From: Salisaeta longa DSM 21114
Lineage (GTDB): Bacteria > Bacteroidota > Rhodothermia > Rhodothermales > Salinibacteraceae
Direction of reading: 5' to 3'
Length of the DNA stretch: 64,000 nucleotides
Assembly: GCF_000419585.1 (NCBI RefSeq)
Contig: NZ_ATTH01000001.1
Location: 1,882,005-1,946,004 of the forward strand
Shown here: positions 1 through 64,000 of the stretch, in pieces
Layout: the number at the start of each line of letters is the position of its first letter
Position numbering within the stretch: the first letter of the stretch is position 1
The notes under the pieces: generated by a model
What the model saw: the letters and a program-made list of their open reading frames with translations, nothing else
What the model was told of the DNA's origin: nothing
The model's database searches: none
Translations under genes and position numbers: made by a program

Positions 1-577
1 AGCTCTGTTTCTCTACGCCGCGCATCATCATGCATAGGTGCTGCGCCTCGATAACCACCGCCGCGCCCAAGGGCTGCAGCACTTCATCAATCGCATCGCG
101 GATTTGGAGCGTGAGGCGTTCTTGCACCTGCAGGCGACGCGCAAACACTTCCACCGTCCGCGGAATCTTGCTGAGCCCCACGATGTGTCCGTCGGGAATG
201 TACGCCACGTGCGCCCGCCCAAAGAACGGCAGCATGTGGTGTTCGCACAGGGAGTAAAACTCGATGTCTTTTACCAAGATCATCTCGTCGTACGCCTCGG
301 CGAAAAGCGCTTGCTGCAGAATGGCTTTCGGATCTTGGGCGTACCCTTGCGTCAGAAATTGGTAGGCTTTGGCCACGCGCTGCGGGGTGTCGAGCAGCCC
401 CTCGCGCGACGGATCCTCGCCCAGGTCCGTGAGGATGTCGCGCATGCGGGCCGCCACCCGGTCGGTGGTTTCCGCATCGTAATGGTCGCGGCGGTCGTAC
501 GTCTTGTGGGCGCCGTTGACGGGGGCACCGTCGCCCGAAATGTCGTGCAGGTCCGAAAGGATTTTCTTTTCAGCCAT
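1..577 (-). CDS. folE: GTP cyclohydrolase I, 3' end cut by window edge
   Basis: Converts GTP to dihydroneopterin triphosphate, the entry step to folate and other pterins. The translated N-terminal 192 residues start [12 protein letters not shown] and contain the zinc/active-site segment [18 protein letters not shown] and the segment GLSKIPR followed by [12 protein letters not shown], both diagnostic of the family. The last visible residues ([16 protein letters not shown]) lie near the usual C terminus, so only a few residues are missing beyond base 1. The ATG at 577 lies 47 bp after the stop of the upstream PTPS-family gene on the same strand, so the two pterin genes probably form an operon. 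Confidence 0.95.
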
Positions 578-624
578 AAAAAGGCACCTCGCAGGTGCAA
601 TCGTATAAGAAAAATCGGGGCGCG

Positions 625-1038
625 CTAGTCCCCGCGGTATTCAACAAAGTTGCGCTCGGTTTCGTAGAGCCGCACGCAGTGCAAGCGGCCCGCCGGCAGG
701 TGACCCTCCAGCTGTTCCCAAATCGCTACAGCCACGTTCTCGGTGGAAGGCAAAATGCCGTCCAAAAAGTCGACCTCCAGGTTCAGGTTCTTGTGATCCA
801 TCCGATCCACCACGCGCTCATGCAGCACCTGCTTCAGCGCGCCCAGGTCCACCACGTAGCCCGTCTCCGGGTCGGGCGTGCCGGCAACCGTCACTTCCAG
901 CACGTAGTTGTGCCCGTGCCAGTTCGGATTGTTGCACGCGCCGAAGGTTTCTGCATTCCACGCGTCGGACTTTTCTGGGTTGTGCAGCCGGTGTGCGGCG
1001 TTGAAATGGACCTTGCGTGTGACAAAAACGGTGGACAT
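625..1038 (-). CDS. 6-pyruvoyl-tetrahydropterin synthase / 6-carboxytetrahydropterin synthase family (COG0720)
   Basis: 137 aa, the normal length. It acts on dihydroneopterin triphosphate, the product of the adjacent folE. Zinc ligands are H16 (HFNAAHRL) and H41/H43 (HGHNY); the catalytic cysteine is C35. The spacing is C-x5-HGH (CNNPNWHGH). From what I recall of the family, C-x5-HGH is typical of 6-pyruvoyl-tetrahydropterin synthases (PTPS-II), while queuosine-pathway QueD has C-x3-HGH. The usual automatic label queD may therefore be wrong here. No other queuosine gene is nearby. The family assignment is firm; the exact product is open. Confidence 0.9.
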
Positions 1039-1214
1039 GAAGGAGCCGTGCTTCGTTGGGTAATAAGTGCGAATTCTTAGACCCGCCGTCTCTGGATGAT
1101 GTTCAGCAGCGAACGACCATTTTACGTTGTGCTATGTGGGTTCTACGGCACTGTTACGTGTTCGAACTTCAAGGCTGGCTCGTTTTTCTGGATCGGACGT
1201 GAGCCGTCGATGGT
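1039..1214. other. Intergenic, upstream of the PTPS gene
   Basis: Presumably contains the promoter of the leftward pterin operon. No convincing promoter, hairpin or small ORF could be picked out. From about 1215 rightward the gap is filled by interspersed repeat copy A. Confidence 0.4.
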
Positions 1215-1660
1215 TCTGTACGGCGGGTTATTGCTCGTTTGTCACGGTGGCCCTTTCAGGATGATCTAAACGCCCCCGCGTCGCCTACGGCTCCTCGCAA
1301 TGACAACAGCGGTTGACGGTAGACATGCAATGTTGGTGGTTCAGATGGCTGTTCCGACGAGTTCGACCAACTGCACGCCCAACGCACAAAAAAGCAGCAT
1401 TCTCCTTGTCATCGCGAGGAGTGCCCCTGGGGAGTGACGTGGCGATCTCCATGTACACGGAAAAACGCTCCGTCGCAGAAGTTACGCCACAGGCATGCCC
1501 CCCTTGTCCAAAATGTCCAGAGCCGTTGCATCAATCGTGCGTATTCGTGCTAACGCTGTTCAGGACTGAATTGCAAAATGACGTCGACATGCCCCAGGAG
1601 CAGCGACTGACTATGAAGCGCCCAGGGCGGGTTCGCGATTACGCGTGTGATTGCCCTGGC
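1215..1660 (+). repeat. Mosaic interspersed repeat, copy A
   Basis: Shares long blocks with the loci at 16.2-16.9, 27.0-27.7, 36.0-36.9 and 37.7-38.0 kb. Blocks in order are TTATTGCTCGTTTGT, TCGCAATGACA, GGTTCAGATGGCTGTTCCG, CAACTGCACGCCCAACGCAC, then CTTGTCATCGCGAGGAGTG paired with GACGTGGCGATCTCC, and at the right end GTTGCATCAATCGTGC through AGGGCGGGTTCGCGATTAC to TGATTGCCCTG. It lies between the PTPS gene and the membrane acyltransferase gene. It encodes no transposase; ORFs inside it are not conserved between copies. Confidence 0.8.
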
Positions 1661-1734
1661 CTCGGCGGGCCTTCTTGCACACCACCGTGTTTCCCTGTAC
1701 GTTGAGGCCTGCTGCCGCCACCGAATTCCGCACC

Positions 1735-2903
1735 ATGCGCTCGTTCCTTCCTTCTGCGCCGCCCCACGGATCTGCCGGACGCCTGCAGTTTCTTGACGTC
1801 CTGCGCGCCGTTGCCATCGTGATGATGCTGCAGGGGCACTTCGTAGATACCATGCTGGATGCGTCCTTCCGCACGCCTACGCCCGGCTACACCACGTGGG
1901 TCTTCTTTCGCGGCCTTACGGCTCCGCTCTTTTTCACCATTACGGGCGTGGTGTTCGTGTACATCCTGCTGCGCAACAACGTGCCGCCGCGCAGCAATCC
2001 GCGGGTGGGGAAGGGCGTGCGCCGCGGGCTCTTTCTGGTGGGCCTCGGCTACGTGCTGCACCTCAACGTGGGCATGCTGTGGATGGGCGTGCCGGCTTGG
2101 GTGTGGACGGTAGACGTGCTGCATTGCATTGGCCTGGGGCTGCTGGCCGTGGTGGGGCTCTATTGCCTGTCCGCAGGCCGCGTGCGCCTGTTTCCGCTGC
2201 TTTTGCTTGGCACCGGACTCCTGTTTTGGGGTTGGATGAGGTCCTGCAGGTGCAGCCTTGGGCGAACGTGCCGCTCGTTTTCCGCCACTACCTCACCGAA
2301 GCACACGGCTCTACATTTACGCCTATTCCGTGGGTGGGCTACACCTTGCTGGGCGGCGTGCTGGGCTGGCAGTTGCAGCACGACGCAGCACACCCGTGGC
2401 GCACTCCCGTCGTGTGGGGCAGCGCAGGGCTCGTGCTGTGGATGGCCTCGTCGGAAGGGCTCATGGCGCTGCACCGCTTCTCCACGCTGGATGTCTTTCG
2501 GGCCATGGCCTACAACAACTACCTCGTCATGCGCTTTGGGCAGGTGCTGCTGCTGATGGCCGCGGCCCGCGCCCTGGAGCTGGCGGCTGGCACGCTCCCT
2601 GCAGGGGTGCAGCGCATCGGGCGCGAGACCCTGGCGGTGTACGTTGCGCATGCCGTGTTGCTGTTTGGAAGCGGGCTTGGGCTGAGCCTCAGGGCCTTGG
2701 GAGCCGGAACTTGGTCGCCCGCTGCCGCAGGCATCGGCGCGGTGCTGTTTGTGCTTGCCTGCATCGCCGTGGTCCCGTGGATGGACGCGCTTCGGACACG
2801 TACGCGGCGGCTGCGCGTAACGATACAGCGTCACCTGCTGGTGCGCGGCTACGCGTGGAGCCGTCGCCATGCGCCTCGCCTGCGCCACGCCCTTAACCGG
2901 TAG
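1735..2903 (+). pseudogene. DUF1624/HGSNAT-like membrane acyltransferase, frameshifted
   Basis: Multi-pass membrane protein starting MRSFLPSAPP. The N-terminal frame reads LQFLDVLRAVAIVMMLQGHF, the hallmark first helix of DUF1624 (heparan-alpha-glucosaminide N-acetyltransferase-like) proteins, and continues through several transmembrane helices to LLGTGLLFWG. At 2224-2231 the run TTTTGGGG is followed by a change to the next frame, where the sequence resumes (LDEVLQVQPWANVPLVF) and runs to TAG at 2901. Restoring one base in the run gives one continuous protein of about 390 residues. It is either a recent frameshift or a homopolymer sequencing error. The substrate is unknown. Confidence 0.75.
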
Positions 2904-3059
2904 CCCCGGCCGCCCTGCCGCTAATGTTTCGCCCACAGCGCGGCCCGCGTGCATCGGACCGGTGCGAAATGTGTTGAAATCTCGCCAAGCGGCTGTAACT
3001 TCGGGCAGCGCTTTGTTCCTTATGCATGCTCCTTGCCTTCAATTATTTTGCTTCGCTCC

Positions 3060-5063
3060 ATGCCAGACGACTTCTCCTCCATCGACGCGCGCGCCATCAA
3101 CACGATCCGCTTCCTGGCGGTCGATGCCGTCCAAAAGGCCCAGAGCGGCCACCCGGGCATGCCCATGGGCGCTGCGGCCATGGCCTATGTGCTGTGGACG
3201 CGCCACCTGCGCCACGCCCCCTCCGATCCCTCCTGGCCCAACCGCGACCGCTTCGTCCTCAGCGCGGGCCACGGCTCGATGCTCCTGTACGCCCTGCTGC
3301 ACCTTACGGGCTACGACCTCTCGCTCGACGACATCAAGCAGTTTCGGCAGTGGGGCAGCCGTACGCCCGGCCACCCCGAGGCGCACCTGACCCCCGGCGT
3401 CGAAACCACCACCGGACCGCTCGGGCAGGGCTTTGGCAACGGCGTGGGCATGGCCATTGCCGAGCGCTACCTCGCGGCCCACGTTAACACCAACGCCTTT
3501 GCCCCGGTGGAGCACTTCACCTACGGCATCGTCTCGGACGGCGACCTCATGGAGGGCATCGCGTCGGAGGCGGCTTCGCTCGCCGGCCACCTCGGCCTCG
3601 GCAAGCTCATCTACCTCTACGACGACAACAACATCAGCATCGACGGCTCCACCGATCTCGCCTTCACCGAGGATGTCGCCCAGCGCTTCGCGGCCTATGG
3701 CTGGCATGTGCAAACGGTGGCCGATGGCAACGACCTCGACGCCGTGGACGCCGCCATCCGTCAGGCCAAAGCCGTCACCGATCGGCCCTCCATCCTTTGC
3801 GTAAAGACACACATCGGGTACGGCAGCCCCAACCAGCAGGACACGGCCGCCGCGCACGGCTCGCCGCTGGGAGACGAAGAGGTGCAGCGCACCAAAGCGG
3901 CGCTGGGCTGGCCCACCGATCGGACGTTCTGGGTGCCCGATGATGTGCGCGAGCACATGGACGCCACCGCCACGGGCCAGGCGCGCCGCGACGATTGGGA
4001 CGCGCTGATGGATGCCTACGCCGAGGCGCATCCGGAGAAGGCCACCACCTTCCGGCACTGGATGGACGGCACGCTGCCCGACGACCTTGCGGACCATCTG
4101 CCGTCGTTTGAGGCCGGCTCGAAGCTCGCCACGCGCGCGGCCAGCGGCCAAACGCTCGACGCCCTTGGCCCCGTCGTGGGCGGGCACCTCGTGGGCGGCT
4201 CGGCCGACCTCACCGGCTCCAACAAAACCGACATCGAAGGCCGCGCCGATCACCAGGCCAACACGCCCGGCGGCAGCTACTTTCGCTTCGGCGTACGCGA
4301 ACACGCCATGGCCGCCGCCGCCAACGGCATGGCCCTGCACGGCGGCCTGCGCCCGTACGTGGGCACGTTCCTGATCTTTAGCGACTACCTGCGCCCGTCC
4401 CTCCGCCTGAGCGGACTCATGGAGCAGCCCGTCACCTACGTGTTCACCCACGACTCCATTGGCCTGGGCGAGGATGGCCCCACGCACCAGCCCATTGAGC
4501 ACCTGATGGCCCTGCGCGCCATTCCGAACGTCACCGTCATTCGTCCGGCCGATGCCGCCGAAACGGCCCAGGCCTGGATGGCCGCGCTCCACCGCACCGA
4601 CGGCCCCACCGCGCTCATCCTCACGCGGCAGGGCGTGCCCACCTTCGATCGCGCGCAGCACGGGAGCGCCGAGGGCCTCCACCGCGGCGCCTACATCCTG
4701 AGCGACGACGACGGCACCCCCGACGTCGTCCTGATGGGCAGCGGCAGCGAGGTGCAGCATGCCCTATCGGCCGCGCAGACGCTCCGCGCCGAGGACGGCC
4801 TCGCGGTGCGCGTGGTGAGCATGCCGTCGTGGGAGCTCTTTGAAGCGCAGCCGGAAGACTACCGGACGTCGGTGCTGCCGCCCGCCGTCACCCGCCGGGT
4901 GTCCATTGAAGCAGGCGTCACGCAGGGCTGGAGCCGCTACGTGGGCGACGCGGGCACCGCGATTGGCATCGATCGCTTCGGGGCCTCAGCGCCTGGCGAC
5001 GAGGTGATGGCGCACTACGGCATCACGGCCGAGCACGTGGTGGAAGCGGTGCGCGCGCTGTAG
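3060..5063 (+). CDS. tkt: Transketolase
   Basis: 667 aa, the usual length. A thiamine-diphosphate enzyme of the non-oxidative pentose phosphate pathway that moves two-carbon units between ketose donors and aldose acceptors in the cytoplasm. The N-terminal ThDP domain has [44 protein letters not shown] and the ThDP/Mg motif SDGDLMEG; the middle pyrimidine-binding domain has [12 protein letters not shown] and [15 protein letters not shown]; the C-terminal domain ends [12 protein letters not shown] 3060 gives [22 protein letters not shown], which fits the family start. Its stop lies 1 bp from the stop of the convergent gene. Confidence 0.97.
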
Positions 5064-5064
5064 G

Positions 5065-6714
5065 CTACGAGGCGTCTGCCGAGGCGAGGGCCGCGTCCTT
5101 AACCTCCACCAGATACGAAAGGGCCGCGTCCCAATCGTCGGGCAGAGCCGGGTCGTGGAAGATCGCCTCTTTCACGGCCCCCATGGCCCGGCGCTCGGGG
5201 CCCTGCAGGCGCTTCAGCATCTCCTGAAAGAGCGCGCCGCGCCGCAACGCTTCGTCTTTGATGTCCTGCAAGTACCGAAACGCCGCGTCGTGTTCGTTGG
5301 GAATCTCGCCCTCTAGGATGGCCTCGCGGATGTTCTCTTTGGCAATGCCCACCGCGGCGCCTTCCGAAATGCCCAGCGTCTCCATGATCTCGTACCCATC
5401 GACCGGCGGCTCAAAGTTGCGCAGCCGGTCCTTTTCCTCGACCGCGCGCATCTTTTCTTCCACCCGGTCAAACGCCCGCAGGTAGCGGCGGCGGCGGTGC
5501 GGGTTGCCGCTCGTTACGTCGGAGCGCACCAGCGTCATGAGGTCGTCGATGGCATCGCCCGCCTCGTAGAGCAAGCGGCGCACGGCCGAGTCGGTCACGT
5601 CGTCGTCCACCAGCGCAATGGGACGGTGGTGCAGGCGCACCATCTGCTGCACGTACTCCATGCGGCCGTCGAGGGGGAGCTTGAGGGCCCGGAAAAGATC
5701 CGGTACCATGCGGGCGCCTACCTCCTCGTGGCCATGAAACGTCCACCCTTCGGCCTTGGAGTAGCGCTTGGTTTGCGGCTTGGCGATGTCGTGAAAGAGC
5801 GCCGCCCACCGCAGCCAGCGCGTCTCCTCGGCCGGACGCTCCTTCACGCGCTCGGCGAGGTTGTCGAGCACCTTGAGCGTGTGGTAGAAGTTGTCCTTGT
5901 GGTCGCGGCCGTCGCGCACGTCTACGCCCTTTAGGGCTTGCACTTCGGGCAGGATGTGGGCCAGGATGCCGCTGCGCTCCAGCAGCTTAAAGCCCACCGA
6001 GGGCCGGTCGGTGACGATCAGCTTTTGCAGCTCGTCGGTGATGCGCTCCTGGGTGAGGATGTCGACGCGGCCCGCGTGGGCGCGCATGGCATCGGCCACG
6101 CGGTCGGCGACGCGAAATTCGAGCTGCGCCGCAAAGCGGGCCGCCCGTATCATGCGCAGCGGGTCGTCATCGAACGTAGCGTGCGGGTCGAGCGGTGTGT
6201 CAAGCCGGCGCCGCTGCAGGTCGGCGCGGCCGTCGAACGGGTCAATCAGGTCGCCAAACGCATCGGGCCACAGGTGCATGGCCATCGCGTTGATGGTAAA
6301 GTCGCGGCGGCGTTGGTCTTCCGCGAGGGTCGCGCTCTCCACCACGGGCTTGCGCGAGTCGCGGCGGTAGCTCTCGGTGCGCGCCGCCACAAACTCCAGC
6401 ACCAGCGTGTCGTCTGCCGCACCGGGCGCCGGCACGCGCACGGCTGCCGTGCCAAAGTTTGGATACACGTGCGCCGTGGTGCCGCCCACGGCATCGGCCA
6501 CCGCCTCAGCCAGTGCAATGCCGGTGCCCGCGCCCACCGTCACGCAGTCGATGTCCGTCGTGGGGCGCTTTAGCATCAGGTCGCGCACAAGTCCGCCTAC
6601 AGCATAGGCCGCAATGTCTTCGCGCGCCGCCACGCGGCCCACGCGGCGCAGCAACGGCCCGTAGGGTTGCGCATCGACACGAGCAGCCAGCGATTCAATC
6701 GTCGTAAAGCGCAT
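5065..6714 (-). CDS. tRNA nucleotidyltransferase / poly(A) polymerase family with HD domain
   Basis: 549 aa. N-terminal nucleotidyltransferase head with VGGLVRDLMLKRPTTDID (the G-loop and the DxD metal-binding pair), the RRRDFTINAMA motif and DDPLRMIRAARFAAQL of class II CCA-adding enzymes, then an HD phosphohydrolase domain (RWAALFHDIAKP, HGHEEVG). In this group the enzyme usually adds or repairs the tRNA CCA end. Adding the C-terminal HD domain is common. ATG 6714 (MRFTTIESLAARVD) is chosen because upstream in-frame sequence lacks family character. It converges tail to tail with tkt. CCA enzymes and poly(A) polymerases cannot be separated by eye. Confidence 0.9.
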   Translation of the reverse strand: MRFTTIESLAARVDAQPYGPLLRRVGRVAAREDIAAYAVGGLVRDLMLKRPTTDIDCVTVGAGTGIALAEAVADAVGGTTAHVYPNFGTAAVRVPAPGAADDTLVLEFVAARTESYRRDSRKPVVESATLAEDQRRRDFTINAMAMHLWPDAFGDLIDPFDGRADLQRRRLDTPLDPHATFDDDPLRMIRAARFAAQLEFRVADRVADAMRAHAGRVDILTQERITDELQKLIVTDRPSVGFKLLERSGILAHILPEVQALKGVDVRDGRDHKDNFYHTLKVLDNLAERVKERPAEETRWLRWAALFHDIAKPQTKRYSKAEGWTFHGHEEVGARMVPDLFRALKLPLDGRMEYVQQMVRLHHRPIALVDDDVTDSAVRRLLYEAGDAIDDLMTLVRSDVTSGNPHRRRRYLRAFDRVEEKMRAVEEKDRLRNFEPPVDGYEIMETLGISEGAAVGIAKENIREAILEGEIPNEHDAAFRYLQDIKDEALRRGALFQEMLKRLQGPERRAMGAVKEAIFHDPALPDDWDAALSYLVEVKDAALASADAS

Positions 6715-7113
6715 GAGGACAAGGCATCGGGCAGCGGATTCGGGGCATTCGGGGCTGCTTGAAACGTCAGCGGGGCGGCAGGCCTGTAGCGGGCGCCGCC
6801 GGTGCGGACTTCTCAAACAGGGCCATTAGTAGACGAACAGCCCGCCCGGTCGTTCAGCCGGGCCCGGTGCTTTTGCGGCGTTTTTGCGGAAGTTGGGTGC
6901 CGGCGGGCGCTCTATCGCAACGTCTACGTTCAGTCTGAGACAGTGAGCGGTCGAAGCAGCCTGCGGCGGAAGCGCGGTGCTGCAATAGAACGGAGCAGCA
7001 GCGTGGCCGGGCGCCATCCCCACACGGTTTTCAGAAAGCCCCCAGCACCTTCCGTCCGCTTGCTGCGTACGTTACGGCGTGTCGTTTGCTGCCCTACCAA
7101 CGCGAGGAATGCT
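6715..7113. other. Intergenic region between divergent genes
   Basis: No gene recognised. It must hold the promoters of the leftward nucleotidyltransferase and the rightward DoxX-like gene. One short hairpin is visible, GCCCGG at 6844-6849 paired with CCGGGC at 6858-6863. I looked for SRP, RNase P and tmRNA signatures and found none. Confidence 0.4.
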
Positions 7114-7593
7114 ATGGACCGGTACGTCGATCGATTCCTGGAAGCCACGCGCCTCGACGCGTTCGACCGTCGCCTGGCCGGGTGGATGGACCGCAACGGG
7201 CGCCGGGTGCTGCGCTACGCGCTGGCGGTGGTGTTCATCTGGTTTGGGCTGCTCAAGCCCCTGGGCATGAGTCCGGCGGAGGAGCTCGTCAAAAACACCG
7301 TCTACTTTCTGCCGCCCGACATCTTCTTTCCCATCCTGGGGTGGTGGGAAGTGGCCATCGGGCTGGGGCTGCTGTACCGGCCCATGAACCGGCTCGCGCT
7401 CTTCTTGCTGTTCCTGCAGATACCCGGCACCATGCTTCCGCTCGTGCTGCTGCCCGACGTGTGCTTCACGTCGGTGCCCTTCGGCTTGACGATGGAGGGG
7501 CAGTACATCATCAAGAACATCGTGCTGATTGGCGCGGCCATCGTAGTGGGCGGCACGGTGCGCCGCACGAGCACGGCCCACGAGCGACTTTAA
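7114..7593 (+). CDS. DoxX/DUF417-like inner membrane protein
   Basis: 159 aa with about four transmembrane segments: YALAVVFIWFGLLKPLGM, FPILGWWEVAIGLGLLY, LALFLLFLQIPGTMLPLVLL and IIKNIVLIGAAIVVGG. The FGLLKP and WEVAIGLGLL elements resemble the DoxX/DUF417 (YkgB) group, whose biochemical role is poorly defined. The N terminus is charged and soluble (MDRYVDRFLEATRLDAFDRR). A 10-bp inverted repeat begins one base after the stop codon (7594-7654). Confidence 0.7.
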   Translation: MDRYVDRFLEATRLDAFDRRLAGWMDRNGRRVLRYALAVVFIWFGLLKPLGMSPAEELVKNTVYFLPPDIFFPILGWWEVAIGLGLLYRPMNRLALFLLFLQIPGTMLPLVLLPDVCFTSVPFGLTMEGQYIIKNIVLIGAAIVVGGTVRRTSTAHERL

Positions 7594-7654
7594 GAACCTG
7601 TTTTAACGGATGCCTCCGGGCTCCGCGCGGCCCCGATGGGCTACAAACAGGTTC
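7594..7654. repeat. 61-bp segment with perfect 10-bp terminal inverted repeats
   Basis: GAACCTGTTT at 7594-7603 and AAACAGGTTC at 7645-7654 are exact inverted copies flanking a GC-rich 41-base interior. It starts directly after the TAA stop at 7591-7593. It could be a transcription-ending hairpin with a large loop or a miniature inverted-repeat element. There is no T tract after it, which weakens the terminator reading. Confidence 0.5.
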
Positions 7655-7846
7655 CAAGCACTGTTTTGAAGCGTCGGCAGGTGTACAAGCTGGCGAGCGG
7701 TTTTCAGCGGGCGCTTACAACCAACGGCCGTTCGTTCGGTCATCCGGAGCGACACGCGCCCACATTTCTCCCCGGCATTGCTTATCTTGGGTGCAGCTTG
7801 CCTCTACGGCCGTTCGCTGCCCCGCCGCGCCAACCTTCTGGATGTT

Positions 7847-10384
7847 ATGCTGAAGCATCTCACTGCCTGCCTTGTCTGCTGCCTTCTCCTCGTGGCCTCG
7901 GTCCACGCGCAGGACCTGCCCTCCATCGCCGAGAAAACCGAAGGGATGGAGCAGCGCGATGGCTTCTTTCCCGTTTACTGGGACGCCGCCGCGGGTAAGG
8001 TGTGGCTCGAAATTCCGCAGATGGAGCAGGCGTTTCTGTACGTGAACTCCCTGCCCGTCGGCCTCGGCTCGAACGACATCGGGCTCGATCGCGGCCAACT
8101 CGGCGGCGAGCGGGTCGTCTATTTCGAGCGCATCGGGCCGAAGGTGCACCTCGTGCAGCCCAACCTCGACTACCGCGCGGACACGGACAACCCGATGGAA
8201 GCGCAGGCCGTCACGGACGCGTTCGCCAAGAGCGTGCTCTGGGGCTTCGAGGTGGCAGCGGCAACCGGCGACCGTGTACTCGTCGACGCCACCGACTTCA
8301 TCGTCCGCGACGCGCACGGCATTGTGCGCCGGCTGCAGCAAACCGACCAGGGGAGCTTCTCGCTCGATGCGAGCCGCAGCGCGCCGTTCCCCGCGAACGT
8401 GAAGGCGTTCCCGCAGAACACGGAGATGGAGGCGCGGGTCACGTTCACGGGCACCGACCCCGGCCGGTACGTGCGCGACGTGGCGGCCAACCCGCAGTCG
8501 TTCACCCTGCGCGTGCGCCACTCGTTCGTGCAACTGCCCGACACGACCGGCTACACGCCGCGGCGGATGGACCCGCGCTCCGGCTACTTCGGACTGATGT
8601 ACCGCGACTACGCCGTCCCCATCGGCACGGACATCACGCAGCGCTTCATCAACCGCCACCGGCTGACGTGCGCCGAGCCGCCGGGTGCCGATGGGCTGTG
8701 CCCCGTCGCGGAGCCGATCGTCTACTACCTGGACCCCGGCACGCCGGAGCCCGTGCGCAGCGCGCTGCTCGACGGCGCGCGCTGGTGGGCCGAGGCGTTC
8801 GAGGCGGCGGGCTTCGAGAACGCCTACCGCGTCGAGATGCTGCCCGCCGACGCCGATCCGATGGACGTCCGCTACAACACGATTCAGTGGGTGCACCGCG
8901 CCACCCGGGGCTGGAGCTACGGCAGTTCCGTCACCGATCCGCGCACCGGCGAGATCATCAAAGGCCACGTGACGCTCGGCTCGCTGCGCGTGCGGCAGGA
9001 CTACCTGCTGGCCGAAGGGATGCTCGCCCCGTACGACGGCGCCCACGCCGAGGGCTTTGCGCCCGCGAACGATCCGATGCTGGCCATGGCGCTCGCGCGC
9101 ATCCGCCAGCTCTCGGCGCACGAGGTTGGGCATACGCTGGGCCTCGCGCACAACTTCGCCGCGTCGGTCAACGACCGGGCCTCGGTGATGGACTACCCCG
9201 CGCCGCTCGCCACCGTGGAGGATGGCCAGATTGTGCTGGACGACGCATACGACACGGGCATTGGCGCATGGGACAAGGCCGCCATCCGCTACGGCTACGC
9301 CCAGCCGGCCGAGGGGCAGACCGAAGCTGAACTGCTCGACAGCATCATCCAGAGCTATCAGGAGGACGGCCTGCACTACATCACGGATGCCGATGCGCGG
9401 CCGGCCGGGGCAGCGCACCCGCTCTCGAACCTGTGGGACAACGGCGCCGACCCGGTCGCCGCGTTGGCGCGCGAGATGGAGGTGCGCGAAGTCGCCCTCG
9501 ATCGGTTCGACGCCTCCGTCATCCGCACCGGCGAGCCAATGGCGCTCTTGGAAGAGGCGCTCGTGCCGCTGTACCTGCGCCACCGCTATCAGGTGGAGGG
9601 CACGGTGAAGTCGATCGCGGGCGTGCGCTACAGCTATGCGCTGCGCGGCGATGATGATGCCACACTGCCCACGCCGGTCGACGCCAGTCAGCAGAGGGAT
9701 GCGCTCGACGCGCTACTCCAGACCGTGACGCCGCAGGCGCTACGCCTGCCACCCGAGGTGCGCGCGCAGATCGCCCCGCGCCCGCCGGGCTATCCGGAGA
9801 ACCGCGAGCTCTTCGCCAGCCACACCGAGCCCACCTTCGATCCATACGCGCCGGCTGAGGTGGCCGCCACCATGGTGCTAGACCTCATCATCCACCCCGA
9901 GCGCGCCGCGCGGCTGGCGTACCAGTCCGACCTCGACGCCAACCTGCCGACGCTGCGCACCGTGCTCGATGAGGTGACCGCGGCCGTGTGGGAGGCGCCA
10001 GTGTCCGGCAACGCCTACGATGCGGAGCTGCAGCGCACCGTGCAGCAGGTGTGGACCGACGCGCTCCTGGAGCAGGCCGGCAACGACGACGCGGCGCCCG
10101 CCGTGCAGGCCCGCCTCACGCAGCATCTCCGCGACCTACACCGCTGGCTGCAGGCCCATCCGGGCTCCGATGCTGAGACGCAGGCGCACCGCGCCCAGGC
10201 GCATGCCATGATCGGCCGCTTCCTAAGCCGCGACCAATCCGCCGCCACAATGCCCGCCGATATCGCCACTCCGCCCGGCTCGCCCATTGGCAGCGCAGCG
10301 CCGAGCTATGTGCAACGGCAAGAGCGCCGCCGGGCACTGCTGGAGGCGTGGGCGCCCGAGCGGCCCGCGTGCATGGTGCCGTAG
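7847..10384 (+). CDS. Secreted zinc-dependent metalloprotease (DUF5117/DUF4953 type)
   Basis: 845 aa. Starts MLKHLTACLVCCLLLVASV-HAQ, a signal peptide with cleavage after HA. The first half carries the DUF5118/DUF5117-like beta-rich region (DGFFPVYWD, GLDRGQLGGERVVYFER). The zinc site HEVGHTLGLAHN begins near residue 425 and has the metzincin spacing HExxHxxGxxH, with a downstream Met-turn candidate SVMDYP. Members of this family are large exported peptidases of Bacteroidota with unknown substrates. ATG 7847 is chosen because it puts the signal peptide at the N terminus. It stands alone and converges with the SDR gene on its right. Confidence 0.92.
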   Translation: MLKHLTACLVCCLLLVASVHAQDLPSIAEKTEGMEQRDGFFPVYWDAAAGKVWLEIPQMEQAFLYVNSLPVGLGSNDIGLDRGQLGGERVVYFERIGPKVHLVQPNLDYRADTDNPMEAQAVTDAFAKSVLWGFEVAAATGDRVLVDATDFIVRDAHGIVRRLQQTDQGSFSLDASRSAPFPANVKAFPQNTEMEARVTFTGTDPGRYVRDVAANPQSFTLRVRHSFVQLPDTTGYTPRRMDPRSGYFGLMYRDYAVPIGTDITQRFINRHRLTCAEPPGADGLCPVAEPIVYYLDPGTPEPVRSALLDGARWWAEAFEAAGFENAYRVEMLPADADPMDVRYNTIQWVHRATRGWSYGSSVTDPRTGEIIKGHVTLGSLRVRQDYLLAEGMLAPYDGAHAEGFAPANDPMLAMALARIRQLSAHEVGHTLGLAHNFAASVNDRASVMDYPAPLATVEDGQIVLDDAYDTGIGAWDKAAIRYGYAQPAEGQTEAELLDSIIQSYQEDGLHYITDADARPAGAAHPLSNLWDNGADPVAALAREMEVREVALDRFDASVIRTGEPMALLEEALVPLYLRHRYQVEGTVKSIAGVRYSYALRGDDDATLPTPVDASQQRDALDALLQTVTPQALRLPPEVRAQIAPRPPGYPENRELFASHTEPTFDPYAPAEVAATMVLDLIIHPERAARLAYQSDLDANLPTLRTVLDEVTAAVWEAPVSGNAYDAELQRTVQQVWTDALLEQAGNDDAAPAVQARLTQHLRDLHRWLQAHPGSDAETQAHRAQAHAMIGRFLSRDQSAATMPADIATPPGSPIGSAAPSYVQRQERRRALLEAWAPERPACMVP

Positions 10385-10465
10385 CGGACTCACTGCGGCG
10401 GACCGTCCCACTGAAACGCTACCAGAAATAACCCAAACGGCGAACGGCAACGCGCTAGGCCGTCA

Positions 10466-11230
10466 CTACAAAGCGCGTTGGGCGGGTAGCTGATCGCATG
10501 ATGCGAGCACGACCGTCGCGCCGTGTTGGCCACGGGCGGCGTCGCTGGCGAGGTGTACCGCGTGTGCGCCGGCGTCATCGGCCGTGAGCCAGTCGTCGGG
10601 GCCGTCGGGGCAAGGGCGGGTGATGACAGGCGTAGCCAGAAGCAGCGTGTTGATACGCACGGTCTCGCTCTCCGCGGCGAGGACGTCTTTCAGCAGGAGC
10701 TGCGCCGCAGCGGAGACGGAGATCGGCCCCGAGCCGGGCACCGGGTGCAGCGCGCCCGCGCCACTGATGAGCGTGTAGCTTGCTCCGGACCGCCCGGCCA
10801 ACACGGGCACGAACGTCTTCGCCATCACGAAGTGGGCGGTCAGCCCCATGTCGATGAGGCGGTGCCAGGTGTCGAGCGGCACCTCGGTCAGCGGCGCGCC
10901 CTGCCACCAACTGCCCAGAGAGGCGACAACCGCATCGAGCGGTCCTGCGGTGTCGGCGCCCCAGTCGCGCAAGGCGGCCGAACCCGCTTCGGAGCCCACG
11001 TCGCCGGTCCAGGAAACGAGGCGGTCGTCGGCCTCCAGGCGTTCACGAAGCGCATCAAGCTTGTCGTCGGAGCGGGAGGGTACGACGACGGTGGGGCCTT
11101 CGGCGAGGAAGGCGCGGACGAGGCCTTCGCCGACTTCCCCAGCGCCGCCGGCGATGAGGACGACTTTGTCGTGGAGTTCTGGTATGGCTGGAGCGTGGCT
11201 GGCGTTGCGGTCAGTGGGGCGCGGGGGCAT
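10466..11230 (-). CDS. SDR-fold protein lacking the catalytic YxxxK
   Basis: 254 aa with a Rossmann nucleotide-binding turn (VVLIAGGAGEVGEG, residues about 23-36) and a SDR-like order of strands (VVASLGSWWQG, SYTLISGAG). Where active SDRs have Tyr-x-x-x-Lys, this protein reads GPISVSAAAQLLLKD, with neither residue in place. It may be a non-catalytic or altered member, for example a binding protein or regulator. Its start lies inside the end of the SRPBCC gene (20-bp overlap), so the two are probably translationally coupled. The substrate is unknown. Confidence 0.8.
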   Translation of the reverse strand: MPPRPTDRNASHAPAIPELHDKVVLIAGGAGEVGEGLVRAFLAEGPTVVVPSRSDDKLDALRERLEADDRLVSWTGDVGSEAGSAALRDWGADTAGPLDAVVASLGSWWQGAPLTEVPLDTWHRLIDMGLTAHFVMAKTFVPVLAGRSGASYTLISGAGALHPVPGSGPISVSAAAQLLLKDVLAAESETVRINTLLLATPVITRPCPDGPDDWLTADDAGAHAVHLASDAARGQHGATVVLASCDQLPAQRAL

Positions 11231-11669
11231 GCCCCTGCTCCGCGCGGGTTTTAATTTCGGCGTTCATCGTCTCGAATCCCGGCTGCGCGTCGCGCATCAT
11301 CGGGAGGCGCTTCATCACGGGCGCGAGCAGCCCGCTGTACACCTCACGGTTGACGAGTTGGGTACGCGCGCCGCTGGCAAGCGGCGTCAAGGCAAACGTG
11401 TGCGTGCCGTCGAACAGCCCACGAATTCCTGTGACGGCGCGCCAGGTGAGCCGGTGCGGCGGCTCGAACGCGATGATCGTCGGCCGAAACGAATACGTAG
11501 GGCCATCGGGCAAGTCCAGCCGCAGCGTAGGGCGCGCGTCCGGACCGAACGCGCCCTCCACAACGTGGAGCAGCGAGCTCCAGTCGGCATAGCCGTCCGT
11601 GTCGGTGAGCACGGCCCACACTTGCGCGGGCGGAGCGTCAATCTCAATCGTGGCTTCGATCGTAAACAT
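11211..11669 (-). CDS. SRPBCC (START/Bet v1-like) domain protein
   Basis: 152 aa. MFTIEATIEIDAPPAQVWAVLTDTDGYADWSSLL is the classic first strand and helix of SRPBCC proteins such as polyketide cyclase-like and CoxG-like members, which bind a hydrophobic ligand in a deep cavity. The rest follows the usual strand order (DARPTLRLDLPDGPTYSFRP, RLTWRAV) and a long C-terminal helix (ETMNAEIKTRAEQ). It overlaps the following SDR gene. The first ~23 bp, including the ATG, are repeated almost exactly at 12377-12399, next to the NTF2 gene stop. Confidence 0.85.
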   Translation of the reverse strand: MFTIEATIEIDAPPAQVWAVLTDTDGYADWSSLLHVVEGAFGPDARPTLRLDLPDGPTYSFRPTIIAFEPPHRLTWRAVTGIRGLFDGTHTFALTPLASGARTQLVNREVYSGLLAPVMKRLPMMRDAQPGFETMNAEIKTRAEQGHAPAPH

Positions 11670-11675
11670 GCGGGT
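11652..11675. repeat. Direct repeat, SRPBCC-side copy (cassette boundary)
   Basis: Contains TTCGATCGTAAACAT at 11655-11669, identical to 12380-12394; the flanks also match (GGC versus GGA before, GCGGGT versus CGGGT after). On the minus strand it reads CCGCATGTTTACGATCGAAGCC and holds the start codon of the SRPBCC gene. It marks one edge of the AT-richer segment carrying the outer-membrane protein gene. Confidence 0.85.
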
Positions 11676-11676
11676 T

Positions 11677-12261
11677 CTAAAAAGCGTATCCAATGGAGAT
11701 ATTGGGGGAAAGCTGTACGGACATTGGCTCAAAATCGAGAGAGCCCACTTGGGTCCTGCCGCTAACTTTGTTGTGGATCTCAAGGCCGAGCCAGGGCATG
11801 ACATACAGTCCGTCGAACAAGAACCAAGTATAGCTGGCTCTTGGGACGACGTACAGACTGCTGTAGTCGGCTTCACCGTCTTCGTTTTCGTTGGTAACCT
11901 GAAAATTTGCAATGACCGTAGAAATCCCAAAAGCAATGCCGGCGCGGTCTCGGTTCCAGGGGTGAAAATCGGTGCCTATGGTAAACGCCGATTGAATCTG
12001 TAATTCAAATCCTTCGTCTTCATTACCAGGAATCTGGTCAACAAAAAACTCCGGCATCTGGAATCCATAAGCCCCCGCGTTAAAAACCCATCTTTTGAGG
12101 TTGGATGGTTGGTAGGTTCCGCCAATGCTCCACCCCGTGAAGGCGTACGCCAGCGGGTTCACTTCAACAGAAATGGTACGGTGCGATTCTGCCTCTTGGG
12201 CCTGTACAACGAATGGAAGACCGAGACTTATTAAACTTAACAAGAACGTCTTGATTCTCAT
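11677..12261 (-). CDS. Small outer-membrane beta-barrel protein, unknown function
   Basis: 194 aa. A signal peptide (MRIKTFLLSLISLGLPFVVQA-QEA) is followed by alternating strands rich in aromatic residues and a C-terminal strand ending in Phe (NISIGYAF), the usual barrel signature. About eight strands could fit. I do not recognise a named family. Base composition is visibly AT-richer than its neighbours, with codons such as TTA, AGA and ATA that are scarce elsewhere in the window. It sits 7 bp before the SRPBCC start on the same strand and is flanked by direct repeats, so it is probably a recent insertion. Confidence 0.75.
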   Translation of the reverse strand: MRIKTFLLSLISLGLPFVVQAQEAESHRTISVEVNPLAYAFTGWSIGGTYQPSNLKRWVFNAGAYGFQMPEFFVDQIPGNEDEGFELQIQSAFTIGTDFHPWNRDRAGIAFGISTVIANFQVTNENEDGEADYSSLYVVPRASYTWFLFDGLYVMPWLGLEIHNKVSGRTQVGSLDFEPMSVQLSPNISIGYAF

Positions 12262-12342
12262 TGCTATATCTTTCGCTATTTAACCTACTGTAGTTTTTCG
12301 AAAAGGTGCGTTTTGAATGAGTAATGCCAGCATGCACGCGGT

Positions 12343-12378
12343 CCCCTTGTGCAGTCGAGGTGCTGATTGCACAAGGGG
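12343..12378. terminator. Perfect 10-bp hairpin after the NTF2 gene
   Basis: CCCCTTGTGC at 12343-12352 pairs exactly with GCACAAGGGG at 12369-12378 across a 16-base loop. It lies just inside the left-transcribed cassette boundary, directly after the direct repeat at 12377-12399. It may stop transcription from the NTF2 gene, although no T tract follows, or it may be a structural end of the inserted segment. Confidence 0.5.
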
Positions 12379-12399
12379 ATTCGATCGTAAACATCGGGT
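12377..12399. repeat. Direct repeat, NTF2-side copy (cassette boundary)
   Basis: TTCGATCGTAAACAT at 12380-12394 is identical to 11655-11669. On the minus strand the NTF2 stop codon TGA is followed by CCCG and ATGTTTACGATCGAA, which would encode MFTIE, the first residues of the SRPBCC protein. This copy now leads into a short non-homologous ORF and looks like the scar of the original SRPBCC start. Confidence 0.85.
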
Positions 12400-12920
12400 C
12401 AGGCGGGTTGCTCGGTGTCGTGCTCAGCCTTTCCCTCGGTTTCTTGGGCATCCATCAGCTTTTGGAAGCCGGGATCGACGTCCATGTGACGGTAAACGAA
12501 CCTCCAGCCGTTTTCGGTACGCACCACCTTGCTGTCACGATAAATGGCTGTTGCCACGACGTGCGGAATGTTGACGACATCCAGCACGGTCATGTACGTT
12601 GTCACGTACGCAGTATCGTCGTCCTCGCCAGGGCGAACGGCGACGTTGCTAAGCAGGTGCCGCTTCCCCACGGCCATGCCGCGGTGGACGTGATCGTCCT
12701 CGAACTCGCGGATAGCGGCGCGGCCTTCGTACGTGCCGAAAGCGCTCTCGAAGCGGATGTCGTCGTGGTCGGCCCAGCAGTCCATGAAGCCATCAACATC
12801 GGCCTCATCGGTTGTGATGTAATATCGGGCGCAGAGTTCGTGGATGGCGAGCCGATCGTTGGCGGTTAGAGGCATAGCGGGTGTCAGTGCGTCTGTGGAA
12901 GTAGCATTTGGAAGTGCCAC
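12399..12920 (-). CDS. NTF2-like / SnoaL-like domain protein
   Basis: 173 aa. The core LTANDRLAIHELCARYYITTDEADVDGF starts the alpha-beta NTF2 fold, followed by MDCWADHDDIRFESAFGTYEG and late strands VVRTENGWRFVYRHMDVD. Such proteins are small ligand-binding or isomerase/cyclase-type enzymes. It is transcribed away from the LysR gene at 12993, which may control it. The downstream SRPBCC and SDR genes would form a small-molecule cluster if the inserted outer-membrane gene were absent. Confidence 0.8.
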   Translation of the reverse strand: MALPNATSTDALTPAMPLTANDRLAIHELCARYYITTDEADVDGFMDCWADHDDIRFESAFGTYEGRAAIREFEDDHVHRGMAVGKRHLLSNVAVRPGEDDDTAYVTTYMTVLDVVNIPHVVATAIYRDSKVVRTENGWRFVYRHMDVDPGFQKLMDAQETEGKAEHDTEQPA

Positions 12921-12931
12921 GTGCGATACTG

Positions 12932-12979
12932 TGATCAGTTACATGCATTATTATGATCATTTTGATGCGAAACATGCAT
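12932..12979. promoter_or_regulatory. Candidate LysR operator in the divergent gap
   Basis: Two copies of the 8-mer ACATGCAT lie at 12941-12948 and 12972-12979, exactly 31 bp apart, which is about three helical turns. Palindromes TGATCA (12932-12937) and ATGATCAT (12953-12960) lie next to and between them. The gap is only 72 bp and separates the NTF2 and LysR start codons, so the sites must overlap both promoters. Function is inferred. Confidence 0.45.
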
Positions 12980-12992
12980 CAGAGAGAAGTCT

Positions 12993-13931
12993 ATGATGGA
13001 GCTGCGCCACTTGCGATCGTTCTTGGCCGTTGCCGATACGCTGAATTTTCGTCAGGCAGCGGAGCATGTACACATCACGCAGTCGGCACTAAGCCGGCAG
13101 ATTCAGCAACTAGAAGAGACGCTCGGTGCAATGCTTTTTGACCGGAGCCGCCGGACGGTCGCGTTGACGGCTGCCGGGCGCGCCTTCTTGCCTGAGGCAA
13201 AGCAGACACTGGCCCGCGCCAAACAGGCGCAGCGCACGGCACAGCGGGCGGCACGAGGCGAAGTCGGGCGGCTCGTCGTCGGCTTCGTGGGGCCGGCCAT
13301 CTACAGTACGCTGCCGCACATCATACGGGCGTTTCAGGCGGCGACGCCCGATGTGGAGCTCGTGCTTCGTGAGATGCGGTCGCATGCACAGCGCGACGCG
13401 CTTCAGCAGGGCACCATCGACGTAGCGTTTGCAGGGCTTCAGCCGAAGAATGCAAAGCTTGTCAGCGAGCCGGTGGGGCGTGACGCCGTGATGGTGGCGT
13501 TGCCTGCCGATCATCGCTTGACAGGTGTAGACGCCATCGACCTGGCGGACCTTTCGGAAGATCCGTTCATCATCTTCGAGCGGGCGTTCGAGCCTGAGCT
13601 GTTCGACGCGCTCATTGCGCTGTGCCAGCGTGCCGGGTTCAGTCCGCAGATTGCCCAGCAAGCCAACCGAATCTTCGTGATCCTCGGCCTCGTGGCGGCC
13701 GGGCTTGGGGTCGCATTTGCGCCGCGGTCGGTGCAGGATGCATTCAGCACCCAAGAGGTCGTGTTCAAACGCGTCCTGGATGCCACACCAACGCCTACGC
13801 TACGCATCGTTTGGCGCGCGGACAATGCCTCACCCGTGCTTGCTAGATTTGTCGAGACCGCCCGAGCGAGCACAGACGCAAGGCCTAGGCCTGACGACCT
13901 GATGCAGCCGTCGACTACAGACGAACCGTAG
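12993..13931 (+). CDS. LysR-family transcriptional regulator
   Basis: 312 aa. N-terminal winged helix-turn-helix (MELRHLRSFLAVADTLNF, AAEHVHITQSALSRQIQQLE, LFDRSRRTVALTAAG, residues about 2-60), a linker helix and a two-lobed effector-binding domain (GRLVVGFVGPAIYSTLP onward). It is divergent from the NTF2 gene, the standard arrangement for LysR regulators and their targets. ATG codons occur at 12993 and 12996; both give the same protein apart from one Met. The effector is unknown. Confidence 0.93.
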   Translation: MMELRHLRSFLAVADTLNFRQAAEHVHITQSALSRQIQQLEETLGAMLFDRSRRTVALTAAGRAFLPEAKQTLARAKQAQRTAQRAARGEVGRLVVGFVGPAIYSTLPHIIRAFQAATPDVELVLREMRSHAQRDALQQGTIDVAFAGLQPKNAKLVSEPVGRDAVMVALPADHRLTGVDAIDLADLSEDPFIIFERAFEPELFDALIALCQRAGFSPQIAQQANRIFVILGLVAAGLGVAFAPRSVQDAFSTQEVVFKRVLDATPTPTLRIVWRADNASPVLARFVETARASTDARPRPDDLMQPSTTDEP

Positions 13932-13977
13932 CGCTTTTGAACGGGGGGCTCTTTTCGCACCCACACGGGGGGCCGCG

Positions 13978-15072
13978 CTACACGTTGAAGCGGAAGAGCA
14001 TCACGTCGCCATCCTTCACCTCGTACTCCTTGCCCTCCATGCGCAGCACGCCCGCATCGCGAGCCGCGGCCTCCGAGCCCTGCTCCACGTAATCGTCGTA
14101 GTGCAGCGTCTCGGCCCGGATGAACCCGCGCTCAAAGTCGCTGTGGATGGTGCCTGCCGCCTGCGGCGCCTTCGTCCCGCGCCGGATCGTCCACGCCCGC
14201 GCCTCCTTCGGGCCGGCCGTAAAGAACGTAATGAGGCCCAGCAGCTCGTACGCCTCCTTAATCAGGCGCTCCAGCCCCGACTCCTGCAGGCCCATTTCCT
14301 CCAAAAACAACGCCCGCTCGTCTTCTTCCAGCTCAGCAATCTGGGCTTCCACCTCGGCCGAGATCGTCACGACGCGCGCCTCCTCGTCGGCCGCGATGGC
14401 CCGCACGTCGTCTACATAATCGTTGCCCGCGGGCAGGTCCTCCTCGCCCACGTTGGCCGCGTACAGCACCGGCTTGTCTGTCAGCAAAAAGAGCTCATCG
14501 ACGAGCGGGAGCTCGGCGGCCTTGGCCGGGAAGGTGCGGGCCCAATGCCCCTCGCTGAGGTGGTCGTACAGGCGCTGGTACACCTCGTAGCGCTGCTTGG
14601 CTTCCTTCTCGCCCGACTTGGCCGGCTTGCGCGCCTTCTCCACGCGCTTTTCCACCGTCTCCAGGTCCTTCAGCAGCAGCTCGGTGTTGATGATGTCGAT
14701 GTCGCGCGCCGGATCGACCGAGCCCGACACGTGCACCACGTTGTCGTTGTCGAAGCAGCGCACCACGTGAATGATGGCATCGACCTCGCGGATGTTTGCC
14801 AGAAATTGGTTGCCGAGGCCCTCACCCTCTGAGGCGCCCTCCACCAACCCGGCGATGTCGACGAACTCGATGGAGGTGGGAATGACGTCGGCGCTGTCGG
14901 CCAGCTCGCCGAGCGTCTCTAAGCGGGCGTCGGGGACGGGCACCACGCCCACGTTGGGCTCAATCGTGCAAAAAGGGTAGTTCTCAGACTCCGCGCCCGC
15001 GTTGCTCAGGGCGTTGAAGATGGTGGACTTGCCCACGTTGGGCAGTCCGACGAGGCCACAGCGCAGCGACAT
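13978..15072 (-). CDS. ychF: YchF/Obg-family ATPase
   Basis: 364 aa, the normal length. [20 protein letters not shown] is the P-loop, [20 protein letters not shown] the switch region, and the nucleotide-specificity motif is NVGEED rather than NKxD, which marks the ATP-preferring YchF/OLA1 branch. The central part ([14 protein letters not shown]) is a coiled coil and the C-terminal TGS-like domain ends [12 protein letters not shown]. Known members bind ribosomes and act in stress response. It lies in the gap between the LysR gene and a VOC gene with no obvious operon partner. Confidence 0.96.
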
Positions 15073-15177
15073 AGACGATCAAAAACCAGAGGAGAGTCAG
15101 CGATAGCACAGCCGGGCTGTATCGGCTCTTCCAGTTGGATGTTCCTGTGCGCTGTGTTGAGAATTGGTGGGCTGCCG

Positions 15178-16095
15178 TCAGCCCGACGCCTCGACGCACT
15201 CCAGCCAGCCGCCGCCGGGCAGGCGCAGGGCTACGGTGCGGGCGCGTCCGCTGTACGGTTGCGTCACGCGCCCGCGCCCGCGCACGGGCTGCCGAAAGCG
15301 GTCGGCCATCTGCACCACAGCGTCTACGGAGTCGACGGTTACCGACAGCCCCCACACCCCGGTAAAGCGTCCGTTGTAGCGCCACGAGAGGTCGCGGCGT
15401 TCGGAGAGCGGCGTGGGATGCTCGACCAGCGCGACGTGAAACGGCTCCTCGCCGGCCCACTCGATCCACGTGATGCGCTCGGCGGCCCCTACCACCGGGC
15501 GCATGGCCGCGGGCACCGGGTCTTGGGTGGCCTGCACCGTGCCGCCAAAGCCGTCCGTAAACAGCGGCAGCACATCGTCGGTATGATCGACAGCAAACGC
15601 AATGCCTTGCACGCCGCTGTCGGTGAGGTGATGGGTGTCACGCGGCGGGTCGTGCTGCACAAACCAGCAGGCCACGTTCTCGGGCCCGTAGCCGCGAGCG
15701 CCGAGCACGGTGCGCGGGCCCACGGGGTACGACGCGGGGCCCGCTAAAGCATCGAGCGCATCGGCCGCGGCCACCGTATCGATGTTGGCCGTACGCAGGC
15801 GCAACGCCGCAATGCCGTTGGCCCACGGACGCGCCGGCGTGCGGATCGGATCGGCCGCCTCGCGCATGGCAATCAGGTCTACCGCGCCGCCCCGTCCCGT
15901 TTCGGGACCCACCAGCCGCTGCCCGCGGCTCTCGGTGGGCAGCCCCCAGTAGGCACACCACTCACGCGGCAACGGGCCCGGGCGCTCGCCCGCCTGCAGC
16001 CCCAGTGTGCCCGAGAAAAAGCGCACGGCGGGGGCCAGTACGGGAACGGTGACGAGTACGCTGCGCAGGGCGATAACGGTAGGTGTGCGGGCCAT
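15178..16095 (-). CDS. VOC superfamily (glyoxalase/dioxygenase fold) protein
   Basis: 305 aa with two repeated halves typical of the vicinal oxygen chelate fold: RSVLVTVPVLAPAVRFFSGTLGLQAGER near the N terminus, and GVQGIAFAVDHTDDVLPLFTDGFGG and GVWGLSVTVDSVDAVVQMADRF later. Metal-ligand residues cannot be assigned with confidence. Substrate unknown. Its start faces repeat copy B. Confidence 0.7.
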   Translation of the reverse strand: MARTPTVIALRSVLVTVPVLAPAVRFFSGTLGLQAGERPGPLPREWCAYWGLPTESRGQRLVGPETGRGGAVDLIAMREAADPIRTPARPWANGIAALRLRTANIDTVAAADALDALAGPASYPVGPRTVLGARGYGPENVACWFVQHDPPRDTHHLTDSGVQGIAFAVDHTDDVLPLFTDGFGGTVQATQDPVPAAMRPVVGAAERITWIEWAGEEPFHVALVEHPTPLSERRDLSWRYNGRFTGVWGLSVTVDSVDAVVQMADRFRQPVRGRGRVTQPYSGRARTVALRLPGGGWLECVEASG

Positions 16096-16181
16096 CTGCT
16101 GTAAGCCGGTGTGGGGAATGCGGTGGCGACGCTACGGCCCTAAGGTACGCGCTGCACCGGACAATGTGAATGCCCAGAGTA

Positions 16182-16876
16182 ATCGCATCAATTGGGGGTT
16201 TGTCCTGACGCCGATCAGGAGTGATTTGCACAATGACGATGACATGGCCCGGAAGTAAGAACTGGCTTTGATGCACCCAGGGCAGGTTCACAATCCCTCA
16301 TGCCGTTGTTCTTCCCGCATGTCCTGCTAATTGCATTGTTCAGCAGATTTTTGCTCGTTTGTGGAGATTGCCCCTCCGGGATAACCTAAAGGCCCCCGCG
16401 CTCGCTTCGTTCGCCCACAATGACATGAAGGGTGACATGCAGAAACGATACGTGAATGGTTCAGAGGACTGTTTCGGCGGTTTTGATCAACCGCACGCCC
16501 AACGCACAAAAAAGCAGTACTTTTCTTGTCATCGCGAGGACTGAGCAGATGCGAAGGACGCGGCGATCTCCATGTACGGGCAAGAGCGCCCCATTTCGGA
16601 GATTGCACCTACGGCATGACAAAGGCCCCCACGCTCACTATGTTCGCTCGCAATGACATTGAGAATGGAGTGCCAAAACGATGCGTTGATGGTTCAGATG
16701 GCTATTCGACTCGATTCGCCCAACTGCACGCGCAACGCACAAAGAAGCATCACGCTACTTGTCGTCGCGATGAGTGAGGGGCCTTGGTCATGCTACCGGT
16801 GCGCATGCGGGCGACACCGGAGCCGTCGTTGAGGCGCATAGGGCGGATTCACAATTACTCATGCGATTGCCCTGTG
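16182..16876 (+). repeat. Mosaic interspersed repeat, copy B
   Basis: Occupies most of the gap between the VOC and ATPase genes. It begins AATCGCATCAATT, passes AATGACGATGACATGGCC and CCCAGGGCAGGTTCAC, then TTTTTGCTCGTTTGTGGAGA, CGGGATAACCTAAAGGCCCC, CGCACGCCCAACGCACAAAA and CTTGTCATCGCGAGGAC with GGCGATCTCCATGTACGGGC. A second, partly diverged round of the same blocks follows, and it closes with AGGGCGGATTCACAATTAC and GCGATTGCCCTG. No protein-coding content is conserved with the other copies. Confidence 0.85.
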
Positions 16877-16893
16877 TGAATGCCCCACAGCGC

Positions 16894-18426
16894 CTATTGG
16901 TAGGCATCCCAGGCGTCGGAGTCGTCGTCATCGTCAAATCCACCGTCGCCCCCCAGCCCCGAGAGCATGGAGCCCATCATGTCGTTGTAGGAGCGGCCGC
17001 CGTCGGAGAGTTCTTTTCCAACGAGCGAGTTCTGGTGCAGGGCTTCCAGCACCAACTCCATCATCGCCGCCTCGGCCGCTGCGTCGGTCGGCGTGGTGTG
17101 CTCCGTAACCAATGCCTGCAGCCCCTCCACCCGGTCGAGCTGCGCGCGGTACGCCTCAAACGACTGATCTTGGTCGAGCGTCACGGTATGTCCCTCGGCA
17201 AACCACTGCAGCACGGTACGGTACGCATCGCGTCCGTCCTCTTTGTCGGCCGGGTCGGGGAAGTACTGCGTAAAGATGGTCTTGATGGCGCGGCCAATGA
17301 GCGTGAGCGCTACGTTTTGCGCGCCCTCCTGCTCGCCCTCGTACACCAGCTCCACCTTGCCGGTGATGGCCGGCGCCACGAGGTTCAGGTCGCTGACGCG
17401 CACGGTGGTTTCCTGCTCGTTGTTGATGAGGGCCCGCCGCTCGGCCGCCGAGATCAGGTCCTCCAGCGCGGCCCGCGTCATGCGCACCGACACGCCCGAT
17501 TGCTGGTCAACGTACTCACTCGCGCGCGCCTCGAAGGCGATCTGCTCGATGACTTCACGGAAGATATGCGGCACGCGCACGTCTGCTGTCTCGGACTCGG
17601 CGGCGTCGCGCTGCTGCCACGCCTCTTGCCGCGTAATCTCGATGCCAATGTCGATGGTCTTCGGGTAGTGCGTGAGGATCTGGCTGTCGATGCGATCCTT
17701 CAGTGGCGTGATGAGGTTGCCCCGGCTGGTGTAGTCCTCCGGGTTGGCCGAAAACACCATCAGCACGTCAAGCGGAAACCGCACGTTGAATCCGCGAATC
17801 TGGATGTCTTGCTCCTCCAGGATGTTCAGCAGCCCCACCTGAATGCGCGGCTGCAGGTCGGGCAGCTCGTTGATGGCAAACACGCCCCGGTTGGTGCGCG
17901 GAATGATGCCGAAATGGATGACCTCTTCGTCGGCGTAGGTGAGCCGCAGGTTGGCCGCCTTGATGGGATCGATATCGCCAATGAGATCGGCGATGGTGGT
18001 GTCGGGCGTGGCCAGCTTCTCGCCGTAGCGGGCCTCGCGCGGCAGCCACTCGATGGGCGTGTCGTCGCCCTGCGCTTCCACCAGCTCGCGCCCGTGCTTC
18101 GTCACCGGCTGCAGCGGGTCTTCGTTCAGCGGGCTGCCCGCGATGATGGGAACCTGCGCGTCGAGCAGGGTGGGAATCATCCGGATGATCCGACTTTTGG
18201 CCTGCCCGCGCAGCCCCAACAGGATGATGTCGTGCTTTCCGAGCAACGCGTTTTGCAGTTGCGGGATCACGGTCCGCTCGTAGCCCAGGATGCCCGGAAA
18301 AATCGTCTCGCCGGCCCGCAGCTTCCGCATCAGGTTCGCACGGATCTCCTCTTTTACGGTGCGCTGCCGGTAGCCTGCTGCTTTGAGTTCGCCAAGGGTT
18401 TGTGCGTTCGTGAGCGCTTGCGTCAT
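16894..18426 (-). CDS. MoxR/ChlI-type AAA+ ATPase
   Basis: 510 aa. Walker A is GLRGQAKS (residues about 71-78), the Walker B position reads GVFAINELPDL, sensor 1 is VFSANPEDYTSRG and the arginine region includes LKDRIDSQI. It belongs to the magnesium-chelatase I-like / sigma-54-interacting AAA+ group. These ATPases usually work with a von Willebrand A-domain protein, but none is adjacent. The C terminus is acidic (GGFDDDDDSDAWDAYQ). ATG 18426 (MTQALTN) is preferred to the ATG 51 bp upstream on weak grounds. Confidence 0.85.
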   Translation of the reverse strand: MTQALTNAQTLGELKAAGYRQRTVKEEIRANLMRKLRAGETIFPGILGYERTVIPQLQNALLGKHDIILLGLRGQAKSRIIRMIPTLLDAQVPIIAGSPLNEDPLQPVTKHGRELVEAQGDDTPIEWLPREARYGEKLATPDTTIADLIGDIDPIKAANLRLTYADEEVIHFGIIPRTNRGVFAINELPDLQPRIQVGLLNILEEQDIQIRGFNVRFPLDVLMVFSANPEDYTSRGNLITPLKDRIDSQILTHYPKTIDIGIEITRQEAWQQRDAAESETADVRVPHIFREVIEQIAFEARASEYVDQQSGVSVRMTRAALEDLISAAERRALINNEQETTVRVSDLNLVAPAITGKVELVYEGEQEGAQNVALTLIGRAIKTIFTQYFPDPADKEDGRDAYRTVLQWFAEGHTVTLDQDQSFEAYRAQLDRVEGLQALVTEHTTPTDAAAEAAMMELVLEALHQNSLVGKELSDGGRSYNDMMGSMLSGLGGDGGFDDDDDSDAWDAYQ

Positions 18427-18533
18427 GCCGTGGATCCGTTCGACCGAGAAAACTGCAGAATCGTGCTGAAGTATCACGCGAGGCGCAAAAAGGCCGTTCC
18501 AGAGGGTTCAGGCTTTTCCCACTTGCGGCCCGC

Positions 18534-19292
18534 TCAATGCACATAACTCCCAGCATTGATGTCGATGGTGGTGCCGGTGGCGTGATCGGCGCCGCCGCTG
18601 AGCAAGAACGCCACGAGCGGAGCGACGTCCTCCGGCTCGGTCAGTTCGTTGAGGGAGAGGTCGTCGCGCACGATGCCTTCCCCAAACTGGTCGATAAAGG
18701 CCTGCGCCATGTCGGTGCGCACAAACCCCGGCGCCACGGTAAACGCTTTGATGCCGTCGCTGCCAAAGCCGCGCGCCAGCGACCGCATGAGCGCCACGAG
18801 GCCCGCTTTGGATGCCGCGTAGGCCATGTAGTCCGGCACGTCGCCCCGAAAGGCTGCCCGCGAAGCGATGCCCACGATGCGCCCGTGCCCTTGCGCCTGA
18901 AAGTGCGGCAGCGCGGCGCGGCACAGCAGCTCCGGCGCCCGCAGGTTCACGTGCATCGTGTCGTTCCAGTCCGCGGCCCACGCCTCGGTGGGGGCCGCCA
19001 GCGGCATCGACCGCGCGACGCCCGCGTTGAGCACAAGCGCATCGAGGCGGCCATATGCGCGCAGCACCTGCGCCACCAGCGCCTCGGTGGCATCGAGCGC
19101 CGTTAGGTCGGCCTGAAACGGTTGCGCCGTGGGGCCACACCGCACGGCAACATCGGCCGCCGCATCCGCGCTCTGCCCGTAATGCACGGCCACGGTAGCC
19201 CCGGCTGCAGCGCACTGCTGCGCGATGGCACGCCCAATGCCGCGGCTGGCACCGGTAACGAGAACGATCTGGTCGGAAAGGTCGAGGGACAT
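18534..19292 (-). CDS. SDR oxidoreductase, FabG-like
   Basis: 252 aa. Cofactor motif LVTGASRGIGRAIA, NAG motif VLNAGVA, catalytic Ser in IVGIASRAAF and the YxxxK pair in MAYAASKAG. It ends SYVH after GTTIDINAG, the usual FabG-like tail. It is probably a NAD(P)H-dependent 3-oxoacyl-reductase or related dehydrogenase. It follows the DUF2914 gene by 25 bp in a leftward run. ATG 19292 (MSLDLSDQ) puts the Rossmann strand at residue 8. Confidence 0.88.
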   Translation of the reverse strand: MSLDLSDQIVLVTGASRGIGRAIAQQCAAAGATVAVHYGQSADAAADVAVRCGPTAQPFQADLTALDATEALVAQVLRAYGRLDALVLNAGVARSMPLAAPTEAWAADWNDTMHVNLRAPELLCRAALPHFQAQGHGRIVGIASRAAFRGDVPDYMAYAASKAGLVALMRSLARGFGSDGIKAFTVAPGFVRTDMAQAFIDQFGEGIVRDDLSLNELTEPEDVAPLVAFLLSGGADHATGTTIDINAGSYVH

Positions 19293-19317
19293 AGCGGGCC
19301 GGGGGATGCGTGATGAG

Positions 19318-20481
19318 CTATTCGTACCGCCGCACGGCAAACGACCGGCGGCGCGTGGTATCGGCGCGTACAATCGAGAAACGGATGCGCCCCACGAGGC
19401 GGTCTTCGGTGGTGAGCACGTTCACGCGCCACGCGCCGGGGCGCACATTGCGCTTGTACGTGTAGCCGCGGTACCCGCGCGCCCGTCCGCCCACCAGCCG
19501 GTAGCCGATGCGGTCGGTGCCTATCCACTCCTCGCGGCGCGCGTCGTAGTACTGCCAGTTGTGCGTGATGCGCGTGCGCAGATCGGACGGCGCAAAGACC
19601 GAGACGAAGCAGTACACCGTGTCGCCCGGCACGTAGTGAAACACCTCATCCGACGCGCGCCACGGCTCGTACCACGCGGGCGCCTCGTAGGTGAGCCGGT
19701 ACACGTTCTCGCGAATGGTCACGTCGTGATAGATGCCGCCGGCCTTCATGGCAAGCGGCACCGGCGGAATCCAGTTCTGCACGTAAAACAGGTTCACCAG
19801 CCCAAACAGCCCCAGGGCCACGCCCGCCGTGGCTGCGGTGGGCTTCCACCCCGTCACCACCTTCCACTGCCGAAACAGGTACAGCAGCCCGCCCACCACC
19901 GCCAGGGCCAGCACCCCCGCCAGCAGAAAGAGGCCGTAGCCCATAAACCCCAGCAGGATGGGCAGCGCGAAGGTGCCGTAACAGAACACCGCCAGGAAGT
20001 ACACGCCCAACAGCACCGCCACGTTAAATGTGCGGCTCCAGATAAACTCGTTGGCCACGAGCACCGCCACCAGCACCAGCAAAAAGAGCGAGGCGGTGGT
20101 CAGCGAGGCGCTTTGCGTGTAGTAGATGACGTAGGCGCTGAACAGGCCACCGGCAAAGAATTGCAGGCCGCCTTCCGACCATTCGCCGATGTGGGCCAGC
20201 GGGCCGTCGGGCAGCCGGTCGTTGCGCTTTAGCACGGCCAGCACGATGGCCGCGCCCAACAGCAGCAGGTAGACGAACAGAATCAGGTCGTCGATGGGCG
20301 CGTCAATGCGCTTCAACGTGGCGGCGTCCCACCCCACGCCGCCCAAAAAGAGCAGCGGGGGCGCCAGGTGCTCGTGCCGGTGGTACAGCCGCCGCACCAG
20401 CCGATACCGCGGCGCGCGCTTCAGCCGATCGATGAGCGGCGAAAGGAAGGCAGCGGCGGTACGATCGGTGGTGGAGGCCAT
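19318..20481 (-). CDS. DUF2914 domain membrane protein
   Basis: 387 aa. After a basic N terminus, about seven to eight transmembrane helices run from residue 65 to 235 (LILFVYLLLLGAAIVLAVL, ASLFLLVLVAVLVANEF and others). A C-terminal exported beta domain follows (GDTVYCFVSVFAPSDLRTRITHNWQ, WRVNVLTTEDRLVGRIRFSIV), which is the DUF2914 signature. The function is not established. It lies in the leftward run between DUF2480 and fabG-like genes. Confidence 0.8.
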   Translation of the reverse strand: MASTTDRTAAAFLSPLIDRLKRAPRYRLVRRLYHRHEHLAPPLLFLGGVGWDAATLKRIDAPIDDLILFVYLLLLGAAIVLAVLKRNDRLPDGPLAHIGEWSEGGLQFFAGGLFSAYVIYYTQSASLTTASLFLLVLVAVLVANEFIWSRTFNVAVLLGVYFLAVFCYGTFALPILLGFMGYGLFLLAGVLALAVVGGLLYLFRQWKVVTGWKPTAATAGVALGLFGLVNLFYVQNWIPPVPLAMKAGGIYHDVTIRENVYRLTYEAPAWYEPWRASDEVFHYVPGDTVYCFVSVFAPSDLRTRITHNWQYYDARREEWIGTDRIGYRLVGGRARGYRGYTYKRNVRPGAWRVNVLTTEDRLVGRIRFSIVRADTTRRRSFAVRRYE

Positions 20482-20532
20482 GGAGGGGCAAAGGAGCGGT
20501 CGGGCGACGGGTGAGCAAGATGCACGCAGGCG

Positions 20533-21099
20533 CTATCCCGTGGGCAGGTCGGGCTTCTTGACGCCCACGGCCTTGGCGCCCGGACGCGCATCTGTGTCGG
20601 TGGGCTTCCGCCACAGCGGCACCGACGAGCACGGCTCGCCGTACATGATCTTGCGGGCCACGCCTTGCAGCTTTTGCGTCGCAATCATGTAGGCCGCCTC
20701 GGGGACGCGCGCGCCGCCGCATCCCTTAATCACCACCGGCTTGCCTTCAAAACGCGCCCAGTCCTCGGCCTCCAGCGCGCGAATGTAGTGATCGCGCACG
20801 GCGGCTTTTTCATCTCCAAAGCTCACGGATGCGGCCACGCCATTCAGCTTCGAAGCGATGAGCATGTAGCCCCACGTGGGCACGATGGCATCGGTCGAGC
20901 AAAAAAGCGCCACGTGCTTATCCTCGTAGGCCGCCCAGTCGTGCGCCTTCACGGCCGCCCGAAAGTCCTTTTCTTTCAGCATCAGGCCCTGCGTAAGGAA
21001 CGGCGCAATGTCGCACGTGGCCACCGCGGCATCGTCCCACAGGTCGTCCAGGTTGTAGACGGTGATGTCGCTTTGCGCAACGCGGTTGGTCAGTTCCAT
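20533..21099 (-). CDS. DUF2480 family protein
   Basis: 188 aa. NRVAQSDITVYNLDDLWD, LTQGLMLKEKDFRAAVKAHDW, CSTDAIVPTWGYMLIASKL and KPVVIKGCGGARVPEAAYM are the conserved blocks of DUF2480, a family common in Bacteroidota. The shape and the GCG-x-x-x-VP element suggest a small ligand- or metal-binding protein, but no function is known to me. It lies 72 bp downstream of rlmN on the same strand. Confidence 0.85.
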   Translation of the reverse strand: MELTNRVAQSDITVYNLDDLWDDAAVATCDIAPFLTQGLMLKEKDFRAAVKAHDWAAYEDKHVALFCSTDAIVPTWGYMLIASKLNGVAASVSFGDEKAAVRDHYIRALEAEDWARFEGKPVVIKGCGGARVPEAAYMIATQKLQGVARKIMYGEPCSSVPLWRKPTDTDARPGAKAVGVKKPDLPTG

Positions 21100-21171
21100 G
21101 GCAAATGAAAGAGCAATGAGAAACAGCAGTTCGGGGTGTATACGAGCCAGCCGTGCGGGATATCCAACCGG

Positions 21172-22245
21172 TTACGACGCCGACGCATTGGCGAGTTGCC
21201 CGCAGGCCGCGTCAATCGTGCGGCCGCGGCTCTGGCGCACGGTCACGGTCACGCCGTGCTGCACGAGGCGCTGCACGAAGCGGTTGAGCTGCGCCTCATC
21301 GGTGCGCGCAAAGTTGAGGCCCTCCACCGGGTTGTACATCAGCAGGTTCACCTTGCTTGGAATCCACCGCGCCACCTGCGCCAGCCGGTCGGCGTCCTCC
21401 ATCTGGTCGTTGACGCCCTCAAAGAGGCAGTATTCGTACGTTACCGGGCGGCCGGTTTCGGCGTGATAGTACTGAAGCGCCTCCTTGAGCGCCGGCAGGC
21501 TGGTTTTCTCGGATGTGTTTACGGGCATGATGGCGCTGCGCGTGTCGTTGTCGGGCGCATGCAGCGACACGGCAAGGCGCGTGCGTAGGCCGTCGTCGGC
21601 CAGGTCGCGGATGCGCCGCGAGAGGCCCACCGTAGAGATGGTGATGCGCCGCGGCGAGAGGTGGAGCGTCGACTCGTGCGTGAGCAGCCCCATGGCCTTC
21701 ACGACGTTGGCGTAGTTGAGCAGCGGCTCGCCCATGCCCATGAACACGACGTTGGTCACCGGCCGGTCGTACAGCGCCCGCCCGATGCGGTCCATGAGCG
21801 CCACTTGGTCGAAGATGGCGCCGGCCGTCAGGTTCTCGCGGAAGCCCATTTGGCCCGTGGCGCAGAACGTGCAGCCCATGGCGCAGCCCACCTGGCTCGA
21901 TACGCACACCGTGAGGCGCTGGGCCTCGCCGCGCGCGTCGAACGCCGGGATGAGGACGGTCTCGGCCTGCCGCCCGGACGGCAGTTCGAACAGCACCTTG
22001 ACGGTGCCATCGGGGTCGCGCTGCCGGCCGACCACCGTCAGCGTTTCGACCACGGCACACGCCTCCAAGGCCTGGCGCCAGTCTTTGGGCAGGCTCGTCA
22101 TGGCGGAAAAGTCCGTGACGCCCTTGCCGTAGATCCACTCAAAGAGCTGTTGGCCGCGGTACGACGGCTCATCGAGCGACGCCGCAAACGCGCGGAGGTC
22201 GCCCTCGTCCATCGTCTTCAAGTCCACACGATCCGTGGCTTCCAT
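21172..22245 (-). CDS. rlmN: 23S rRNA (adenine-2503-C2)-methyltransferase, radical SAM
   Basis: 357 aa. The radical-SAM cluster motif CAMGCTFC gives Cys 121, 125 and 128. Nearby are the signature MGMGEPLLNYANVV, TISTVGLSRRIRDLA and the C-terminal CGQLAN Cys that takes part in the ping-pong mechanism. It methylates A2503 of 23S rRNA, and in some bacteria A37 of tRNAs. It follows the ABC permease gene by 17 bp. Confidence 0.96.
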   Translation of the reverse strand: MEATDRVDLKTMDEGDLRAFAASLDEPSYRGQQLFEWIYGKGVTDFSAMTSLPKDWRQALEACAVVETLTVVGRQRDPDGTVKVLFELPSGRQAETVLIPAFDARGEAQRLTVCVSSQVGCAMGCTFCATGQMGFRENLTAGAIFDQVALMDRIGRALYDRPVTNVVFMGMGEPLLNYANVVKAMGLLTHESTLHLSPRRITISTVGLSRRIRDLADDGLRTRLAVSLHAPDNDTRSAIMPVNTSEKTSLPALKEALQYYHAETGRPVTYEYCLFEGVNDQMEDADRLAQVARWIPSKVNLLMYNPVEGLNFARTDEAQLNRFVQRLVQHGVTVTVRQSRGRTIDAACGQLANASAS

Positions 22246-22262
22246 GGGTCAGCAAGCGGTAG

Positions 22263-23054
22263 CTACGAGAAAAACGAGCGCTGCACGGTGTACACAGCCA
22301 GGCCGAGCATGCACGCCGCAAAGGCGGCGGTAACGGCCAGGCACACGCCGGGCGATGCCAGCACAGCCGGGGCCTGCCCCAGGCCATAGAGGCCGTGGCG
22401 TACGCCACTCACCGCATACGACACCGGATTGATCCATACCAGCGCTTGCAGCACCGGCACGGCGCCCGCGGCCGGAAAGAGCCCGCCCGACAAAAACCAG
22501 AGCGGCAAGAGGAAGAGGTTCATCACCGCATGAAAGCCGCGCGTGGAGTCCATGCGCCAGGCGATTGAAAACCCGAGTGCGGTGAAGGCCAGGCCCGTAA
22601 GCAGGCAGATGACAGCAATGAACGCGAGCCCCGTGAGGGGCGGGACAAGGCCCACCAGCGGAGCGGCCGCAACAAACAGAAGCGCCTGCGCCGTAGCCAG
22701 CAGCGTGCCGCCCAGCGCATTGCCCAGCACCAGCGCCGTGCGGGGCGTAGGCGCCACCATCACCGCCTGCAAGAAGCCCGAGGTGCGCTCCTCCACGATG
22801 CTGATCGTGGAGAAGATGGCCGTAAACAGCAAGATGAGCGTGATGATGCCCGGCAGCAGAAATTCGGTGTAGCCTACGCTGCCCGGTACGCCCGCTGGTA
22901 CCTGAAACGTGTGCTGAAAGCCCAGGCCCAGCAATCCCCAGAACGCCAGCGGTTGCACGAGCGCCCCGAGCAGGCGGCTGCGGTCGCGCACGAACTTGAG
23001 CATCTCGCGCCCCGACAGGGCCGCGACCGTTTGAAGGGCATGGGTAGCAGACAT
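22263..23054 (-). CDS. ABC-2 type transporter permease
   Basis: 263 aa with six predicted membrane helices. The ABC-2 core includes EFLLPGIITLILLFTAIFSTISIVEERTSG, the characteristic ERTSG turn, and the late NPVSYAVSGVRHGLYG. It pairs with the ATPase gene 12 bp upstream. The position after ctaA and ctaB suggests a link to respiratory-chain assembly, but that is only context. Confidence 0.92.
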   Translation of the reverse strand: MSATHALQTVAALSGREMLKFVRDRSRLLGALVQPLAFWGLLGLGFQHTFQVPAGVPGSVGYTEFLLPGIITLILLFTAIFSTISIVEERTSGFLQAVMVAPTPRTALVLGNALGGTLLATAQALLFVAAAPLVGLVPPLTGLAFIAVICLLTGLAFTALGFSIAWRMDSTRGFHAVMNLFLLPLWFLSGGLFPAAGAVPVLQALVWINPVSYAVSGVRHGLYGLGQAPAVLASPGVCLAVTAAFAACMLGLAVYTVQRSFFS

Positions 23055-23066
23055 AACGCAGAGCGA

Positions 23067-24008
23067 CTACTGAGCAGGAGCGCGGAGGGCGGCGGCCGAG
23101 CGGCCGGTGTGCGCCAAAAAGACGTCTTCGAGGGTGGGCGGGCGCAGCGTCGCCGCGGTGATGCGGGCACCAAAGGCGCGGTAGATGCGGGGCAGCATCT
23201 CCGGCGCCTGATCGGTTTGCACCTGCACCAGTGTGCCAATGACGCGGGCCGCAACGCCCATTTGCGCCTCGATGCGGTCGCGCAGGTCGGCCGGGGCCGG
23301 GCTTTCGATCCACAGCGTTTGCTCGCCCAGGGCCGTCTTCAGCGCCTCGGGCGGGCCGTTCACCACGCACGCGCCCTCCGACAGGATAGCTACGGTGTCG
23401 CAGCGGTCGGCCTCGTCCATGAGGTGCGTCGCCACGATGAGGGTGGTACCCTCGTCGGCCTGCAGCTGCCGCAGCGCGTCCCAGAGCGTACGGCGCGCGG
23501 CGGGATCGAGGCCCGTGGTGGGCTCGTCCAGCAGCAGCACCTGCGGGCGATGCAGCAGGCCGCGCACCAAATCCACCCGCCGCTGCAATCCGCCCGAGAG
23601 CGTGCTTACGCGGTCGTCCGTGCGGTCGGACAGGCCAAAGCGTGCCAGGAGCGTACGCATGCGTTCGGCAAACGCGGCCCCTCGCAGGCCATACAGCGCG
23701 CCCTGAAAGCGCAAGTTTTCGCGCACCGTCAGGTGCTCATCCAGCGCCACCGACTGAAAGACGACGCCCAGGTGCTTACGTACAGCGTGCGGCGCGTGCA
23801 CAGGCGAGGCACCCAGGACCGATACGGTGCCCTCGGTGGGGGCCAGGAGGGTCGAGAGAATCCGGAACAAGGTCGTTTTGCCGCTGCCATTGGGGCCCAG
23901 CATGCCAAAGAGGGCGCCCTGCGGGATGCGCAGCGACAGGTCGTGCAGGGCGCGCTGCGTGCCGTAGCGGTGCGTAACGTGCTGAATGTGAACGGCAGGC
24001 GTGGGCAT
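23067..24008 (-). CDS. ABC transporter ATP-binding protein
   Basis: 313 aa. Walker A GPNGSGKTTLFR, Q-loop VFQSVALDEHL, signature LSGGLQRRVDLVR, Walker B LLLDEPTTGLDP and H-loop VATHLMDEADRC. A C-terminal extension of about 80 residues resembles the DUF4162-like tail of ABC-2 drug and heme-type exporters. It is the partner of the permease at 22263-23054 and lies 45 bp after ctaB. Confidence 0.93.
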   Translation of the reverse strand: MPTPAVHIQHVTHRYGTQRALHDLSLRIPQGALFGMLGPNGSGKTTLFRILSTLLAPTEGTVSVLGASPVHAPHAVRKHLGVVFQSVALDEHLTVRENLRFQGALYGLRGAAFAERMRTLLARFGLSDRTDDRVSTLSGGLQRRVDLVRGLLHRPQVLLLDEPTTGLDPAARRTLWDALRQLQADEGTTLIVATHLMDEADRCDTVAILSEGACVVNGPPEALKTALGEQTLWIESPAPADLRDRIEAQMGVAARVIGTLVQVQTDQAPEMLPRIYRAFGARITAATLRPPTLEDVFLAHTGRSAAALRAPAQ

Positions 24009-24053
24009 GAACCAAAGGGAGCAAAAGCCAGAAGCAACGGACCGGTGGGGGCG

Positions 24054-24974
24054 TTACAGCACCCAGTCGATGCCAATGAGGGCGACGAGCACCGGAATGT
24101 ACACGATAGACGCTTTCAAAACGGCGCGCGCGTCTTGGTTGCTACGTGTTTGGTAAAACGTCCACGCGGTCCACAAGAACCAGCCGCCCAGCGGCACGGC
24201 GCCCGCGAGGTAGATCCAGCCCATCGTGGGGGTGGTCCAAAACGGCAGCACGCTTACGCCCAGCAGCGCCGCCGTGAAACCCAGCGTTTGGCGCGCGGTC
24301 GACCCGCCGTCGGGCTCAACCACCGGGAGCATCACGTAGCCGCCGCGTTCGTAGTCTTTCCGGTACATCCAGGCGAGCGACAGGAAGTGGGGCATCTGCC
24401 AGCACACCAGGATGCCGAAGAGCACCCATCCGGTAGCGCCCAGCGTGCCGGTGGCCGCGGCATACCCGCCCAGCGCCGGCAACGCGCCCGGAATCGTTCC
24501 CACCAGGGTGTTGTACTTGGTGGTGCGCTTTAGCGGGGTGTACACAAAGATGTAGAGCAGCGCCGTGAGCGCGGCCAAAATGGCCGTGAGCGGATTGACG
24601 ATGGGGCAGATGAGGGCAGCGCTTGCCACCACCAGGCCCACGCCCACCTGCCGCACGCGTTTGGGATTCACGCGCCCGGCGGGGAGGGGGCGCGCCGCGG
24701 TCCGTTTCATCTGCGCATCGTACGGCACCTCCATCGCATGGTTGAGCATCCCCACGCCGCCCGCGCACAAGCCCACGCCCACCAGGGTCACCACCAGGTC
24801 GAGCACGTCGAGGTGGTGCGGCGCCCCCAGCAGAAAGCCCGCCAGAGCCGACACCGTCACCAGAAACGAGATTTCGGGCTTCGACAGCTCCACGTAATCG
24901 CGGAGCACCCCGCGCAGGCTACGTGCCGGCACCGGCGCAACGGCATCGGCCGATGAAGAAGAGGACGAAGGCAT
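24054..24974 (-). CDS. ctaB: Protoheme IX farnesyltransferase (heme O synthase)
   Basis: 306 aa from the chosen start. A UbiA-family prenyltransferase with multiple membrane helices that attaches a farnesyl group to heme B to give heme O. Motifs are LSKPEISFLVTVSALAGF, the polyprenyl-phosphate site NHAMEVPYDAQMKRTAARP (Glu where the first Asp is usual) and the second site YRKDYERGGYVMLP. It directly follows ctaA; ATG 24974 lies just past its stop, and an alternative ATG at 24989 would overlap it. A Ser-rich N terminus precedes the first helix. Confidence 0.94.
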   Translation of the reverse strand: MPSSSSSSADAVAPVPARSLRGVLRDYVELSKPEISFLVTVSALAGFLLGAPHHLDVLDLVVTLVGVGLCAGGVGMLNHAMEVPYDAQMKRTAARPLPAGRVNPKRVRQVGVGLVVASAALICPIVNPLTAILAALTALLYIFVYTPLKRTTKYNTLVGTIPGALPALGGYAAATGTLGATGWVLFGILVCWQMPHFLSLAWMYRKDYERGGYVMLPVVEPDGGSTARQTLGFTAALLGVSVLPFWTTPTMGWIYLAGAVPLGGWFLWTAWTFYQTRSNQDARAVLKASIVYIPVLVALIGIDWVL

Positions 24975-24978
24975 GGGG

Positions 24979-26031
24979 CTAGGAGGCATCAGCAGCAGAT
25001 GATGGGCGGACGGAGACGGCCGACGATTGGGCAAGACCATCGCCCGGCACCGCATCCGCGGCCGTCGCCAGCGGTTGGTGCCAGGCGTAGATCATCGTGG
25101 CCGCCGTGGAACCCACAAGCACCGATCCCACGACGACGTGCGCAATCGTAAGCACGATTTGCGGCAGATGACGCACGCCCTGCGCTGCATCTCCGATGAT
25201 GAACAGGTACGCAAAAAGCCCCAGCGCAAACTGCAGCCCAACCACCAGCAGCATCGCCCAGGCGCCGCGCCGCAGCACCGTCACGTCATCGAAGTGCTTT
25301 TGCACGTAGGTAAAGACGGCGATCACAAGCCCCGTAACGGCGAACGCGCCAAAGATGTGGATGTATGCAAACATCGCGTTTAGGCCATTTCCAAACTGGC
25401 GGAGCATTGCGCCCAGCACAATTTGCAGCAAGAGCGTGCCGGTGGCTGCGATGGTGAGACGGCGGAGCGTGGTGCGGGAAGCGGTGGCGGGAATGAGGGG
25501 CGTACGTCGCATCCAGGCATCGGAGGTAAAAACAGCCAATCCCACAAGCGATCCAAAGAAAATTTGCGCCGTTGAGGCATGAATCGCCGCCAGCGTGAGC
25601 GAATTTTCCGTCACCCGGAGCCCGCCCAGGATGCCCTGAAAGATGACGAGCCCCAGCACCGCTGCGCTCAGCTTCTTGACCCAGCCCCGCTCCTCACGCA
25701 GCCACGTCCACGCGGTGAGCACCAGCGTGAGAAAACCCACCAGCGCGCCGAGCAGGCGGTGGCCATGTTCAGCCAATACCGGCGTGTAGCTCCACCACTG
25801 CGGCAGCCCCGTGGCCAGGGGATCGTACGACCCAAACGACGCCGGCCAATCTGGAACGGCCATACCGGCGTTGATGCTTGTCACAAACGCGCCCCACGAG
25901 ATGAGCAGCGCGGTGGTTGCAAGGGTTAAGAGCGTAAAGCGAAAACGCCACGCCCGAGCCTGGGGTTTGCGCATAGCGATGAGAGGCACCGGTGCAGGGG
26001 TATCGGGTGCAAGATGAACGACCGGCTGCAA
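24979..26031 (-). CDS. ctaA: Heme A synthase (COX15/CtaA family)
   Basis: 350 aa with eight membrane helices in two halves. Conserved His sites are seen in AEHGHRLLGALVGF, AIHASTAQIFFG, YIHIFGAFAV and TIAHVVVGSV. It oxidises heme O to heme A for aa3-type cytochrome oxidases. The first 19 residues before MRKPQARAWRF are not conserved, so translation may begin at 25974. A hairpin at 26110-26137 separates it from the AIM24 gene. Confidence 0.94.
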   Translation of the reverse strand: MQPVVHLAPDTPAPVPLIAMRKPQARAWRFRFTLLTLATTALLISWGAFVTSINAGMAVPDWPASFGSYDPLATGLPQWWSYTPVLAEHGHRLLGALVGFLTLVLTAWTWLREERGWVKKLSAAVLGLVIFQGILGGLRVTENSLTLAAIHASTAQIFFGSLVGLAVFTSDAWMRRTPLIPATASRTTLRRLTIAATGTLLLQIVLGAMLRQFGNGLNAMFAYIHIFGAFAVTGLVIAVFTYVQKHFDDVTVLRRGAWAMLLVVGLQFALGLFAYLFIIGDAAQGVRHLPQIVLTIAHVVVGSVLVGSTAATMIYAWHQPLATAADAVPGDGLAQSSAVSVRPSSAADAS

Positions 26032-26109
26032 GGGGCCGTTCCATTTTCAGGGTTGCTGGTGCGTGAAACAACGGTGCAACGTGCCTGCCTCCGGGTCTTT
26101 CCATACAAA

Positions 26110-26137
26110 CGGGCCGATCGATCGCTCGACCGGCCCG
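26110..26137 (-). terminator. Hairpin terminator after the AIM24 gene
   Basis: CGGGCCG at 26110-26116 pairs with CGGCCCG at 26131-26137. Read on the minus strand the stem is followed by TTTGT, a short U tract. It lies downstream of the AIM24 gene stop (26247) and upstream of the ctaA start. Confidence 0.5.
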
Positions 26138-26246
26138 CTACCATTTCATGGCGCACGGCTCTGACTGAGCCGTTTGCGCATGGGCGACCCCGCACGCACA
26201 ACTCCAAAACTCCAATCAGCCCGCAGCCGCCCTGCGGGTTACCGCC

Positions 26247-26909
26247 TTAGGCCTGCGGCCCTATTTCTTCGTAGGGCTGCACAACCACGAAGCCGCCCGA
26301 CTGGTTGAAGTCCATCTGGTATTCTTCCCCCGAGGAGCGCCCAATCATCGACTTCCAGCCAATGTCGGTGGTAAAGCTGGGCGGCGTGTTGGAACTCCAG
26401 GCTACGGTGGCATCCGGATCGGTGCGCACCGGCGTATCGAGCACGACGGGGCTGCCATGCGTCGTGAACGCGATAAATCCGGGGCCCGTCAGGTGCACGT
26501 TAAACAGCCCGCCGCTGGCGCGCGACGCGATCTTTTTCATCATCTTGATGTCGGCCTCTACGCTCGAAGCGTACGCCAGCACGTCGTTGCCGTTGATGGA
26601 GATGGACTCGCCGGCGCCCAGCTCCAGCACATGAATGTTTTTGCCGCCGTCGGCTGCGTACACGTGGCCCTGGCCCGAGGCCACCATTGTGTTGGCGCCC
26701 TCGCCGGTCGCCGCCTGCTTGAGCCAGCCGGTAATGCCGCCGCTGGTTTTCTTCTCGAAGGAGACGTTGCCGGTGTAGGCAACCATCGCCCCGGTTTTGA
26801 TCCACACCTCGCCATTGACGGTGATGTCGAGGAGCTTGCTGTTTTCCAGCTGGAAGGCCGGTCCGCCCTCCGTGTCCTGGTTCTGATCGATGAACTCTTG
26901 AAGCTTCAT
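26247..26909 (-). CDS. AIM24 family protein
   Basis: 220 aa. A beta-rich protein of the AIM24/TIGR00266 family with LDITVNGEVWIKTGAMVAYTG, GEGANTMVASGQGHVYAADGGKNI and GLFNVHLTGPGFIAFTTHG. Function in bacteria is unclear. ATG 26909 (MKLQEFIDQNQD) is chosen; upstream in-frame sequence belongs to the repeat region and has no family character. Faces repeat copy C. Confidence 0.85.
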   Translation of the reverse strand: MKLQEFIDQNQDTEGGPAFQLENSKLLDITVNGEVWIKTGAMVAYTGNVSFEKKTSGGITGWLKQAATGEGANTMVASGQGHVYAADGGKNIHVLELGAGESISINGNDVLAYASSVEADIKMMKKIASRASGGLFNVHLTGPGFIAFTTHGSPVVLDTPVRTDPDATVAWSSNTPPSFTTDIGWKSMIGRSSGEEYQMDFNQSGGFVVVQPYEEIGPQA

Positions 26910-27036
26910 GGCATCTACTGCTTGGATGAATGGGTGATGAGCCTGCATGGTTACTTGCGCAAAAGCGCCGGTGCAACGGACAAACGCGCGTGGCCGGCGA
27001 TAGGTTACGGCACCTCGTCTGCCAGCCACCCGGTAC
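26910..27036. other. Intergenic, upstream of AIM24
   Basis: Likely promoter region for the AIM24 gene. No convincing motif. Repeat copy C begins at about 27037. Confidence 0.35.
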
Positions 27037-27683
27037 AATCGCGTCAATCTTGCTGGTTCGCGCTGACGCCGCTCAAGAGAGGTTTGCAAAGTGACGACGA
27101 CATGCCTCGGAAGCAGGAGCCGACGTTGAATCGCTCAGGGCGGATTCACGATGACGCATGCAATGGTTCCGTCCGTACGTCTCGCTGATTGCAATGTGTG
27201 GCGGGTTTTTGCTCGCTTGTGGAGATTGCTCCTGCGGGATGACCTAAAGGCCTCACTTCCAGCATGACCTTCGGCCTCCCCTCCGGGATAACCTAAAGGC
27301 CTCCGCGCTCACTCCGTTCGCTCGCAATGACAAGAGGGGTGAAATGCAGGGATGATACGTGAATGGTTCAGATGGCTCTTCCGGTGGGCTTGACCAACTG
27401 CACGCCCAACGCACAAAAAAGCAGCGTCCTCCTTGTCATCGCGAGGAACGACCGTAGGGAGTGACGTGGCGATCTCCATGTATGGGCAGGAGCGCCCCAT
27501 TGCGGAGATTGCACCAAAGGCCCCCTTTCCGAAGATGTCCAGGGCCGTTGCATTAATCGTGCATATTCGTGCTACCGCCATTCAAGAGTGATCTGCAAGG
27601 CGACGACAACATGTCCCGGAAACAAGGGCCATCTTTGAAGCGCACAGGGCGGATTCACGACCACTCATGCGATCGTCCTGGCC
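27037..27683 (+). repeat. Mosaic interspersed repeat, copy C
   Basis: The most complete copy. A ~110-bp end block (AATCGCGTCAATC through AGTGACGACGACATGCC to AGGGCGGATTCACGATGAC) occurs at the left end (27040-27160) and again in the same orientation at the right (27550-27680). Between them lie TTTTTGCTCGCTTGTGGAGA, CGCTCGCAATGACAAG, ATGGTTCAGATGGCTCTTCC, CAACTGCACGCCCAACGCAC, CTTGTCATCGCGAGGA and GTGGCGATCTCCATGTATGG. The right end runs into the esterase gene and provides its stop codon. Confidence 0.88.
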
Positions 27684-28309
27684 AGCCGCCGGAGCGTGGC
27701 GCCGTTTAGGGCGTGGCCGCCGTCGAAGCGATGCGTGGTAAACGGGACGCCGGCCGCGCGCAGACGGTCGCCGGCTTCTTGCCAGCGGCTGGGCGTGACG
27801 TACGGGTCCTCGCGGCCCGCGATGAGCGTGAGGCGCATGCCGGCCAGGGCCGCGCGGTGCGCATCCACGTCCAGGTCATGCGCGACGGTGCCGCCCCACA
27901 GCATCAGGCGGTCCACCGGCGGCGCGCCGTGCACGGCCCAACGGCTCGCGGTGGCCGCGCCTTGCGAGAAGCCCAGCACATGCAGCGCGGGCGGCGGTCC
28001 GATGTGGGCCACCAGGGCATCCAGGTAGCCGATGTAGTCCGCAATTTCGTGGGTACGATCGGCCTTTGTCATCCACGACGCCCCCACGCGGTTGTGCTCG
28101 GTGAGGGCGTCGGTGTAAAAGCGGGAGAGCGCCTCCGGAGCGATGAGCGCGCGCTGTGGGGTGGCAATGGGGGCAAACGCTTCCAAGAAGGACTTGGCGC
28201 GTTGGCCGTAGCCGTGCAGCACGATCCACCATTCCGATGCGTCGGCCGGCGTGCCCCACACGTGGTAGCGGGCGGTGCGCGCAACCTGCAGGTGGTGCGT
28301 ATCCATCAC
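27665..28309 (-). CDS. Alpha/beta hydrolase, phospholipase/carboxylesterase type
   Basis: 214 aa. WWIVLHGYGQRAKSF gives the oxyanion region, GFSQGAA the nucleophile elbow (Ser in GFSQG), REDPYVTPS the acidic residue region and FDGGHAL the catalytic His. This fits the YpfH/serine esterase family. The gene overlaps the rnc stop by 4 bp (ATGA), so it is co-transcribed with rnc. Its last codons and TGA lie in the terminal block of repeat copy C, so its C terminus (RTIA) may have been changed by the repeat. Confidence 0.85.
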   Translation of the reverse strand: MMDTHHLQVARTARYHVWGTPADASEWWIVLHGYGQRAKSFLEAFAPIATPQRALIAPEALSRFYTDALTEHNRVGASWMTKADRTHEIADYIGYLDALVAHIGPPPALHVLGFSQGAATASRWAVHGAPPVDRLMLWGGTVAHDLDVDAHRAALAGMRLTLIAGREDPYVTPSRWQEAGDRLRAAGVPFTTHRFDGGHALNGATLRRLARTIA

Positions 28310-29019
28310 GTGTCGTCGGTTAGGGTGCGAAGGGCCGCGCGGGCCGCGCGCTGTTCGGCCTGTTTTTTACTTCCGGCGGTGCCCGTGCCCCGCACCGCGC
28401 CGTCGATGCGCACCTCGACCGTAAAGGTGAGGTCGTGGCTCGGCCCCTGCGTGGCCTTCAGCGTGTAGGTAGGCAGCGGCTGCCCCTGCGCCTGCAGGTG
28501 CTCTTGCAGCGCGCTCTTGTAGTTGGTCGCGCGCCGGGTGAGGGCGTCCCAGTCGACCGTTGCCAGCAGGCGCGTTTGCACGAACTGCTCGGTGGCCGCA
28601 AAGCCCTGATCGAGGTACAGCGCGCCCACCAGCGCCTCGAAGGCATCGGCCAGCACCGCGTCGCTCTCGCGCACGCCGCCCGCTTCCGCATTCGCGCTCA
28701 CGCGCAGCAGCGCCCCAAGGTTGAGGCGCCGGGCGTACTGCGCGAGCGCCGTTCCGCTGACGAGCTTCGCCCGCATGCGCGTGAGGAAGCCTTCGGTTCG
28801 CTCCGGAAAGCGATGGTAGAGCGCCTCCCCTACAATGACGTCGAGCAGCGCGTCGCCCAAAAACTCCAGGCGCTCGTTCGAGGCGGTAGCATCGGCCTGG
28901 GCGGCCCCGCGCAGCACCGATCGGTGCGTGAGGGCGCGGCGGTAGAGCGCGCGGTTCGATGGCGCGCATCCCAGCACGTCGCGGAGGGCCTCAACGTCAA
29001 TAGCGGGCGGTTGGCTCAT
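28306..29019 (-). CDS. rnc: Ribonuclease III
   Basis: 237 aa. Signature NERLEFLGDALLD with catalytic Glu/Asp, the second acidic site DAFEALVGALYLDQG and a C-terminal double-strand RNA binding domain (NYKSALQEHLQAQGQ, GTGTAGSKKQAEQRAARAAL). It cuts double-stranded RNA in rRNA and mRNA processing. It lies 6 bp downstream of the ftsX stop and overlaps the esterase start. Confidence 0.96.
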   Translation of the reverse strand: MSQPPAIDVEALRDVLGCAPSNRALYRRALTHRSVLRGAAQADATASNERLEFLGDALLDVIVGEALYHRFPERTEGFLTRMRAKLVSGTALAQYARRLNLGALLRVSANAEAGGVRESDAVLADAFEALVGALYLDQGFAATEQFVQTRLLATVDWDALTRRATNYKSALQEHLQAQGQPLPTYTLKATQGPSHDLTFTVEVRIDGAVRGTGTAGSKKQAEQRAARAALRTLTDDT

Positions 29020-29025
29020 GGCGCG

Positions 29026-29904
29026 TCAATGCACGTGGATGGTTCGGATGAAGCGGCGCACGGCAATCCACGAGCCCAGCCAGCCCAGCACCACCCCGGT
29101 GGTTACTACGCCGCCCACCAGCACCCACAGCGTGCGCGGATCGGCGGCCGCGGCAAGCTGTGGCAGGTACGTAAGCAGCAGCCGGTAGCACCCGCCCACA
29201 ATGCCTGCCGCGATGCTTCCGGCGATGAGGCCCTGCAGCACCCCTTCCACCAAAAACGGCCGACGGATGAACGCGTCGGTGGCGCCAACCAGCTTCATGG
29301 TGCGAATGAGGAGCCGCCGCGCGTAGATGGTGAGCCGAATGGTGTTAGCGACCAAGAAGATAGCAGCCAGCACCACGATGAGTCCGAGGACGATGATGCC
29401 TGTGGTTACGAGCCGCAGGTTCGACTGCACCTTAACCAGCAGCGGCTGATTGAACACGACGTCGTCTACGTGCTGCCAGATGCGCACGCGGCCCGCGAGT
29501 TGTCCGAGGCTGTCGGGATGCACATAGGCGGGCTTTAGGTACAGCCGCACCGACGCCGGCAGAAACGGCGTGTCTGCAAAAATGTCACTTCCCTCGCCAA
29601 ATTCGCGCTGAAAAATTTGCTGCGCCTCCTGCTGCGACACGAAGGTGGTGGAGTCAATAGCCGTCAGGGTTTGCAGGCGGGCATGCAGCGCGTAGGCCTG
29701 CGTCTGGCTCGCGTCCTCCTCCACGAACACCTCCATCACGCCCACGCGCTGGCGCATCCAGGCCGAGAGGCGCTGCGCTTCGAGGCCCACCAACCCAAAG
29801 AGGCCAATGAGCACAAGCGCGACCGTCATGGCACTGGTCGACGCAAACGCCGCAAACTTGGCGCGGCGGAAGCTGGCAAGTCCTTCGCGAAGGGCGTACA
29901 GCAC
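29026..29904 (-). CDS. ftsX: Cell division protein FtsX
   Basis: 292 aa. N-terminal cytoplasmic helix (REGLASFRRAKFAAFAS), first membrane helix, a large extracytoplasmic domain (residues about 45-160), and three further helices (GIIVLGLIVVLAAIFLVANTIR and two later) with the conserved IRTMKLVGATDAFIRRPF segment. FtsX works with the ATPase FtsE to control peptidoglycan hydrolases; no ftsE is in the window. Closely spaced with rnc. Confidence 0.92.
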   Translation of the reverse strand: MLYALREGLASFRRAKFAAFASTSAMTVALVLIGLFGLVGLEAQRLSAWMRQRVGVMEVFVEEDASQTQAYALHARLQTLTAIDSTTFVSQQEAQQIFQREFGEGSDIFADTPFLPASVRLYLKPAYVHPDSLGQLAGRVRIWQHVDDVVFNQPLLVKVQSNLRLVTTGIIVLGLIVVLAAIFLVANTIRLTIYARRLLIRTMKLVGATDAFIRRPFLVEGVLQGLIAGSIAAGIVGGCYRLLLTYLPQLAAAADPRTLWVLVGGVVTTGVVLGWLGSWIAVRRFIRTIHVH

Positions 29905-29930
29905 GGGAGCACAGCGTTAGGAGAGGGAGG

Positions 29931-31451
29931 CTACAGGCGGCGGCGCTGGCGCCAGGCCGAGGCGCGCGCCGGCGAGGCGCCGTTGGGGGCAAGCGACGGG
30001 TCGTCTGCGGTGGTCTCGGCGTAGTACAGCGTCGCCGCGATGGCCGCGAGGCGGTCGCGGGCCGCGCTGTCTACGTGCAGCGCCTCGGGCGTAAAGTGGT
30101 CGTCCACGAAGTGGGTTGAGAAGGTGCCCGTGCGGAAGGCCTCGTGCTGCATGGCAAAGCGGCAGAAGGGGATGGTGGTCGTCACGCCCGCCACCTCGTA
30201 CTCGTCGAGCGCCCGCACCATCCGGTCGATGGCGCCCTGGCGCGTGGGGGCCCAGGTGGTGAGCTTCGAGATCATCGGATCGTAGTGGATGAGCACCTCG
30301 CCGCCCTCCTCCACGCCCGCATCCACGCGCACGCCCAGGCCCGACGGCGGCGCATGGCGCGTCAGCGGCCCCGGGTCGGGCAGAAACCCCGCGGCCGGGT
30401 CTTCGGCATACACGCGGCTCTCGATGGCATGCCCGTTCATCGTCAGCTCGTCCTGCGAAAACGAGAGCGGCGCCCCCTGCGCCACGCGCAGCTGCTCGGC
30501 CACCAGGTCGATGCCCGTAATCCACTCCGTCACCGGATGCTCCACCTGCAGCCGCGTGTTCATCTCCATAAAGTAGAAGTTGAGATCGGCGTCCACCAGA
30601 AATTCGACGGTACCGGCGTTCACGTAGTCGACCGCCTCGGCCGCCGCAATGGCCGCTGCGCCCATCTCGGCGCGCACCTCGGGCGTAAGCACCGACGACG
30701 GCGCCTCCTCGATCACCTTTTGGTGGCGGCGCTGAATGGAGCACTCGCGCTCAAACAGGTGCACGGTGTTGCCGTGCGCGTCGGCCACAATCTGGAACTC
30801 GATGTGGCGGGGCTGCTGGATGTACTTCTCGATAAACACGCGGCCGTCGCCAAACGCGCCCTCCGCCTCCGACTGCGCCATCTCCATCGCCCGCGCAAAA
30901 TTGTCGGGGCTGTGCACAATGCGCATGCCCTTGCCGCCCCCGCCCGCGGCCGCTTTAATCAGCACCGGGTAGCCGATGTCTTCAGCCACGGCCGCGCCTT
31001 CGGTGGCATCCGCCACGGCATCGGTGGTACCCGGCGCCATTGGCACACCGGCCTGCTGCATGAGCTCGCGGGCCGCCGTTTTGTCGCCCATGGCCCGAAT
31101 TGCCTCGGGCGACGGCCCAATGAACCGCACACCCGCCGCGGCGCACGCCGCCGCAAAGTCGGCATTTTCCGAGAGGAAGCCGTAGCCCGGATGAATGGCA
31201 TCGGCGCCGCTCTGCCGGGCCACGCCCAGGATTTTCTCCTGATCGAGATACGAGGCATTAGCCTCGGCCGGCCCAATGGCGTAGGCCTCATCGGCCAGCC
31301 GCACGTGGGGCGCGCGGCGGTCGGGGGCGCTGTACACCGCCACCGTGGCCAGCCCCATCTCCTGACACGTGCGCATGACGCGTACGGCAATCTCGCCGCG
31401 GTTGGCAATCAGCACTTTATTGATAGGCTCGGGGAGCGAAGCGTCCGTCAT
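29931..31451 (-). CDS. accC: Biotin carboxylase (acetyl-/acyl-CoA carboxylase subunit)
   Basis: 506 aa. ATP-grasp enzyme that carboxylates biotin on its carrier protein. INKVLIANRGEIAVRVMRTC begins the domain; GGGGKGMRIV is the glycine-rich loop; EMNTRLQVEHPVTE and RVYAEDP are catalytic segments. It is somewhat longer than a typical 450-aa AccC, with a low-conservation C terminus (NGASPARASAWRQRRRL). No biotin carrier or carboxyltransferase gene is adjacent, so it could serve acetyl-CoA or another acyl-CoA carboxylase. Divergent from the DnaJ-like gene. Confidence 0.9.
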   Translation of the reverse strand: MTDASLPEPINKVLIANRGEIAVRVMRTCQEMGLATVAVYSAPDRRAPHVRLADEAYAIGPAEANASYLDQEKILGVARQSGADAIHPGYGFLSENADFAAACAAAGVRFIGPSPEAIRAMGDKTAARELMQQAGVPMAPGTTDAVADATEGAAVAEDIGYPVLIKAAAGGGGKGMRIVHSPDNFARAMEMAQSEAEGAFGDGRVFIEKYIQQPRHIEFQIVADAHGNTVHLFERECSIQRRHQKVIEEAPSSVLTPEVRAEMGAAAIAAAEAVDYVNAGTVEFLVDADLNFYFMEMNTRLQVEHPVTEWITGIDLVAEQLRVAQGAPLSFSQDELTMNGHAIESRVYAEDPAAGFLPDPGPLTRHAPPSGLGVRVDAGVEEGGEVLIHYDPMISKLTTWAPTRQGAIDRMVRALDEYEVAGVTTTIPFCRFAMQHEAFRTGTFSTHFVDDHFTPEALHVDSAARDRLAAIAATLYYAETTADDPSLAPNGASPARASAWRQRRRL

Positions 31452-31560
31452 TTCGTCTGGATCTTACGTCGTGGCATGAATTATGTAACTACGGCTGTAT
31501 GCGGCGTATGCAGCCGATGGCCCACCTGTTGCGGCCCTGGGCTGCCCAATCGTCGCATGT

Positions 31561-31578
31561 ATCCTGCCATGGCAGGAT
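31561..31578. promoter_or_regulatory. 18-bp perfect palindrome between accC and the DnaJ-like gene
   Basis: ATCCTGCCATGGCAGGAT is a perfect inverted repeat, 42 bp before the ATG of the DnaJ-like gene and about 110 bp before accC. It is a candidate operator for a dimeric regulator. It is not CIRCE or HAIR. A related CCTGCCATGCAGG lies at 45978-45990 upstream of the DUF2085 gene. Confidence 0.45.
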
Positions 31579-31620
31579 GTGTTCACCTGCGCTGCTCATT
31601 GAAGGCGTGTCGCACCCGAT

Positions 31621-32535
31621 ATGCCGCAAACAAAAGACTACTACGACATTCTGGGCGTCAGTGAAGACGCAAGCGCCCGCGAGATCAAGAAAGCATACCG
31701 CACACTCGCACGCAAGCACCATCCGGACCGCAACCCCGACAATACGAATGCGGAGGAGCGCTTCAAAGAAATTCAAGAAGCCTACGCGGTGCTTTCGGAC
31801 GAGGAGAAGCGGCGCCAGTACGACACCCAGCGGAAGTTTGGTGGCGCGGGCGGCTTTGGCAACGGCGGCTTCGGGGGCCGCGGGGGCCCGGAGGTGCGCT
31901 TTAACCAGGACGACTTCTTTGGCGGCCGGGGGGGCGCGCCCGGCGGGCTGGGCGACATCTTTGAGAGCTTCTTCGGCGCGCGCCAGCAAAATCGCGGCGG
32001 CGGCCCCTTCCAGCAGCGCCAGCGCGGGCAACAACGCGGGCAAGACGTAGAGACGCGCCTGCGCCTGTCGTTTCAAGAGGCGCTGCGCGGCGGCCGCAAG
32101 CAAGTGGAGCTGCCCACCGGCGAGACCGTGCGCATCAACGTGCCCAAGGGCGTGCGCAACGGCTTCAAGATTCGCCTGCGCGGACGCGGCCAACGCGGCC
32201 CCTCCGGCCAGCGCGGCGACCTGTACGTCACCTTCGAGGTGGGCGATCATCCCCAGTTTACCCGGAAGGGCGACGACGTGTATCACACGGCGTCCATCTC
32301 GGCCTTCGACGCGCTCCTGGGCACCGAGGCGCGCATCCCCACGCCGTACGGCCAGCACATCAAGGTAAACATTCCGGCCGGCACGCAGCCCGGCGAGAAG
32401 CTTCGCCTGAGGGGGCAAGGCATCCAGACCGAAGATAGCACCGGCGACTTGTACGTGGAGGTCGACGTCCGCATCCCCACATCGCTCTCCGAGGCGCAAC
32501 GCGAACACATACAGGCCGCGGCCGACGCGGCGTAA
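31621..32535 (+). CDS. DnaJ-like co-chaperone, type II (CbpA-like)
   Basis: 304 aa. J domain with the HPD tripeptide at about residues 34-36 (KHHPDRNPD), a Gly/Phe-rich linker ([16 protein letters not shown], residues 75-110), and the C-terminal substrate-binding DnaJ_C domain. The CxxCxGxG zinc-finger repeats of true DnaJ are absent, so this is a CbpA/type II co-chaperone that stimulates DnaK. It ends 5 bp before the convergent stop of the ABC exporter. Confidence 0.93.
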
Positions 32536-32540
32536 GGCCG

Positions 32541-34334
32541 TTAGGCTGCAAGGTCGAATTGATGCGCGGCCAGCGTGCGGTACAGGCCGTCTTGGGCCGC
32601 CAGCGTGCGATGGGTGCCGGTTTGCACGATGCGCCCTTCGTCCATCACCACGAGGCGGTCGGCATCTTGCACGGTGGAGAGGCGGTGCGCAATGATGAAG
32701 GTGGTGCGGTGCTCCATCAGGCGCGCCAGCGCTTCTTGCACGAGGGCCTCCGAGGTCGAGTCGAGCGAGGAGGTGGCTTCGTCGAGCAGGAGCAGCGGTG
32801 CATCCCGCAACAGGGCCCGCGCAATGGCGATGCGTTGCCGCTGGCCGCCCGAGAGCTTTACGCCGCGCTCGCCCACTGCCGCGTCGTAGCCCGCCGGCAG
32901 GGCCCGGATGAAATCGTGCGCGTTGGCCGCGCGCGCTGCCCGCTCCACCGCCGCATCGGAGGCCTCCAGCCGCCCGTAGCGGATGTTTGCGCGGATGCTT
33001 GCGTTGAACAGGTGGATGTCTTGCGACACCATCGCGATGTGCTGCCGCAGGCTCTGCCGCGTGACGGTGCGCACATCGTAGCCGTCGATGCACACGCGCC
33101 CGGCCTGCGGGTCGTACAGCCGGGGGATGAGGCTGAGGAGCGTCGTTTTGCCGGCGCCACTCGGCCCAACCAGCGCGAGCGTCGTGCCGGGGGCCACCTC
33201 CAGGGTGATGTCTCGCAGCACCGGCTGCTCGGGTGCGTACCCAAACGTCACGTTCTCAAACCGCACGGCGCCGCGCACATGCGTGAGGACCTCGGCATCC
33301 GGCGCCTCGGTGATGGCGGGCGCGGTGTCCAGCAACCCAAACAGCCGCTCGGTGGCGCCGGCCGCGCTGTTGAACGTCGTGTAGAGCCGCGAAAGACCGC
33401 CCACGCTGCGCGCAATGTTGAAGGCGTAGAAGATAAATGCCACCAGGTCGCCGGCCGTCAGGCGTCCGTTCAGCACCTCGGTGCCGCCGTACCAGAAGAT
33501 GGCCACCAGCGCCCCAAAGAACAGCAGCCCCACGCCCGCGCTAAACGCTGAGGAGAGCAGCACCCGACGCCGGGCTTCCCCAAACAGCTCGTCTACCGCC
33601 GTATTGTAACGCTCTACCTCGTGCGCATCGCGGCCAAATGCCTTCACCATGCGGATGGCCGCCAGCGCCTCCTCCGCGATGGCCGTGGTATCTGCGAGGC
33701 GGTCCTGAATGCGCCGGGCCAGCGCGCGAATCTTCCGGCCGAAATAGATGGCGAGGCCCGTCACCAACGGCACCACCACGAAGATGATGAGGCTCAGGCG
33801 CCAGTTGAGCACCACCATGAGCACCACCGAGCCCACGAGCGAGAGCGACTGCGTAAGGAGCTCGGCCAGGGCCTGCGTCACGGCATCGCGCACCGCGCCC
33901 ACGTCGTTGGTCAGGCGCGAGGTGAGGTCGCCGGTGCGGTGATTGGCGAAAAAGCGGAGATCGAGGCGGTGCAGGTGCCGGTACACCCGCTGCCGCAAGT
34001 CGGCCACGACGCGCTCGCCTACCCACGCGAGGTTGTAGTTGCCGCCAAACGAGAGCAGCGCCTGCGCCAGGAAGAGCACCACAAGCCCCAGCGTAAGCCG
34101 GTTGAGCAGCGCCCGGTTGCCCTCCTGGAAGACGGCGTTCAGCAAGGCCCGCAGCCCCAGCGGCACCGCCAGGGCTACCAACGAACCCACCGCTACCAGC
34201 GCGAGCGCCGCGTAGAGCCGTCCCCGGTACGGGCGACTCAGTTGAAAGATGCGCCGAAGCGCTGTCAACAGACGCTGGGGCCTGAGCCCTTGACTATCGG
34301 ACGTCTCACGTGTGGCTGCGGCAGATGAATCCAT
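32541..34334 (-). CDS. ABC exporter, fused permease-ATPase (MsbA/MDR-like)
   Basis: 597 aa. An N-terminal six-helix membrane domain (LYAALALVAVGSLVALAVPLG onward, ending about residue 330) and a C-terminal ATPase with Walker A GPSGAGKTTLLSL, signature LSGGQRQRIAIARALL, Walker B LLLLDEATSSLD and H-loop IIAHRLSTVQ. It acts as a homodimer exporting lipids or drugs. ATG 34334 (MDSSAAATRET) is chosen over an upstream ATG in non-conserved sequence. Confidence 0.93.
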   Translation of the reverse strand: MDSSAAATRETSDSQGLRPQRLLTALRRIFQLSRPYRGRLYAALALVAVGSLVALAVPLGLRALLNAVFQEGNRALLNRLTLGLVVLFLAQALLSFGGNYNLAWVGERVVADLRQRVYRHLHRLDLRFFANHRTGDLTSRLTNDVGAVRDAVTQALAELLTQSLSLVGSVVLMVVLNWRLSLIIFVVVPLVTGLAIYFGRKIRALARRIQDRLADTTAIAEEALAAIRMVKAFGRDAHEVERYNTAVDELFGEARRRVLLSSAFSAGVGLLFFGALVAIFWYGGTEVLNGRLTAGDLVAFIFYAFNIARSVGGLSRLYTTFNSAAGATERLFGLLDTAPAITEAPDAEVLTHVRGAVRFENVTFGYAPEQPVLRDITLEVAPGTTLALVGPSGAGKTTLLSLIPRLYDPQAGRVCIDGYDVRTVTRQSLRQHIAMVSQDIHLFNASIRANIRYGRLEASDAAVERAARAANAHDFIRALPAGYDAAVGERGVKLSGGQRQRIAIARALLRDAPLLLLDEATSSLDSTSEALVQEALARLMEHRTTFIIAHRLSTVQDADRLVVMDEGRIVQTGTHRTLAAQDGLYRTLAAHQFDLAA

Positions 34335-34421
34335 AACGTGACATCGCGTTCGGAGCGCATAGGCAGTGCCATTCGTAGACAATCCCTAACGCGCCTCTTT
34401 TCGTGAAGCTTCACCAGGCTG

Positions 34422-35309
34422 ATGCTAACGTCGTGGATTAACGCCCTGTTCGATGCCATCGAGCATACGTGGAGCGCTCCCGTGGGGCGGCGCTGGGTGA
34501 CCAACGTCATGATTGGGAGCTTCTTCGCGGCCCTCATTGGCATCGAGCTGCAACGCCAGGGCCTGTGGCCGGCCGGGCTCCCACAGCTTCCCACCAGCCA
34601 CTTCTATGCCATCGACGTCGCCTTTACGCTCTACCTGATCGTCGAAATTGTAGAGCTGGTGCTGGGCCTGGCCGACTCGGTGGCCGGGTCGCTGGGCAAG
34701 CAGTTTGAAGTGTTTTCGCTGATTCTCCTGCGCGAGTCGTTCAAGGAGCTGATTCACTTCAGCGAACCCATCCGGTGGACGTTTGAAAACACCGAAGCGC
34801 GCGATGCGGTGTTGCTCCTCATGACCGATGCAAGCGGCGCCCTCGTCATTTTCGCACTGGTGGGCGCGTACTACCGGCTCCAGAAGCATCGCCGCATCAC
34901 ACCGTCGCCCGCTGCAGAGCGCCAGTTTGTAACAGCCAAAAAGGGCCTGGCGCTTATGCTGCTTCTGACGCTCACGGGCCTCTGCGTGGGCACCATCGTG
35001 AGCGTGGCCCTTGGGCAAGCGCCCATCCCGGTCTTCGATGACTTCTACACGGTGCTCATCTTCAGCGACATCCTGATTGTGCTCATCTCGCTGCGCTACA
35101 GCACCACCTACCACGTGGTCTTTCGCAACTCGGGCTTTGCGGCCGCCACCGTCATGATTCGGCTGGCCCTGGCCGGTCCGCGCTACGCAAGCGTGGTGCT
35201 AGGCATTGCCGCTGCGTTGTTTGCGGTGGGGCTGGCCGCTTCCTACAACTACGTGGGGCAGTCGGAGCGCACCGCAGAAGATGCGGTGGAGCAGCGCGCC
35301 CCTGAGTAG
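34422..35309 (+). CDS. Multi-pass membrane protein of unknown function
   Basis: 295 aa with about six hydrophobic segments (VTNVMIGSFFAALIGIEL, AIDVAFTLYLIVEIVELVLGL, DAVLLLMTDASGALVIFALVGAY, GLALMLLLTLTGLCVGTIV, VLIFSDILIVLISL, YASVVLGIAAALFAVGLAAS). I recognise no family. It is divergent from the ABC exporter, 87 bp away, and may share its promoter region. Confidence 0.7.
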   Translation: MLTSWINALFDAIEHTWSAPVGRRWVTNVMIGSFFAALIGIELQRQGLWPAGLPQLPTSHFYAIDVAFTLYLIVEIVELVLGLADSVAGSLGKQFEVFSLILLRESFKELIHFSEPIRWTFENTEARDAVLLLMTDASGALVIFALVGAYYRLQKHRRITPSPAAERQFVTAKKGLALMLLLTLTGLCVGTIVSVALGQAPIPVFDDFYTVLIFSDILIVLISLRYSTTYHVVFRNSGFAAATVMIRLALAGPRYASVVLGIAAALFAVGLAASYNYVGQSERTAEDAVEQRAPE

Positions 35310-35470
35310 GCGGCGTGAGGCTGGTTGGAACCCCTCCGCGGACTACGCCCGGTTGGACAGCCGCTGCTGCGTTGTGCTGCGTCGCGGTAGTCCCGCTACA
35401 GCTGCTTCGAACGCCGTGCACCTACGGCTTCCCCACGGGCTCGCGCTCGCGTTGATTTTTCAAACCCAGC
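35310..35470. other. Short intergenic gap
   Basis: Lies between the convergent membrane-protein gene and the HTH-protein gene. No gene; GC-rich with some self-complementarity but no clear terminator. Confidence 0.3.
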
Positions 35471-35860
35471 CTAGTCTTCCGTTTCGCCCCGCTCGCGGGC
35501 CATCAGGTAATCCTCGATGCTGCCCACCACGATGCGGGTTTCCTCGTCGACCTCCACATCCTTCACGTCGCCCGCCCGAATCAGCTTCTTGATCTTCTTC
35601 CGATCGATCTGCTTCAGGATTTGGCGGGCGTCGGTGCGGCTCACCACGTCCTCACGGTAATCGGCCGCAAACGAAACCAGGTAGTCCTTGGCCTGGTCCG
35701 TAATCTTGATCATCCGAATCTCTTCGTTGTTCTCATTGAGCGTCCAGTACAACTCGGCATCAATGAGGTGACGATCAATCCACCGGGCGATGGTCTGGCG
35801 CGAGAGCTGCACCTCCTCAGACAAGTCGTCAAGCGGGATCGCTTTGGCTGTAGCCGGCAT
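35471..35860 (-). CDS. Small helix-turn-helix protein, possibly two HTH units
   Basis: 129 aa. The N-terminal part (DDLSEEVQLSRQTIARWIDRHLI) fits a helix-turn-helix. The C-terminal part (RTDARQILKQIDRKKIKKLI-RAGDVKDVEVDEETRIVVGSIEDYL) resembles excisionase/MerR-like HTH with a wing ending in the typical ..DYL strand-helix. It may be a DNA-binding regulator with paired reading heads. Its start faces the repeat cluster and CRISPR array. No target is known. Confidence 0.65.
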   Translation of the reverse strand: MPATAKAIPLDDLSEEVQLSRQTIARWIDRHLIDAELYWTLNENNEEIRMIKITDQAKDYLVSFAADYREDVVSRTDARQILKQIDRKKIKKLIRAGDVKDVEVDEETRIVVGSIEDYLMARERGETED

Positions 35861-36008
35861 AGAGACTGTAAGACGTATGTGTTGAATACGATTGGGGGTG
35901 CTGCAAATAGCTGTAGGATAACTGCGAAAGCGTCATTTTGTTTCTTTCGCGCGCCGCCGCGGCCTACGGCAGCGCAAGCGCAAATGCCTTGGAGTGCACC
36001 GGAGGGCG

Positions 36009-36905
36009 CTTTTTTGCGCTGCGCGTGCAGAGGGGCACACCAGCCCGAACAGTCACTTGAACTAAGCTCCGCACCATTTGCCTCCCCCAGCTTACCAGCC
36101 GCTCCCCCTCTTACGGGGAACATACCCGGCAGGAAGAGGGGACCATCACGTCGTTCGGCAGCGGGAACTGCTGGGGCGTCCCGGAAGGTGCAATTTCCGC
36201 AATGGGGCGTTCTTCTTCATACGGGGAGATTGCCAGGTCATTCGCATGCGCTCATTCCTCGCAATGACAAGGGAGGAATTTGCTGCTTTGATGCGTTGGG
36301 CGTGCAGATGGGCAGACCACCCCGAACGGCCATCTGAACCATCAACGCTCTATTTTTCATCAACCACTATTGTCATTGCGAGCGAACGCAGTGAGCGTGG
36401 CAATCTCCGCAACAAGGCGTTTCTGCCTGTACACGGAGATCGCCACGTTGCTCACTGCCGCTCGCGCCTCGCGATGACACATCAGTTTTTGCTGCTTTGA
36501 CACGTTGGGCGTGCATATGGGCACACCACCCCGGACGGCCATTTGAACCATCAACGCTCCATTTTTCATCAACCACTGTTGTCATTGCGAGGAGCGGAGC
36601 GACGTGGCAATCTCCGCAGTGGAGCGTTACGCTCCGTACATGGAGATCTCACCACAGGCATGACCTCCGGCCCCATCATAGATATGACCTTCGGCCCCCG
36701 CGTTATTCCCTCTGGTCGTTCCTCGCGATGACATATTGCTTTTTGCTGCTCTGTTGCGTTGCGCGTGCAGATGGGCGAACCACCCCAAACGGCCATCTGA
36801 ACTATCAACGCTTCATCTTTCATCAACCATTGTTGTCATTGCGAGGAGCGGAGCGACGTGGGGGCCCTTGGGTCATGCTTGAAAGCGCAATCTCCCCAGC
36901 CGGGC
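36009..36905 (-). repeat. Mosaic interspersed repeats, locus D (about four units, reverse orientation)
   Basis: Successive units each hold GATGCGTTGGGCGTGCAGAT-type and CCATCTGAACCATCAACGCT-type blocks followed by a palindrome whose left arm reads TGTCATTGCGAG then GTGGCAATCTCC and whose right arm reads GGAGATCGCCACG then CGCGATGACA. The clearest palindrome is at 36371-36479; others start near 36581 and 36839, and a first one ends near 36272. Compared with copies A-C the orientation is reversed and the unit is repeated in tandem. Confidence 0.85.
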
Positions 36906-37258
36906 AACCCTCCGCGCTAGCCCACCGCAAAAAAAGCGGGCCGCGGCACTTGACATTCTCCAGCCGCTTATATACCCTGCAATTGCGTGAGGTTGAAATC
37001 AGTGCTACGTCATTGAATTCAACGCGCGCTGCAGACCTAAAATGTCCGCTCAAGGCGGGGGGTCTGCGGCACACGCATAAGATGTTCTTTTACATAGGGT
37101 TGCGCAAAATGCCTTCACGATGGCTTCACCAAAAGCCATGAAGCAAGCGCATGCTAGCACAGGGTCTGCAGAAATGACGCCTCCGTGCTACGACCAACGG
37201 CCTGCAGCGGCCGCAACCGCTGCCTTTCGCACCGGTATTCACCTCTCCTTCAGGTACC
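36906..37258 (+). other. Candidate CRISPR leader region
   Basis: AT-richer stretch upstream of the first CRISPR repeat, containing TTGACA at 36950-36955 and TATATA at 36969-36974, with spacing too short for a standard sigma-70 promoter, and a small hairpin TGGCTT/AAGCCA at 37121-37138. No gene is recognised. Assigned as leader because the degenerate repeat is at the opposite end of the array. Confidence 0.4.
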
Positions 37259-37604
37259 GTCGGAAGTCTTGCCTCCATTCCAAGAGGATTGAAACGTATA
37301 ACTCATGTCCTTCTTTAAACGCAAGTCTTTCTGCTTGTCGGAAGTCTTGCCTCCATTCCAAGAGGATTGAAACGCCTCGACGACCGCCAAGACGTTTCCG
37401 TCTTGACCCTCGTCGGAAGTCTTGCCTCCATTCCAAGAGGATTGAAACAGGTTGGAATCTAATCCGACCTGCGGAAGATCAAGAGCCTGTCGGAAGTCTT
37501 GCCTCCATTCCAAGAGGATTGAAACACATACGACGGCCCCGGTTTTCTACCTTCCCGTCTCGTCCTGGTCGGAAGTCTTGCCTCCATTCCAAGAGGATTG
37601 ATGG
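37259..37604 (+). CRISPR. CRISPR array, five 37-bp repeats and four spacers
   Basis: Repeats at 37259-37295, 37337-37373, 37412-37448, 37489-37525 and 37568-37604. Each begins GTCGGAAGTCTTGCC and ends AAGAGGATTGAAAC, with a short internal stem CCTC/GAGG. The first four are identical; the fifth departs from the consensus in its last four positions (ATGG for AAAC), which marks the distal end. Spacers are 41, 38, 40 and 42 bp and are unrelated to one another. The ATTGAAAC end is typical of the 5' handle in type I and type III systems, so transcription is probably rightward. No cas gene lies in the window. Confidence 0.96.
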
Positions 37605-37656
37605 CTTCCGGCGATGAGGCCTGACCGACGTTTGCGCAGTACCTGTTGTAAATACA

Positions 37657-37690
37657 CAAACGCCTGTCCGCTGCTGCGGGTGGGCGTTTG
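37657..37690 (+). terminator. Strong hairpin downstream of the CRISPR array
   Basis: CAAACGCC at 37657-37664 pairs with GGCGTTTG at 37683-37690, and inside it CCGC pairs with GCGG; the joining TGT/GTG can form three G-U wobble pairs, giving a nearly continuous 15-bp stem with a TGCT loop. GTGTTT follows. It lies 52 bp after the last repeat, so it could end the pre-crRNA. Confidence 0.5.
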
Positions 37691-37724
37691 GTGTTTGGGG
37701 GCGAACCGTACGCTCCTGCTGCGC

Positions 37725-37965
37725 GGGCGTCCTTTGCAATGGGGCGTTCTTCTTCGTACCGGGCGATTTCATCGCAGCTATGGCCTTCCGCCCTAACGGT
37801 GGTATGGCCTTCGGCCCCCACGTCCTTCACTTCGCACCAGTGGCATGACCAAGGCCCTTCAGTCCTCGCGATGACAGGAGAGGAGTTTGCTGTTTTGGTG
37901 CGCTGCGCGTGCAGTTTGGGCACACCACCCTGAACAGTCCGAGCCATCGACGGATGGTTTCTCTC
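37725..37965 (-). repeat. Mosaic interspersed repeat, locus E (partial, reverse)
   Basis: Contains GCAATGGGGCGTTCTTCTTC, shared with 36197-36220, then CAGTCCTCGCGATGACAGGA and GCGCTGCGCGTGCAGTTTGG, matching blocks of locus D. It is degenerate, with only one palindrome arm recognisable. It lies between the CRISPR array and pbpC, so the array is bracketed by members of one repeat family in the same orientation. Confidence 0.7.
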
Positions 37966-38102
37966 CTGTCCTGTCAACGGCCGCGCGAATAACACGAAGG
38001 ATCCGCTGGATTTTGCGCAGCGCCTTTGTTCTCTTGTTCATGACGGTTCCCGATCTACGCGCGGGGGCCGTTGCTGTCGTTCGTTCTTCTGCCTGTGCCG
38101 CC

Positions 38103-40469
38103 ATGCGCCTCCGTTCGTCAACGTTTAAGGGATGGGCATGGGTCGTGCTGCTGGGGCTGGCGTCGCTGCTTTGGCCCCTCCCCGATGCCCTCCAGACGCC
38201 GCCGGCGCTTACGCTGCACATCACCGCGCGCGACGGCTCGCTCCTGCGCACCGTGCGCCCCCACGGCCGCGGCACGCCGGTAGCGCTGCGCGACGTGCAC
38301 CCGGCGGTGGTGCAGGCCCTTGTAGCCACCGAGGACGAGCGGTTCTGGTGGCACCCCGGCATCGATCCCCTGGCGCTGCTGCGTGCCGCCTGGACCGACC
38401 TCCGCCACGGGGCCATCCTCAGCGGCGGCTCGACCCTCACGATGCAGGTGGCCCGCCTGCTGCGCAACGAGAGGCAGCGCGGCATCGTCGACAAGCTGCT
38501 GGAGATGCACCTGGCCCTCCGCCTATCGCTGTGGCTTGACAAGCGAGACGTGCTGGCGCTGTGGCTCAACCGCGTGTCCTTTGGCAACCGGGCCCGCGGC
38601 ATCGAAGCGGCGGCGCAGCTGTATTTTGGCAAGTCGGCCCGCGACCTGACGCGCGCCGAGGCGGCGTACCTGGTGGGCCTGCCCCAAAGTCCGAGCCGCT
38701 ACAACCCGTTCCGCCACCCGGCGCGCGCCAAAGAACGGCAGCGGCACGTGCTCCAGTCGATGGTACGCGCCGGCTACTGCTCGGCCGACGCGGCTGCCCG
38801 CACGGCTGCACTCCCGCTCGACCTCCAATCGCCCGATCCTTTGTTTCGCGCGCCGCACTTCACGCAGTGGCGCCTGGACCGGCTGCCCGCTGATGCGTCG
38901 CTCCGCGAGCTGCGCACCACGCTCGACGCGCACCTGCAGCGCCGCGTGGCGGCTATCGTACAAACGCATGTTGAGCGCCTCGCGCCCTACAACCTCACCA
39001 ACGCCGCCGCCGTAGTGCTCGAGAATGCATCGGGGGCGATCCGTGCGTATGTGGGCAGCGCGGATTTTTGGAATGCCCGCACGGCCGGTCAAAACGATGG
39101 CGTGCGCATGCTGCGGCAGCCGGGCAGCACCATGAAGCCGTTTCTGTATGCGCTGGCGCTCTCGACGCGCCGCTACACGCCCGCCACCATCCTAAAAGAC
39201 CTGCCGCTGCAGGTGCCCGAAGCGGGGGGCGCGTTTCATCCCGAAAACTACGATCAGCGGTACCACGGGCCCGTTTCGTTGCGCACGGCGCTGGCATCAA
39301 GCTACAACGTGCCGGCCGTTCGTGTGGCCCGCGCCCTGGGCCCACCGCGGCTCCTGCATCTGCTGCACCGCTTCGGCTTTGCCTCGCTCCATCGCGCGGC
39401 GCGCACCTACGGCGTGGGCCTTACGCTGGGTAATGGCGAGGTGCAACTCCTGGAACTGGCCCGCGCGTACGCCGGCCTGGCCCGAGGCGGCGTGTTGCCC
39501 GCTGTGCAGGCCGAGCGCTGGCGCCGCACCCTCTCGGGGGATACGCTCCGCCCCGCCCTGGCGCGGCCCGCGCGTACGGGGCTCTCGCCCGCGGTGGCCT
39601 TCCTCATCACCAACATCCTCAAGGACCCCGCGGCCCGCGCGCCCGGATTTGGACGCGGCAGCCCGCTGGAGCTTCCCTTCCCCGTGGCCGTCAAAACCGG
39701 CACCTCCAAAGATTACCGCGACAACTGGACGGTGGGCTATACGCCGCGCTACACGGTGGCCGTTTGGGCCGGAAACTTTGACGGAGCGCCCATGCAGCGC
39801 GTGAGTGGCGTCGCGGGCGCCGGCCCCATCTTTCACGCCATCATGAAAGCCTTGGGGAGTGGCGGTTCCTTCTCGACGCCCGCTGGCATCGCAACGGCCA
39901 CCATTTGTCCGGTAAGCGGACAACGCCCGGGCGCGCACTGCCCCACCACCCGCCGGGGCGTCTTTTTGCAGGGCACCACGCCCGCCGACACCTGCACCGT
40001 ACACCGACGCGTGCCGATTGACGTGCGCACCGGCGTCCGCGCCACCCCGCAGACGCCGCCTCGGTTTGTGGCACGCCGACGGTTTACCGTGCATCCGCCC
40101 GCGTTTCATGCCTGGATGCGCCGGCACGGCCATGCGCTGCCGCCCGGCCGCTCCTCACCAAATGGGTTGGAGCCGCCCCGCCCGCGCATCACGTATCCCC
40201 CCGACGGCGCCCGCTACTGGATCGACCCCGTGCTGCACGCGGCCCACCAACAGATTCACCTCGCGGGCGTCGTCGACCCCTCGCTGCGCGCGGTGCATTG
40301 GACGGTTGACGGGGAACGCCTGGCGACGTCGGGGCCCGCCGCTACGTGGACCCTGCGCCCCGGCCCGCACACCATTCGCCTGCAGGGCCGCACCCCGCGC
40401 GGGCACATAGTCGGCAGCGACACGGTGCAGATTCATGTGCGCGGCGGGGCCACCGCCGCTCGCCGCTGA
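38103..40469 (+). CDS. pbpC: Penicillin-binding protein 1C (bifunctional glycosyltransferase/transpeptidase)
   Basis: 788 aa. A signal anchor (GWAWVVLLGLASLLWPL) leads to the GT51 glycosyltransferase (EDERFWWHPGIDP, SGGSTLTMQVARLL, KLLEMHLAL), then the transpeptidase with SxxK at S342 (GSTMKP), SxN as SSYN, and KTGTS at about K531. The C-terminal BiPBP_C-like domain (RPRITYPPDGARYWIDP onward) is typical of PbpC. The alpha-2-macroglobulin-like partner often next to pbpC is absent. ATG 38103 is chosen because it starts just before the anchor; upstream sequence is repeat-derived. Confidence 0.93.
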   Translation: MRLRSSTFKGWAWVVLLGLASLLWPLPDALQTPPALTLHITARDGSLLRTVRPHGRGTPVALRDVHPAVVQALVATEDERFWWHPGIDPLALLRAAWTDLRHGAILSGGSTLTMQVARLLRNERQRGIVDKLLEMHLALRLSLWLDKRDVLALWLNRVSFGNRARGIEAAAQLYFGKSARDLTRAEAAYLVGLPQSPSRYNPFRHPARAKERQRHVLQSMVRAGYCSADAAARTAALPLDLQSPDPLFRAPHFTQWRLDRLPADASLRELRTTLDAHLQRRVAAIVQTHVERLAPYNLTNAAAVVLENASGAIRAYVGSADFWNARTAGQNDGVRMLRQPGSTMKPFLYALALSTRRYTPATILKDLPLQVPEAGGAFHPENYDQRYHGPVSLRTALASSYNVPAVRVARALGPPRLLHLLHRFGFASLHRAARTYGVGLTLGNGEVQLLELARAYAGLARGGVLPAVQAERWRRTLSGDTLRPALARPARTGLSPAVAFLITNILKDPAARAPGFGRGSPLELPFPVAVKTGTSKDYRDNWTVGYTPRYTVAVWAGNFDGAPMQRVSGVAGAGPIFHAIMKALGSGGSFSTPAGIATATICPVSGQRPGAHCPTTRRGVFLQGTTPADTCTVHRRVPIDVRTGVRATPQTPPRFVARRRFTVHPPAFHAWMRRHGHALPPGRSSPNGLEPPRPRITYPPDGARYWIDPVLHAAHQQIHLAGVVDPSLRAVHWTVDGERLATSGPAATWTLRPGPHTIRLQGRTPRGHIVGSDTVQIHVRGGATAARR

Positions 40470-40540
40470 TGTCCGGTGCACGCGGCGTGTTGCGCTACAA
40501 GACCATGCAACAGACACGCAAACAAATCCATCAGGGGGTC

Positions 40541-41149
40541 ATGCAACACTCCGCTATACGCAGCGCACGCCACACCTTTTTTCTCATGCTCATCGCGGCC
40601 ATCGGCCTTGTCGGATGCGATTCGGCCCAAGATGAAGCCACCGACCGCATCGGCCCCGGGGGCGACGGCTCGGTCTCGGTTTCAGGAAACGCCAGCAACG
40701 TTGTGGGCTTCGACGGCCGCGCCTTCTTCGCAACCGAAGCCGACCTAAACGCCATCGACGAGAGCTCTGGATTTTCGCTCGTCGTGTTCGATGTATCTGC
40801 CGAGGACACCCTCCTCGTGGCCTTTGGCCGCGACGCCGCAGGGCTTCCAAGCGAAGGAGACCACACCATTTCGTCAGACCCCACCGACCAGCAGTTTATC
40901 GGTCTGTACTACCACGGCACCGCCGCAACCAGCACATTAGCAGGGTCCCAAAGCGGCACCATGTCGTTCACGCGTATCGGCAGCGACGAGGTCGAAGGGT
41001 CATTTTCGTTTGATGGACAGGCCTTCGACCTACGCAACTTTTCCGGCCAGCCGGAAGCGATGTCTGCTGAAGGCACGTTTACCGCAGAGCGGGTGACAGA
41101 AGAGGACGTACGGGAACTCCAAGACCTGTTTGGCGACATTGGCTCGTGA
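40541..41149 (+). CDS. Predicted lipoprotein, unknown function
   Basis: 202 aa. Lipoprotein signal MQHSAIRSARHTFFLMLIAA followed by lipobox IGLVGC with Cys 26, then an acidic beta-rich domain (VVGFDGRAFFATEADLNAID, SFTRIGSDEVEGSFSFDGQAF). It is similar in style to DUF6252-type lipoproteins of Bacteroidota but is not firmly assignable. An upstream ATG at 40505 is in frame; 40541 gives a better signal peptide. A hairpin at 41209-41247 follows. Confidence 0.75.
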   Translation: MQHSAIRSARHTFFLMLIAAIGLVGCDSAQDEATDRIGPGGDGSVSVSGNASNVVGFDGRAFFATEADLNAIDESSGFSLVVFDVSAEDTLLVAFGRDAAGLPSEGDHTISSDPTDQQFIGLYYHGTAATSTLAGSQSGTMSFTRIGSDEVEGSFSFDGQAFDLRNFSGQPEAMSAEGTFTAERVTEEDVRELQDLFGDIGS

Positions 41150-41208
41150 GCCCGCCGCTGACGAGCGCGCGCCGGACGACCGGCACGCGTTTCAAGCGTT
41201 CTAACGCA

Positions 41209-41247
41209 CCAAACCCTTCGCTCGGGCTTTCCAAGCGGAGGGTTTGG
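41209..41247. terminator. Shared hairpin between converging genes
   Basis: CCAAACCCT at 41209-41217 pairs with AGGGTTTGG at 41239-41247, extended by CGCT/AGCG. It lies between the stop of the lipoprotein gene and, 2 bp away, the stop of the leftward acidic ORF, so it probably ends transcription from both sides. Confidence 0.55.
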
Positions 41248-41249
41248 GC

Positions 41250-41441
41250 TTAGTATTCGTCGTCAAGGTAGTAATCGTCGAAGTCCTCGTCGAGGTCATC
41301 GTACGAGTAGTCGTCGTCGAAGTAGGGATCTTCCTCGTCGTAGAAGTCATCCTCGGCGGTATCGCCAAAGTACTCGTCTTCCATGAACGGATCGTCGGCG
41401 AAGAGAGGCTCTTCGGCAAATTCTGGATCGTCGTAGAACAT
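41250..41441 (-). CDS. Extremely acidic microprotein
   Basis: 63 aa from ATG 41441 (MFYDDPEFAEE), or 71 aa from 41465. By my count it has 21 Asp and 10 Glu, 17 Phe/Tyr, and no Lys, Arg or His, giving a net charge near -31. Short acidic-aromatic repeats (DDPF, EDEYF, DDFY, DDDYSYDD) run the whole length; no fold is recognised. The clean stop right at a shared hairpin and the strong bias support a real gene. It lies downstream of nhaC on the same strand, 276 bp away. Confidence 0.6.
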   Translation of the reverse strand: MFYDDPEFAEEPLFADDPFMEDEYFGDTAEDDFYDEEDPYFDDDYSYDDLDEDFDDYYLDDEY

Positions 41442-41465
41442 GATCGTCTGGGGTGTTTGGGGCAA

Positions 41466-41717
41466 TTAAGGGGCTGTGCGAAACGATGCGCACTGTTTTT
41501 CCGATCGACGCCGGGGCCTCCAGCGGAGTTCCGCTGCCTGCGCGTTCGCCGCAATGGGGCGCACGTTTCGCCGATGTTTCACGGGAGGAAGCAGCGGCGC
41601 GTAGCATCGGCCGGGACGCATCAACATCCGTGTGCGTGCGGCCGTGTGCTTCAGTCGTTGCCCTATGCGCCCACGGAGGTTTGGCGCAAGAGCGGCGTCG
41701 CTTCTTGGATGGCGGGG
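41466..41717. other. Intergenic between nhaC and the acidic ORF
   Basis: No gene or repeat copy recognised. It probably carries the promoter of the acidic ORF. Confidence 0.3.
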
Positions 41718-43148
41718 TTACGCCATCAGGTAGCCCGCCACGAGGAACGCGGCCCCCGCGGCGCCCGCCTGACACAAGGCGTACGGCATTTGGGTGCGCA
41801 CGTGGTCGACGTGGTCGCAGGCCGACGCCATCGACGCGATGATCGACGTATCGGAAAGCGGCGAGGCGTGATCGCCAAACAGCCCGCCCGACAGCACCGC
41901 CCCCAGCAGCAGCGGTGGCGGAAGCCCTACGCCCGCAGCCAGCGGAAGCGCCACCGGCACCATCAGCGCAAACGCCGTCCACGAGGAGCCCAGCGTAAAC
42001 GAGATGACGGCCCCCGCCAGGTAGACGGCCGCTGGGACCCACCACGTAGGCCCGCCGCTGCCCACCAACGAAACCACGTAGGCGCCCATCTGCAGGGCGT
42101 CGGCCACATTGCCGAGGGTAAACGCCAGGAGCAAGAGCAGGATCACAGGCACCAGGCCGGAGGCGCCTTTCACGGCCCACTCCATCGAGGTGGATATGGA
42201 AAGCGTCGCGGAGCCCCGCGGGAACGGGTGCGGCAGCGCATACAGGCCCATGGCACCGGCCACGGCTACCGCTACGCCCCAGTACACCGCCGTAGAGCCG
42301 CTGCCCTGCATGATCGAGCCACCGCCTGTAATCCACAGCCCCAGGAGCACCATGGCAACCAGCAGCCCAAGCGGTGCGATGAGCGCTATGGGCCGCGGGT
42401 CTACGTGATCGGGCGGTTCAATGTCGGCCACCGAGGCGTCCACCATGGGCTGACTGCCGGGCCGCGTGAGCTGGCCCGCGGCGGCACGCGCTTCAGCGGT
42501 GCGCATCGCCCCAAAGCCGGCCCCGGTGAGGGCCAGCACCAGAGCAAATCCGATCGCGAACCATGCAAAGAAGTTGTACAGGAGCGCCTCGGCCAGCAAC
42601 GCCACCGCGCCGGTGGTGACGCCCTGCGCCGCAATGAGCCCCAGAACGTACGCGCCCCATCCGTTAAACGGAATCGACATGCACACCGGCGCACACGTGG
42701 CATCGCAGTAGTACGCGAGCTTCTCGCGCGGCAGGTTCAGCCGGTCGAAGAAGGGACGGGCAACCGACCCAACGGTGAGCGACGAGAGGTTCGACTCCAC
42801 AAACACCAGCACGCCGGTGCACCAAGCCAGCAACTCGGCGCTGCGACGCGTTTGCCCCCAGCCGCGGCGCTGCGTCCACGCAATAAAGCCGCGCACCCCG
42901 CCAGAAACCTGCACCAGCGCAATCAGGCTGCCCACCAGCAGCGAAAAGAGCAACACGCGCGTGCTGCTCTCCGACTGAAAGACCGCGACAATTTGCGCTG
43001 CCATCTCGCGCAGCCCCGCCAGCGGATTGCCGCCCACCAGCAGCGTCGTGCCCAGGTACACCCCCGCTAGCAGGCCCAAAAACACCTGGCGCGTCCACAG
43101 CACGAGCACAATGGCCACTACCGGCGGCAGCAAGACAAGCCAGTCCAT
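41718..43148 (-). CDS. Na+/H+ antiporter, NhaC family
   Basis: 476 aa with about eleven membrane helices. Conserved NhaC-family segments include VFVESNLSSLTVGSVARPFFD, CDATCAPVCMSIPFNGWGAY, FTLGSSWTAFALMVP and GGLFGDHASPLSDTSIIASMA. It exchanges sodium for protons across the inner membrane, which suits a salt-exposed organism. It begins 78 bp after the thioredoxin-like gene on the same strand. Confidence 0.9.
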   Translation of the reverse strand: MDWLVLLPPVVAIVLVLWTRQVFLGLLAGVYLGTTLLVGGNPLAGLREMAAQIVAVFQSESSTRVLLFSLLVGSLIALVQVSGGVRGFIAWTQRRGWGQTRRSAELLAWCTGVLVFVESNLSSLTVGSVARPFFDRLNLPREKLAYYCDATCAPVCMSIPFNGWGAYVLGLIAAQGVTTGAVALLAEALLYNFFAWFAIGFALVLALTGAGFGAMRTAEARAAAGQLTRPGSQPMVDASVADIEPPDHVDPRPIALIAPLGLLVAMVLLGLWITGGGSIMQGSGSTAVYWGVAVAVAGAMGLYALPHPFPRGSATLSISTSMEWAVKGASGLVPVILLLLLAFTLGNVADALQMGAYVVSLVGSGGPTWWVPAAVYLAGAVISFTLGSSWTAFALMVPVALPLAAGVGLPPPLLLGAVLSGGLFGDHASPLSDTSIIASMASACDHVDHVRTQMPYALCQAGAAGAAFLVAGYLMA

Positions 43149-43226
43149 ACAGCGAGGAGATGGGAGCTACGAAGGATTGGGGGGTGAAGCGGTAAGCAGC
43201 CCGCGCACGCACGCGCTGGGCCTTGC

Positions 43227-43817
43227 TTAGGCCGGTGCGTTCCCCGGCGCCCACTTGATGTTGCACCCCATCGAGGGCTTCTGATCGGCAGACACGGTGC
43301 CCGTCTCCAGCAAATCGTCGAGCGCCGCCTTCAGGTCGCCGCCGTGCGCTGCGCCGCCGCGCTTGGGCGAGGTCTCGTCGAAGCGCCCGCGGTACACCAG
43401 CGTCCGGTCGGCATCGTACACGAAAATGTCGGGCGTGCACACCGCGCCATACGCCTTGGCAACCGCTTGGGTGGGATCGTGGAGGTACGGGAACGAATAG
43501 TTGTGCGCCTCGGCCCGCTGCGCCATCGCCTCGAAGTTGTCTTGCGGGTACTGCTCCGGGTCGTTTGAGCAGATGCCAACAAACTGCACCCCACGCGCCT
43601 GATAGGAGCGCGCAACGTCGACCAGCGCGTCTTCGATGTGCTGCACATACGGGCAGTGGTTGCACATAAACACGATGACGAGCGCCTCGGCGTCATCAAA
43701 ATCCGACAGCGCGCGGGTGTCGCCGGCGCGGTCGTCAACCGACGGATTGGCAATAGGGAGTTCGAAGGCCGGGGCCGTCTGCCCCAGCTCTTCCATGATA
43801 GATTCCGTGAGAGCCAT
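43227..43817 (-). CDS. Thioredoxin-fold peroxiredoxin-like (AhpC/TSA) protein
   Basis: 196 aa. VIVFMCNHCPYVQHIEDALVD holds a CxxC pair at the helix start, followed by GVQFVGICSNDPEQYPQDNFE and the cis-Pro strand VCTPDIFVYDADRTLVYRG. This matches the thioredoxin-family/redoxin group with a CNHCPYV motif, which act as thiol oxidoreductases. It follows the DUF2237 gene by 54 bp. Confidence 0.88.
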   Translation of the reverse strand: MALTESIMEELGQTAPAFELPIANPSVDDRAGDTRALSDFDDAEALVIVFMCNHCPYVQHIEDALVDVARSYQARGVQFVGICSNDPEQYPQDNFEAMAQRAEAHNYSFPYLHDPTQAVAKAYGAVCTPDIFVYDADRTLVYRGRFDETSPKRGGAAHGGDLKAALDDLLETGTVSADQKPSMGCNIKWAPGNAPA

Positions 43818-43871
43818 AACAAGTACGTTGGTTTGGTGAATACGTCGGCGATGAAAGAAAGCCGGGCACTT

Positions 43872-44258
43872 TCAGCCGTCGCCCGCAGCATTGCGTGCGT
43901 GGGCCTTCAGGTCCTCCAGCGCGACCACAGCAAGCGCCCGTTCGTGCGTGGCCGCAAGATCGACCGGCGGCGCCACGCCAGCCTCCAGCGCCTCTTGCCA
44001 GCGCGCCGCGCACACGCACCACCGGTCGCCCGGCTGCAGCCCCGGAAAGTTGAACGCGGGCTGCGGGGTGGTCAGGTCGTTGCCCTGCGCCTTCGTAAAC
44101 GCAAGAAACGCATCGGTCATCTCTGCACATACCACATGCAAGCCGCGATCGGACGGCCCGGTATGGCAGCAGCCGTCGCGATAAAAACCCGTCAGCGGCT
44201 CCTCGGAGCATGACGTGAGGGCGGTGCCGAGCACATTACGGGCGGAACGCGCTTCCAT
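43872..44258 (-). CDS. DUF2237 family protein
   Basis: 128 aa. NVLGTALTSCSEEPLTGFYRDG, CCHTGPSDRGLHVVCAEMTD, FPGLQPGDRWCVCAARWQEA and GVAPPVDLAATHE are the conserved DUF2237 blocks, rich in conserved Cys. The fold and role are unknown. ATG 44258 fits the usual short N terminus. It heads a leftward set with the thioredoxin-like gene and is divergent from the alcohol dehydrogenase. Confidence 0.88.
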   Translation of the reverse strand: MEARSARNVLGTALTSCSEEPLTGFYRDGCCHTGPSDRGLHVVCAEMTDAFLAFTKAQGNDLTTPQPAFNFPGLQPGDRWCVCAARWQEALEAGVAPPVDLAATHERALAVVALEDLKAHARNAAGDG

Positions 44259-44446
44259 GGTATTGGGGGAGATAGTTCGTTTTGCGTTACATGTTATCAC
44301 ACCCACACGGCCGTCACGTGTGCCCCGCGACCCGCCGGCCAAGCCGCACAAACTCGTAACGTGTTTGCGACCCGCGGACCGCCGGCAAATACGCTGCCGT
44401 TGGGCTACTGCTTATCAAATGTTCGAACACAAACCCCCAGCGTCTT

Positions 44447-45451
44447 ATGAAAGCTGTTCAAGTAGAAGAAGCCGGTGGCGCGCTCACCGTTGTCGAAAAG
44501 CCCATTCCCGATCCGGGGGCGGGCGAGGTGCGCGTGGCCGTGCGTGCCTGTGGCATCTGTCACAGCGATGCGTTTGTAAAGGATGGCACGTATCCAGGCA
44601 TTCAGTACCCGCGGGTGCCGGGCCACGAAGTAACCGGTGTGGTGGACGCGGTAGGGGACGGCGTCACGCAATGGTCGGAAGGGCAGCGCGTAGGCGTGGG
44701 CTGGCACGGCGGCCACTGCTTTACATGCGATGCCTGCCGGGCGGGCGACTTCGTGAACTGCGCGAACGCCAAGGTGACCGGCATCTCGTTCGACGGCGGC
44801 TACGCCGAGTACATGGTGGCGCCGGCCGAAGCGGTGGCGGCCCTTCCGGACGCGCTGGCCTTCGACGAAGCCGCGCCGCTGCTGTGCGCGGGCATCACCA
44901 CCTACAACGCCCTCCGCAATGCCGACCTTTCGCCCGGCGACCTCGTGGCGGTGCAAGGAATTGGCGGCCTCGGGCACCTCGCCGTGCAGTACGCAAGCAT
45001 GTTCGGCATGGAGGTAGCCGCCCTCTCGCGTGGAACGGACAAAGAGGAGCTGGCCCATGAATTGGGCGCCGACCACTTCATCGACACCACGGCGCACGAT
45101 CCGAGCGAAGCCCTGCAGGCCCTGGGCGGCGCCCGCGTCATTCTGGCCACAGCGCCCAACAGCAAGGCCATCTCGCAGCTTACCGGCGGCGTAGGACGCG
45201 ACGGCACGCTGCTCATCGTGGCGGCTACGGGCGAGCCCATCGAAGTCTCGCCGATGGCGCTCATACAGGGACGGCGCAGCGTCAGCGGATGGCCCAGCGG
45301 CACGCCGGACGACTCGGAGGACACGCTCGACTTCAGCGCGCTCACCGGCATCGCGCCCGAGATTGAAGTCTACGACCTGGAGGACGCGGCCGACGCGTAC
45401 GATCGCATGATCAACAACGAGGCGCGCTTTCGGGTGGTGCTGCAGCCCTAG
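44447..45451 (+). CDS. Zinc-dependent alcohol dehydrogenase (medium-chain)
   Basis: 334 aa. Catalytic zinc ligands are C38 (GICHSD) and H60/E61 (PGHEVTG), plus a later ligand; structural zinc is held by the four Cys of GGHCFTCDACRAGDFVNC. The NAD(P) motif is GIGGLGHLAVQYA. It oxidises or reduces alcohols and aldehydes. Its last 41 bp overlap the end of the convergent DUF2085 gene. Confidence 0.93.
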   Translation: MKAVQVEEAGGALTVVEKPIPDPGAGEVRVAVRACGICHSDAFVKDGTYPGIQYPRVPGHEVTGVVDAVGDGVTQWSEGQRVGVGWHGGHCFTCDACRAGDFVNCANAKVTGISFDGGYAEYMVAPAEAVAALPDALAFDEAAPLLCAGITTYNALRNADLSPGDLVAVQGIGGLGHLAVQYASMFGMEVAALSRGTDKEELAHELGADHFIDTTAHDPSEALQALGGARVILATAPNSKAISQLTGGVGRDGTLLIVAATGEPIEVSPMALIQGRRSVSGWPSGTPDDSEDTLDFSALTGIAPEIEVYDLEDAADAYDRMINNEARFRVVLQP

Positions 45452-45935
45452 CGGGCGGCGCCAGCACATGCCACACGTAGCTCGACGCTACGCTGCCGAA
45501 GATAACACCGGTAGCGTAGCGTCCGAGCATGGTGCCCGGCCACACGCCAACGACCGGCAGCAGCCAGTGGATGCCTAGCAGCGCGCCGCTGCCCAACAGC
45601 ACCCAGGACGCGCGCCGGGCCCCCAACCGTTGCCATCCGGTGCGTATCCAAGGCGCGATGCAGGCTCCCACGAAGATGCCTGTGTACAGCCCCGTACACC
45701 GATCGCACACCGCAAGCTGAACGCCGTGCCAGTGAATGGACCGAGCCGGCAGCTGGTGACACAGCGGGAGGAACACGCGCATAAGCACCGCCTGCACCTC
45801 CGGTGCCACAAACGGCGGCAACCACACCGCCACCAGAGGAAGCGCTGTGGCAATCACGCCGCCCAGCCACAGCCATCCCCCGGCGGGCACAATCGCCCAC
45901 TGGCTTTGCACAATGCGCGACGACGCTTCCTTCAT
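45411..45935 (-). CDS. DUF2085 membrane protein
   Basis: 174 aa. The conserved segment LPLCHQLPARSIHWHGVQLAVCDRCTGLYTGI, with its Cys/His set, defines DUF2085; four hydrophobic segments surround it. Function unknown. It overlaps the convergent dehydrogenase gene at the 3' end. Confidence 0.82.
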   Translation of the reverse strand: MKEASSRIVQSQWAIVPAGGWLWLGGVIATALPLVAVWLPPFVAPEVQAVLMRVFLPLCHQLPARSIHWHGVQLAVCDRCTGLYTGIFVGACIAPWIRTGWQRLGARRASWVLLGSGALLGIHWLLPVVGVWPGTMLGRYATGVIFGSVASSYVWHVLAPPARAAAPPESAPRC

Positions 45936-45977
45936 GGGGCGCTCCCTTTCCCTTCGATGCTCGGTATAGTATCGTAC

Positions 45978-45990
45978 CTGCCATGCAGGA
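45978..45990. promoter_or_regulatory. Palindrome upstream of the DUF2085 gene
   Basis: CCTGCCATGCAGG, within longer imperfect arms ATCGTA and TACGAT, lies about 45 bp before the DUF2085 start. It resembles the palindrome at 31561-31578 (CCTGCCATGGCAGG) with one base missing. Candidate operator. Confidence 0.35.
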
Positions 45991-46109
45991 GATACGATCC
46001 TTCCCTGCTGCCCTTGGTGTCTTGCGGGCGTCGTATGCGCTGGCTAGACCTGCCACACGCAGCCCGACGGCTCACCATCGTCCGCTGAGCGGTTGCGATA
46101 CGTCACAAG

Positions 46110-46155
46110 AAAAGCCCTCCGCCGACTTGCAACCGGTGGAGGGCTTCTTTTTGCG
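46110..46155. terminator. Bidirectional terminator
   Basis: AAGCCCTCCGCCG at 46112-46124 pairs with CGGTGGAGGGCTT at 46134-46146. CTTTTT follows on the plus strand and TTTTC on the minus strand. It ends transcription of the leftward periplasmic-protein gene (stop 46208). Confidence 0.8.
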
Positions 46156-46207
46156 ATGCCACAAGAACGCTGTCTTACGGGTTTGTGGGCACAGCGGGAG
46201 GAGCGCG

Positions 46208-46681
46208 TTACTGTCCGCCGCCATTACCCCCCATGGGGCCGCCTTGCTTCATCTTGTTCTTCTGCATCTCCTGGATCGTAGTGCGCAGGCGCTTGTCCAG
46301 CGTGCTGTCTTGCCGAGCGGCCATCATGATGCTCATGAACCGCTTGCGATCCAGCTGGTCTTCCTTATTCAGGGCCTGCTGCATGCTTTGCATTTGCATG
46401 CGGCGCGCCTCCATGCGGGCTTCCTTCATCTTGGTGGAGTCCATCTCCGCGGGGTTGCCGTACTTCTTGCGCAGCTTTTGCATCATCTGCGCACGCGAGG
46501 CCTGCAGCTCGGTCACGACGCGCGCGACCGCTTCCAGCTCAGTGCCGCTCACTTCTTCGGCGGGCTTCGGCGGGGTCATGCCGCCCATCTGCGCGTACGC
46601 GGTAGGGGCCGTCAGCAGGAGGCCCAGCGCGAAGAGGATAGCGGAGCACGTCGCGCTCGTCTTCAAACGAAAAATATTCAT
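46208..46681 (-). CDS. Exported Met-rich helical protein
   Basis: 157 aa. A signal peptide (MNIFRLKTSATCSAILFALGLLLTAPTAYA-QMGG) leads to a helical, charged and Met-rich body (LQASRAQMMQKLRKKYGNP, MEARRMQMQSMQQALNKED), ending in Gly (MGGNGGGQ). It recalls Spy/DUF4168-type periplasmic proteins, but no signature is decisive. ATG 46681 places the signal peptide at the start. A strong terminator follows. Confidence 0.7.
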   Translation of the reverse strand: MNIFRLKTSATCSAILFALGLLLTAPTAYAQMGGMTPPKPAEEVSGTELEAVARVVTELQASRAQMMQKLRKKYGNPAEMDSTKMKEARMEARRMQMQSMQQALNKEDQLDRKRFMSIMMAARQDSTLDKRLRTTIQEMQKNKMKQGGPMGGNGGGQ

Positions 46682-46838
46682 GACGTTATTCGTTAGGCGA
46701 AAGAACCGAGCGTAGGGCACAATCGCGCCGAGGCTCGATGAGTAGAAACACGTAGTCACGAAGAACCAATCGTCGCGGATGTTTCACGGGACGCCGTGGG
46801 GGACGACCCGCCCGCCTGCTAACTGCTGCAATTTGAAG

Positions 46839-47528
46839 ATGGTAGACCAAACGACGTATGTGCGATGGATGCTTCCGGTCGCGGTTCTCCTTCTTCTGCT
46901 GGGTGCGTACCTGGGCCTCTCATCGGTTCAGTCGTTTGTCGACGGAGCCTACGCGGCGCTTGTCAGCGGGCGGCCGGCGCGGGTGGAGGCCTGGGTGCAT
47001 CGGTGGGGCGCGTGGGGGGCGGCTGCGCTGCTGGCACTCATGCTTTTGCAATCGGTGGTGGCGGTGCTTCCCTCCATCCTCCCGCTGATTGCTGCGGTGT
47101 TGCTGTACGGCCCCTGGTGGGGCGGCCTGTTGGCCTGGATGGGCATGCTGCTGGCGGCGGCGCTTGCATACACGCTGGGCGCGCTCCTACAGCCGGTAAC
47201 GGTGGATGCCCTCGTGGGCGCCGCGGCCCGCGAGCGGATGGAGGGGCTGGTGCGCCGCTACGGCGTGTGGGCCATTGTGACGGCGCGCGTGGCACCGGCG
47301 CTCTCCACCGATGCGGTGAGCTACGGTGCGGGCTTGTTGGGCATGTCCTTTCCCCGGTTTCTCGCGGCCACCGGTGGGGGCACGCTGCCGCTGGTTGTGC
47401 TGGTGGCCTATCTGGGGGCCTCGGCCGAGCGGCTTGTCAACGGACTGGTATGGGTCTCGGTGGGAAGCATTGCGGCCTTCGGCCTCTACGTGGCCTACGA
47501 CCAATGGGCGACCGGGGATGCGGCCTAG
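46839..47528 (+). CDS. TVP38/TMEM64 (SNARE-associated, DedA-like) membrane protein
   Basis: 229 aa with five to six hydrophobic segments. The core LQSVVAVLPSILPLIAAVLLYGPWWGGLLAWMGMLLAAALAYTLG and the later GVWAIVTARVAPALSTDAVSYGAGLLGMSF are typical of VTT-domain proteins, linked to lipid handling in other bacteria. ATG 46839 (MVDQTTYVRW). Its stop overlaps the convergent glycosyltransferase stop by 4 bp. Confidence 0.85.
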   Translation: MVDQTTYVRWMLPVAVLLLLLGAYLGLSSVQSFVDGAYAALVSGRPARVEAWVHRWGAWGAAALLALMLLQSVVAVLPSILPLIAAVLLYGPWWGGLLAWMGMLLAAALAYTLGALLQPVTVDALVGAAARERMEGLVRRYGVWAIVTARVAPALSTDAVSYGAGLLGMSFPRFLAATGGGTLPLVVLVAYLGASAERLVNGLVWVSVGSIAAFGLYVAYDQWATGDAA

Positions 47529-48850
47529 GCGCTGTCTGTGCGTTCTACAGGGACGATGCCATCGAGCACCGCTGCCATCCGGGCCGCCTGCGCCGTCCGG
47601 TTGTGCTGCTGCATGGCGTCCCAGGCCGCGCCGGCTTGCGGCGCGCCTGCGGCCCACGCGTCGTAGTGCGCCTTGATGGCCGCCGTCGCCGCCTCCACGT
47701 CGTCCCAGTCTACCATGGTGCCGGCGTGCAGCGTATGCAGCAGCGCGGCTGCGTCGCCGTTGGCGGGGCCTACGCCCAGCACCGGACGCCCGCTGGCCAG
47801 GTACTCGTACAGCTTGCTGGTAATCATGCCACGGGCCTGCGCAAACGGCTCAATGGCCAGCAGCAGAAGCGCGCTGCGGGCCATCGCGCGGATGGCCTCC
47901 TCGTGCGGGATGAAGGAGCGTTCGTCCAGCAGCGACAGCAGGTTGCGCGCGGCGAGGGCCTGCCGCACGACCGGTGCGACGGTGCCAATGCAACGCAGCG
48001 TGAGCTTCGGGATGGCCCCGTCCGCATGGAGGGCAGCGAGGGCATCCCACACCACCGTGGGGTTGCGGCTGGCATACAGCTTGCCGACGTGCGCGAGCAC
48101 GAATGTGTCGCGCGCCACCGGCTCCTCCAGCGCCGCAAAGGCCGCAGCGTCAAATCCATTTTCGACGACCGCATACGTGCCCGGCACCTTCTGCGCAAAC
48201 AAGTCGGCCCACGATGGGCTAACGGTGGTTACGGCCGTGGCATTGCGCAGAACGGCGCGCTCTAGCGACGCATCGAGGCGGCGGGCCCAGCGGGTGTGTG
48301 GAAAGTCGTCGTAGTAGCTGATGTCAGTCCACGGGTCGTGCAGGTCGGCCACCCAGGGCACGCCGGTACAAGCGTGTAGCGTATGCCCGATGAGATGGAC
48401 GGAGTGCGGTGCGCCGCTGGTCAGGATGGCATCGAAGCGGCCGGTGCGCAGCAGCTGGCGTCCGCGGCGTACGGCAAAGGGCCACCACCCGACGCGCGCG
48501 TCGGGGATGAAGACGTTGGCGCGCACCCAGCGGGCCAGGCGCTCCATGAACGAGCCGCCGTCGCTATCGAGCGCGCCCGCCGGCAGGCCACCCTCGGTTC
48601 CTTTGAGCCGCGCGTACAGCGCCAGCGGATCGAACGCCCGCGTGCGGTGGACGGGCAACGACGGCGCGAGGCGTTGCAGCAACTGTGGATCGCGGTTGGG
48701 GAAGGCGCCATCGCGCACGGTGAGCACCTCCGGCTGCCATCCCGCACGCGGCAGGTGGTCCGTAAACTGGAGGATACGCTGCACCGCCGGTCCGCCGGCG
48801 GGCGGCACGTAGTACGCGATGAGCAGCACACGGCGGGGCGGGGCGTCCAT
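47525..48850 (-). CDS. Glycosyltransferase, GT4-like (GT-B fold)
   Basis: 441 aa. The N-terminal lobe starts RRVLLIAYYVPPAGGPAVQR with the glycine-rich acceptor loop; PWVADLHDPWTDISYYDDFPH is shared with surface-polysaccharide glycosyltransferases; the C-terminal lobe has FVLAHVGKLYASRNP and ITSKLYEYLASGRPVLGVGP for the nucleotide-sugar. It is the last gene of a leftward run after the antiporter, 43 bp downstream. ATG 48850 is chosen because upstream sequence is out of frame with the antiporter. Confidence 0.88.
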   Translation of the reverse strand: MDAPPRRVLLIAYYVPPAGGPAVQRILQFTDHLPRAGWQPEVLTVRDGAFPNRDPQLLQRLAPSLPVHRTRAFDPLALYARLKGTEGGLPAGALDSDGGSFMERLARWVRANVFIPDARVGWWPFAVRRGRQLLRTGRFDAILTSGAPHSVHLIGHTLHACTGVPWVADLHDPWTDISYYDDFPHTRWARRLDASLERAVLRNATAVTTVSPSWADLFAQKVPGTYAVVENGFDAAAFAALEEPVARDTFVLAHVGKLYASRNPTVVWDALAALHADGAIPKLTLRCIGTVAPVVRQALAARNLLSLLDERSFIPHEEAIRAMARSALLLLAIEPFAQARGMITSKLYEYLASGRPVLGVGPANGDAAALLHTLHAGTMVDWDDVEAATAAIKAHYDAWAAGAPQAGAAWDAMQQHNRTAQAARMAAVLDGIVPVERTDSA

Positions 48851-48893
48851 AACGAAGCAGCAGTTGGGTGAAACAAACGATAGAAACGAGCAG

Positions 48894-50144
48894 CTAGCGT
48901 CCGGCCGGCGGCCCCGACGGCTCGGGATCTTCGGCCGGGCCCTCCGGCCCTTCCGGGAGATACAGCTGTAGCAGGAGCGGAACGCCCACCAGCGTAGCCA
49001 GCACGATAACGACCACCACGGTGAAGTCGGCCCTCGACAGAACGTTCTGCTGCCACCCTTTTTCTGCGATGATGAGGGGAATGCCGGACCGCGGAAGCAA
49101 GCTGATCGAAAAGCGGCGGGCCGTTGTGGCATCCATCAGCTGGCGCGCCGGGAGGTACGCCGCGAGCCCCTGCCCAACCATCAGCGCCGCAAGCAGCGTT
49201 GCCGCAAACGGGAGGATTGCAAGCACGGCCCGGCCGTCCACCAACACCCCGATGCCCACATAAAAGAACGGAACGAACAGGTCGTAGAGCGTATCGAACG
49301 CCGGGTCGATGTCTGACGCCACCGATTGCCGACTAAACAGCAGACCGGCAAAGAAGCCGCCGAGCGCAATCGGCACATCGGCCAGGGCCGTGAGGCCGCT
49401 GACGAGCAGGGCCATGCCCAGCAGCACGAGCAACGTATCGGCACCGGTGTCCAACAAATCGGTGACGAGGGGCGCGACGTAGCGCTCCAAAACGAAGCTG
49501 ATGACCGTGAGGCCCGCGAGTTTGAGCAGGAGCCCTCCCACCGCATGCGCCGCCGGACTCATCCAATCCACCAGCCGGGGTTCGTTGAGATGCGCGGCCA
49601 GCGCCAAGAGCCCCGCAAACCCCACCACGCTCAGCAGGTCGTTCAGCTCGGCCACATCCAGCAGCAGAAACCCTTCCGGCGCGTTCAGGACGCCATGCCG
49701 CTGCCACAGCCGCGAGGCCACGCCCACGCTCGTTCCCGCAAGGGCGATGCACAAAAACAAGCTCGACAGCAACGAGCGCCCAAAGCCCAGGGCGGCAATG
49801 CCCACCACGAGCATTCCGCCAAAGAGCATGGTGGTGGCCGCAATGGGGAGGGCGCGCGGCAGGCGTTGCCAAAGGGCCACGGCATTGCAGCGCATGCCCA
49901 CCCGAAAGAGCAGCACGATGATGCCCACGTCGGCCAACAGGTTGAGGCCCTGCCCAACGGCCGGCGACAGCACGCCCGTCCACGTGTTCAGGGCGCGCAG
50001 GGCTATGCCCAGGGCCAAGAACGCCAGCAGATCGGGCAAGCCGCGGCGCTCAAGGGCGCGCCGCGCGAGGAGCGACACGATGACGATGCCGCCGACCAAC
50101 AGCAGGAGCCGTCCGTTGGAGGCAAACCATACAGCGTACGGCAT
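48894..50144 (-). CDS. Cation:proton antiporter, CPA2/KefB-like membrane domain
   Basis: 416 aa with about eleven to twelve membrane helices. ADVGIIVLLFRVGMRCNA and the later ALGGFFAGLLFSRQSVASDIDPAFDTLYDLFVPFFYVGIGVLVD are characteristic of CPA2 antiporters. No TrkA-N/RCK domain follows; the C terminus is a short acidic Pro/Glu tail (LPEGPEGPAEDPEPSGPPAGR). It exchanges K+ or Na+ for protons. It lies 9 bp downstream of the YfhO gene. Confidence 0.85.
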   Translation of the reverse strand: MPYAVWFASNGRLLLLVGGIVIVSLLARRALERRGLPDLLAFLALGIALRALNTWTGVLSPAVGQGLNLLADVGIIVLLFRVGMRCNAVALWQRLPRALPIAATTMLFGGMLVVGIAALGFGRSLLSSLFLCIALAGTSVGVASRLWQRHGVLNAPEGFLLLDVAELNDLLSVVGFAGLLALAAHLNEPRLVDWMSPAAHAVGGLLLKLAGLTVISFVLERYVAPLVTDLLDTGADTLLVLLGMALLVSGLTALADVPIALGGFFAGLLFSRQSVASDIDPAFDTLYDLFVPFFYVGIGVLVDGRAVLAILPFAATLLAALMVGQGLAAYLPARQLMDATTARRFSISLLPRSGIPLIIAEKGWQQNVLSRADFTVVVVIVLATLVGVPLLLQLYLPEGPEGPAEDPEPSGPPAGR

Positions 50145-50153
50145 AACATGCCC

Positions 50154-52688
50154 TCACGTAGGCTCCGAGTCGCCGTCGTCGTCCGTCTCCTCCGCATCGG
50201 CCGCGTTGCGGCGCCGGTAGCGCAGCCCCAGCAGCACCGCAATGCCGCCGTAGTCTGCCACCGTGGCGGCTGCGGCAATCCAGGTGCCGTAGGTGTCGGC
50301 AACGGGCGCAAACCGCATGGTGACGGTGTGCTGCCCCGGCGGTACCACCACGCCCCGCAGCAGATAGTCCACGCGGTGGATGGGCACCGGCTCGCCGTCG
50401 ATGTAGGCGCGCCAGCCGGCAGGATAGTAGATTTCGCTCACGACCAGCAGGCGCTGCTTGTTGGTTTGCACCGTCCACTGCAGCTCCGGCGGTGTATGTT
50501 TTTGGAGCGTCACCTGCGTGGTGCTGCTACTGTCGATGGGCGCGATGTCGGCCGCCAGCGGCTCCGAGAGGAGGGCCGTGTGCCGGGGGGTGAAGGACGG
50601 GCTGCGCAGGCGGGCGAAGAGCTGCTCGGCCGATCGCACAACATCGGTTTGGCCGACGAAGAACGCCCGCGGCACGGCATCGGGGTTTTTGAGCACGCGC
50701 AATCCTGTCTGCGGACCGCGGTACGCCACGGTGGTGCCCGGCAGTTGCTGCCGGGCGATGATGTAACGGGTGTTGAGCAGGTCGAGCGCCGTCTCGTTTG
50801 GCGGCCCGGCGGCGTCAAGGTTTAGGATGTGATCGATGTAATCCTGGTAGACCCGCAGCTTGGCCCCATGGTAGCCGCCAAGCGACTCGTAGTGATACGA
50901 CGGCTGGGCATTGTTCATGGGATTTAGCGCGAGCGGTAGCACGCGGAAGTGCCCCGAGCCGCCAGCTTCCCGCATCTTCTGCTTCAGGAACCGATCCACG
51001 TCGTACGTGGCAATGGCCTGTTCGGCCGTGGGTGCCGTGGAGTACGCATCGGGCCCCAGGAACCGTTTGTCGACGCCCCACAGGTCGATGAGCACCACGA
51101 GCACCACAAGCGCGCCCGCCACCCAGGGCTGCAGGGTTTTGCGGCGCGCCAGCCACAGGAGGAGCGCCACCACCACGAGCACAATCATCGTGCGGGTCGC
51201 ATCCGACTGAAACGCCGCCCGGCGCGCGTCTTTTTGCTTGGCCAGTTGCTGGTCAATGAAGCGCTGCACGCGCGGACTCTGGATGGGCAGGTCGGGGCGC
51301 TGCTGCTGAATGGCCCGTTCGTAGCGCTGCCGCTCGCCCGGCCGCTCAAAGTCGAAGAAGGTGTCTTTGGCCACGGTAAGCAGCAGCACAACGCCCAGGA
51401 CGCTCCCAAAGACGACCAGGAGGGGCCGCGCGCGATCTGCCGCGCGGTCGCGCAGCAAGTAATTGAGCCCAAAGCCGCCCAGCACCGCAAGCAGCAGGGC
51501 CGTGATGCTGAGCCACGTTTCGGGGGCGCGGAAGGCATCGAAGAAGGGAAAGAACTCAAACATTGGGCGGTTCAGCCAGGCGGCGTGGCGCCCCAGGGCA
51601 AAGAGCGTTGTGGCAAGCGCGGCGGCGCCGAGGCCCCATACCACGCGGCGCTTCACCTTCCACAGCGCAAGCATTGCCAGGGCAAACACCGCCCCACCCA
51701 CGTAGTGCGGACCGGCGGTAAACGGCTTTGGCCCCCAGTACTGCGCGGCCCCGCCAAAGGCATTTGCTATGATGAGCGTGATCAGCTCACCCACGCCCTG
51801 GCTCCATCGCATGGCGTTTTCCCAGCCCATGCTGCCGCCGCCGGCCGCCGCTGCGCCGTCGGCCAGGGCCGAGGCCGCCCCACGCACGGAATACTGCTTG
51901 TACTCGTACGTCACCCAGTACGGCTGAATGACCATGAGGAGCCCCAGCCCGGTGCCCATGGCAAGCCAGCCGGTGGCCTTGGCGATGGGCCGGGTGTCGC
52001 CTTTGCGCACCGCCCGCACCACCGCCACCAGCCACCACACCAGCGCCGCCATCAGCACGTAGTAGGTAATCTGCGGGTGCTTGGCGCGCAGCTCGGCCGC
52101 GAGGGCCGCGGCAAAGAGGAGTCCTCCGAGTAAGGACGGGCGACGCAGGGTGTAGACAAACGCCAAAAGGAGCCACGGAGCAAACGCCAGCGCCACAAAC
52201 TTCGTCTGATGCCCCGCCACCAGCAAAATGGGCAGGTAGGTGGTAAACCCAAACCCGACGCTCGCCAAGAGTCCGGCCCACGTATCGCGGGTGAGGAAGA
52301 ACGCCAGCAGGTACGTGCCCGCAAGCAGCAGAAAGAGGTGCGAGGTGGGCCACGCAAACGAGCGCGTCCACGTAATGAGCGTATCCACCTGGGGCACCTC
52401 CGGGCCGTACTTAATCAGGTAGCCCGGCATGCCCGCAAATGCGTTGGGCGCCCAGAGCGCGTCGTTGCCTGTCGCGTTTTGGTACTGGATCATGGCCTCG
52501 GCCATGCCGCGCCAGTTGACGATGTCGCCGCCGTACAAACTTTTTCCGCCAAAGTGGATGGGCGAAAAGAACGCCAGCGAAACGATCAGCAGAAACCCCA
52601 GCGCAATCGCGTGACGAGCGGTAGGCGAGCGGCGTCCCCAGAACGTGTCGGGGGTGCGGGGCGCGGGGCGGCGATCAGAACGAGCCAT
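50154..52688 (-). CDS. YfhO family membrane protein
   Basis: 844 aa. Many membrane helices with glycosyltransferase-C-like loops: IHFGGKSLYGGDIVNWRGMAE, GYLIKYGPEVPQVDTLITW, LLVAGHQTKFVALAFAPWLL. The C-terminal exported domain (YHYESLGGYHGAKLRVYQDY, VVPPGQHTVTMRF) is typical of YfhO proteins, which are implicated in sugar attachment to cell-surface polymers. It is followed at once by the antiporter and glycosyltransferase genes and preceded by gatC 39 bp upstream. Confidence 0.9.
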   Translation of the reverse strand: MARSDRRPAPRTPDTFWGRRSPTARHAIALGFLLIVSLAFFSPIHFGGKSLYGGDIVNWRGMAEAMIQYQNATGNDALWAPNAFAGMPGYLIKYGPEVPQVDTLITWTRSFAWPTSHLFLLLAGTYLLAFFLTRDTWAGLLASVGFGFTTYLPILLVAGHQTKFVALAFAPWLLLAFVYTLRRPSLLGGLLFAAALAAELRAKHPQITYYVLMAALVWWLVAVVRAVRKGDTRPIAKATGWLAMGTGLGLLMVIQPYWVTYEYKQYSVRGAASALADGAAAAGGGSMGWENAMRWSQGVGELITLIIANAFGGAAQYWGPKPFTAGPHYVGGAVFALAMLALWKVKRRVVWGLGAAALATTLFALGRHAAWLNRPMFEFFPFFDAFRAPETWLSITALLLAVLGGFGLNYLLRDRAADRARPLLVVFGSVLGVVLLLTVAKDTFFDFERPGERQRYERAIQQQRPDLPIQSPRVQRFIDQQLAKQKDARRAAFQSDATRTMIVLVVVALLLWLARRKTLQPWVAGALVVLVVLIDLWGVDKRFLGPDAYSTAPTAEQAIATYDVDRFLKQKMREAGGSGHFRVLPLALNPMNNAQPSYHYESLGGYHGAKLRVYQDYIDHILNLDAAGPPNETALDLLNTRYIIARQQLPGTTVAYRGPQTGLRVLKNPDAVPRAFFVGQTDVVRSAEQLFARLRSPSFTPRHTALLSEPLAADIAPIDSSSTTQVTLQKHTPPELQWTVQTNKQRLLVVSEIYYPAGWRAYIDGEPVPIHRVDYLLRGVVVPPGQHTVTMRFAPVADTYGTWIAAAATVADYGGIAVLLGLRYRRRNAADAEETDDDGDSEPT

Positions 52689-52727
52689 GGGGAAGGCAGC
52701 AGGTGAGAGATAGAGCGGGCGGCGGGT

Positions 52728-53027
52728 CTACTCAATCGCAGCCGGCGTGCGCACGTAGCCATCGTCGGTATCCGGAGCAGGCGCCAGGGCCTCCGCTCGG
52801 TCGATGCGCGGCGTCGCCACATCCTCGCGCGTGGCTTCGTCGTCAGCCGTGCGCCCGTCGTGCACATGCGTCAGCGGCGCCACGCCCGCGGTGTCCACCG
52901 CTTGGAGGGTGCGCATGTAGTCCAGAATGCGCTCCATGTCGTGCGCAATCGCTTCCTCTTCGGCCGCTGTAAACGAGAGCCGCGCGAGGCGCGCGGTGTG
53001 CCGAACGTCGTCGCGAGAAACAGCCAT
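52728..53027 (-). CDS. gatC: Aspartyl/glutamyl-tRNA amidotransferase subunit C
   Basis: 99 aa. VSRDDVRHTARLARLSFTAAEEEAIAHDMERILDYM is the conserved N-terminal helix pair, followed by GVAPLTHVHDGRTADDEATRED. GatC stabilises the GatAB complex that makes Gln-tRNA or Asn-tRNA from mischarged precursors. gatA and gatB are not in the window. It lies between ptsN and yfhO. Confidence 0.93.
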   Translation of the reverse strand: MAVSRDDVRHTARLARLSFTAAEEEAIAHDMERILDYMRTLQAVDTAGVAPLTHVHDGRTADDEATREDVATPRIDRAEALAPAPDTDDGYVRTPAAIE

Positions 53028-53100
53028 AGCAATCCAGAAGAAAACAAGACACACGATGCAGCCGACAGCAACGGCAGGACAAATCGCGGGTTTCCGCGCA

Positions 53101-53586
53101 TCACCCGCGCAGCGTCGCTTCCCCGGCCCGCAACGCCCGAATGACCGCCTCGGGAGACGCGGCCGCCAGCAGCTCCTCGCGCACGTCGCTGCGCCCCACC
53201 AGCCGCGAGATGCGTCCCAGAATTTTGATGTGCTGCGACTTATCCGCCTCGGGCCCTACCAGCAGCAGCACGAGCCGTACCGGTTCGCTGTCGATGGCGC
53301 CGTAGTCGATGCCCTGCTGCGTGATGGCAAACGCCCCCACCGTCTCGCGCACCGCATCCGTTTTCGCATGGGGCAGCGCTAAGCCCTTGCCCACGCCCGT
53401 CGACATGACGGCCTCGCGTGCTTTCACGGCACGGCGCACCGCCTCGATGCTGTCAACGGCGGGATGCCCGCGCAGCACGTCCACCAACGCATCGATGACG
53501 GCATCTTTGCTCGCGCCCTCCAACGCAATGCGGATGGACGACGGCTCCAAAAGCTGGCTAATGTCGGTTGTGCGCGTCGAGGACAT
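53101..53586 (-). CDS. ptsN: PTS IIA-like nitrogen-regulatory protein (PtsN family)
   Basis: 161 aa. The phosphoacceptor His is H73 in GLALPHAKTD, preceded by REAVMSTGVGKG; the segment LVLLLVGPEADKSQHIKILGRISRL is the family core. It is probably regulatory rather than a sugar transporter since no IIB/IIC genes are adjacent. It starts the leftward run ptsN-gatC-yfhO-antiporter-glycosyltransferase. Confidence 0.92.
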   Translation of the reverse strand: MSSTRTTDISQLLEPSSIRIALEGASKDAVIDALVDVLRGHPAVDSIEAVRRAVKAREAVMSTGVGKGLALPHAKTDAVRETVGAFAITQQGIDYGAIDSEPVRLVLLLVGPEADKSQHIKILGRISRLVGRSDVREELLAAASPEAVIRALRAGEATLRG

Positions 53587-53786
53587 GACAGGTGAGAAGA
53601 CCTAAACGGGCGAATATGTAGCAATGTACAAACCAGCACACACGAATGCAGCATGCCGACTTGAATACTAGCGCAATCGCCCGGCAACCGTTGCAAACCT
53701 GCAGCGGTGAATGATCGGACGCCGATAGCGCAACTGAACATCTAGTTTGGCTTGCTCCACTGCACCGAACGCATAGAAAAGCCGGA
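53587..53786. other. Intergenic upstream of ptsN
   Basis: No gene recognised; less GC-rich than the flanks. It probably carries the ptsN promoter. Confidence 0.3.
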
Positions 53787-54145
53787 CTACGCAAGCACTG
53801 CCACAAGCTCATCGGGATGGTAGGCCCTGAGAGGGCTTGGCGCGAAGTCCGCTTCGTTTCTCGTCACAACGCACGCTGCTCCGGCGTGGGCGCCCGCTGC
53901 GGCCCGATATAGATCCTCGACATCGGTAGCATTGTCGGCGCCCAAGGCGGCCCGCAGCGCACTTCGTGTCATCGGGGCAAACGTAAACGTTTCTTCCAGC
54001 ACTTCGAACAGCGGACGTGGATCGACGGCATGGGGCACCGTGGCGACATACCAACATGTGGCAATGGACGTTGCAGGAACCAGACCTGTGATTTCTACAC
54101 GGCCCACATAAGAGAGTAATTGTAGGGCCCCAGCATGATGAGCGC
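53787..54145 (-). pseudogene. PIN-domain toxin remnant, N terminus missing
   Basis: From an in-frame TAG the frame reads RAHHAGALQLLSYVGRVEITGLVPATSIATCWYV, then ALGADNATDVEDLYRAAAGAHAGAACVVTRNEADFAPSPLRAYHPDEL. These are the middle and end of a VapC-type PIN ribonuclease (xxTRNxxDF and the closing P-E/D-E helix). The first strand with the catalytic DTN motif is absent and an in-frame stop precedes the remnant. No antitoxin gene was found. A short GTG-started form (53787-54107) could still be made, but it lacks the active site. Confidence 0.65.
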
Positions 54146-54305
54146 GCTAGGCACCCGCCGCGCAGCGCGCCCTTGCCTTGAATACGCAAAAAAGAGCCGT
54201 CGCGCGCCGCGTCATTCAGCAGATCCAATAAACCTGCCACCGGGTGCAACGTAACAACTAGCCTATACATTTGCTTTTTGACCCGACACCATCCAACCCT
54301 TGCCT

Positions 54306-55373
54306 ATGGACGCCGACGCGCAACCGCAGCACACACCTATTTCCGATGTTGGCGAGTTTGGCCTCATCGCCCACCTTCGGGACACGCTTGGTCCGCCCGA
54401 TGCTAACGATGAGGCCCTTGTGATGGGCATCTCGGACGATGCCGCCGTGTACCGCGTGGGCGACGGGCAGGTGCACGTGGTTACCACCGATACGCTGCTT
54501 GAAGGCATTCACTTCGACCGCTCGTTCGTCCCGCTGGAGCACCTCGGCTTTAAAGCCCTCTCGGCCAACGTGAGCGATGTGGTGGCCATGAACGCGCGCC
54601 CCCGGTATGCCACCATCAGCCTGGGCATTCCGGAGCATGTGTCGGTGGAGATGATGCGCACCCTGTACGAGGGCGTGCACCAGGCCTGCGAGGCGTACGA
54701 CATGCGCGTTATTGGGGGCGACACCACCGGCGCGCACGGCCTCTCGCTTACCGTTACCGTCATTGGCGCGGCCGCCGAGGAAGACATCGTGTACCGGGGT
54801 GGCGCGCAGGTGGGCGACAAGCTCTGCGTAACGGGCGACCTGGGAGCCTCGTATGCCGGGCTCAAGGTCTTGTTGGAGCAACGCAAGCAACTGCAAGACG
54901 CCGGCGACGACTTTCAGCCCGACCTTGAGGGGCACGACTACGTCATTCGCCGCCACCTCGCGCCGCCCGCGCAGCTCCAAACCATTAAGCACTGGGCCGA
55001 AGCCGGCGTACAACCCCACGCCCTCATCGACATCTCCGACGGCCTCGCCTCCGAGGTGCACCACATCTGCCAGTCGAGTGAAACGGGCGCGCAGCTCTAC
55101 GCCCCGGCGCTGCCCCTGCACCCCGGCACGCGCAACGCCGCCACCCTCTTTGGCGAAGACGTGGATACCTACGCGCTCTTCGGGGGGGAAGACTACGAGC
55201 TACTGTTTGCGCTGCCCGAGGACGACCTGCAAGCCCTTGACGCCACCACCTACACCGTCATCGGCGATGTAACGCCGCCCGACGACGGCGTACAAATCCA
55301 GCAGCCCACCGGCGAAAACATCGGTCTGCAGCCGGGCGGGTTCGATCATTTCGACGCGCCTGACGATGCCTAG
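54306..55373 (+). CDS. thiL: Thiamine-monophosphate kinase
   Basis: 355 aa. Phosphorylates thiamine monophosphate to the active diphosphate. PISDVGEFGLIAHLRD starts the domain; GISDDAAVYRVGDGQVHVVTTDTLLEGIHFD, NVSDVVAMNARPRYATISLGIP, VIGGDTTGA and ALIDISDGLASEVHHI are the ATP and Mg-binding blocks. ATG 54306 is preferred over a TTG six bases upstream. It leads a rightward set with the LOG and mscL genes. Confidence 0.95.
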   Translation: MDADAQPQHTPISDVGEFGLIAHLRDTLGPPDANDEALVMGISDDAAVYRVGDGQVHVVTTDTLLEGIHFDRSFVPLEHLGFKALSANVSDVVAMNARPRYATISLGIPEHVSVEMMRTLYEGVHQACEAYDMRVIGGDTTGAHGLSLTVTVIGAAAEEDIVYRGGAQVGDKLCVTGDLGASYAGLKVLLEQRKQLQDAGDDFQPDLEGHDYVIRRHLAPPAQLQTIKHWAEAGVQPHALIDISDGLASEVHHICQSSETGAQLYAPALPLHPGTRNAATLFGEDVDTYALFGGEDYELLFALPEDDLQALDATTYTVIGDVTPPDDGVQIQQPTGENIGLQPGGFDHFDAPDDA

Positions 55374-55412
55374 CGCGCGACCGCCCGTTCTCTCCCATTC
55401 GCCTGGACGCCT

Positions 55413-56579
55413 ATGTACGCTTGCCGCCCCTGCGACGCCATCGAAGTGGAATCGGTGGCGGCCCTGCTCGATCATGTTGCCGACCACGGCACACTCGAAA
55501 ATGTGGTTGTGCAGGGCCTCGACCTCACCGACGACACGGTTGAGGCGCGGCTCCTGGACGTTTCGGCGGAGGATGCGGTGTTTTTGGGCTGCCGCTTCAC
55601 CGATGCCCTCGAAGGCCACATTCACCAGACGGGCGGCACGGTCTTTCCGGCGTTTGAGGGGCTGCCGTTTCATCCGTACCGGGCGTCGCTGTACACGCCC
55701 GACGAGCTGATGCGCGGGTACGAGCGCGGGCAGTCGGCGAGCCTGGAGGACATCCACGACGCCGACATCTACCGGTACTACAAGCAGCAACAGCTCGACG
55801 GCGGCCCGGACGTGCCCGTGATGGACGCGCTGGCCTTTCGGATTCATGACCATGCCATCGACGACGCGCTGCGCGACCTGCTGCATCCCGACGGCCGCCC
55901 CTCGCGGCGCGTGGTGGGCATCATGGGCGGCCACCGCATGGCCCGCACCGCCCCGGCGTTTACGGCCATTGCCCGCATCGCCCATGCGCTTACCCGCAAC
56001 GGATTTTTTGTAGCCACCGGGGGCGGCCCCGGTGCCATGGAGGCTGCCAACCTTGGGGCGTATCTCGCGGGCCGCGATGCCGATACCATCACGGCCGCTG
56101 TGCAGATGCTGTCGGATGCCCCACAGTACGACACCGACGGGTATTTTGAACGGGCGTATGCGGTGCGCGAGCGCTACGGCGACGGACACGAAAGCCTTGC
56201 CGTGCCGACATGGTTTTACGGGCACGAACCCTCCAACTTGTTCGCCACGCACGTCGCCAAATACTTTGCCAACAGCATTCGCGAAGATGGCTTGCTCGCC
56301 ATGGCACATTATGGCGTGATTTATGCGCCCGGAAGTGCGGGCACCATCCAAGAGGTGTTCATGGACGCTGCCCAAAACCACTACGAAACCTTCGGCCCGC
56401 CCAGCCCCATGGTTTTTTACGACGCCACGTACTGGACGGAAACCAAGCCCGTGTTTCCTCTATTGCAGGCGCTAGCGGCCGACACGCCATATGCCGAGGA
56501 GCTGATGATTACGGATGATGTCTCATCGGTGGTTGATGCCATTACGCACCACGCTTCCGCTCGCTCGCACACCGCGTAA
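55413..56579 (+). CDS. LOG-family protein with N-terminal extension
   Basis: 388 aa. The Rossmann-like LOG core begins near residue 165 (RVVGIMGGHRMAR, GFFVATGGGPGAMEAANLGAYLAG) and contains APGSAGTIQEVFMDAAQNHYE, the PGxxGTxxE-type catalytic motif. Some relatives release cytokinin-type bases or cleave nucleoside monophosphates. The first ~160 residues (LDHVADHGTLENVVVQGLDLT onward) are an extra domain found in longer relatives. Follows thiL by 39 bp and precedes mscL by 3 bp. Confidence 0.85.
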   Translation: MYACRPCDAIEVESVAALLDHVADHGTLENVVVQGLDLTDDTVEARLLDVSAEDAVFLGCRFTDALEGHIHQTGGTVFPAFEGLPFHPYRASLYTPDELMRGYERGQSASLEDIHDADIYRYYKQQQLDGGPDVPVMDALAFRIHDHAIDDALRDLLHPDGRPSRRVVGIMGGHRMARTAPAFTAIARIAHALTRNGFFVATGGGPGAMEAANLGAYLAGRDADTITAAVQMLSDAPQYDTDGYFERAYAVRERYGDGHESLAVPTWFYGHEPSNLFATHVAKYFANSIREDGLLAMAHYGVIYAPGSAGTIQEVFMDAAQNHYETFGPPSPMVFYDATYWTETKPVFPLLQALAADTPYAEELMITDDVSSVVDAITHHASARSHTA

Positions 56580-56582
56580 CCT

Positions 56583-57074
56583 ATGGGCTTCATCGAAGAA
56601 TACAAAACGTTTGCCATTCGCGGCAACGTCGTGGATATGGCCGTTGGCATCATCATCGGCGCGGCGTTTAACGGCATCGTACAGTCGCTCGTCAAGGACA
56701 TCCTCACGCCGCCGCTGGGCGCGCTCATGGGCGACGTGGACTTCACCAACTGGTTTGTGGTGATTGAGCACGGCACCACACCGCCGCCGTATGCCACACT
56801 GCAAGCGGCCCGCGATGCCGGTGCGGTAACACTTAACCTTGGCACCTTCGCAAACAGCTGCATCAGCTTTGCGATGGTGTCGTTTGCGGTGTTCGTGCTG
56901 GTGCGCTACATCAACGAGCTACGTTCGCCGCAAGACACCCCCGAGCCCGTCGTGCCCACGCATCGGAAGTGTCCCCATTGCATCTCCGACATTCCGGTGG
57001 AAGCCTCGCGCTGCCCCCACTGCACCGCGACCGTCACGCCGGCCACGCCCGCTGAAGCACCGACCGACCACTAG
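56583..57074 (+). CDS. mscL: Large-conductance mechanosensitive channel with zinc-ribbon tail
   Basis: 163 aa. MGFIEEYKTFAIRGNVVDMAVGIIIGAAFNGIVQSLVKDI is the gating helix and pore-lining TM1; TM2 is INLGTF-type (ISFAMVSFAVFVLVRYIN). Instead of ending in the usual short charged helix bundle, it continues to HRKCPHCISDIPVEASRCPHCTATV, a CPHC-x12-CPHC zinc-ribbon-like motif. It releases solutes on osmotic downshock. Start 3 bp after the LOG gene stop, so co-transcribed. Confidence 0.93.
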   Translation: MGFIEEYKTFAIRGNVVDMAVGIIIGAAFNGIVQSLVKDILTPPLGALMGDVDFTNWFVVIEHGTTPPPYATLQAARDAGAVTLNLGTFANSCISFAMVSFAVFVLVRYINELRSPQDTPEPVVPTHRKCPHCISDIPVEASRCPHCTATVTPATPAEAPTDH

Positions 57075-57079
57075 CGACG

Positions 57080-57961
57080 ATGATGGGCCACGCCAACACG
57101 TTTACGTTTGCCGAAGACGCCGTCGCCGGCCTGCAGGTGGGGCGCTTTGCCTGGGGCCCTAGCACGCAGGCCGTGTGCTACCGCGTGGGCCACACCCTCA
57201 TCGACACGGGCCCGCCCAACCAGTGGGCGGCGGTGCGGGCCTTTGCCGAGGCGCAACACGCGGCCCACGGCATCGAGCAGATTCTGCTTACCCACCACCA
57301 CGAGGACCATGCCGGCAACGCCGCGCGCCTCGCCGAGCACCTCGACTGCCCGGTGTATGCGCCCCGCGCCAGCCTCGATCGGCTGCGGGACGGCTTTTCC
57401 ATCGAGTGGTACCGGTGGGTGGTGTGGGGCCGCCCCACCCCCGTCGAGGCCCGCCCCCTGCCCGACGCACCCCTCGCCCTGGGCGACAACGTGCACGCGC
57501 ACCCCATCGCCGCGCCCGGCCACGCCGACGACATGGTGTGCTACTACGTGCCCGAACGCCGCTGGCTCTTTAGCGCCGACCTGTTTATCACCCCGCGTCC
57601 GCAGTACCTGCGCTTCGACGAGGACGTACAGCAGCTCCTCGCTAGCCTGCATCGGGTGCTGGAGCATCCGTGCGACGTTCTGTTTTGCAGCCACCGCGGC
57701 ATCGTCCCCGACGGCCGCGCCGCACTGCAGCGCAAGGCGCGCTACCTGGAAGCCCTCATGGGCATCGTGCAGCGGCGACGCGTCATCGACCAACAATCCA
57801 TCAACCACATCCGCAAAACGATGCTGGGCCGCGAGGGATGGCTGCGCTGGGTTTCCGGCGGCGACTTCTCGAAAGAGCACCTGGTGGCCTCCTGCCTGGC
57901 CGACGACGCCGCCCAGCCGCACGAAGATACGCTCGATACCGCGCGGCCCGTCGCCTCCTGA
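57080..57961 (+). CDS. MBL-fold metallo-hydrolase
   Basis: 293 aa. Metal-site motif THHHEDHAGNAARLAE (HxHxDH), second His in AAPGHADDMVCYY, Asp in FSADLFI and a late CSHRG. A metallo-beta-lactamase-fold hydrolase of unknown substrate. It starts 5 bp after mscL. Confidence 0.88.
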   Translation: MMGHANTFTFAEDAVAGLQVGRFAWGPSTQAVCYRVGHTLIDTGPPNQWAAVRAFAEAQHAAHGIEQILLTHHHEDHAGNAARLAEHLDCPVYAPRASLDRLRDGFSIEWYRWVVWGRPTPVEARPLPDAPLALGDNVHAHPIAAPGHADDMVCYYVPERRWLFSADLFITPRPQYLRFDEDVQQLLASLHRVLEHPCDVLFCSHRGIVPDGRAALQRKARYLEALMGIVQRRRVIDQQSINHIRKTMLGREGWLRWVSGGDFSKEHLVASCLADDAAQPHEDTLDTARPVAS

Positions 57962-58104
57962 GGCGCATCATAGCCCGCGCTTCTTTGCGCACTTCGCGAA
58001 CTACCGATCAAGGCCCCCTCTTTGCGGAAACCTTTCGACGCCCATCTCGTGCAGATGTCTCTGATGAAGGAAGCTGCTCGTTGCGCCACGACTGACAACT
58101 GCCC

Positions 58105-58344
58105 ATGAAGAAGGATCTCCACCCCACGTACAACGAAGTCACCATTCAACTGGCTGACGGGACCGAGTTTGTGACGCGCTCCACCATGGACCGCGACACC
58201 TACGCCTCAGAGGTTGACTCCACCAACCACCCGTTTTACACGGGGCGCCGCCAGTTTGTGGATACCGCGGGCCGCGTTGAGAAATTTAATCGCCGCTACG
58301 GCATCACCGACGATAGCGACGACGACGAAGACGACGACGCGTAG
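58105..58344 (+). CDS. rpmE2: 50S ribosomal protein L31, type B
   Basis: 79 aa. MKKDLHPTYNEVTIQLADGTEFVTRSTM and NHPFYTGRRQFVDTAGRVEKFNRRYG are L31 signatures. The CxxC zinc pair of type A L31 is absent, so this is the zinc-independent type B form. An acidic tail (DDSDDDEDDDA) follows. A rho-independent terminator lies just after it. Confidence 0.95.
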   Translation: MKKDLHPTYNEVTIQLADGTEFVTRSTMDRDTYASEVDSTNHPFYTGRRQFVDTAGRVEKFNRRYGITDDSDDDEDDDA

Positions 58345-58366
58345 CCCACGCTGCGCCATCTGTACG

Positions 58367-58402
58367 AAAAGGGGCGCTCCCGGCGGAGTGGCCCTTTTTT
58401 AT
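58367..58402 (+). terminator. Rho-independent terminator after rpmE2
   Basis: AAAAGGG(GC)GCTCC pairs with GGAG(TG)GCCCTTTT, followed by TTATTT. It ends the rpmE2 transcript before the phosphorylase gene. Confidence 0.85.
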
Positions 58403-58439
58403 TTGACTTCCTGCCCTGTTCCTCACCTCGTCTCTCCGC

Positions 58440-59777
58440 ATGACGCCTGCCCGACTGATTGAAGCCAAACGCGACGGCCGCGCCCTAGCCGCTGATGACA
58501 TTCGTGCACTCATCGCGGCCTACACCGCGGGCGACGTGCCCGACTACCAGATGAGCGCGCTGCTCATGGCAGGCTTCCTCAACGGCTTTTCCGACAGCGA
58601 AGCCGCCGCCCTCACCGACGCCATGCTCCACTCGGGGCGCGTGCTCGACCTCTCCGCGCTGCCCGGCACCAAGGTCGACAAGCATTCCACCGGCGGCGTG
58701 GGCGACAAGGTGTCGCTGATCCTCGCGCCCATCGTGGCGAGCTGCGGCGTACCCGTACCCATGATCTCGGGGCGCGGCCTCGGCCATACCGGCGGCACAC
58801 TCGACAAGCTGGAGTCCATTCCCGGCTTCCGCACCGACCTGTCGCTGACTGAATACAAAGCCCAACTCGACGAGTTAGGCATCGTGCTCATTGGGCAGAC
58901 CGACGACCTCGCCCCCGCCGACCGCAAGCTCTATGCGCTCCGCGACGTAACGGCGACCGTCGAATCGATTCCGCTGATTGCGGCGTCCATCATGAGCAAG
59001 AAGCTGGCGGAAGGCATCGACGCCCTCACGCTGGATGTAAAATGCGGACGCGGCGCCTTCATGAAGTCGGAGGCCGACGCCCGCGCCCTGGCCGAAACCC
59101 TGGTAGGCATCGGCACCGCGCACGACACCCCCACCGTGGCGCTCATGACACGCATGGACGTGCCGCTGGGCTGCGCTGTGGGCAACTGGCCGGAAGTGGT
59201 GGAAAGCATTGCGGCCCTGCGCGGCGCACACGACGACACGCCCCTGATGACGGTCACCTACGCCCTGGCCGGCGAGATGCTGGCCCTCGGCGGCGTCGCC
59301 GATACGCCCGACGCGGGGCGCGCCAAAGCCCGGGCCGCCGTCGCCAATGGCCAGGCGCTCGACTGCCTGCGAACCCTCGTGGCCGCGCAAGGCGGCGACC
59401 CGTCCGTCATTGACGACCCCGACGCGCGCCCCGGCAGCGCCCCGGCCTACGAAGTGACCGCGCCCGCAGACGCCTCCGGCTACGTCACCGATCTCGACGC
59501 CCTCGCGCTGGGCTGGGCGGCGGTCGACCTGGGCGCGGGGCGGCGCACCAAAGAGGACACCGTCGATCCCACCGCGGGCTTCGGGTTAGAGCATCACATC
59601 GGCGATTCCGTTGCACCCGGCGCGTGCCTCGCTCGTATCTATGGGACCCATACCGACCGGATGGACGCCACGGCCGCATCCATCCGTGAAGCCTTCACCT
59701 TCGGTCCCGAGGCCCCCGAGCCCTCCAACGTCCTCATGGCTCGCTACAGCGACGATGGGTGGACATCCGTGGCGTAA
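58440..59777 (+). CDS. Pyrimidine-nucleoside (thymidine) phosphorylase
   Basis: 445 aa. Cleaves pyrimidine nucleosides with phosphate to base and (deoxy)ribose-1-phosphate. KVDKHSTGGVGDKVSLILAPIVA is the phosphate-binding signature, followed by SGRGLGHTGGTLDKLE and IMSKKLAEGIDALTLDVK. deoA and pdp products are alike at this level, so no symbol is given. ATG 58440 directly follows the rpmE2 terminator. Confidence 0.93.
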   Translation: MTPARLIEAKRDGRALAADDIRALIAAYTAGDVPDYQMSALLMAGFLNGFSDSEAAALTDAMLHSGRVLDLSALPGTKVDKHSTGGVGDKVSLILAPIVASCGVPVPMISGRGLGHTGGTLDKLESIPGFRTDLSLTEYKAQLDELGIVLIGQTDDLAPADRKLYALRDVTATVESIPLIAASIMSKKLAEGIDALTLDVKCGRGAFMKSEADARALAETLVGIGTAHDTPTVALMTRMDVPLGCAVGNWPEVVESIAALRGAHDDTPLMTVTYALAGEMLALGGVADTPDAGRAKARAAVANGQALDCLRTLVAAQGGDPSVIDDPDARPGSAPAYEVTAPADASGYVTDLDALALGWAAVDLGAGRRTKEDTVDPTAGFGLEHHIGDSVAPGACLARIYGTHTDRMDATAASIREAFTFGPEAPEPSNVLMARYSDDGWTSVA

Positions 59778-59810
59778 GACCGCCCGTGCAGCGCATCTGG
59801 CAGACGGAAC

Positions 59811-59843
59811 CGCCTGCCTGTAACATTTGCACCGTTGCAGGCG
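59811..59843. terminator. Hairpin after the phosphorylase gene
   Basis: CGCCTGC at 59811-59817 pairs with GCAGGCG at 59837-59843. There is no T tract, so it may be a terminator of another kind or a leader structure of pspA. Confidence 0.35.
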
Positions 59844-59912
59844 TACTGTGAACCGATAGTGAGCCCTCTTAGGCTCTCGCGCGACCCGCGTTCACTCGAT
59901 CTCCTGCTTGTT

Positions 59913-60698
59913 ATGTCTGTTTGGTCTCGCTTCACCCGCTTCGTCAAGTCTATCTTTGGGGGGGCCGTCTCGGCGATGGAAAACCCCCGCCTGATCCTTG
60001 AGCAAAACATCCGGGAGCTCAACGACCAGGTCCCGCAGATGAACGAAAACATCGCCACGGTAAAAGCCAACATGATCATGCTGCGCAAGGAGCATGACAA
60101 GATTGAGGAGAACGTCCAGAAGCTGACGAGCCGCGTGCAGGCGGCCATTCAGCAAGACCGCGACGACATCGCCACCGAGTATGCGGTGCGCCTGGAAAAG
60201 GAACGCGAGAGCCTCGCGAGCACCAAAAAACAATTCGAAAACGCCCGGCGCGCTTACGACAAAGCACTGGAGGTGAAGAAGGCCTTCATGCGCGAGAAAG
60301 AGCGCAAGATCCAGGAAGCCAAAGAAGCGCTCCGCGCCCACGAGCGGGCCAAGTGGCAAGCCGAAATTGCCGATACGCTGGAGCAGTTTGAAGTGGGCGG
60401 CATGGACCAGACCCACGACGAGATGATCCAGCAGCTCGATGAGCAGACCGCCAAGAACGAGGCGCGCATGGAGCTCGCCCTCGACTCGATGGATACCGAG
60501 CGCATGCAAATTGAGGAGGACGCCGAAAAGTTGCGCGCACAAGAAGTAGTTAAGCAGATGCGCAACGAAATGGGGCTGGGTAACGGCAAACAAGCAACCG
60601 AAGACACGGCCGCTGCGGACCGCCTGGAGCTCCCGGACGAGAAAGAATCGGCCGACGAGGTCAAGACCATTGGCAAAAACCGCACGTCCGCAGAGTAG
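59913..60698 (+). CDS. pspA: PspA/IM30 family protein
   Basis: 261 aa. SVWSRFTRFVKSIFGGAVSAMENPRLILEQNIRELNDQ is the N-terminal amphipathic helix and start of the coiled coil of PspA/Vipp1 proteins; long heptad helices follow (KEHDKIEENVQKLTSRVQA, RARRAYDKALEVKKAFMREKERKI-like). PspA assembles on the inner membrane during envelope stress. The C terminus is longer than the E. coli protein and ends DEVKTIGKNRTSAE. Start 59913 fits the family. It leads two further genes of the same strand. Confidence 0.93.
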   Translation: MSVWSRFTRFVKSIFGGAVSAMENPRLILEQNIRELNDQVPQMNENIATVKANMIMLRKEHDKIEENVQKLTSRVQAAIQQDRDDIATEYAVRLEKERESLASTKKQFENARRAYDKALEVKKAFMREKERKIQEAKEALRAHERAKWQAEIADTLEQFEVGGMDQTHDEMIQQLDEQTAKNEARMELALDSMDTERMQIEEDAEKLRAQEVVKQMRNEMGLGNGKQATEDTAAADRLELPDEKESADEVKTIGKNRTSAE

Positions 60699-60737
60699 CA
60701 CGCTGCCTCGCCCTACGTACCGTTGCCTTTGCGCGCC

Positions 60738-61202
60738 ATGACCAACGAAGAGTTTGAGCGAATCAAAGCCGCCGAGAAGGAAAAACTACGTGCGCAACGC
60801 CGACTGCGCGCGTTGCAAACAAACGCCCGAGCGTCGCATCGCGTGCAGCAGGCCTTGGCGCAGATGACCACGCGGGCGGCGGGCCTCCTTCGCGAAAGCG
60901 CAGCGCTCACCGAACGCCTCGCCGAGCAGATTGCCCGCGGCGAGGCCCGCCTTGAAGTGGCCCTCGATGCTGCTTCAGATGCCGCCGCGGATGCCCACCA
61001 CGAAAAGGAGCAGCGCCGCGCCCGGGCCGAAGCGCTCGTCCGGCAATTCAAAGCCCAACAGATGGCCCACTCCGGCGGCGCCCCGTCGTCGACGGAAAAA
61101 ACCATGGGGCCACCGGCCGACCGCCCCGATGCCCCGGCCTCTACAGCAGACGAACCATCCGTTCAGAAGACCATCGGACGCATCGATGCGTCCGACGCGT
61201 AA
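60738..61202 (+). CDS. Soluble coiled-coil protein next to pspA
   Basis: 154 aa. MTNEEFERIKAAEKEKLRAQRRLRALQ begins a nearly continuous charged coiled coil to about residue 110; the last 40 residues are Pro/Ala/Asp-rich and disordered. It holds KTMG (about residue 121) and ends VQKTIGRIDASDA, echoing the KTIGK near the end of PspA. No family is recognised. It starts 39 bp after pspA and is probably in the same transcript, which suggests a partner or regulator of PspA. Confidence 0.7.
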   Translation: MTNEEFERIKAAEKEKLRAQRRLRALQTNARASHRVQQALAQMTTRAAGLLRESAALTERLAEQIARGEARLEVALDAASDAAADAHHEKEQRRARAEALVRQFKAQQMAHSGGAPSSTEKTMGPPADRPDAPASTADEPSVQKTIGRIDASDA

Positions 61203-61263
61203 CCCTTCGGGCCTGTCGTTCGTCTTATGGGTAGACGCACTTTTGACTTGCGATGGACGGTCT

Positions 61264-62154
61264 ATGACATCCGCTGAAATTAATTACACCCGGGCGGCCT
61301 TTCTCCACCAGTGGAACCTCGTGTTTCTTACCGCTGCGGCAGCCCTCGCCATCGGCATCAGCATGGTGCCCGGCGCGCCGCCCTGGCTGTTTGAGGTGAT
61401 TCTCTTTCTGGCGACCGGTGGCGAGCTCCTGTACCTGGGCGTCATGCCACGCAATGCCCGCTTCAAGCGGCACATCCGGTCGCAACAAGCCGCGGAAGCC
61501 CGCAAGCCGCCGTCTCAAAAAGAACTCTTCCGCCAGCTGACGCGCCACAGCCAGCGGCGCTACGCGCGGTTGCGCAAGCTCCGCACGGAAATCGCGACGA
61601 ACTACCGCGACCTCAGCTACGCGGCGCAGGGGATGCTTGACAACCATCTCAAGAAGCTCGACGACCTGCTGTCGTCGTACCTGGAGATGCTGCATCAGCG
61701 CGAACGCTATCGCCGCTACATGGACGCCTCGCGCGATGCCGACATCGACCGCACGATCGCAACCCTGAAAGATGAAATCGCAGACGCCTCCGAGCGGGTG
61801 CAGGCCGTAAAGAAGCGCCGCCTGCACATCCTCCAGCGGCGCCGCGACCGCCTCACACGGGGCCACGAAAACCTGGAAATTATCGGGGCCCAGCTGGGCA
61901 CCATCGAGGACGTATTCAAGTACATCCACGAGCAATCGTGGACCCTTCAGGATCCCGAGGCGATCTCCTTCCAGCTCGACCAGCTCATGGAGGAAGTGGA
62001 AGAGACCCAGCAGTCCGTGCGTCAGATTGAAGACGTCTTTTCGGGTGGTGCCGGCTTGGAAGACGTCGACGACCTGATGGACCTGGACGAGCCGCTGGAG
62101 GATGCCGCCTCGTCGTCCGCCTCAACATCTGCGTCGCGTTCGCGCTCGGCGTGA
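61264..62154 (+). CDS. Membrane-anchored coiled-coil protein next to pspA
   Basis: 296 aa. Two membrane helices near the N terminus (WNLVFLTAAAALAIGISMV, LFEVILFLATGGELLYLGVM), then a cytoplasmic helical region (RKLRTEIATNYRDLSYAAQ, LKDEIADASERVQAVKKRRLHILQRRRDRL) to residue ~260, ending acidic and Ser-rich (DDLMDLDEPLEDAASSSAST). No family is recognised. Its last 133 bp overlap, on the opposite strand, the end of the BatE-like gene. Placed after pspA and the soluble coiled-coil gene, it could anchor them at the membrane. Confidence 0.72.
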   Translation: MTSAEINYTRAAFLHQWNLVFLTAAAALAIGISMVPGAPPWLFEVILFLATGGELLYLGVMPRNARFKRHIRSQQAAEARKPPSQKELFRQLTRHSQRRYARLRKLRTEIATNYRDLSYAAQGMLDNHLKKLDDLLSSYLEMLHQRERYRRYMDASRDADIDRTIATLKDEIADASERVQAVKKRRLHILQRRRDRLTRGHENLEIIGAQLGTIEDVFKYIHEQSWTLQDPEAISFQLDQLMEEVEETQQSVRQIEDVFSGGAGLEDVDDLMDLDEPLEDAASSSASTSASRSRSA

Positions 62155-62867
62155 ACGGTTACGTAGCCGAGCGCGCGCCGCGGGAGCCATCCCACCCGGT
62201 TGCGGGCCCATTCGACCTGCGCCCACGCGCTGTCGGCCTGCAACACCCGCACGACGGTGCCCTCCGAGACGGAAGTGTCAGCAGCGGCCTGCGTCTGCGC
62301 AGCCGACCGTAGCGGAACGTTAGCATCCAGCACAATGGCGGTATGAACCTGCGATTGGGCGTAGGACAGCCCCAGGCTGCTCACACATACGAGTGCGCCA
62401 ACGAGAGCCGTTACAGCGCCGCCGTAGCGCCCAAGGGATGCCGGCGGGCGCCACAGTCCCCACGCGCCGCCCGCGCAACCAAGCACGAGGCCGCCCGCAA
62501 ACAGCCACACCAGCGGCCACGCCATCGTTGCCCGGTACCACGCAGGCAACGGCGCACGAAAGACTGTAGAACGCGGCAGCCGCGCATGCACCACCGACTG
62601 GTTGTGGCGGAGGCCGTCGGTGGGGCCCAGCAGGGCCTCGGCCCGGGCGTACGCCCACAACGCTTCGCCGGGCTCCTGCAGTTGCGCGTACGCATTGCCC
62701 AGGTTGTGGTACAACGCCCCGTGCGCGCGTCCACTCCGCACCGCTTGCTGGTAGGCAGCCACGGCCTCCGCGTAGTGCCCGCGGGCATAGGCCGCGTTGC
62801 CGGCGGCAAAGAGCGAATCGGCCGGCGGACCCGTCATGCTACCAATGAGGAGAAGAACAAGGAGCAT
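62022..62867 (-). CDS. BatE-like TPR/SH3 protein (aerotolerance locus)
   Basis: 281 aa. Signal peptide (MLLVLLLIGSMTGPPA), tetratricopeptide repeats (SLFAAGNAAYARGHYAEAVAAYQQAVRSG, LYHNLGNAYAQLQEPGEALWAYARAEALLG), two membrane helices (residues about 120-185) and an SH3b-like domain (VPLRSAAQTQAAADTSVSEGTVVRVLQADSAWAQVEW). This is the BatE layout. The last ~40 residues are low-complexity Ser/Asp (ADDEAASSSGSSRSIRSSTSS) and overlap the convergent coiled-coil gene by 133 bp. It starts 1 bp after the batD stop. Confidence 0.85.
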   Translation of the reverse strand: MLLVLLLIGSMTGPPADSLFAAGNAAYARGHYAEAVAAYQQAVRSGRAHGALYHNLGNAYAQLQEPGEALWAYARAEALLGPTDGLRHNQSVVHARLPRSTVFRAPLPAWYRATMAWPLVWLFAGGLVLGCAGGAWGLWRPPASLGRYGGAVTALVGALVCVSSLGLSYAQSQVHTAIVLDANVPLRSAAQTQAAADTSVSEGTVVRVLQADSAWAQVEWARNRVGWLPRRALGYVTVHAERERDADVEADDEAASSSGSSRSIRSSTSSKPAPPEKTSSI

Positions 62868-62868
62868 G

Positions 62869-64000
62869 TCAGTCTGCGGGCGCGCGGTGTGAGAGTGTAG
62901 CGAGGAGCGCTTCGGCGCGGGCAAGTACTGCAGACGCCTCCGCGGATCCGCCGTTCTGCGGGGCATACGACAGGCGCTCGCAGGCCGCAAGCAGTTCCAC
63001 CACGGCCTGCCGCTGCGTGTCGGGCATATCGTGGCGCGCCATCAGGGTGCGCAGCTGATCGTGGGTCCGCCCGCGGGTGGGCTGCCCGGTGCGCGCCTGC
63101 AGCGCGACGCGAAGCGCCTGTTCCACCTGGTGGGCCGCACGCGCCGGATCGTCTGCACGAGAAGCGCGGGCCGCGTTGAGCAGCGCATCGGCCGAGGCCC
63201 GCTCCTGTACAGGCGTACCGTCCCCACGGGCCTGCTGGCGCTGATACACCCACCGGCCGGTAGCCCCAAGCAGGGGAAGCAGCAGCGCCGCGTACGGCCA
63301 TAGCTGGCGGTGCAGCGGCGCGCGGGCCGTGCCGCGCACGGTGTGCAGCAGCGGCGTCACGTCGTTGAGCGGGCGCGCCGGGGACTGTTCTGCAAAGGCG
63401 TTGGCCTGCGGCTGCACATGCAACCGCACCGCATCGGACGTACGCACCACGTATGTCGCACGCGCCGGGTCGAAGTACGCAAACCGCACCGGCGGCAGCC
63501 TCAAGGCGCCTCCTTCTTGCGGGACCACGGTAAAGGTGAAACGCTTCATGCCCCGCAGCGACGTGCTATCGCGCACAATGTCGGTGGTCACCTCGGGTGC
63601 ATACACCGTGGCGGTAGGCGGAGCCTCCACCCGCGGCGCGCGAATCATCGGGAGGTTGCCGCGCCCTGCGATCGTTACGCGCACCTGCACCGCCTCTCCC
63701 AGCACGAGCGAGTCGACGGTGGGCGTAACGCGCAGCTTGAAGGTGCCCACAGCCCCCGAAAACGCCGCCGGCGCCCCCGGCGGGCGCGCGATCGCCGTCA
63801 CCGTGTGCGCATCGGAGCTGAGCGCCACCGTCTCGTAAGGATCGGCCGGCGCAAGCAGCGGATCGCCGGAATAGGCACCCGTCGCGTATGCTTCTGTCCG
63901 GATCTGTAACGGCTCAATACGCAGCGCCCCGGGGTGCAGCGGAAAGAGCGCCGCGCGCTTCAGCATGATGCGCTTGTAGGCACGCCCCCGCAGGAACACC
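62869..64000 (-). CDS. BatD-like oxygen-tolerance protein, 5' end cut by window edge
   Basis: Visible C-terminal 377 residues. GTFKLRVTPTVDSLVLGEAVQVRVTIAGRGNLPMIRAPRVEAP is the conserved BatD beta domain; a C-terminal membrane helix (HRQLWPYAALLLPLLGATGRWVYQRQ) and a cytoplasmic helical tail follow. The Bat proteins form an envelope complex in Bacteroidota, usually with BatA, BatB and a MoxR ATPase, which must lie to the right of the window if present. The stop is 1 bp from the BatE start. Confidence 0.88.
   Translation of the reverse strand, partial: VFLRGRAYKRIMLKRAALFPLHPGALRIEPLQIRTEAYATGAYSGDPLLAPADPYETVALSSDAHTVTAIARPPGAPAAFSGAVGTFKLRVTPTVDSLVLGEAVQVRVTIAGRGNLPMIRAPRVEAPPTATVYAPEVTTDIVRDSTSLRGMKRFTFTVVPQEGGALRLPPVRFAYFDPARATYVVRTSDAVRLHVQPQANAFAEQSPARPLNDVTPLLHTVRGTARAPLHRQLWPYAALLLPLLGATGRWVYQRQQARGDGTPVQERASADALLNAARASRADDPARAAHQVEQALRVALQARTGQPTRGRTHDQLRTLMARHDMPDTQRQAVVELLAACERLSYAPQNGGSAEASAVLARAEALLATLSHRAPAD

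Follow-up and report, generated by a model that had tools for sequence, protein, structure and literature searches.

The window analyzed here, a stretch of 64,000 nucleotides from the genome of Salisaeta longa DSM 21114, contains a 63-codon ORF that encodes a microprotein composed largely of acidic and aromatic residues. Proteins of the same kind (63-87 aa) were identified in other Rhodothermales, on the same strand and upstream of nrdJ, the gene for class II ribonucleotide reductase. In this bacterial gene family, selection acts on a chain in which acidic and aromatic residues predominate; sequences of this class escape standard searches because they are treated as low complexity. Since an apparent conserved family is thus present beside nrdJ in related bacteria, the window ORF very probably represents a genuine gene. 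That the window copy belongs to the nrdJ-locus family is supported but not proven. The features discussed below are listed in Table 1.

Table 1. Coordinates of the features in the window, with strand and basis of assignment
Feature	Position	Strand	Description and basis
Convergent lipoprotein-like gene	40505..41149	+	ORF; lipobox-like LIAAIGLVGC read by eye; start at 40505 or 40541
Hairpin between microprotein stop and convergent gene	41209..41247	.	Arms 41209-41225 and 41231-41247, 17 nt, 88% complementary
Acidic-aromatic microprotein gene	41250..41441	-	63 aa + TAA, ATG start; translation, composition, relatives at nrdJ loci, start-site profile
Three in-frame 18-nt repeats	41389..41438	-	N-terminal (D/E)(D/E)P-x-hydrophobic units; repeat search, spacing 18 and 18
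Leader before microprotein ATG	41442..41469	-	TTAATTGCCCCAAACACCCCAGACGATC; CCAAA shared with genus g11 members
NhaC-type Na+/H+ antiporter, upstream neighbor	41718..43148	-	PF03553, E 6.8e-34
tRNA nucleotidyltransferase-like gene	5065..6816	-	Relatives at nrdJ loci of other Rhodothermales, tblastn

The microprotein gene and its surroundings

Translation and residue counts confirmed the composition given in the first-pass annotation: the 63 residues include 31 acids (21 D and 10 E) and 17 aromatics (8 F and 9 Y), with no K, R or H. The predicted charge is approximately -31 and the predicted pI approximately 4. We scanned 464 kb of the window genome, consisting of the window and twenty 20-kb stretches, for comparable composition. 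Across 4024 stop-to-stop frames 63 aa or longer, the richest 63-aa stretch was the microprotein, with 48 D/E/F/Y/W residues; the runner-up had 29, and the composition is therefore more than chance. Considering that C, T, A and G all occur at the third position of the acid codons (14, 7, 5 and 5 times, respectively) and that the 18-nt repeat is not matched at third codon positions, whose likeness at lag 6 was not above chance, a young trinucleotide expansion is unlikely. It had also been claimed that the aromatics occur regularly, which could be upheld in part: spacings of 5-7 residues between hydrophobic positions, as opposed to 2-4, are commoner than in shuffles (P 0.0015; P 0.003 for the aromatics alone), by a statistic picked post hoc once autocorrelation had been seen, whereas the best-lag residue identity showed no significance (P 0.23). 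The microprotein is probably a disordered chain; AlphaFold, run on the single sequence, predicted no secondary structure (mean pLDDT 57), as would be expected of one.

Using a start-site profile built from 253 long-ORF starts, we found that the sequence upstream of the microprotein ATG outscored 96% of 13184 ATGs and lay at the 60th percentile among the 253 starts themselves. The CCAAA of the leader also occurs before the ATG in the five members from genus g11, which is possibly Rhodothermus, and CAAAC was not enriched before gene starts of the window genome (2.0% vs 2.3% of ATGs). No Shine-Dalgarno-like stretch was present before the microprotein ATG, and the same was true of most of ten other start sites inspected, among which only the alternative lipoprotein start was G-rich. 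Neither a TAnnTTTG motif nor a promoter of the sigma-70 type was found before the gene, and Rfam had no match in the window between 36 and 47 kb.

As had been claimed, the ORF ends at a hairpin shared with a convergent gene: the hairpin begins 2 nt past the microprotein stop codon and 59 nt beyond the stop of the lipoprotein-like gene, for which there was no Pfam family above the cut-off and no NCBIfam family. It is a single copy in the window genome, with folding z-scores of -6.9 (minus strand) and -6.5 (plus strand), and is not directly followed by a T run; it is a probable two-way terminator. Ten similarly strong intergenic hairpins were identified elsewhere in the 464 kb, five in co-directional gaps, one in a divergent gap and four in convergent gaps, the last being 4 of the 41 convergent gaps scored. 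It should be noted that the orientation of these gaps comes from a crude ORF picker: the flanks of one of the four convergent cases (in L059) scored otherwise in a separate scoring, and the window hairpin itself was mislabeled as co-directional, a spurious antisense frame having hidden the antiporter.

The antiporter gene ends 276 bp upstream of the microprotein gene on the same strand, which is the position that the first-pass annotation had described. However, this association is not conserved. Relatives of the antiporter were present in 57 of 60 genomes, and no comparable microprotein was found within 1.5 kb of 30 antiporter loci (the window's own excepted; neighbors were listed for 17 loci) or in 336 kb around 34 such loci. 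The pairing of the antiporter with a redoxin gene (window 41718-43871) was kept in 24 of the 34 loci of relatives. Elsewhere in the window there is a CRISPR-like array (37259-37604) with five repeats, four of them exact and 37 nt long and one degenerate, and with spacers of 38-42 nt; it had no match to phages, and 35 copies of its repeat are distributed over several clusters in the genome. Beside it lie imperfect direct repeats of up to 146 nt (36400-36861).

A microprotein family at nrdJ loci

Searches of the BLAST and HMMER types with the window protein as a single query were negative. It matched only itself in its own genome and in 394 genomes of the phylum, and among 60 relatives it gave two weak matches, both inside large frames. 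No match was obtained in Pfam, PHROGs, NCBIfam or PDB, in plasmids by blastn of the locus, or in phages and plasmids by tblastn (weak evidence, as the low-complexity filter was on), and of the pattern stretches found in genome contigs (46) and viral contigs (4) none was confirmed. These negatives were misleading, since the 60 relatives included G001, G003 and G010, all of which have members of the family. Among the sets searched, which contained relatives named as Salinibacter, Salinivenus, Roseithermus and Rhodothermales MAGs, there was no second genome of the window's genus.

Codon patterns were used as well. The first matched in 5 other relatives of the 60 and the second in 14 other genomes of 114, neither revealing a comparable protein. 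The third (D/E-D/E-D/E-F/Y-D/E-D/E-F/Y) matched at least 135 of the 394 phylum genomes and was rerun on 14 chosen genomes; 30 loci per scan were read in two scans, most of them ordinary proteins or acidic stretches. Among the loci read, five genomes of genus g11 had 40-residue stretches made purely of D/E/F/Y, and G032 had a stretch with 39 of 40. A large gene was common to the neighborhoods of these loci, and in L304 and L303, both of which were scanned, it is the vitamin B12-dependent ribonucleotide reductase (NCBIfam NF005122). A search for NrdJ in 30 chosen genomes, the window's included, gave a match in 21, two of them weak. In a pattern scan of viral sequences, 80 loci read among the matches listed included a single phage ORF of similar composition (L151:5884-6063 (+); 59 aa, 37% D+E, 22% aromatics), which has no similarity to the window protein beyond composition.

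When the nrdJ region of the window genome is excluded, a member was present in 10 of 22 nrdJ regions, and none was seen in the remaining 12, where some contigs are short (approximately 1.4 kb upstream in G013). Six of the ten regions (G028, G042, G203, G052, G111 and G032) had been examined because of a pattern match there, and the members in G001, G003, G010 and G033 were found at nrdJ independently of the pattern. The nrdJ-locus members span four families (f1, f3, f7 and f8). D+E content is 56-64% in members from f3, f7 and f8 and 42-49% in those from f1, the window's own family, where G003, G010 and G001 encode members of 63-68 aa. Two of these three start with MFYDE; the window protein starts with MFYDD. 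The terminal residue is F or Y in 11 of 11 members, adjoining an acid or two residues past one, and the C-terminal ends are EEEEEF, DEEEEF, DEEETF, DDEEAF, DDDDDY, DDLSDY, DDLEDY, DFDEDF and DDEY. The chance of a terminal aromatic in six lineages is approximately 1 in 10,000, as calculated post hoc from aromatic fractions of 0.18-0.27 with the lineages taken as independent. In G003, a second acidic-aromatic frame (L292, G003:C2:454461; 115 aa stop to stop) lies at another locus and ends in DEDEED rather than in an aromatic residue.

Two close pairs indicate strong selection on the reading frame and on the acidic-aromatic sequence it encodes: dN/dS was 0.08 for G003/G010 (differences at codon positions 1/2/3 of 7/4/27 over 66 codons) and 0.04 for G028/G042 (0/3/27 over 84 codons). 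Of eight further pairs, six were saturated at synonymous sites, and the values for G001/G010 (0.36) and for the window copy with G003 (0.47) were both obtained on uncertain alignments. Thus, as to whether close relatives conserve the frame, on which the first-pass annotation had staked its proposal, probable homologues are found in the same family with strong purifying selection between two of them, although not beside the antiporter.

Members from f3, f7 and f8 resemble each other (P 0.002 for G028/G033 and G032/G033, 0.014 for G028/G032). In contrast, G001 and G032 showed no similarity above shuffles (P 0.36), so that members from f1 and f7 are joined by place and kind and not by sequence. 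In 16 of the 22 regions, nine with a member and seven without, nrdJ is preceded by a divergent gene of approximately 134 aa (L343:1813-2214 (+) and relatives), which has SAYPxPxxFxVxRPxY near its start and belongs to no Pfam family. As to nrdJ itself, the frame at L303:1326-5390 is interrupted by a probable intein (TIGR01445 match), and for the window genome a single 1397-aa frame (G000:C1:2200723-2204820) contains the NrdJ match in separate parts, again with a probable intein.

When 10 of the 11 members were compared with Pfam, NCBIfam and PHROGs, no match was obtained at E up to 0.1, and a literature search of titles and abstract openings, which left most subscription journals uncovered, returned no paper on the family. 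Within what was searched, this bacterial acidic-aromatic family thus appears to be undescribed; small disordered polyanions that contain aromatics are, as a kind, already known from eukaryotes.

Relationship of the window copy to the family

Comparison with the three f1 members provided the clearest similarity: the window protein scored above composition-preserving shuffles in global alignment (P 0.012, 0.002 and 0.006) and in local alignment (P 0.016, 0.004 and 0.028), these shuffles preserving composition but not spacing and the P values being uncorrected across ten comparisons. For G042 the values were 0.04 (local) and 0.02 (global) and for G028 0.04 and 0.07, and the remaining five (G033, G032, G203, G052 and G111) were not above shuffles (P 0.10-0.45). 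Eight unrelated acidic-aromatic controls gave a global P of 0.028 in one case and 0.36-0.64 in seven, with local values of 0.05-0.65. Homology of the window copy to members from f3, f7 and f8 is hardly supported by sequence. The window copy nonetheless lies within the limits of the family (63-87 aa, D+E of at least 42%, aromatics of at least 18%, no more than two K/R/H and a terminal F or Y), which were derived from the members themselves.

In the window genome, nrdJ is located at approximately 2.20 Mb, some 280 kb from the microprotein gene, and 16 kb read around it contained neither a member nor the ~134-aa neighbor. Relatives of the window gene at 5065..6816, which we presume to be tRNA nucleotidyltransferase, were found at 57-72% identity at 11 of 19 nrdJ loci (19 of the 22 were searched) and at none of 34 antiporter loci. 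Other window genes also have relatives at nrdJ loci: three at that of G003, and one at those of G002 and G009; at the 34 antiporter loci, tblastn revealed no relatives of window genes beyond the antiporter and redoxin region. The simplest reading would be that a rearrangement separated nrdJ and the microprotein in the window lineage.

Possible functions of the microprotein

By analogy, we tentatively propose that the microprotein is a disordered polyanionic docking or nucleic-acid-mimic peptide that might work like DSS1 or the SSB tail. Its acidic spacers would hold out aromatic anchors, the free acidic-aromatic C terminus would supply one further anchor, and the chain would attach to nucleic-acid-binding proteins at surfaces that are basic and lined with aromatics, where it could act as a competitor or mimic of single-stranded nucleic acid in the manner of DSS1 and SSB tails. 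The usual place beside nrdJ hints at a role in DNA replication or repair, and the microprotein need not act on NrdJ, because the two genes are so far apart in the window genome. We favor such a role because of a lead to DSS1, the contact of DSS1 with RAD52, the SSB tips and the SSB of the window genome itself (G000:C1:2533706), which ends in DDDLPF.

The lead came from a profile of 10 of the 11 members, for which, among all PDB chains, only DSS1/SEM1 matched with an E of 1 or less; with values of 0.11-0.13 (non-significant, with strong bias), this is not homology. Nucleic-acid mimicry, which the first-pass annotation had suggested, is a reasonable idea given these sole matches. Its version as an anti-defense or nucleoid-protein inhibitor found no support: the relatives lie at a chromosomal locus with ordinary genes, and phages and plasmids gave no match, a result weakened by the filter. 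The eukaryotic DSS1/SEM1 (PF05160) is similar in that it is small (70 aa), very acidic with aromatics in its acidic stretch and, according to the literature, disordered. According to PMC6954417, this stretch contacts RAD52 and bears seven aromatics, the tryptophans of human DSS1 being W27, W39 and W43. DSS1 differs from the window protein in having W and K/R/H, 39% rather than 49% acid and no 5-7 spacing. With the Pfam DSS1 model, which recovered a control DSS1 at 2.7e-23, there was no match to the window protein (E up to 10) or to 10 of the 11 members (E up to 0.1); the pairwise E was 0.15, and the alignment did not exceed shuffles (P 0.14 and 0.36). Acidic aromatic-pair motifs are also reported to bind ubiquitin, though weakly (PMC9381478).

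SSB tips are reported to bind many proteins via an acidic end and terminal Phe, the E. coli tip being MDFDDDIPF (PMC7913777). The likeness lies in an acidic run closed by a terminal aromatic. However, the microprotein is free-standing with an acidic chain several-fold longer, Pfam detected no OB-fold (PF00436) in the window protein, and the terminal Pro-Phe of the SSB tip is absent from the member ends.

DNA mimics of the kind represented by sigma70 region 1.1 and T4 Arn are generally folded. Both are named in PMC8509808; such mimics are likewise highly negative and proposed to occupy nucleic-acid-binding sites, but those named there come from phages or are portions of larger proteins, whereas the microprotein family is chromosomal and probably disordered. 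Disordered D/E-rich repeats of eukaryotic DNA- and RNA-binding proteins compete with DNA (PMC10250230); they are segments of larger proteins, and the microprotein is an acidic-aromatic stretch throughout.

A bolder form of the docking proposal, which we regard as doubtful, is a bacterial DSS1 that would have evolved independently in Rhodothermales: a conserved, free-standing, disordered mimic of single-stranded DNA with a terminal aromatic anchor, escorting or handing over SSB, recombination or ribonucleotide-reductase partners. If the family is DSS1-like, it would offer a simple bacterial system for studying how disordered polyanions steer DNA-binding proteins, and more such families might be hidden in genomes.

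Small disordered proteins such as Sml1 and Spd1 restrain the yeast ribonucleotide reductase. A dedicated regulator of NrdJ working in the same way seems unlikely, even though members lie upstream of nrdJ on its strand in 10 of 22 regions across four families, with none in the 336 kb around antiporter loci. Besides the 12 regions where no member was seen and the distance of ~280 kb in the window genome, terminator-like hairpins with T runs, read by eye, follow the microprotein stop in g11 members, which therefore look like separate transcription units. Nine of nine genomes of genus g8 (Salinibacter-type) had neither a strong NrdJ match nor a member, but the lack of a member relies on patterns that also missed known members.

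The halophilic setting raises a different possibility, namely that the protein buffers salt or cations, or serves as a soluble polyanion in support of a high-salt cytoplasm, with little sequence-specific function. High KCl and acidic proteins are described for the Salinibacter-like group, and high KCl is reported for Salisaeta longa (PMC3817357); relatives of the window genome include such halophiles, and basic residues are absent from the protein. We consider this improbable, as the more acidic members belong to f3, f7 and f8 and not to the halophile family f1, and the conserved terminal aromatic together with dN/dS of 0.04-0.08 demands more than charge. Slightly more improbable is a phase-separating sticker-and-spacer protein with evenly spaced aromatics: a net charge of about -31 opposes self-association, and the post hoc 5-7 spacing that would suit it was missing in DSS1 and phage ORF L151 and was computed, among family members, for the window protein. 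Finally, that the window copy is a non-coding or untranslated low-complexity repeat, even if its relatives are genes, is very improbable, since the missing Shine-Dalgarno-like stretch (shared with most other starts inspected), the lack of a congeneric genome in the sets searched and a 12-nt repeat called by TRF are set against an open frame, a start-site score that ranks among the highest 5% of ATGs, third positions without repetition at lag 6, a hairpin 2 nt past the stop and global similarity to members of the same family at P 0.002-0.012.
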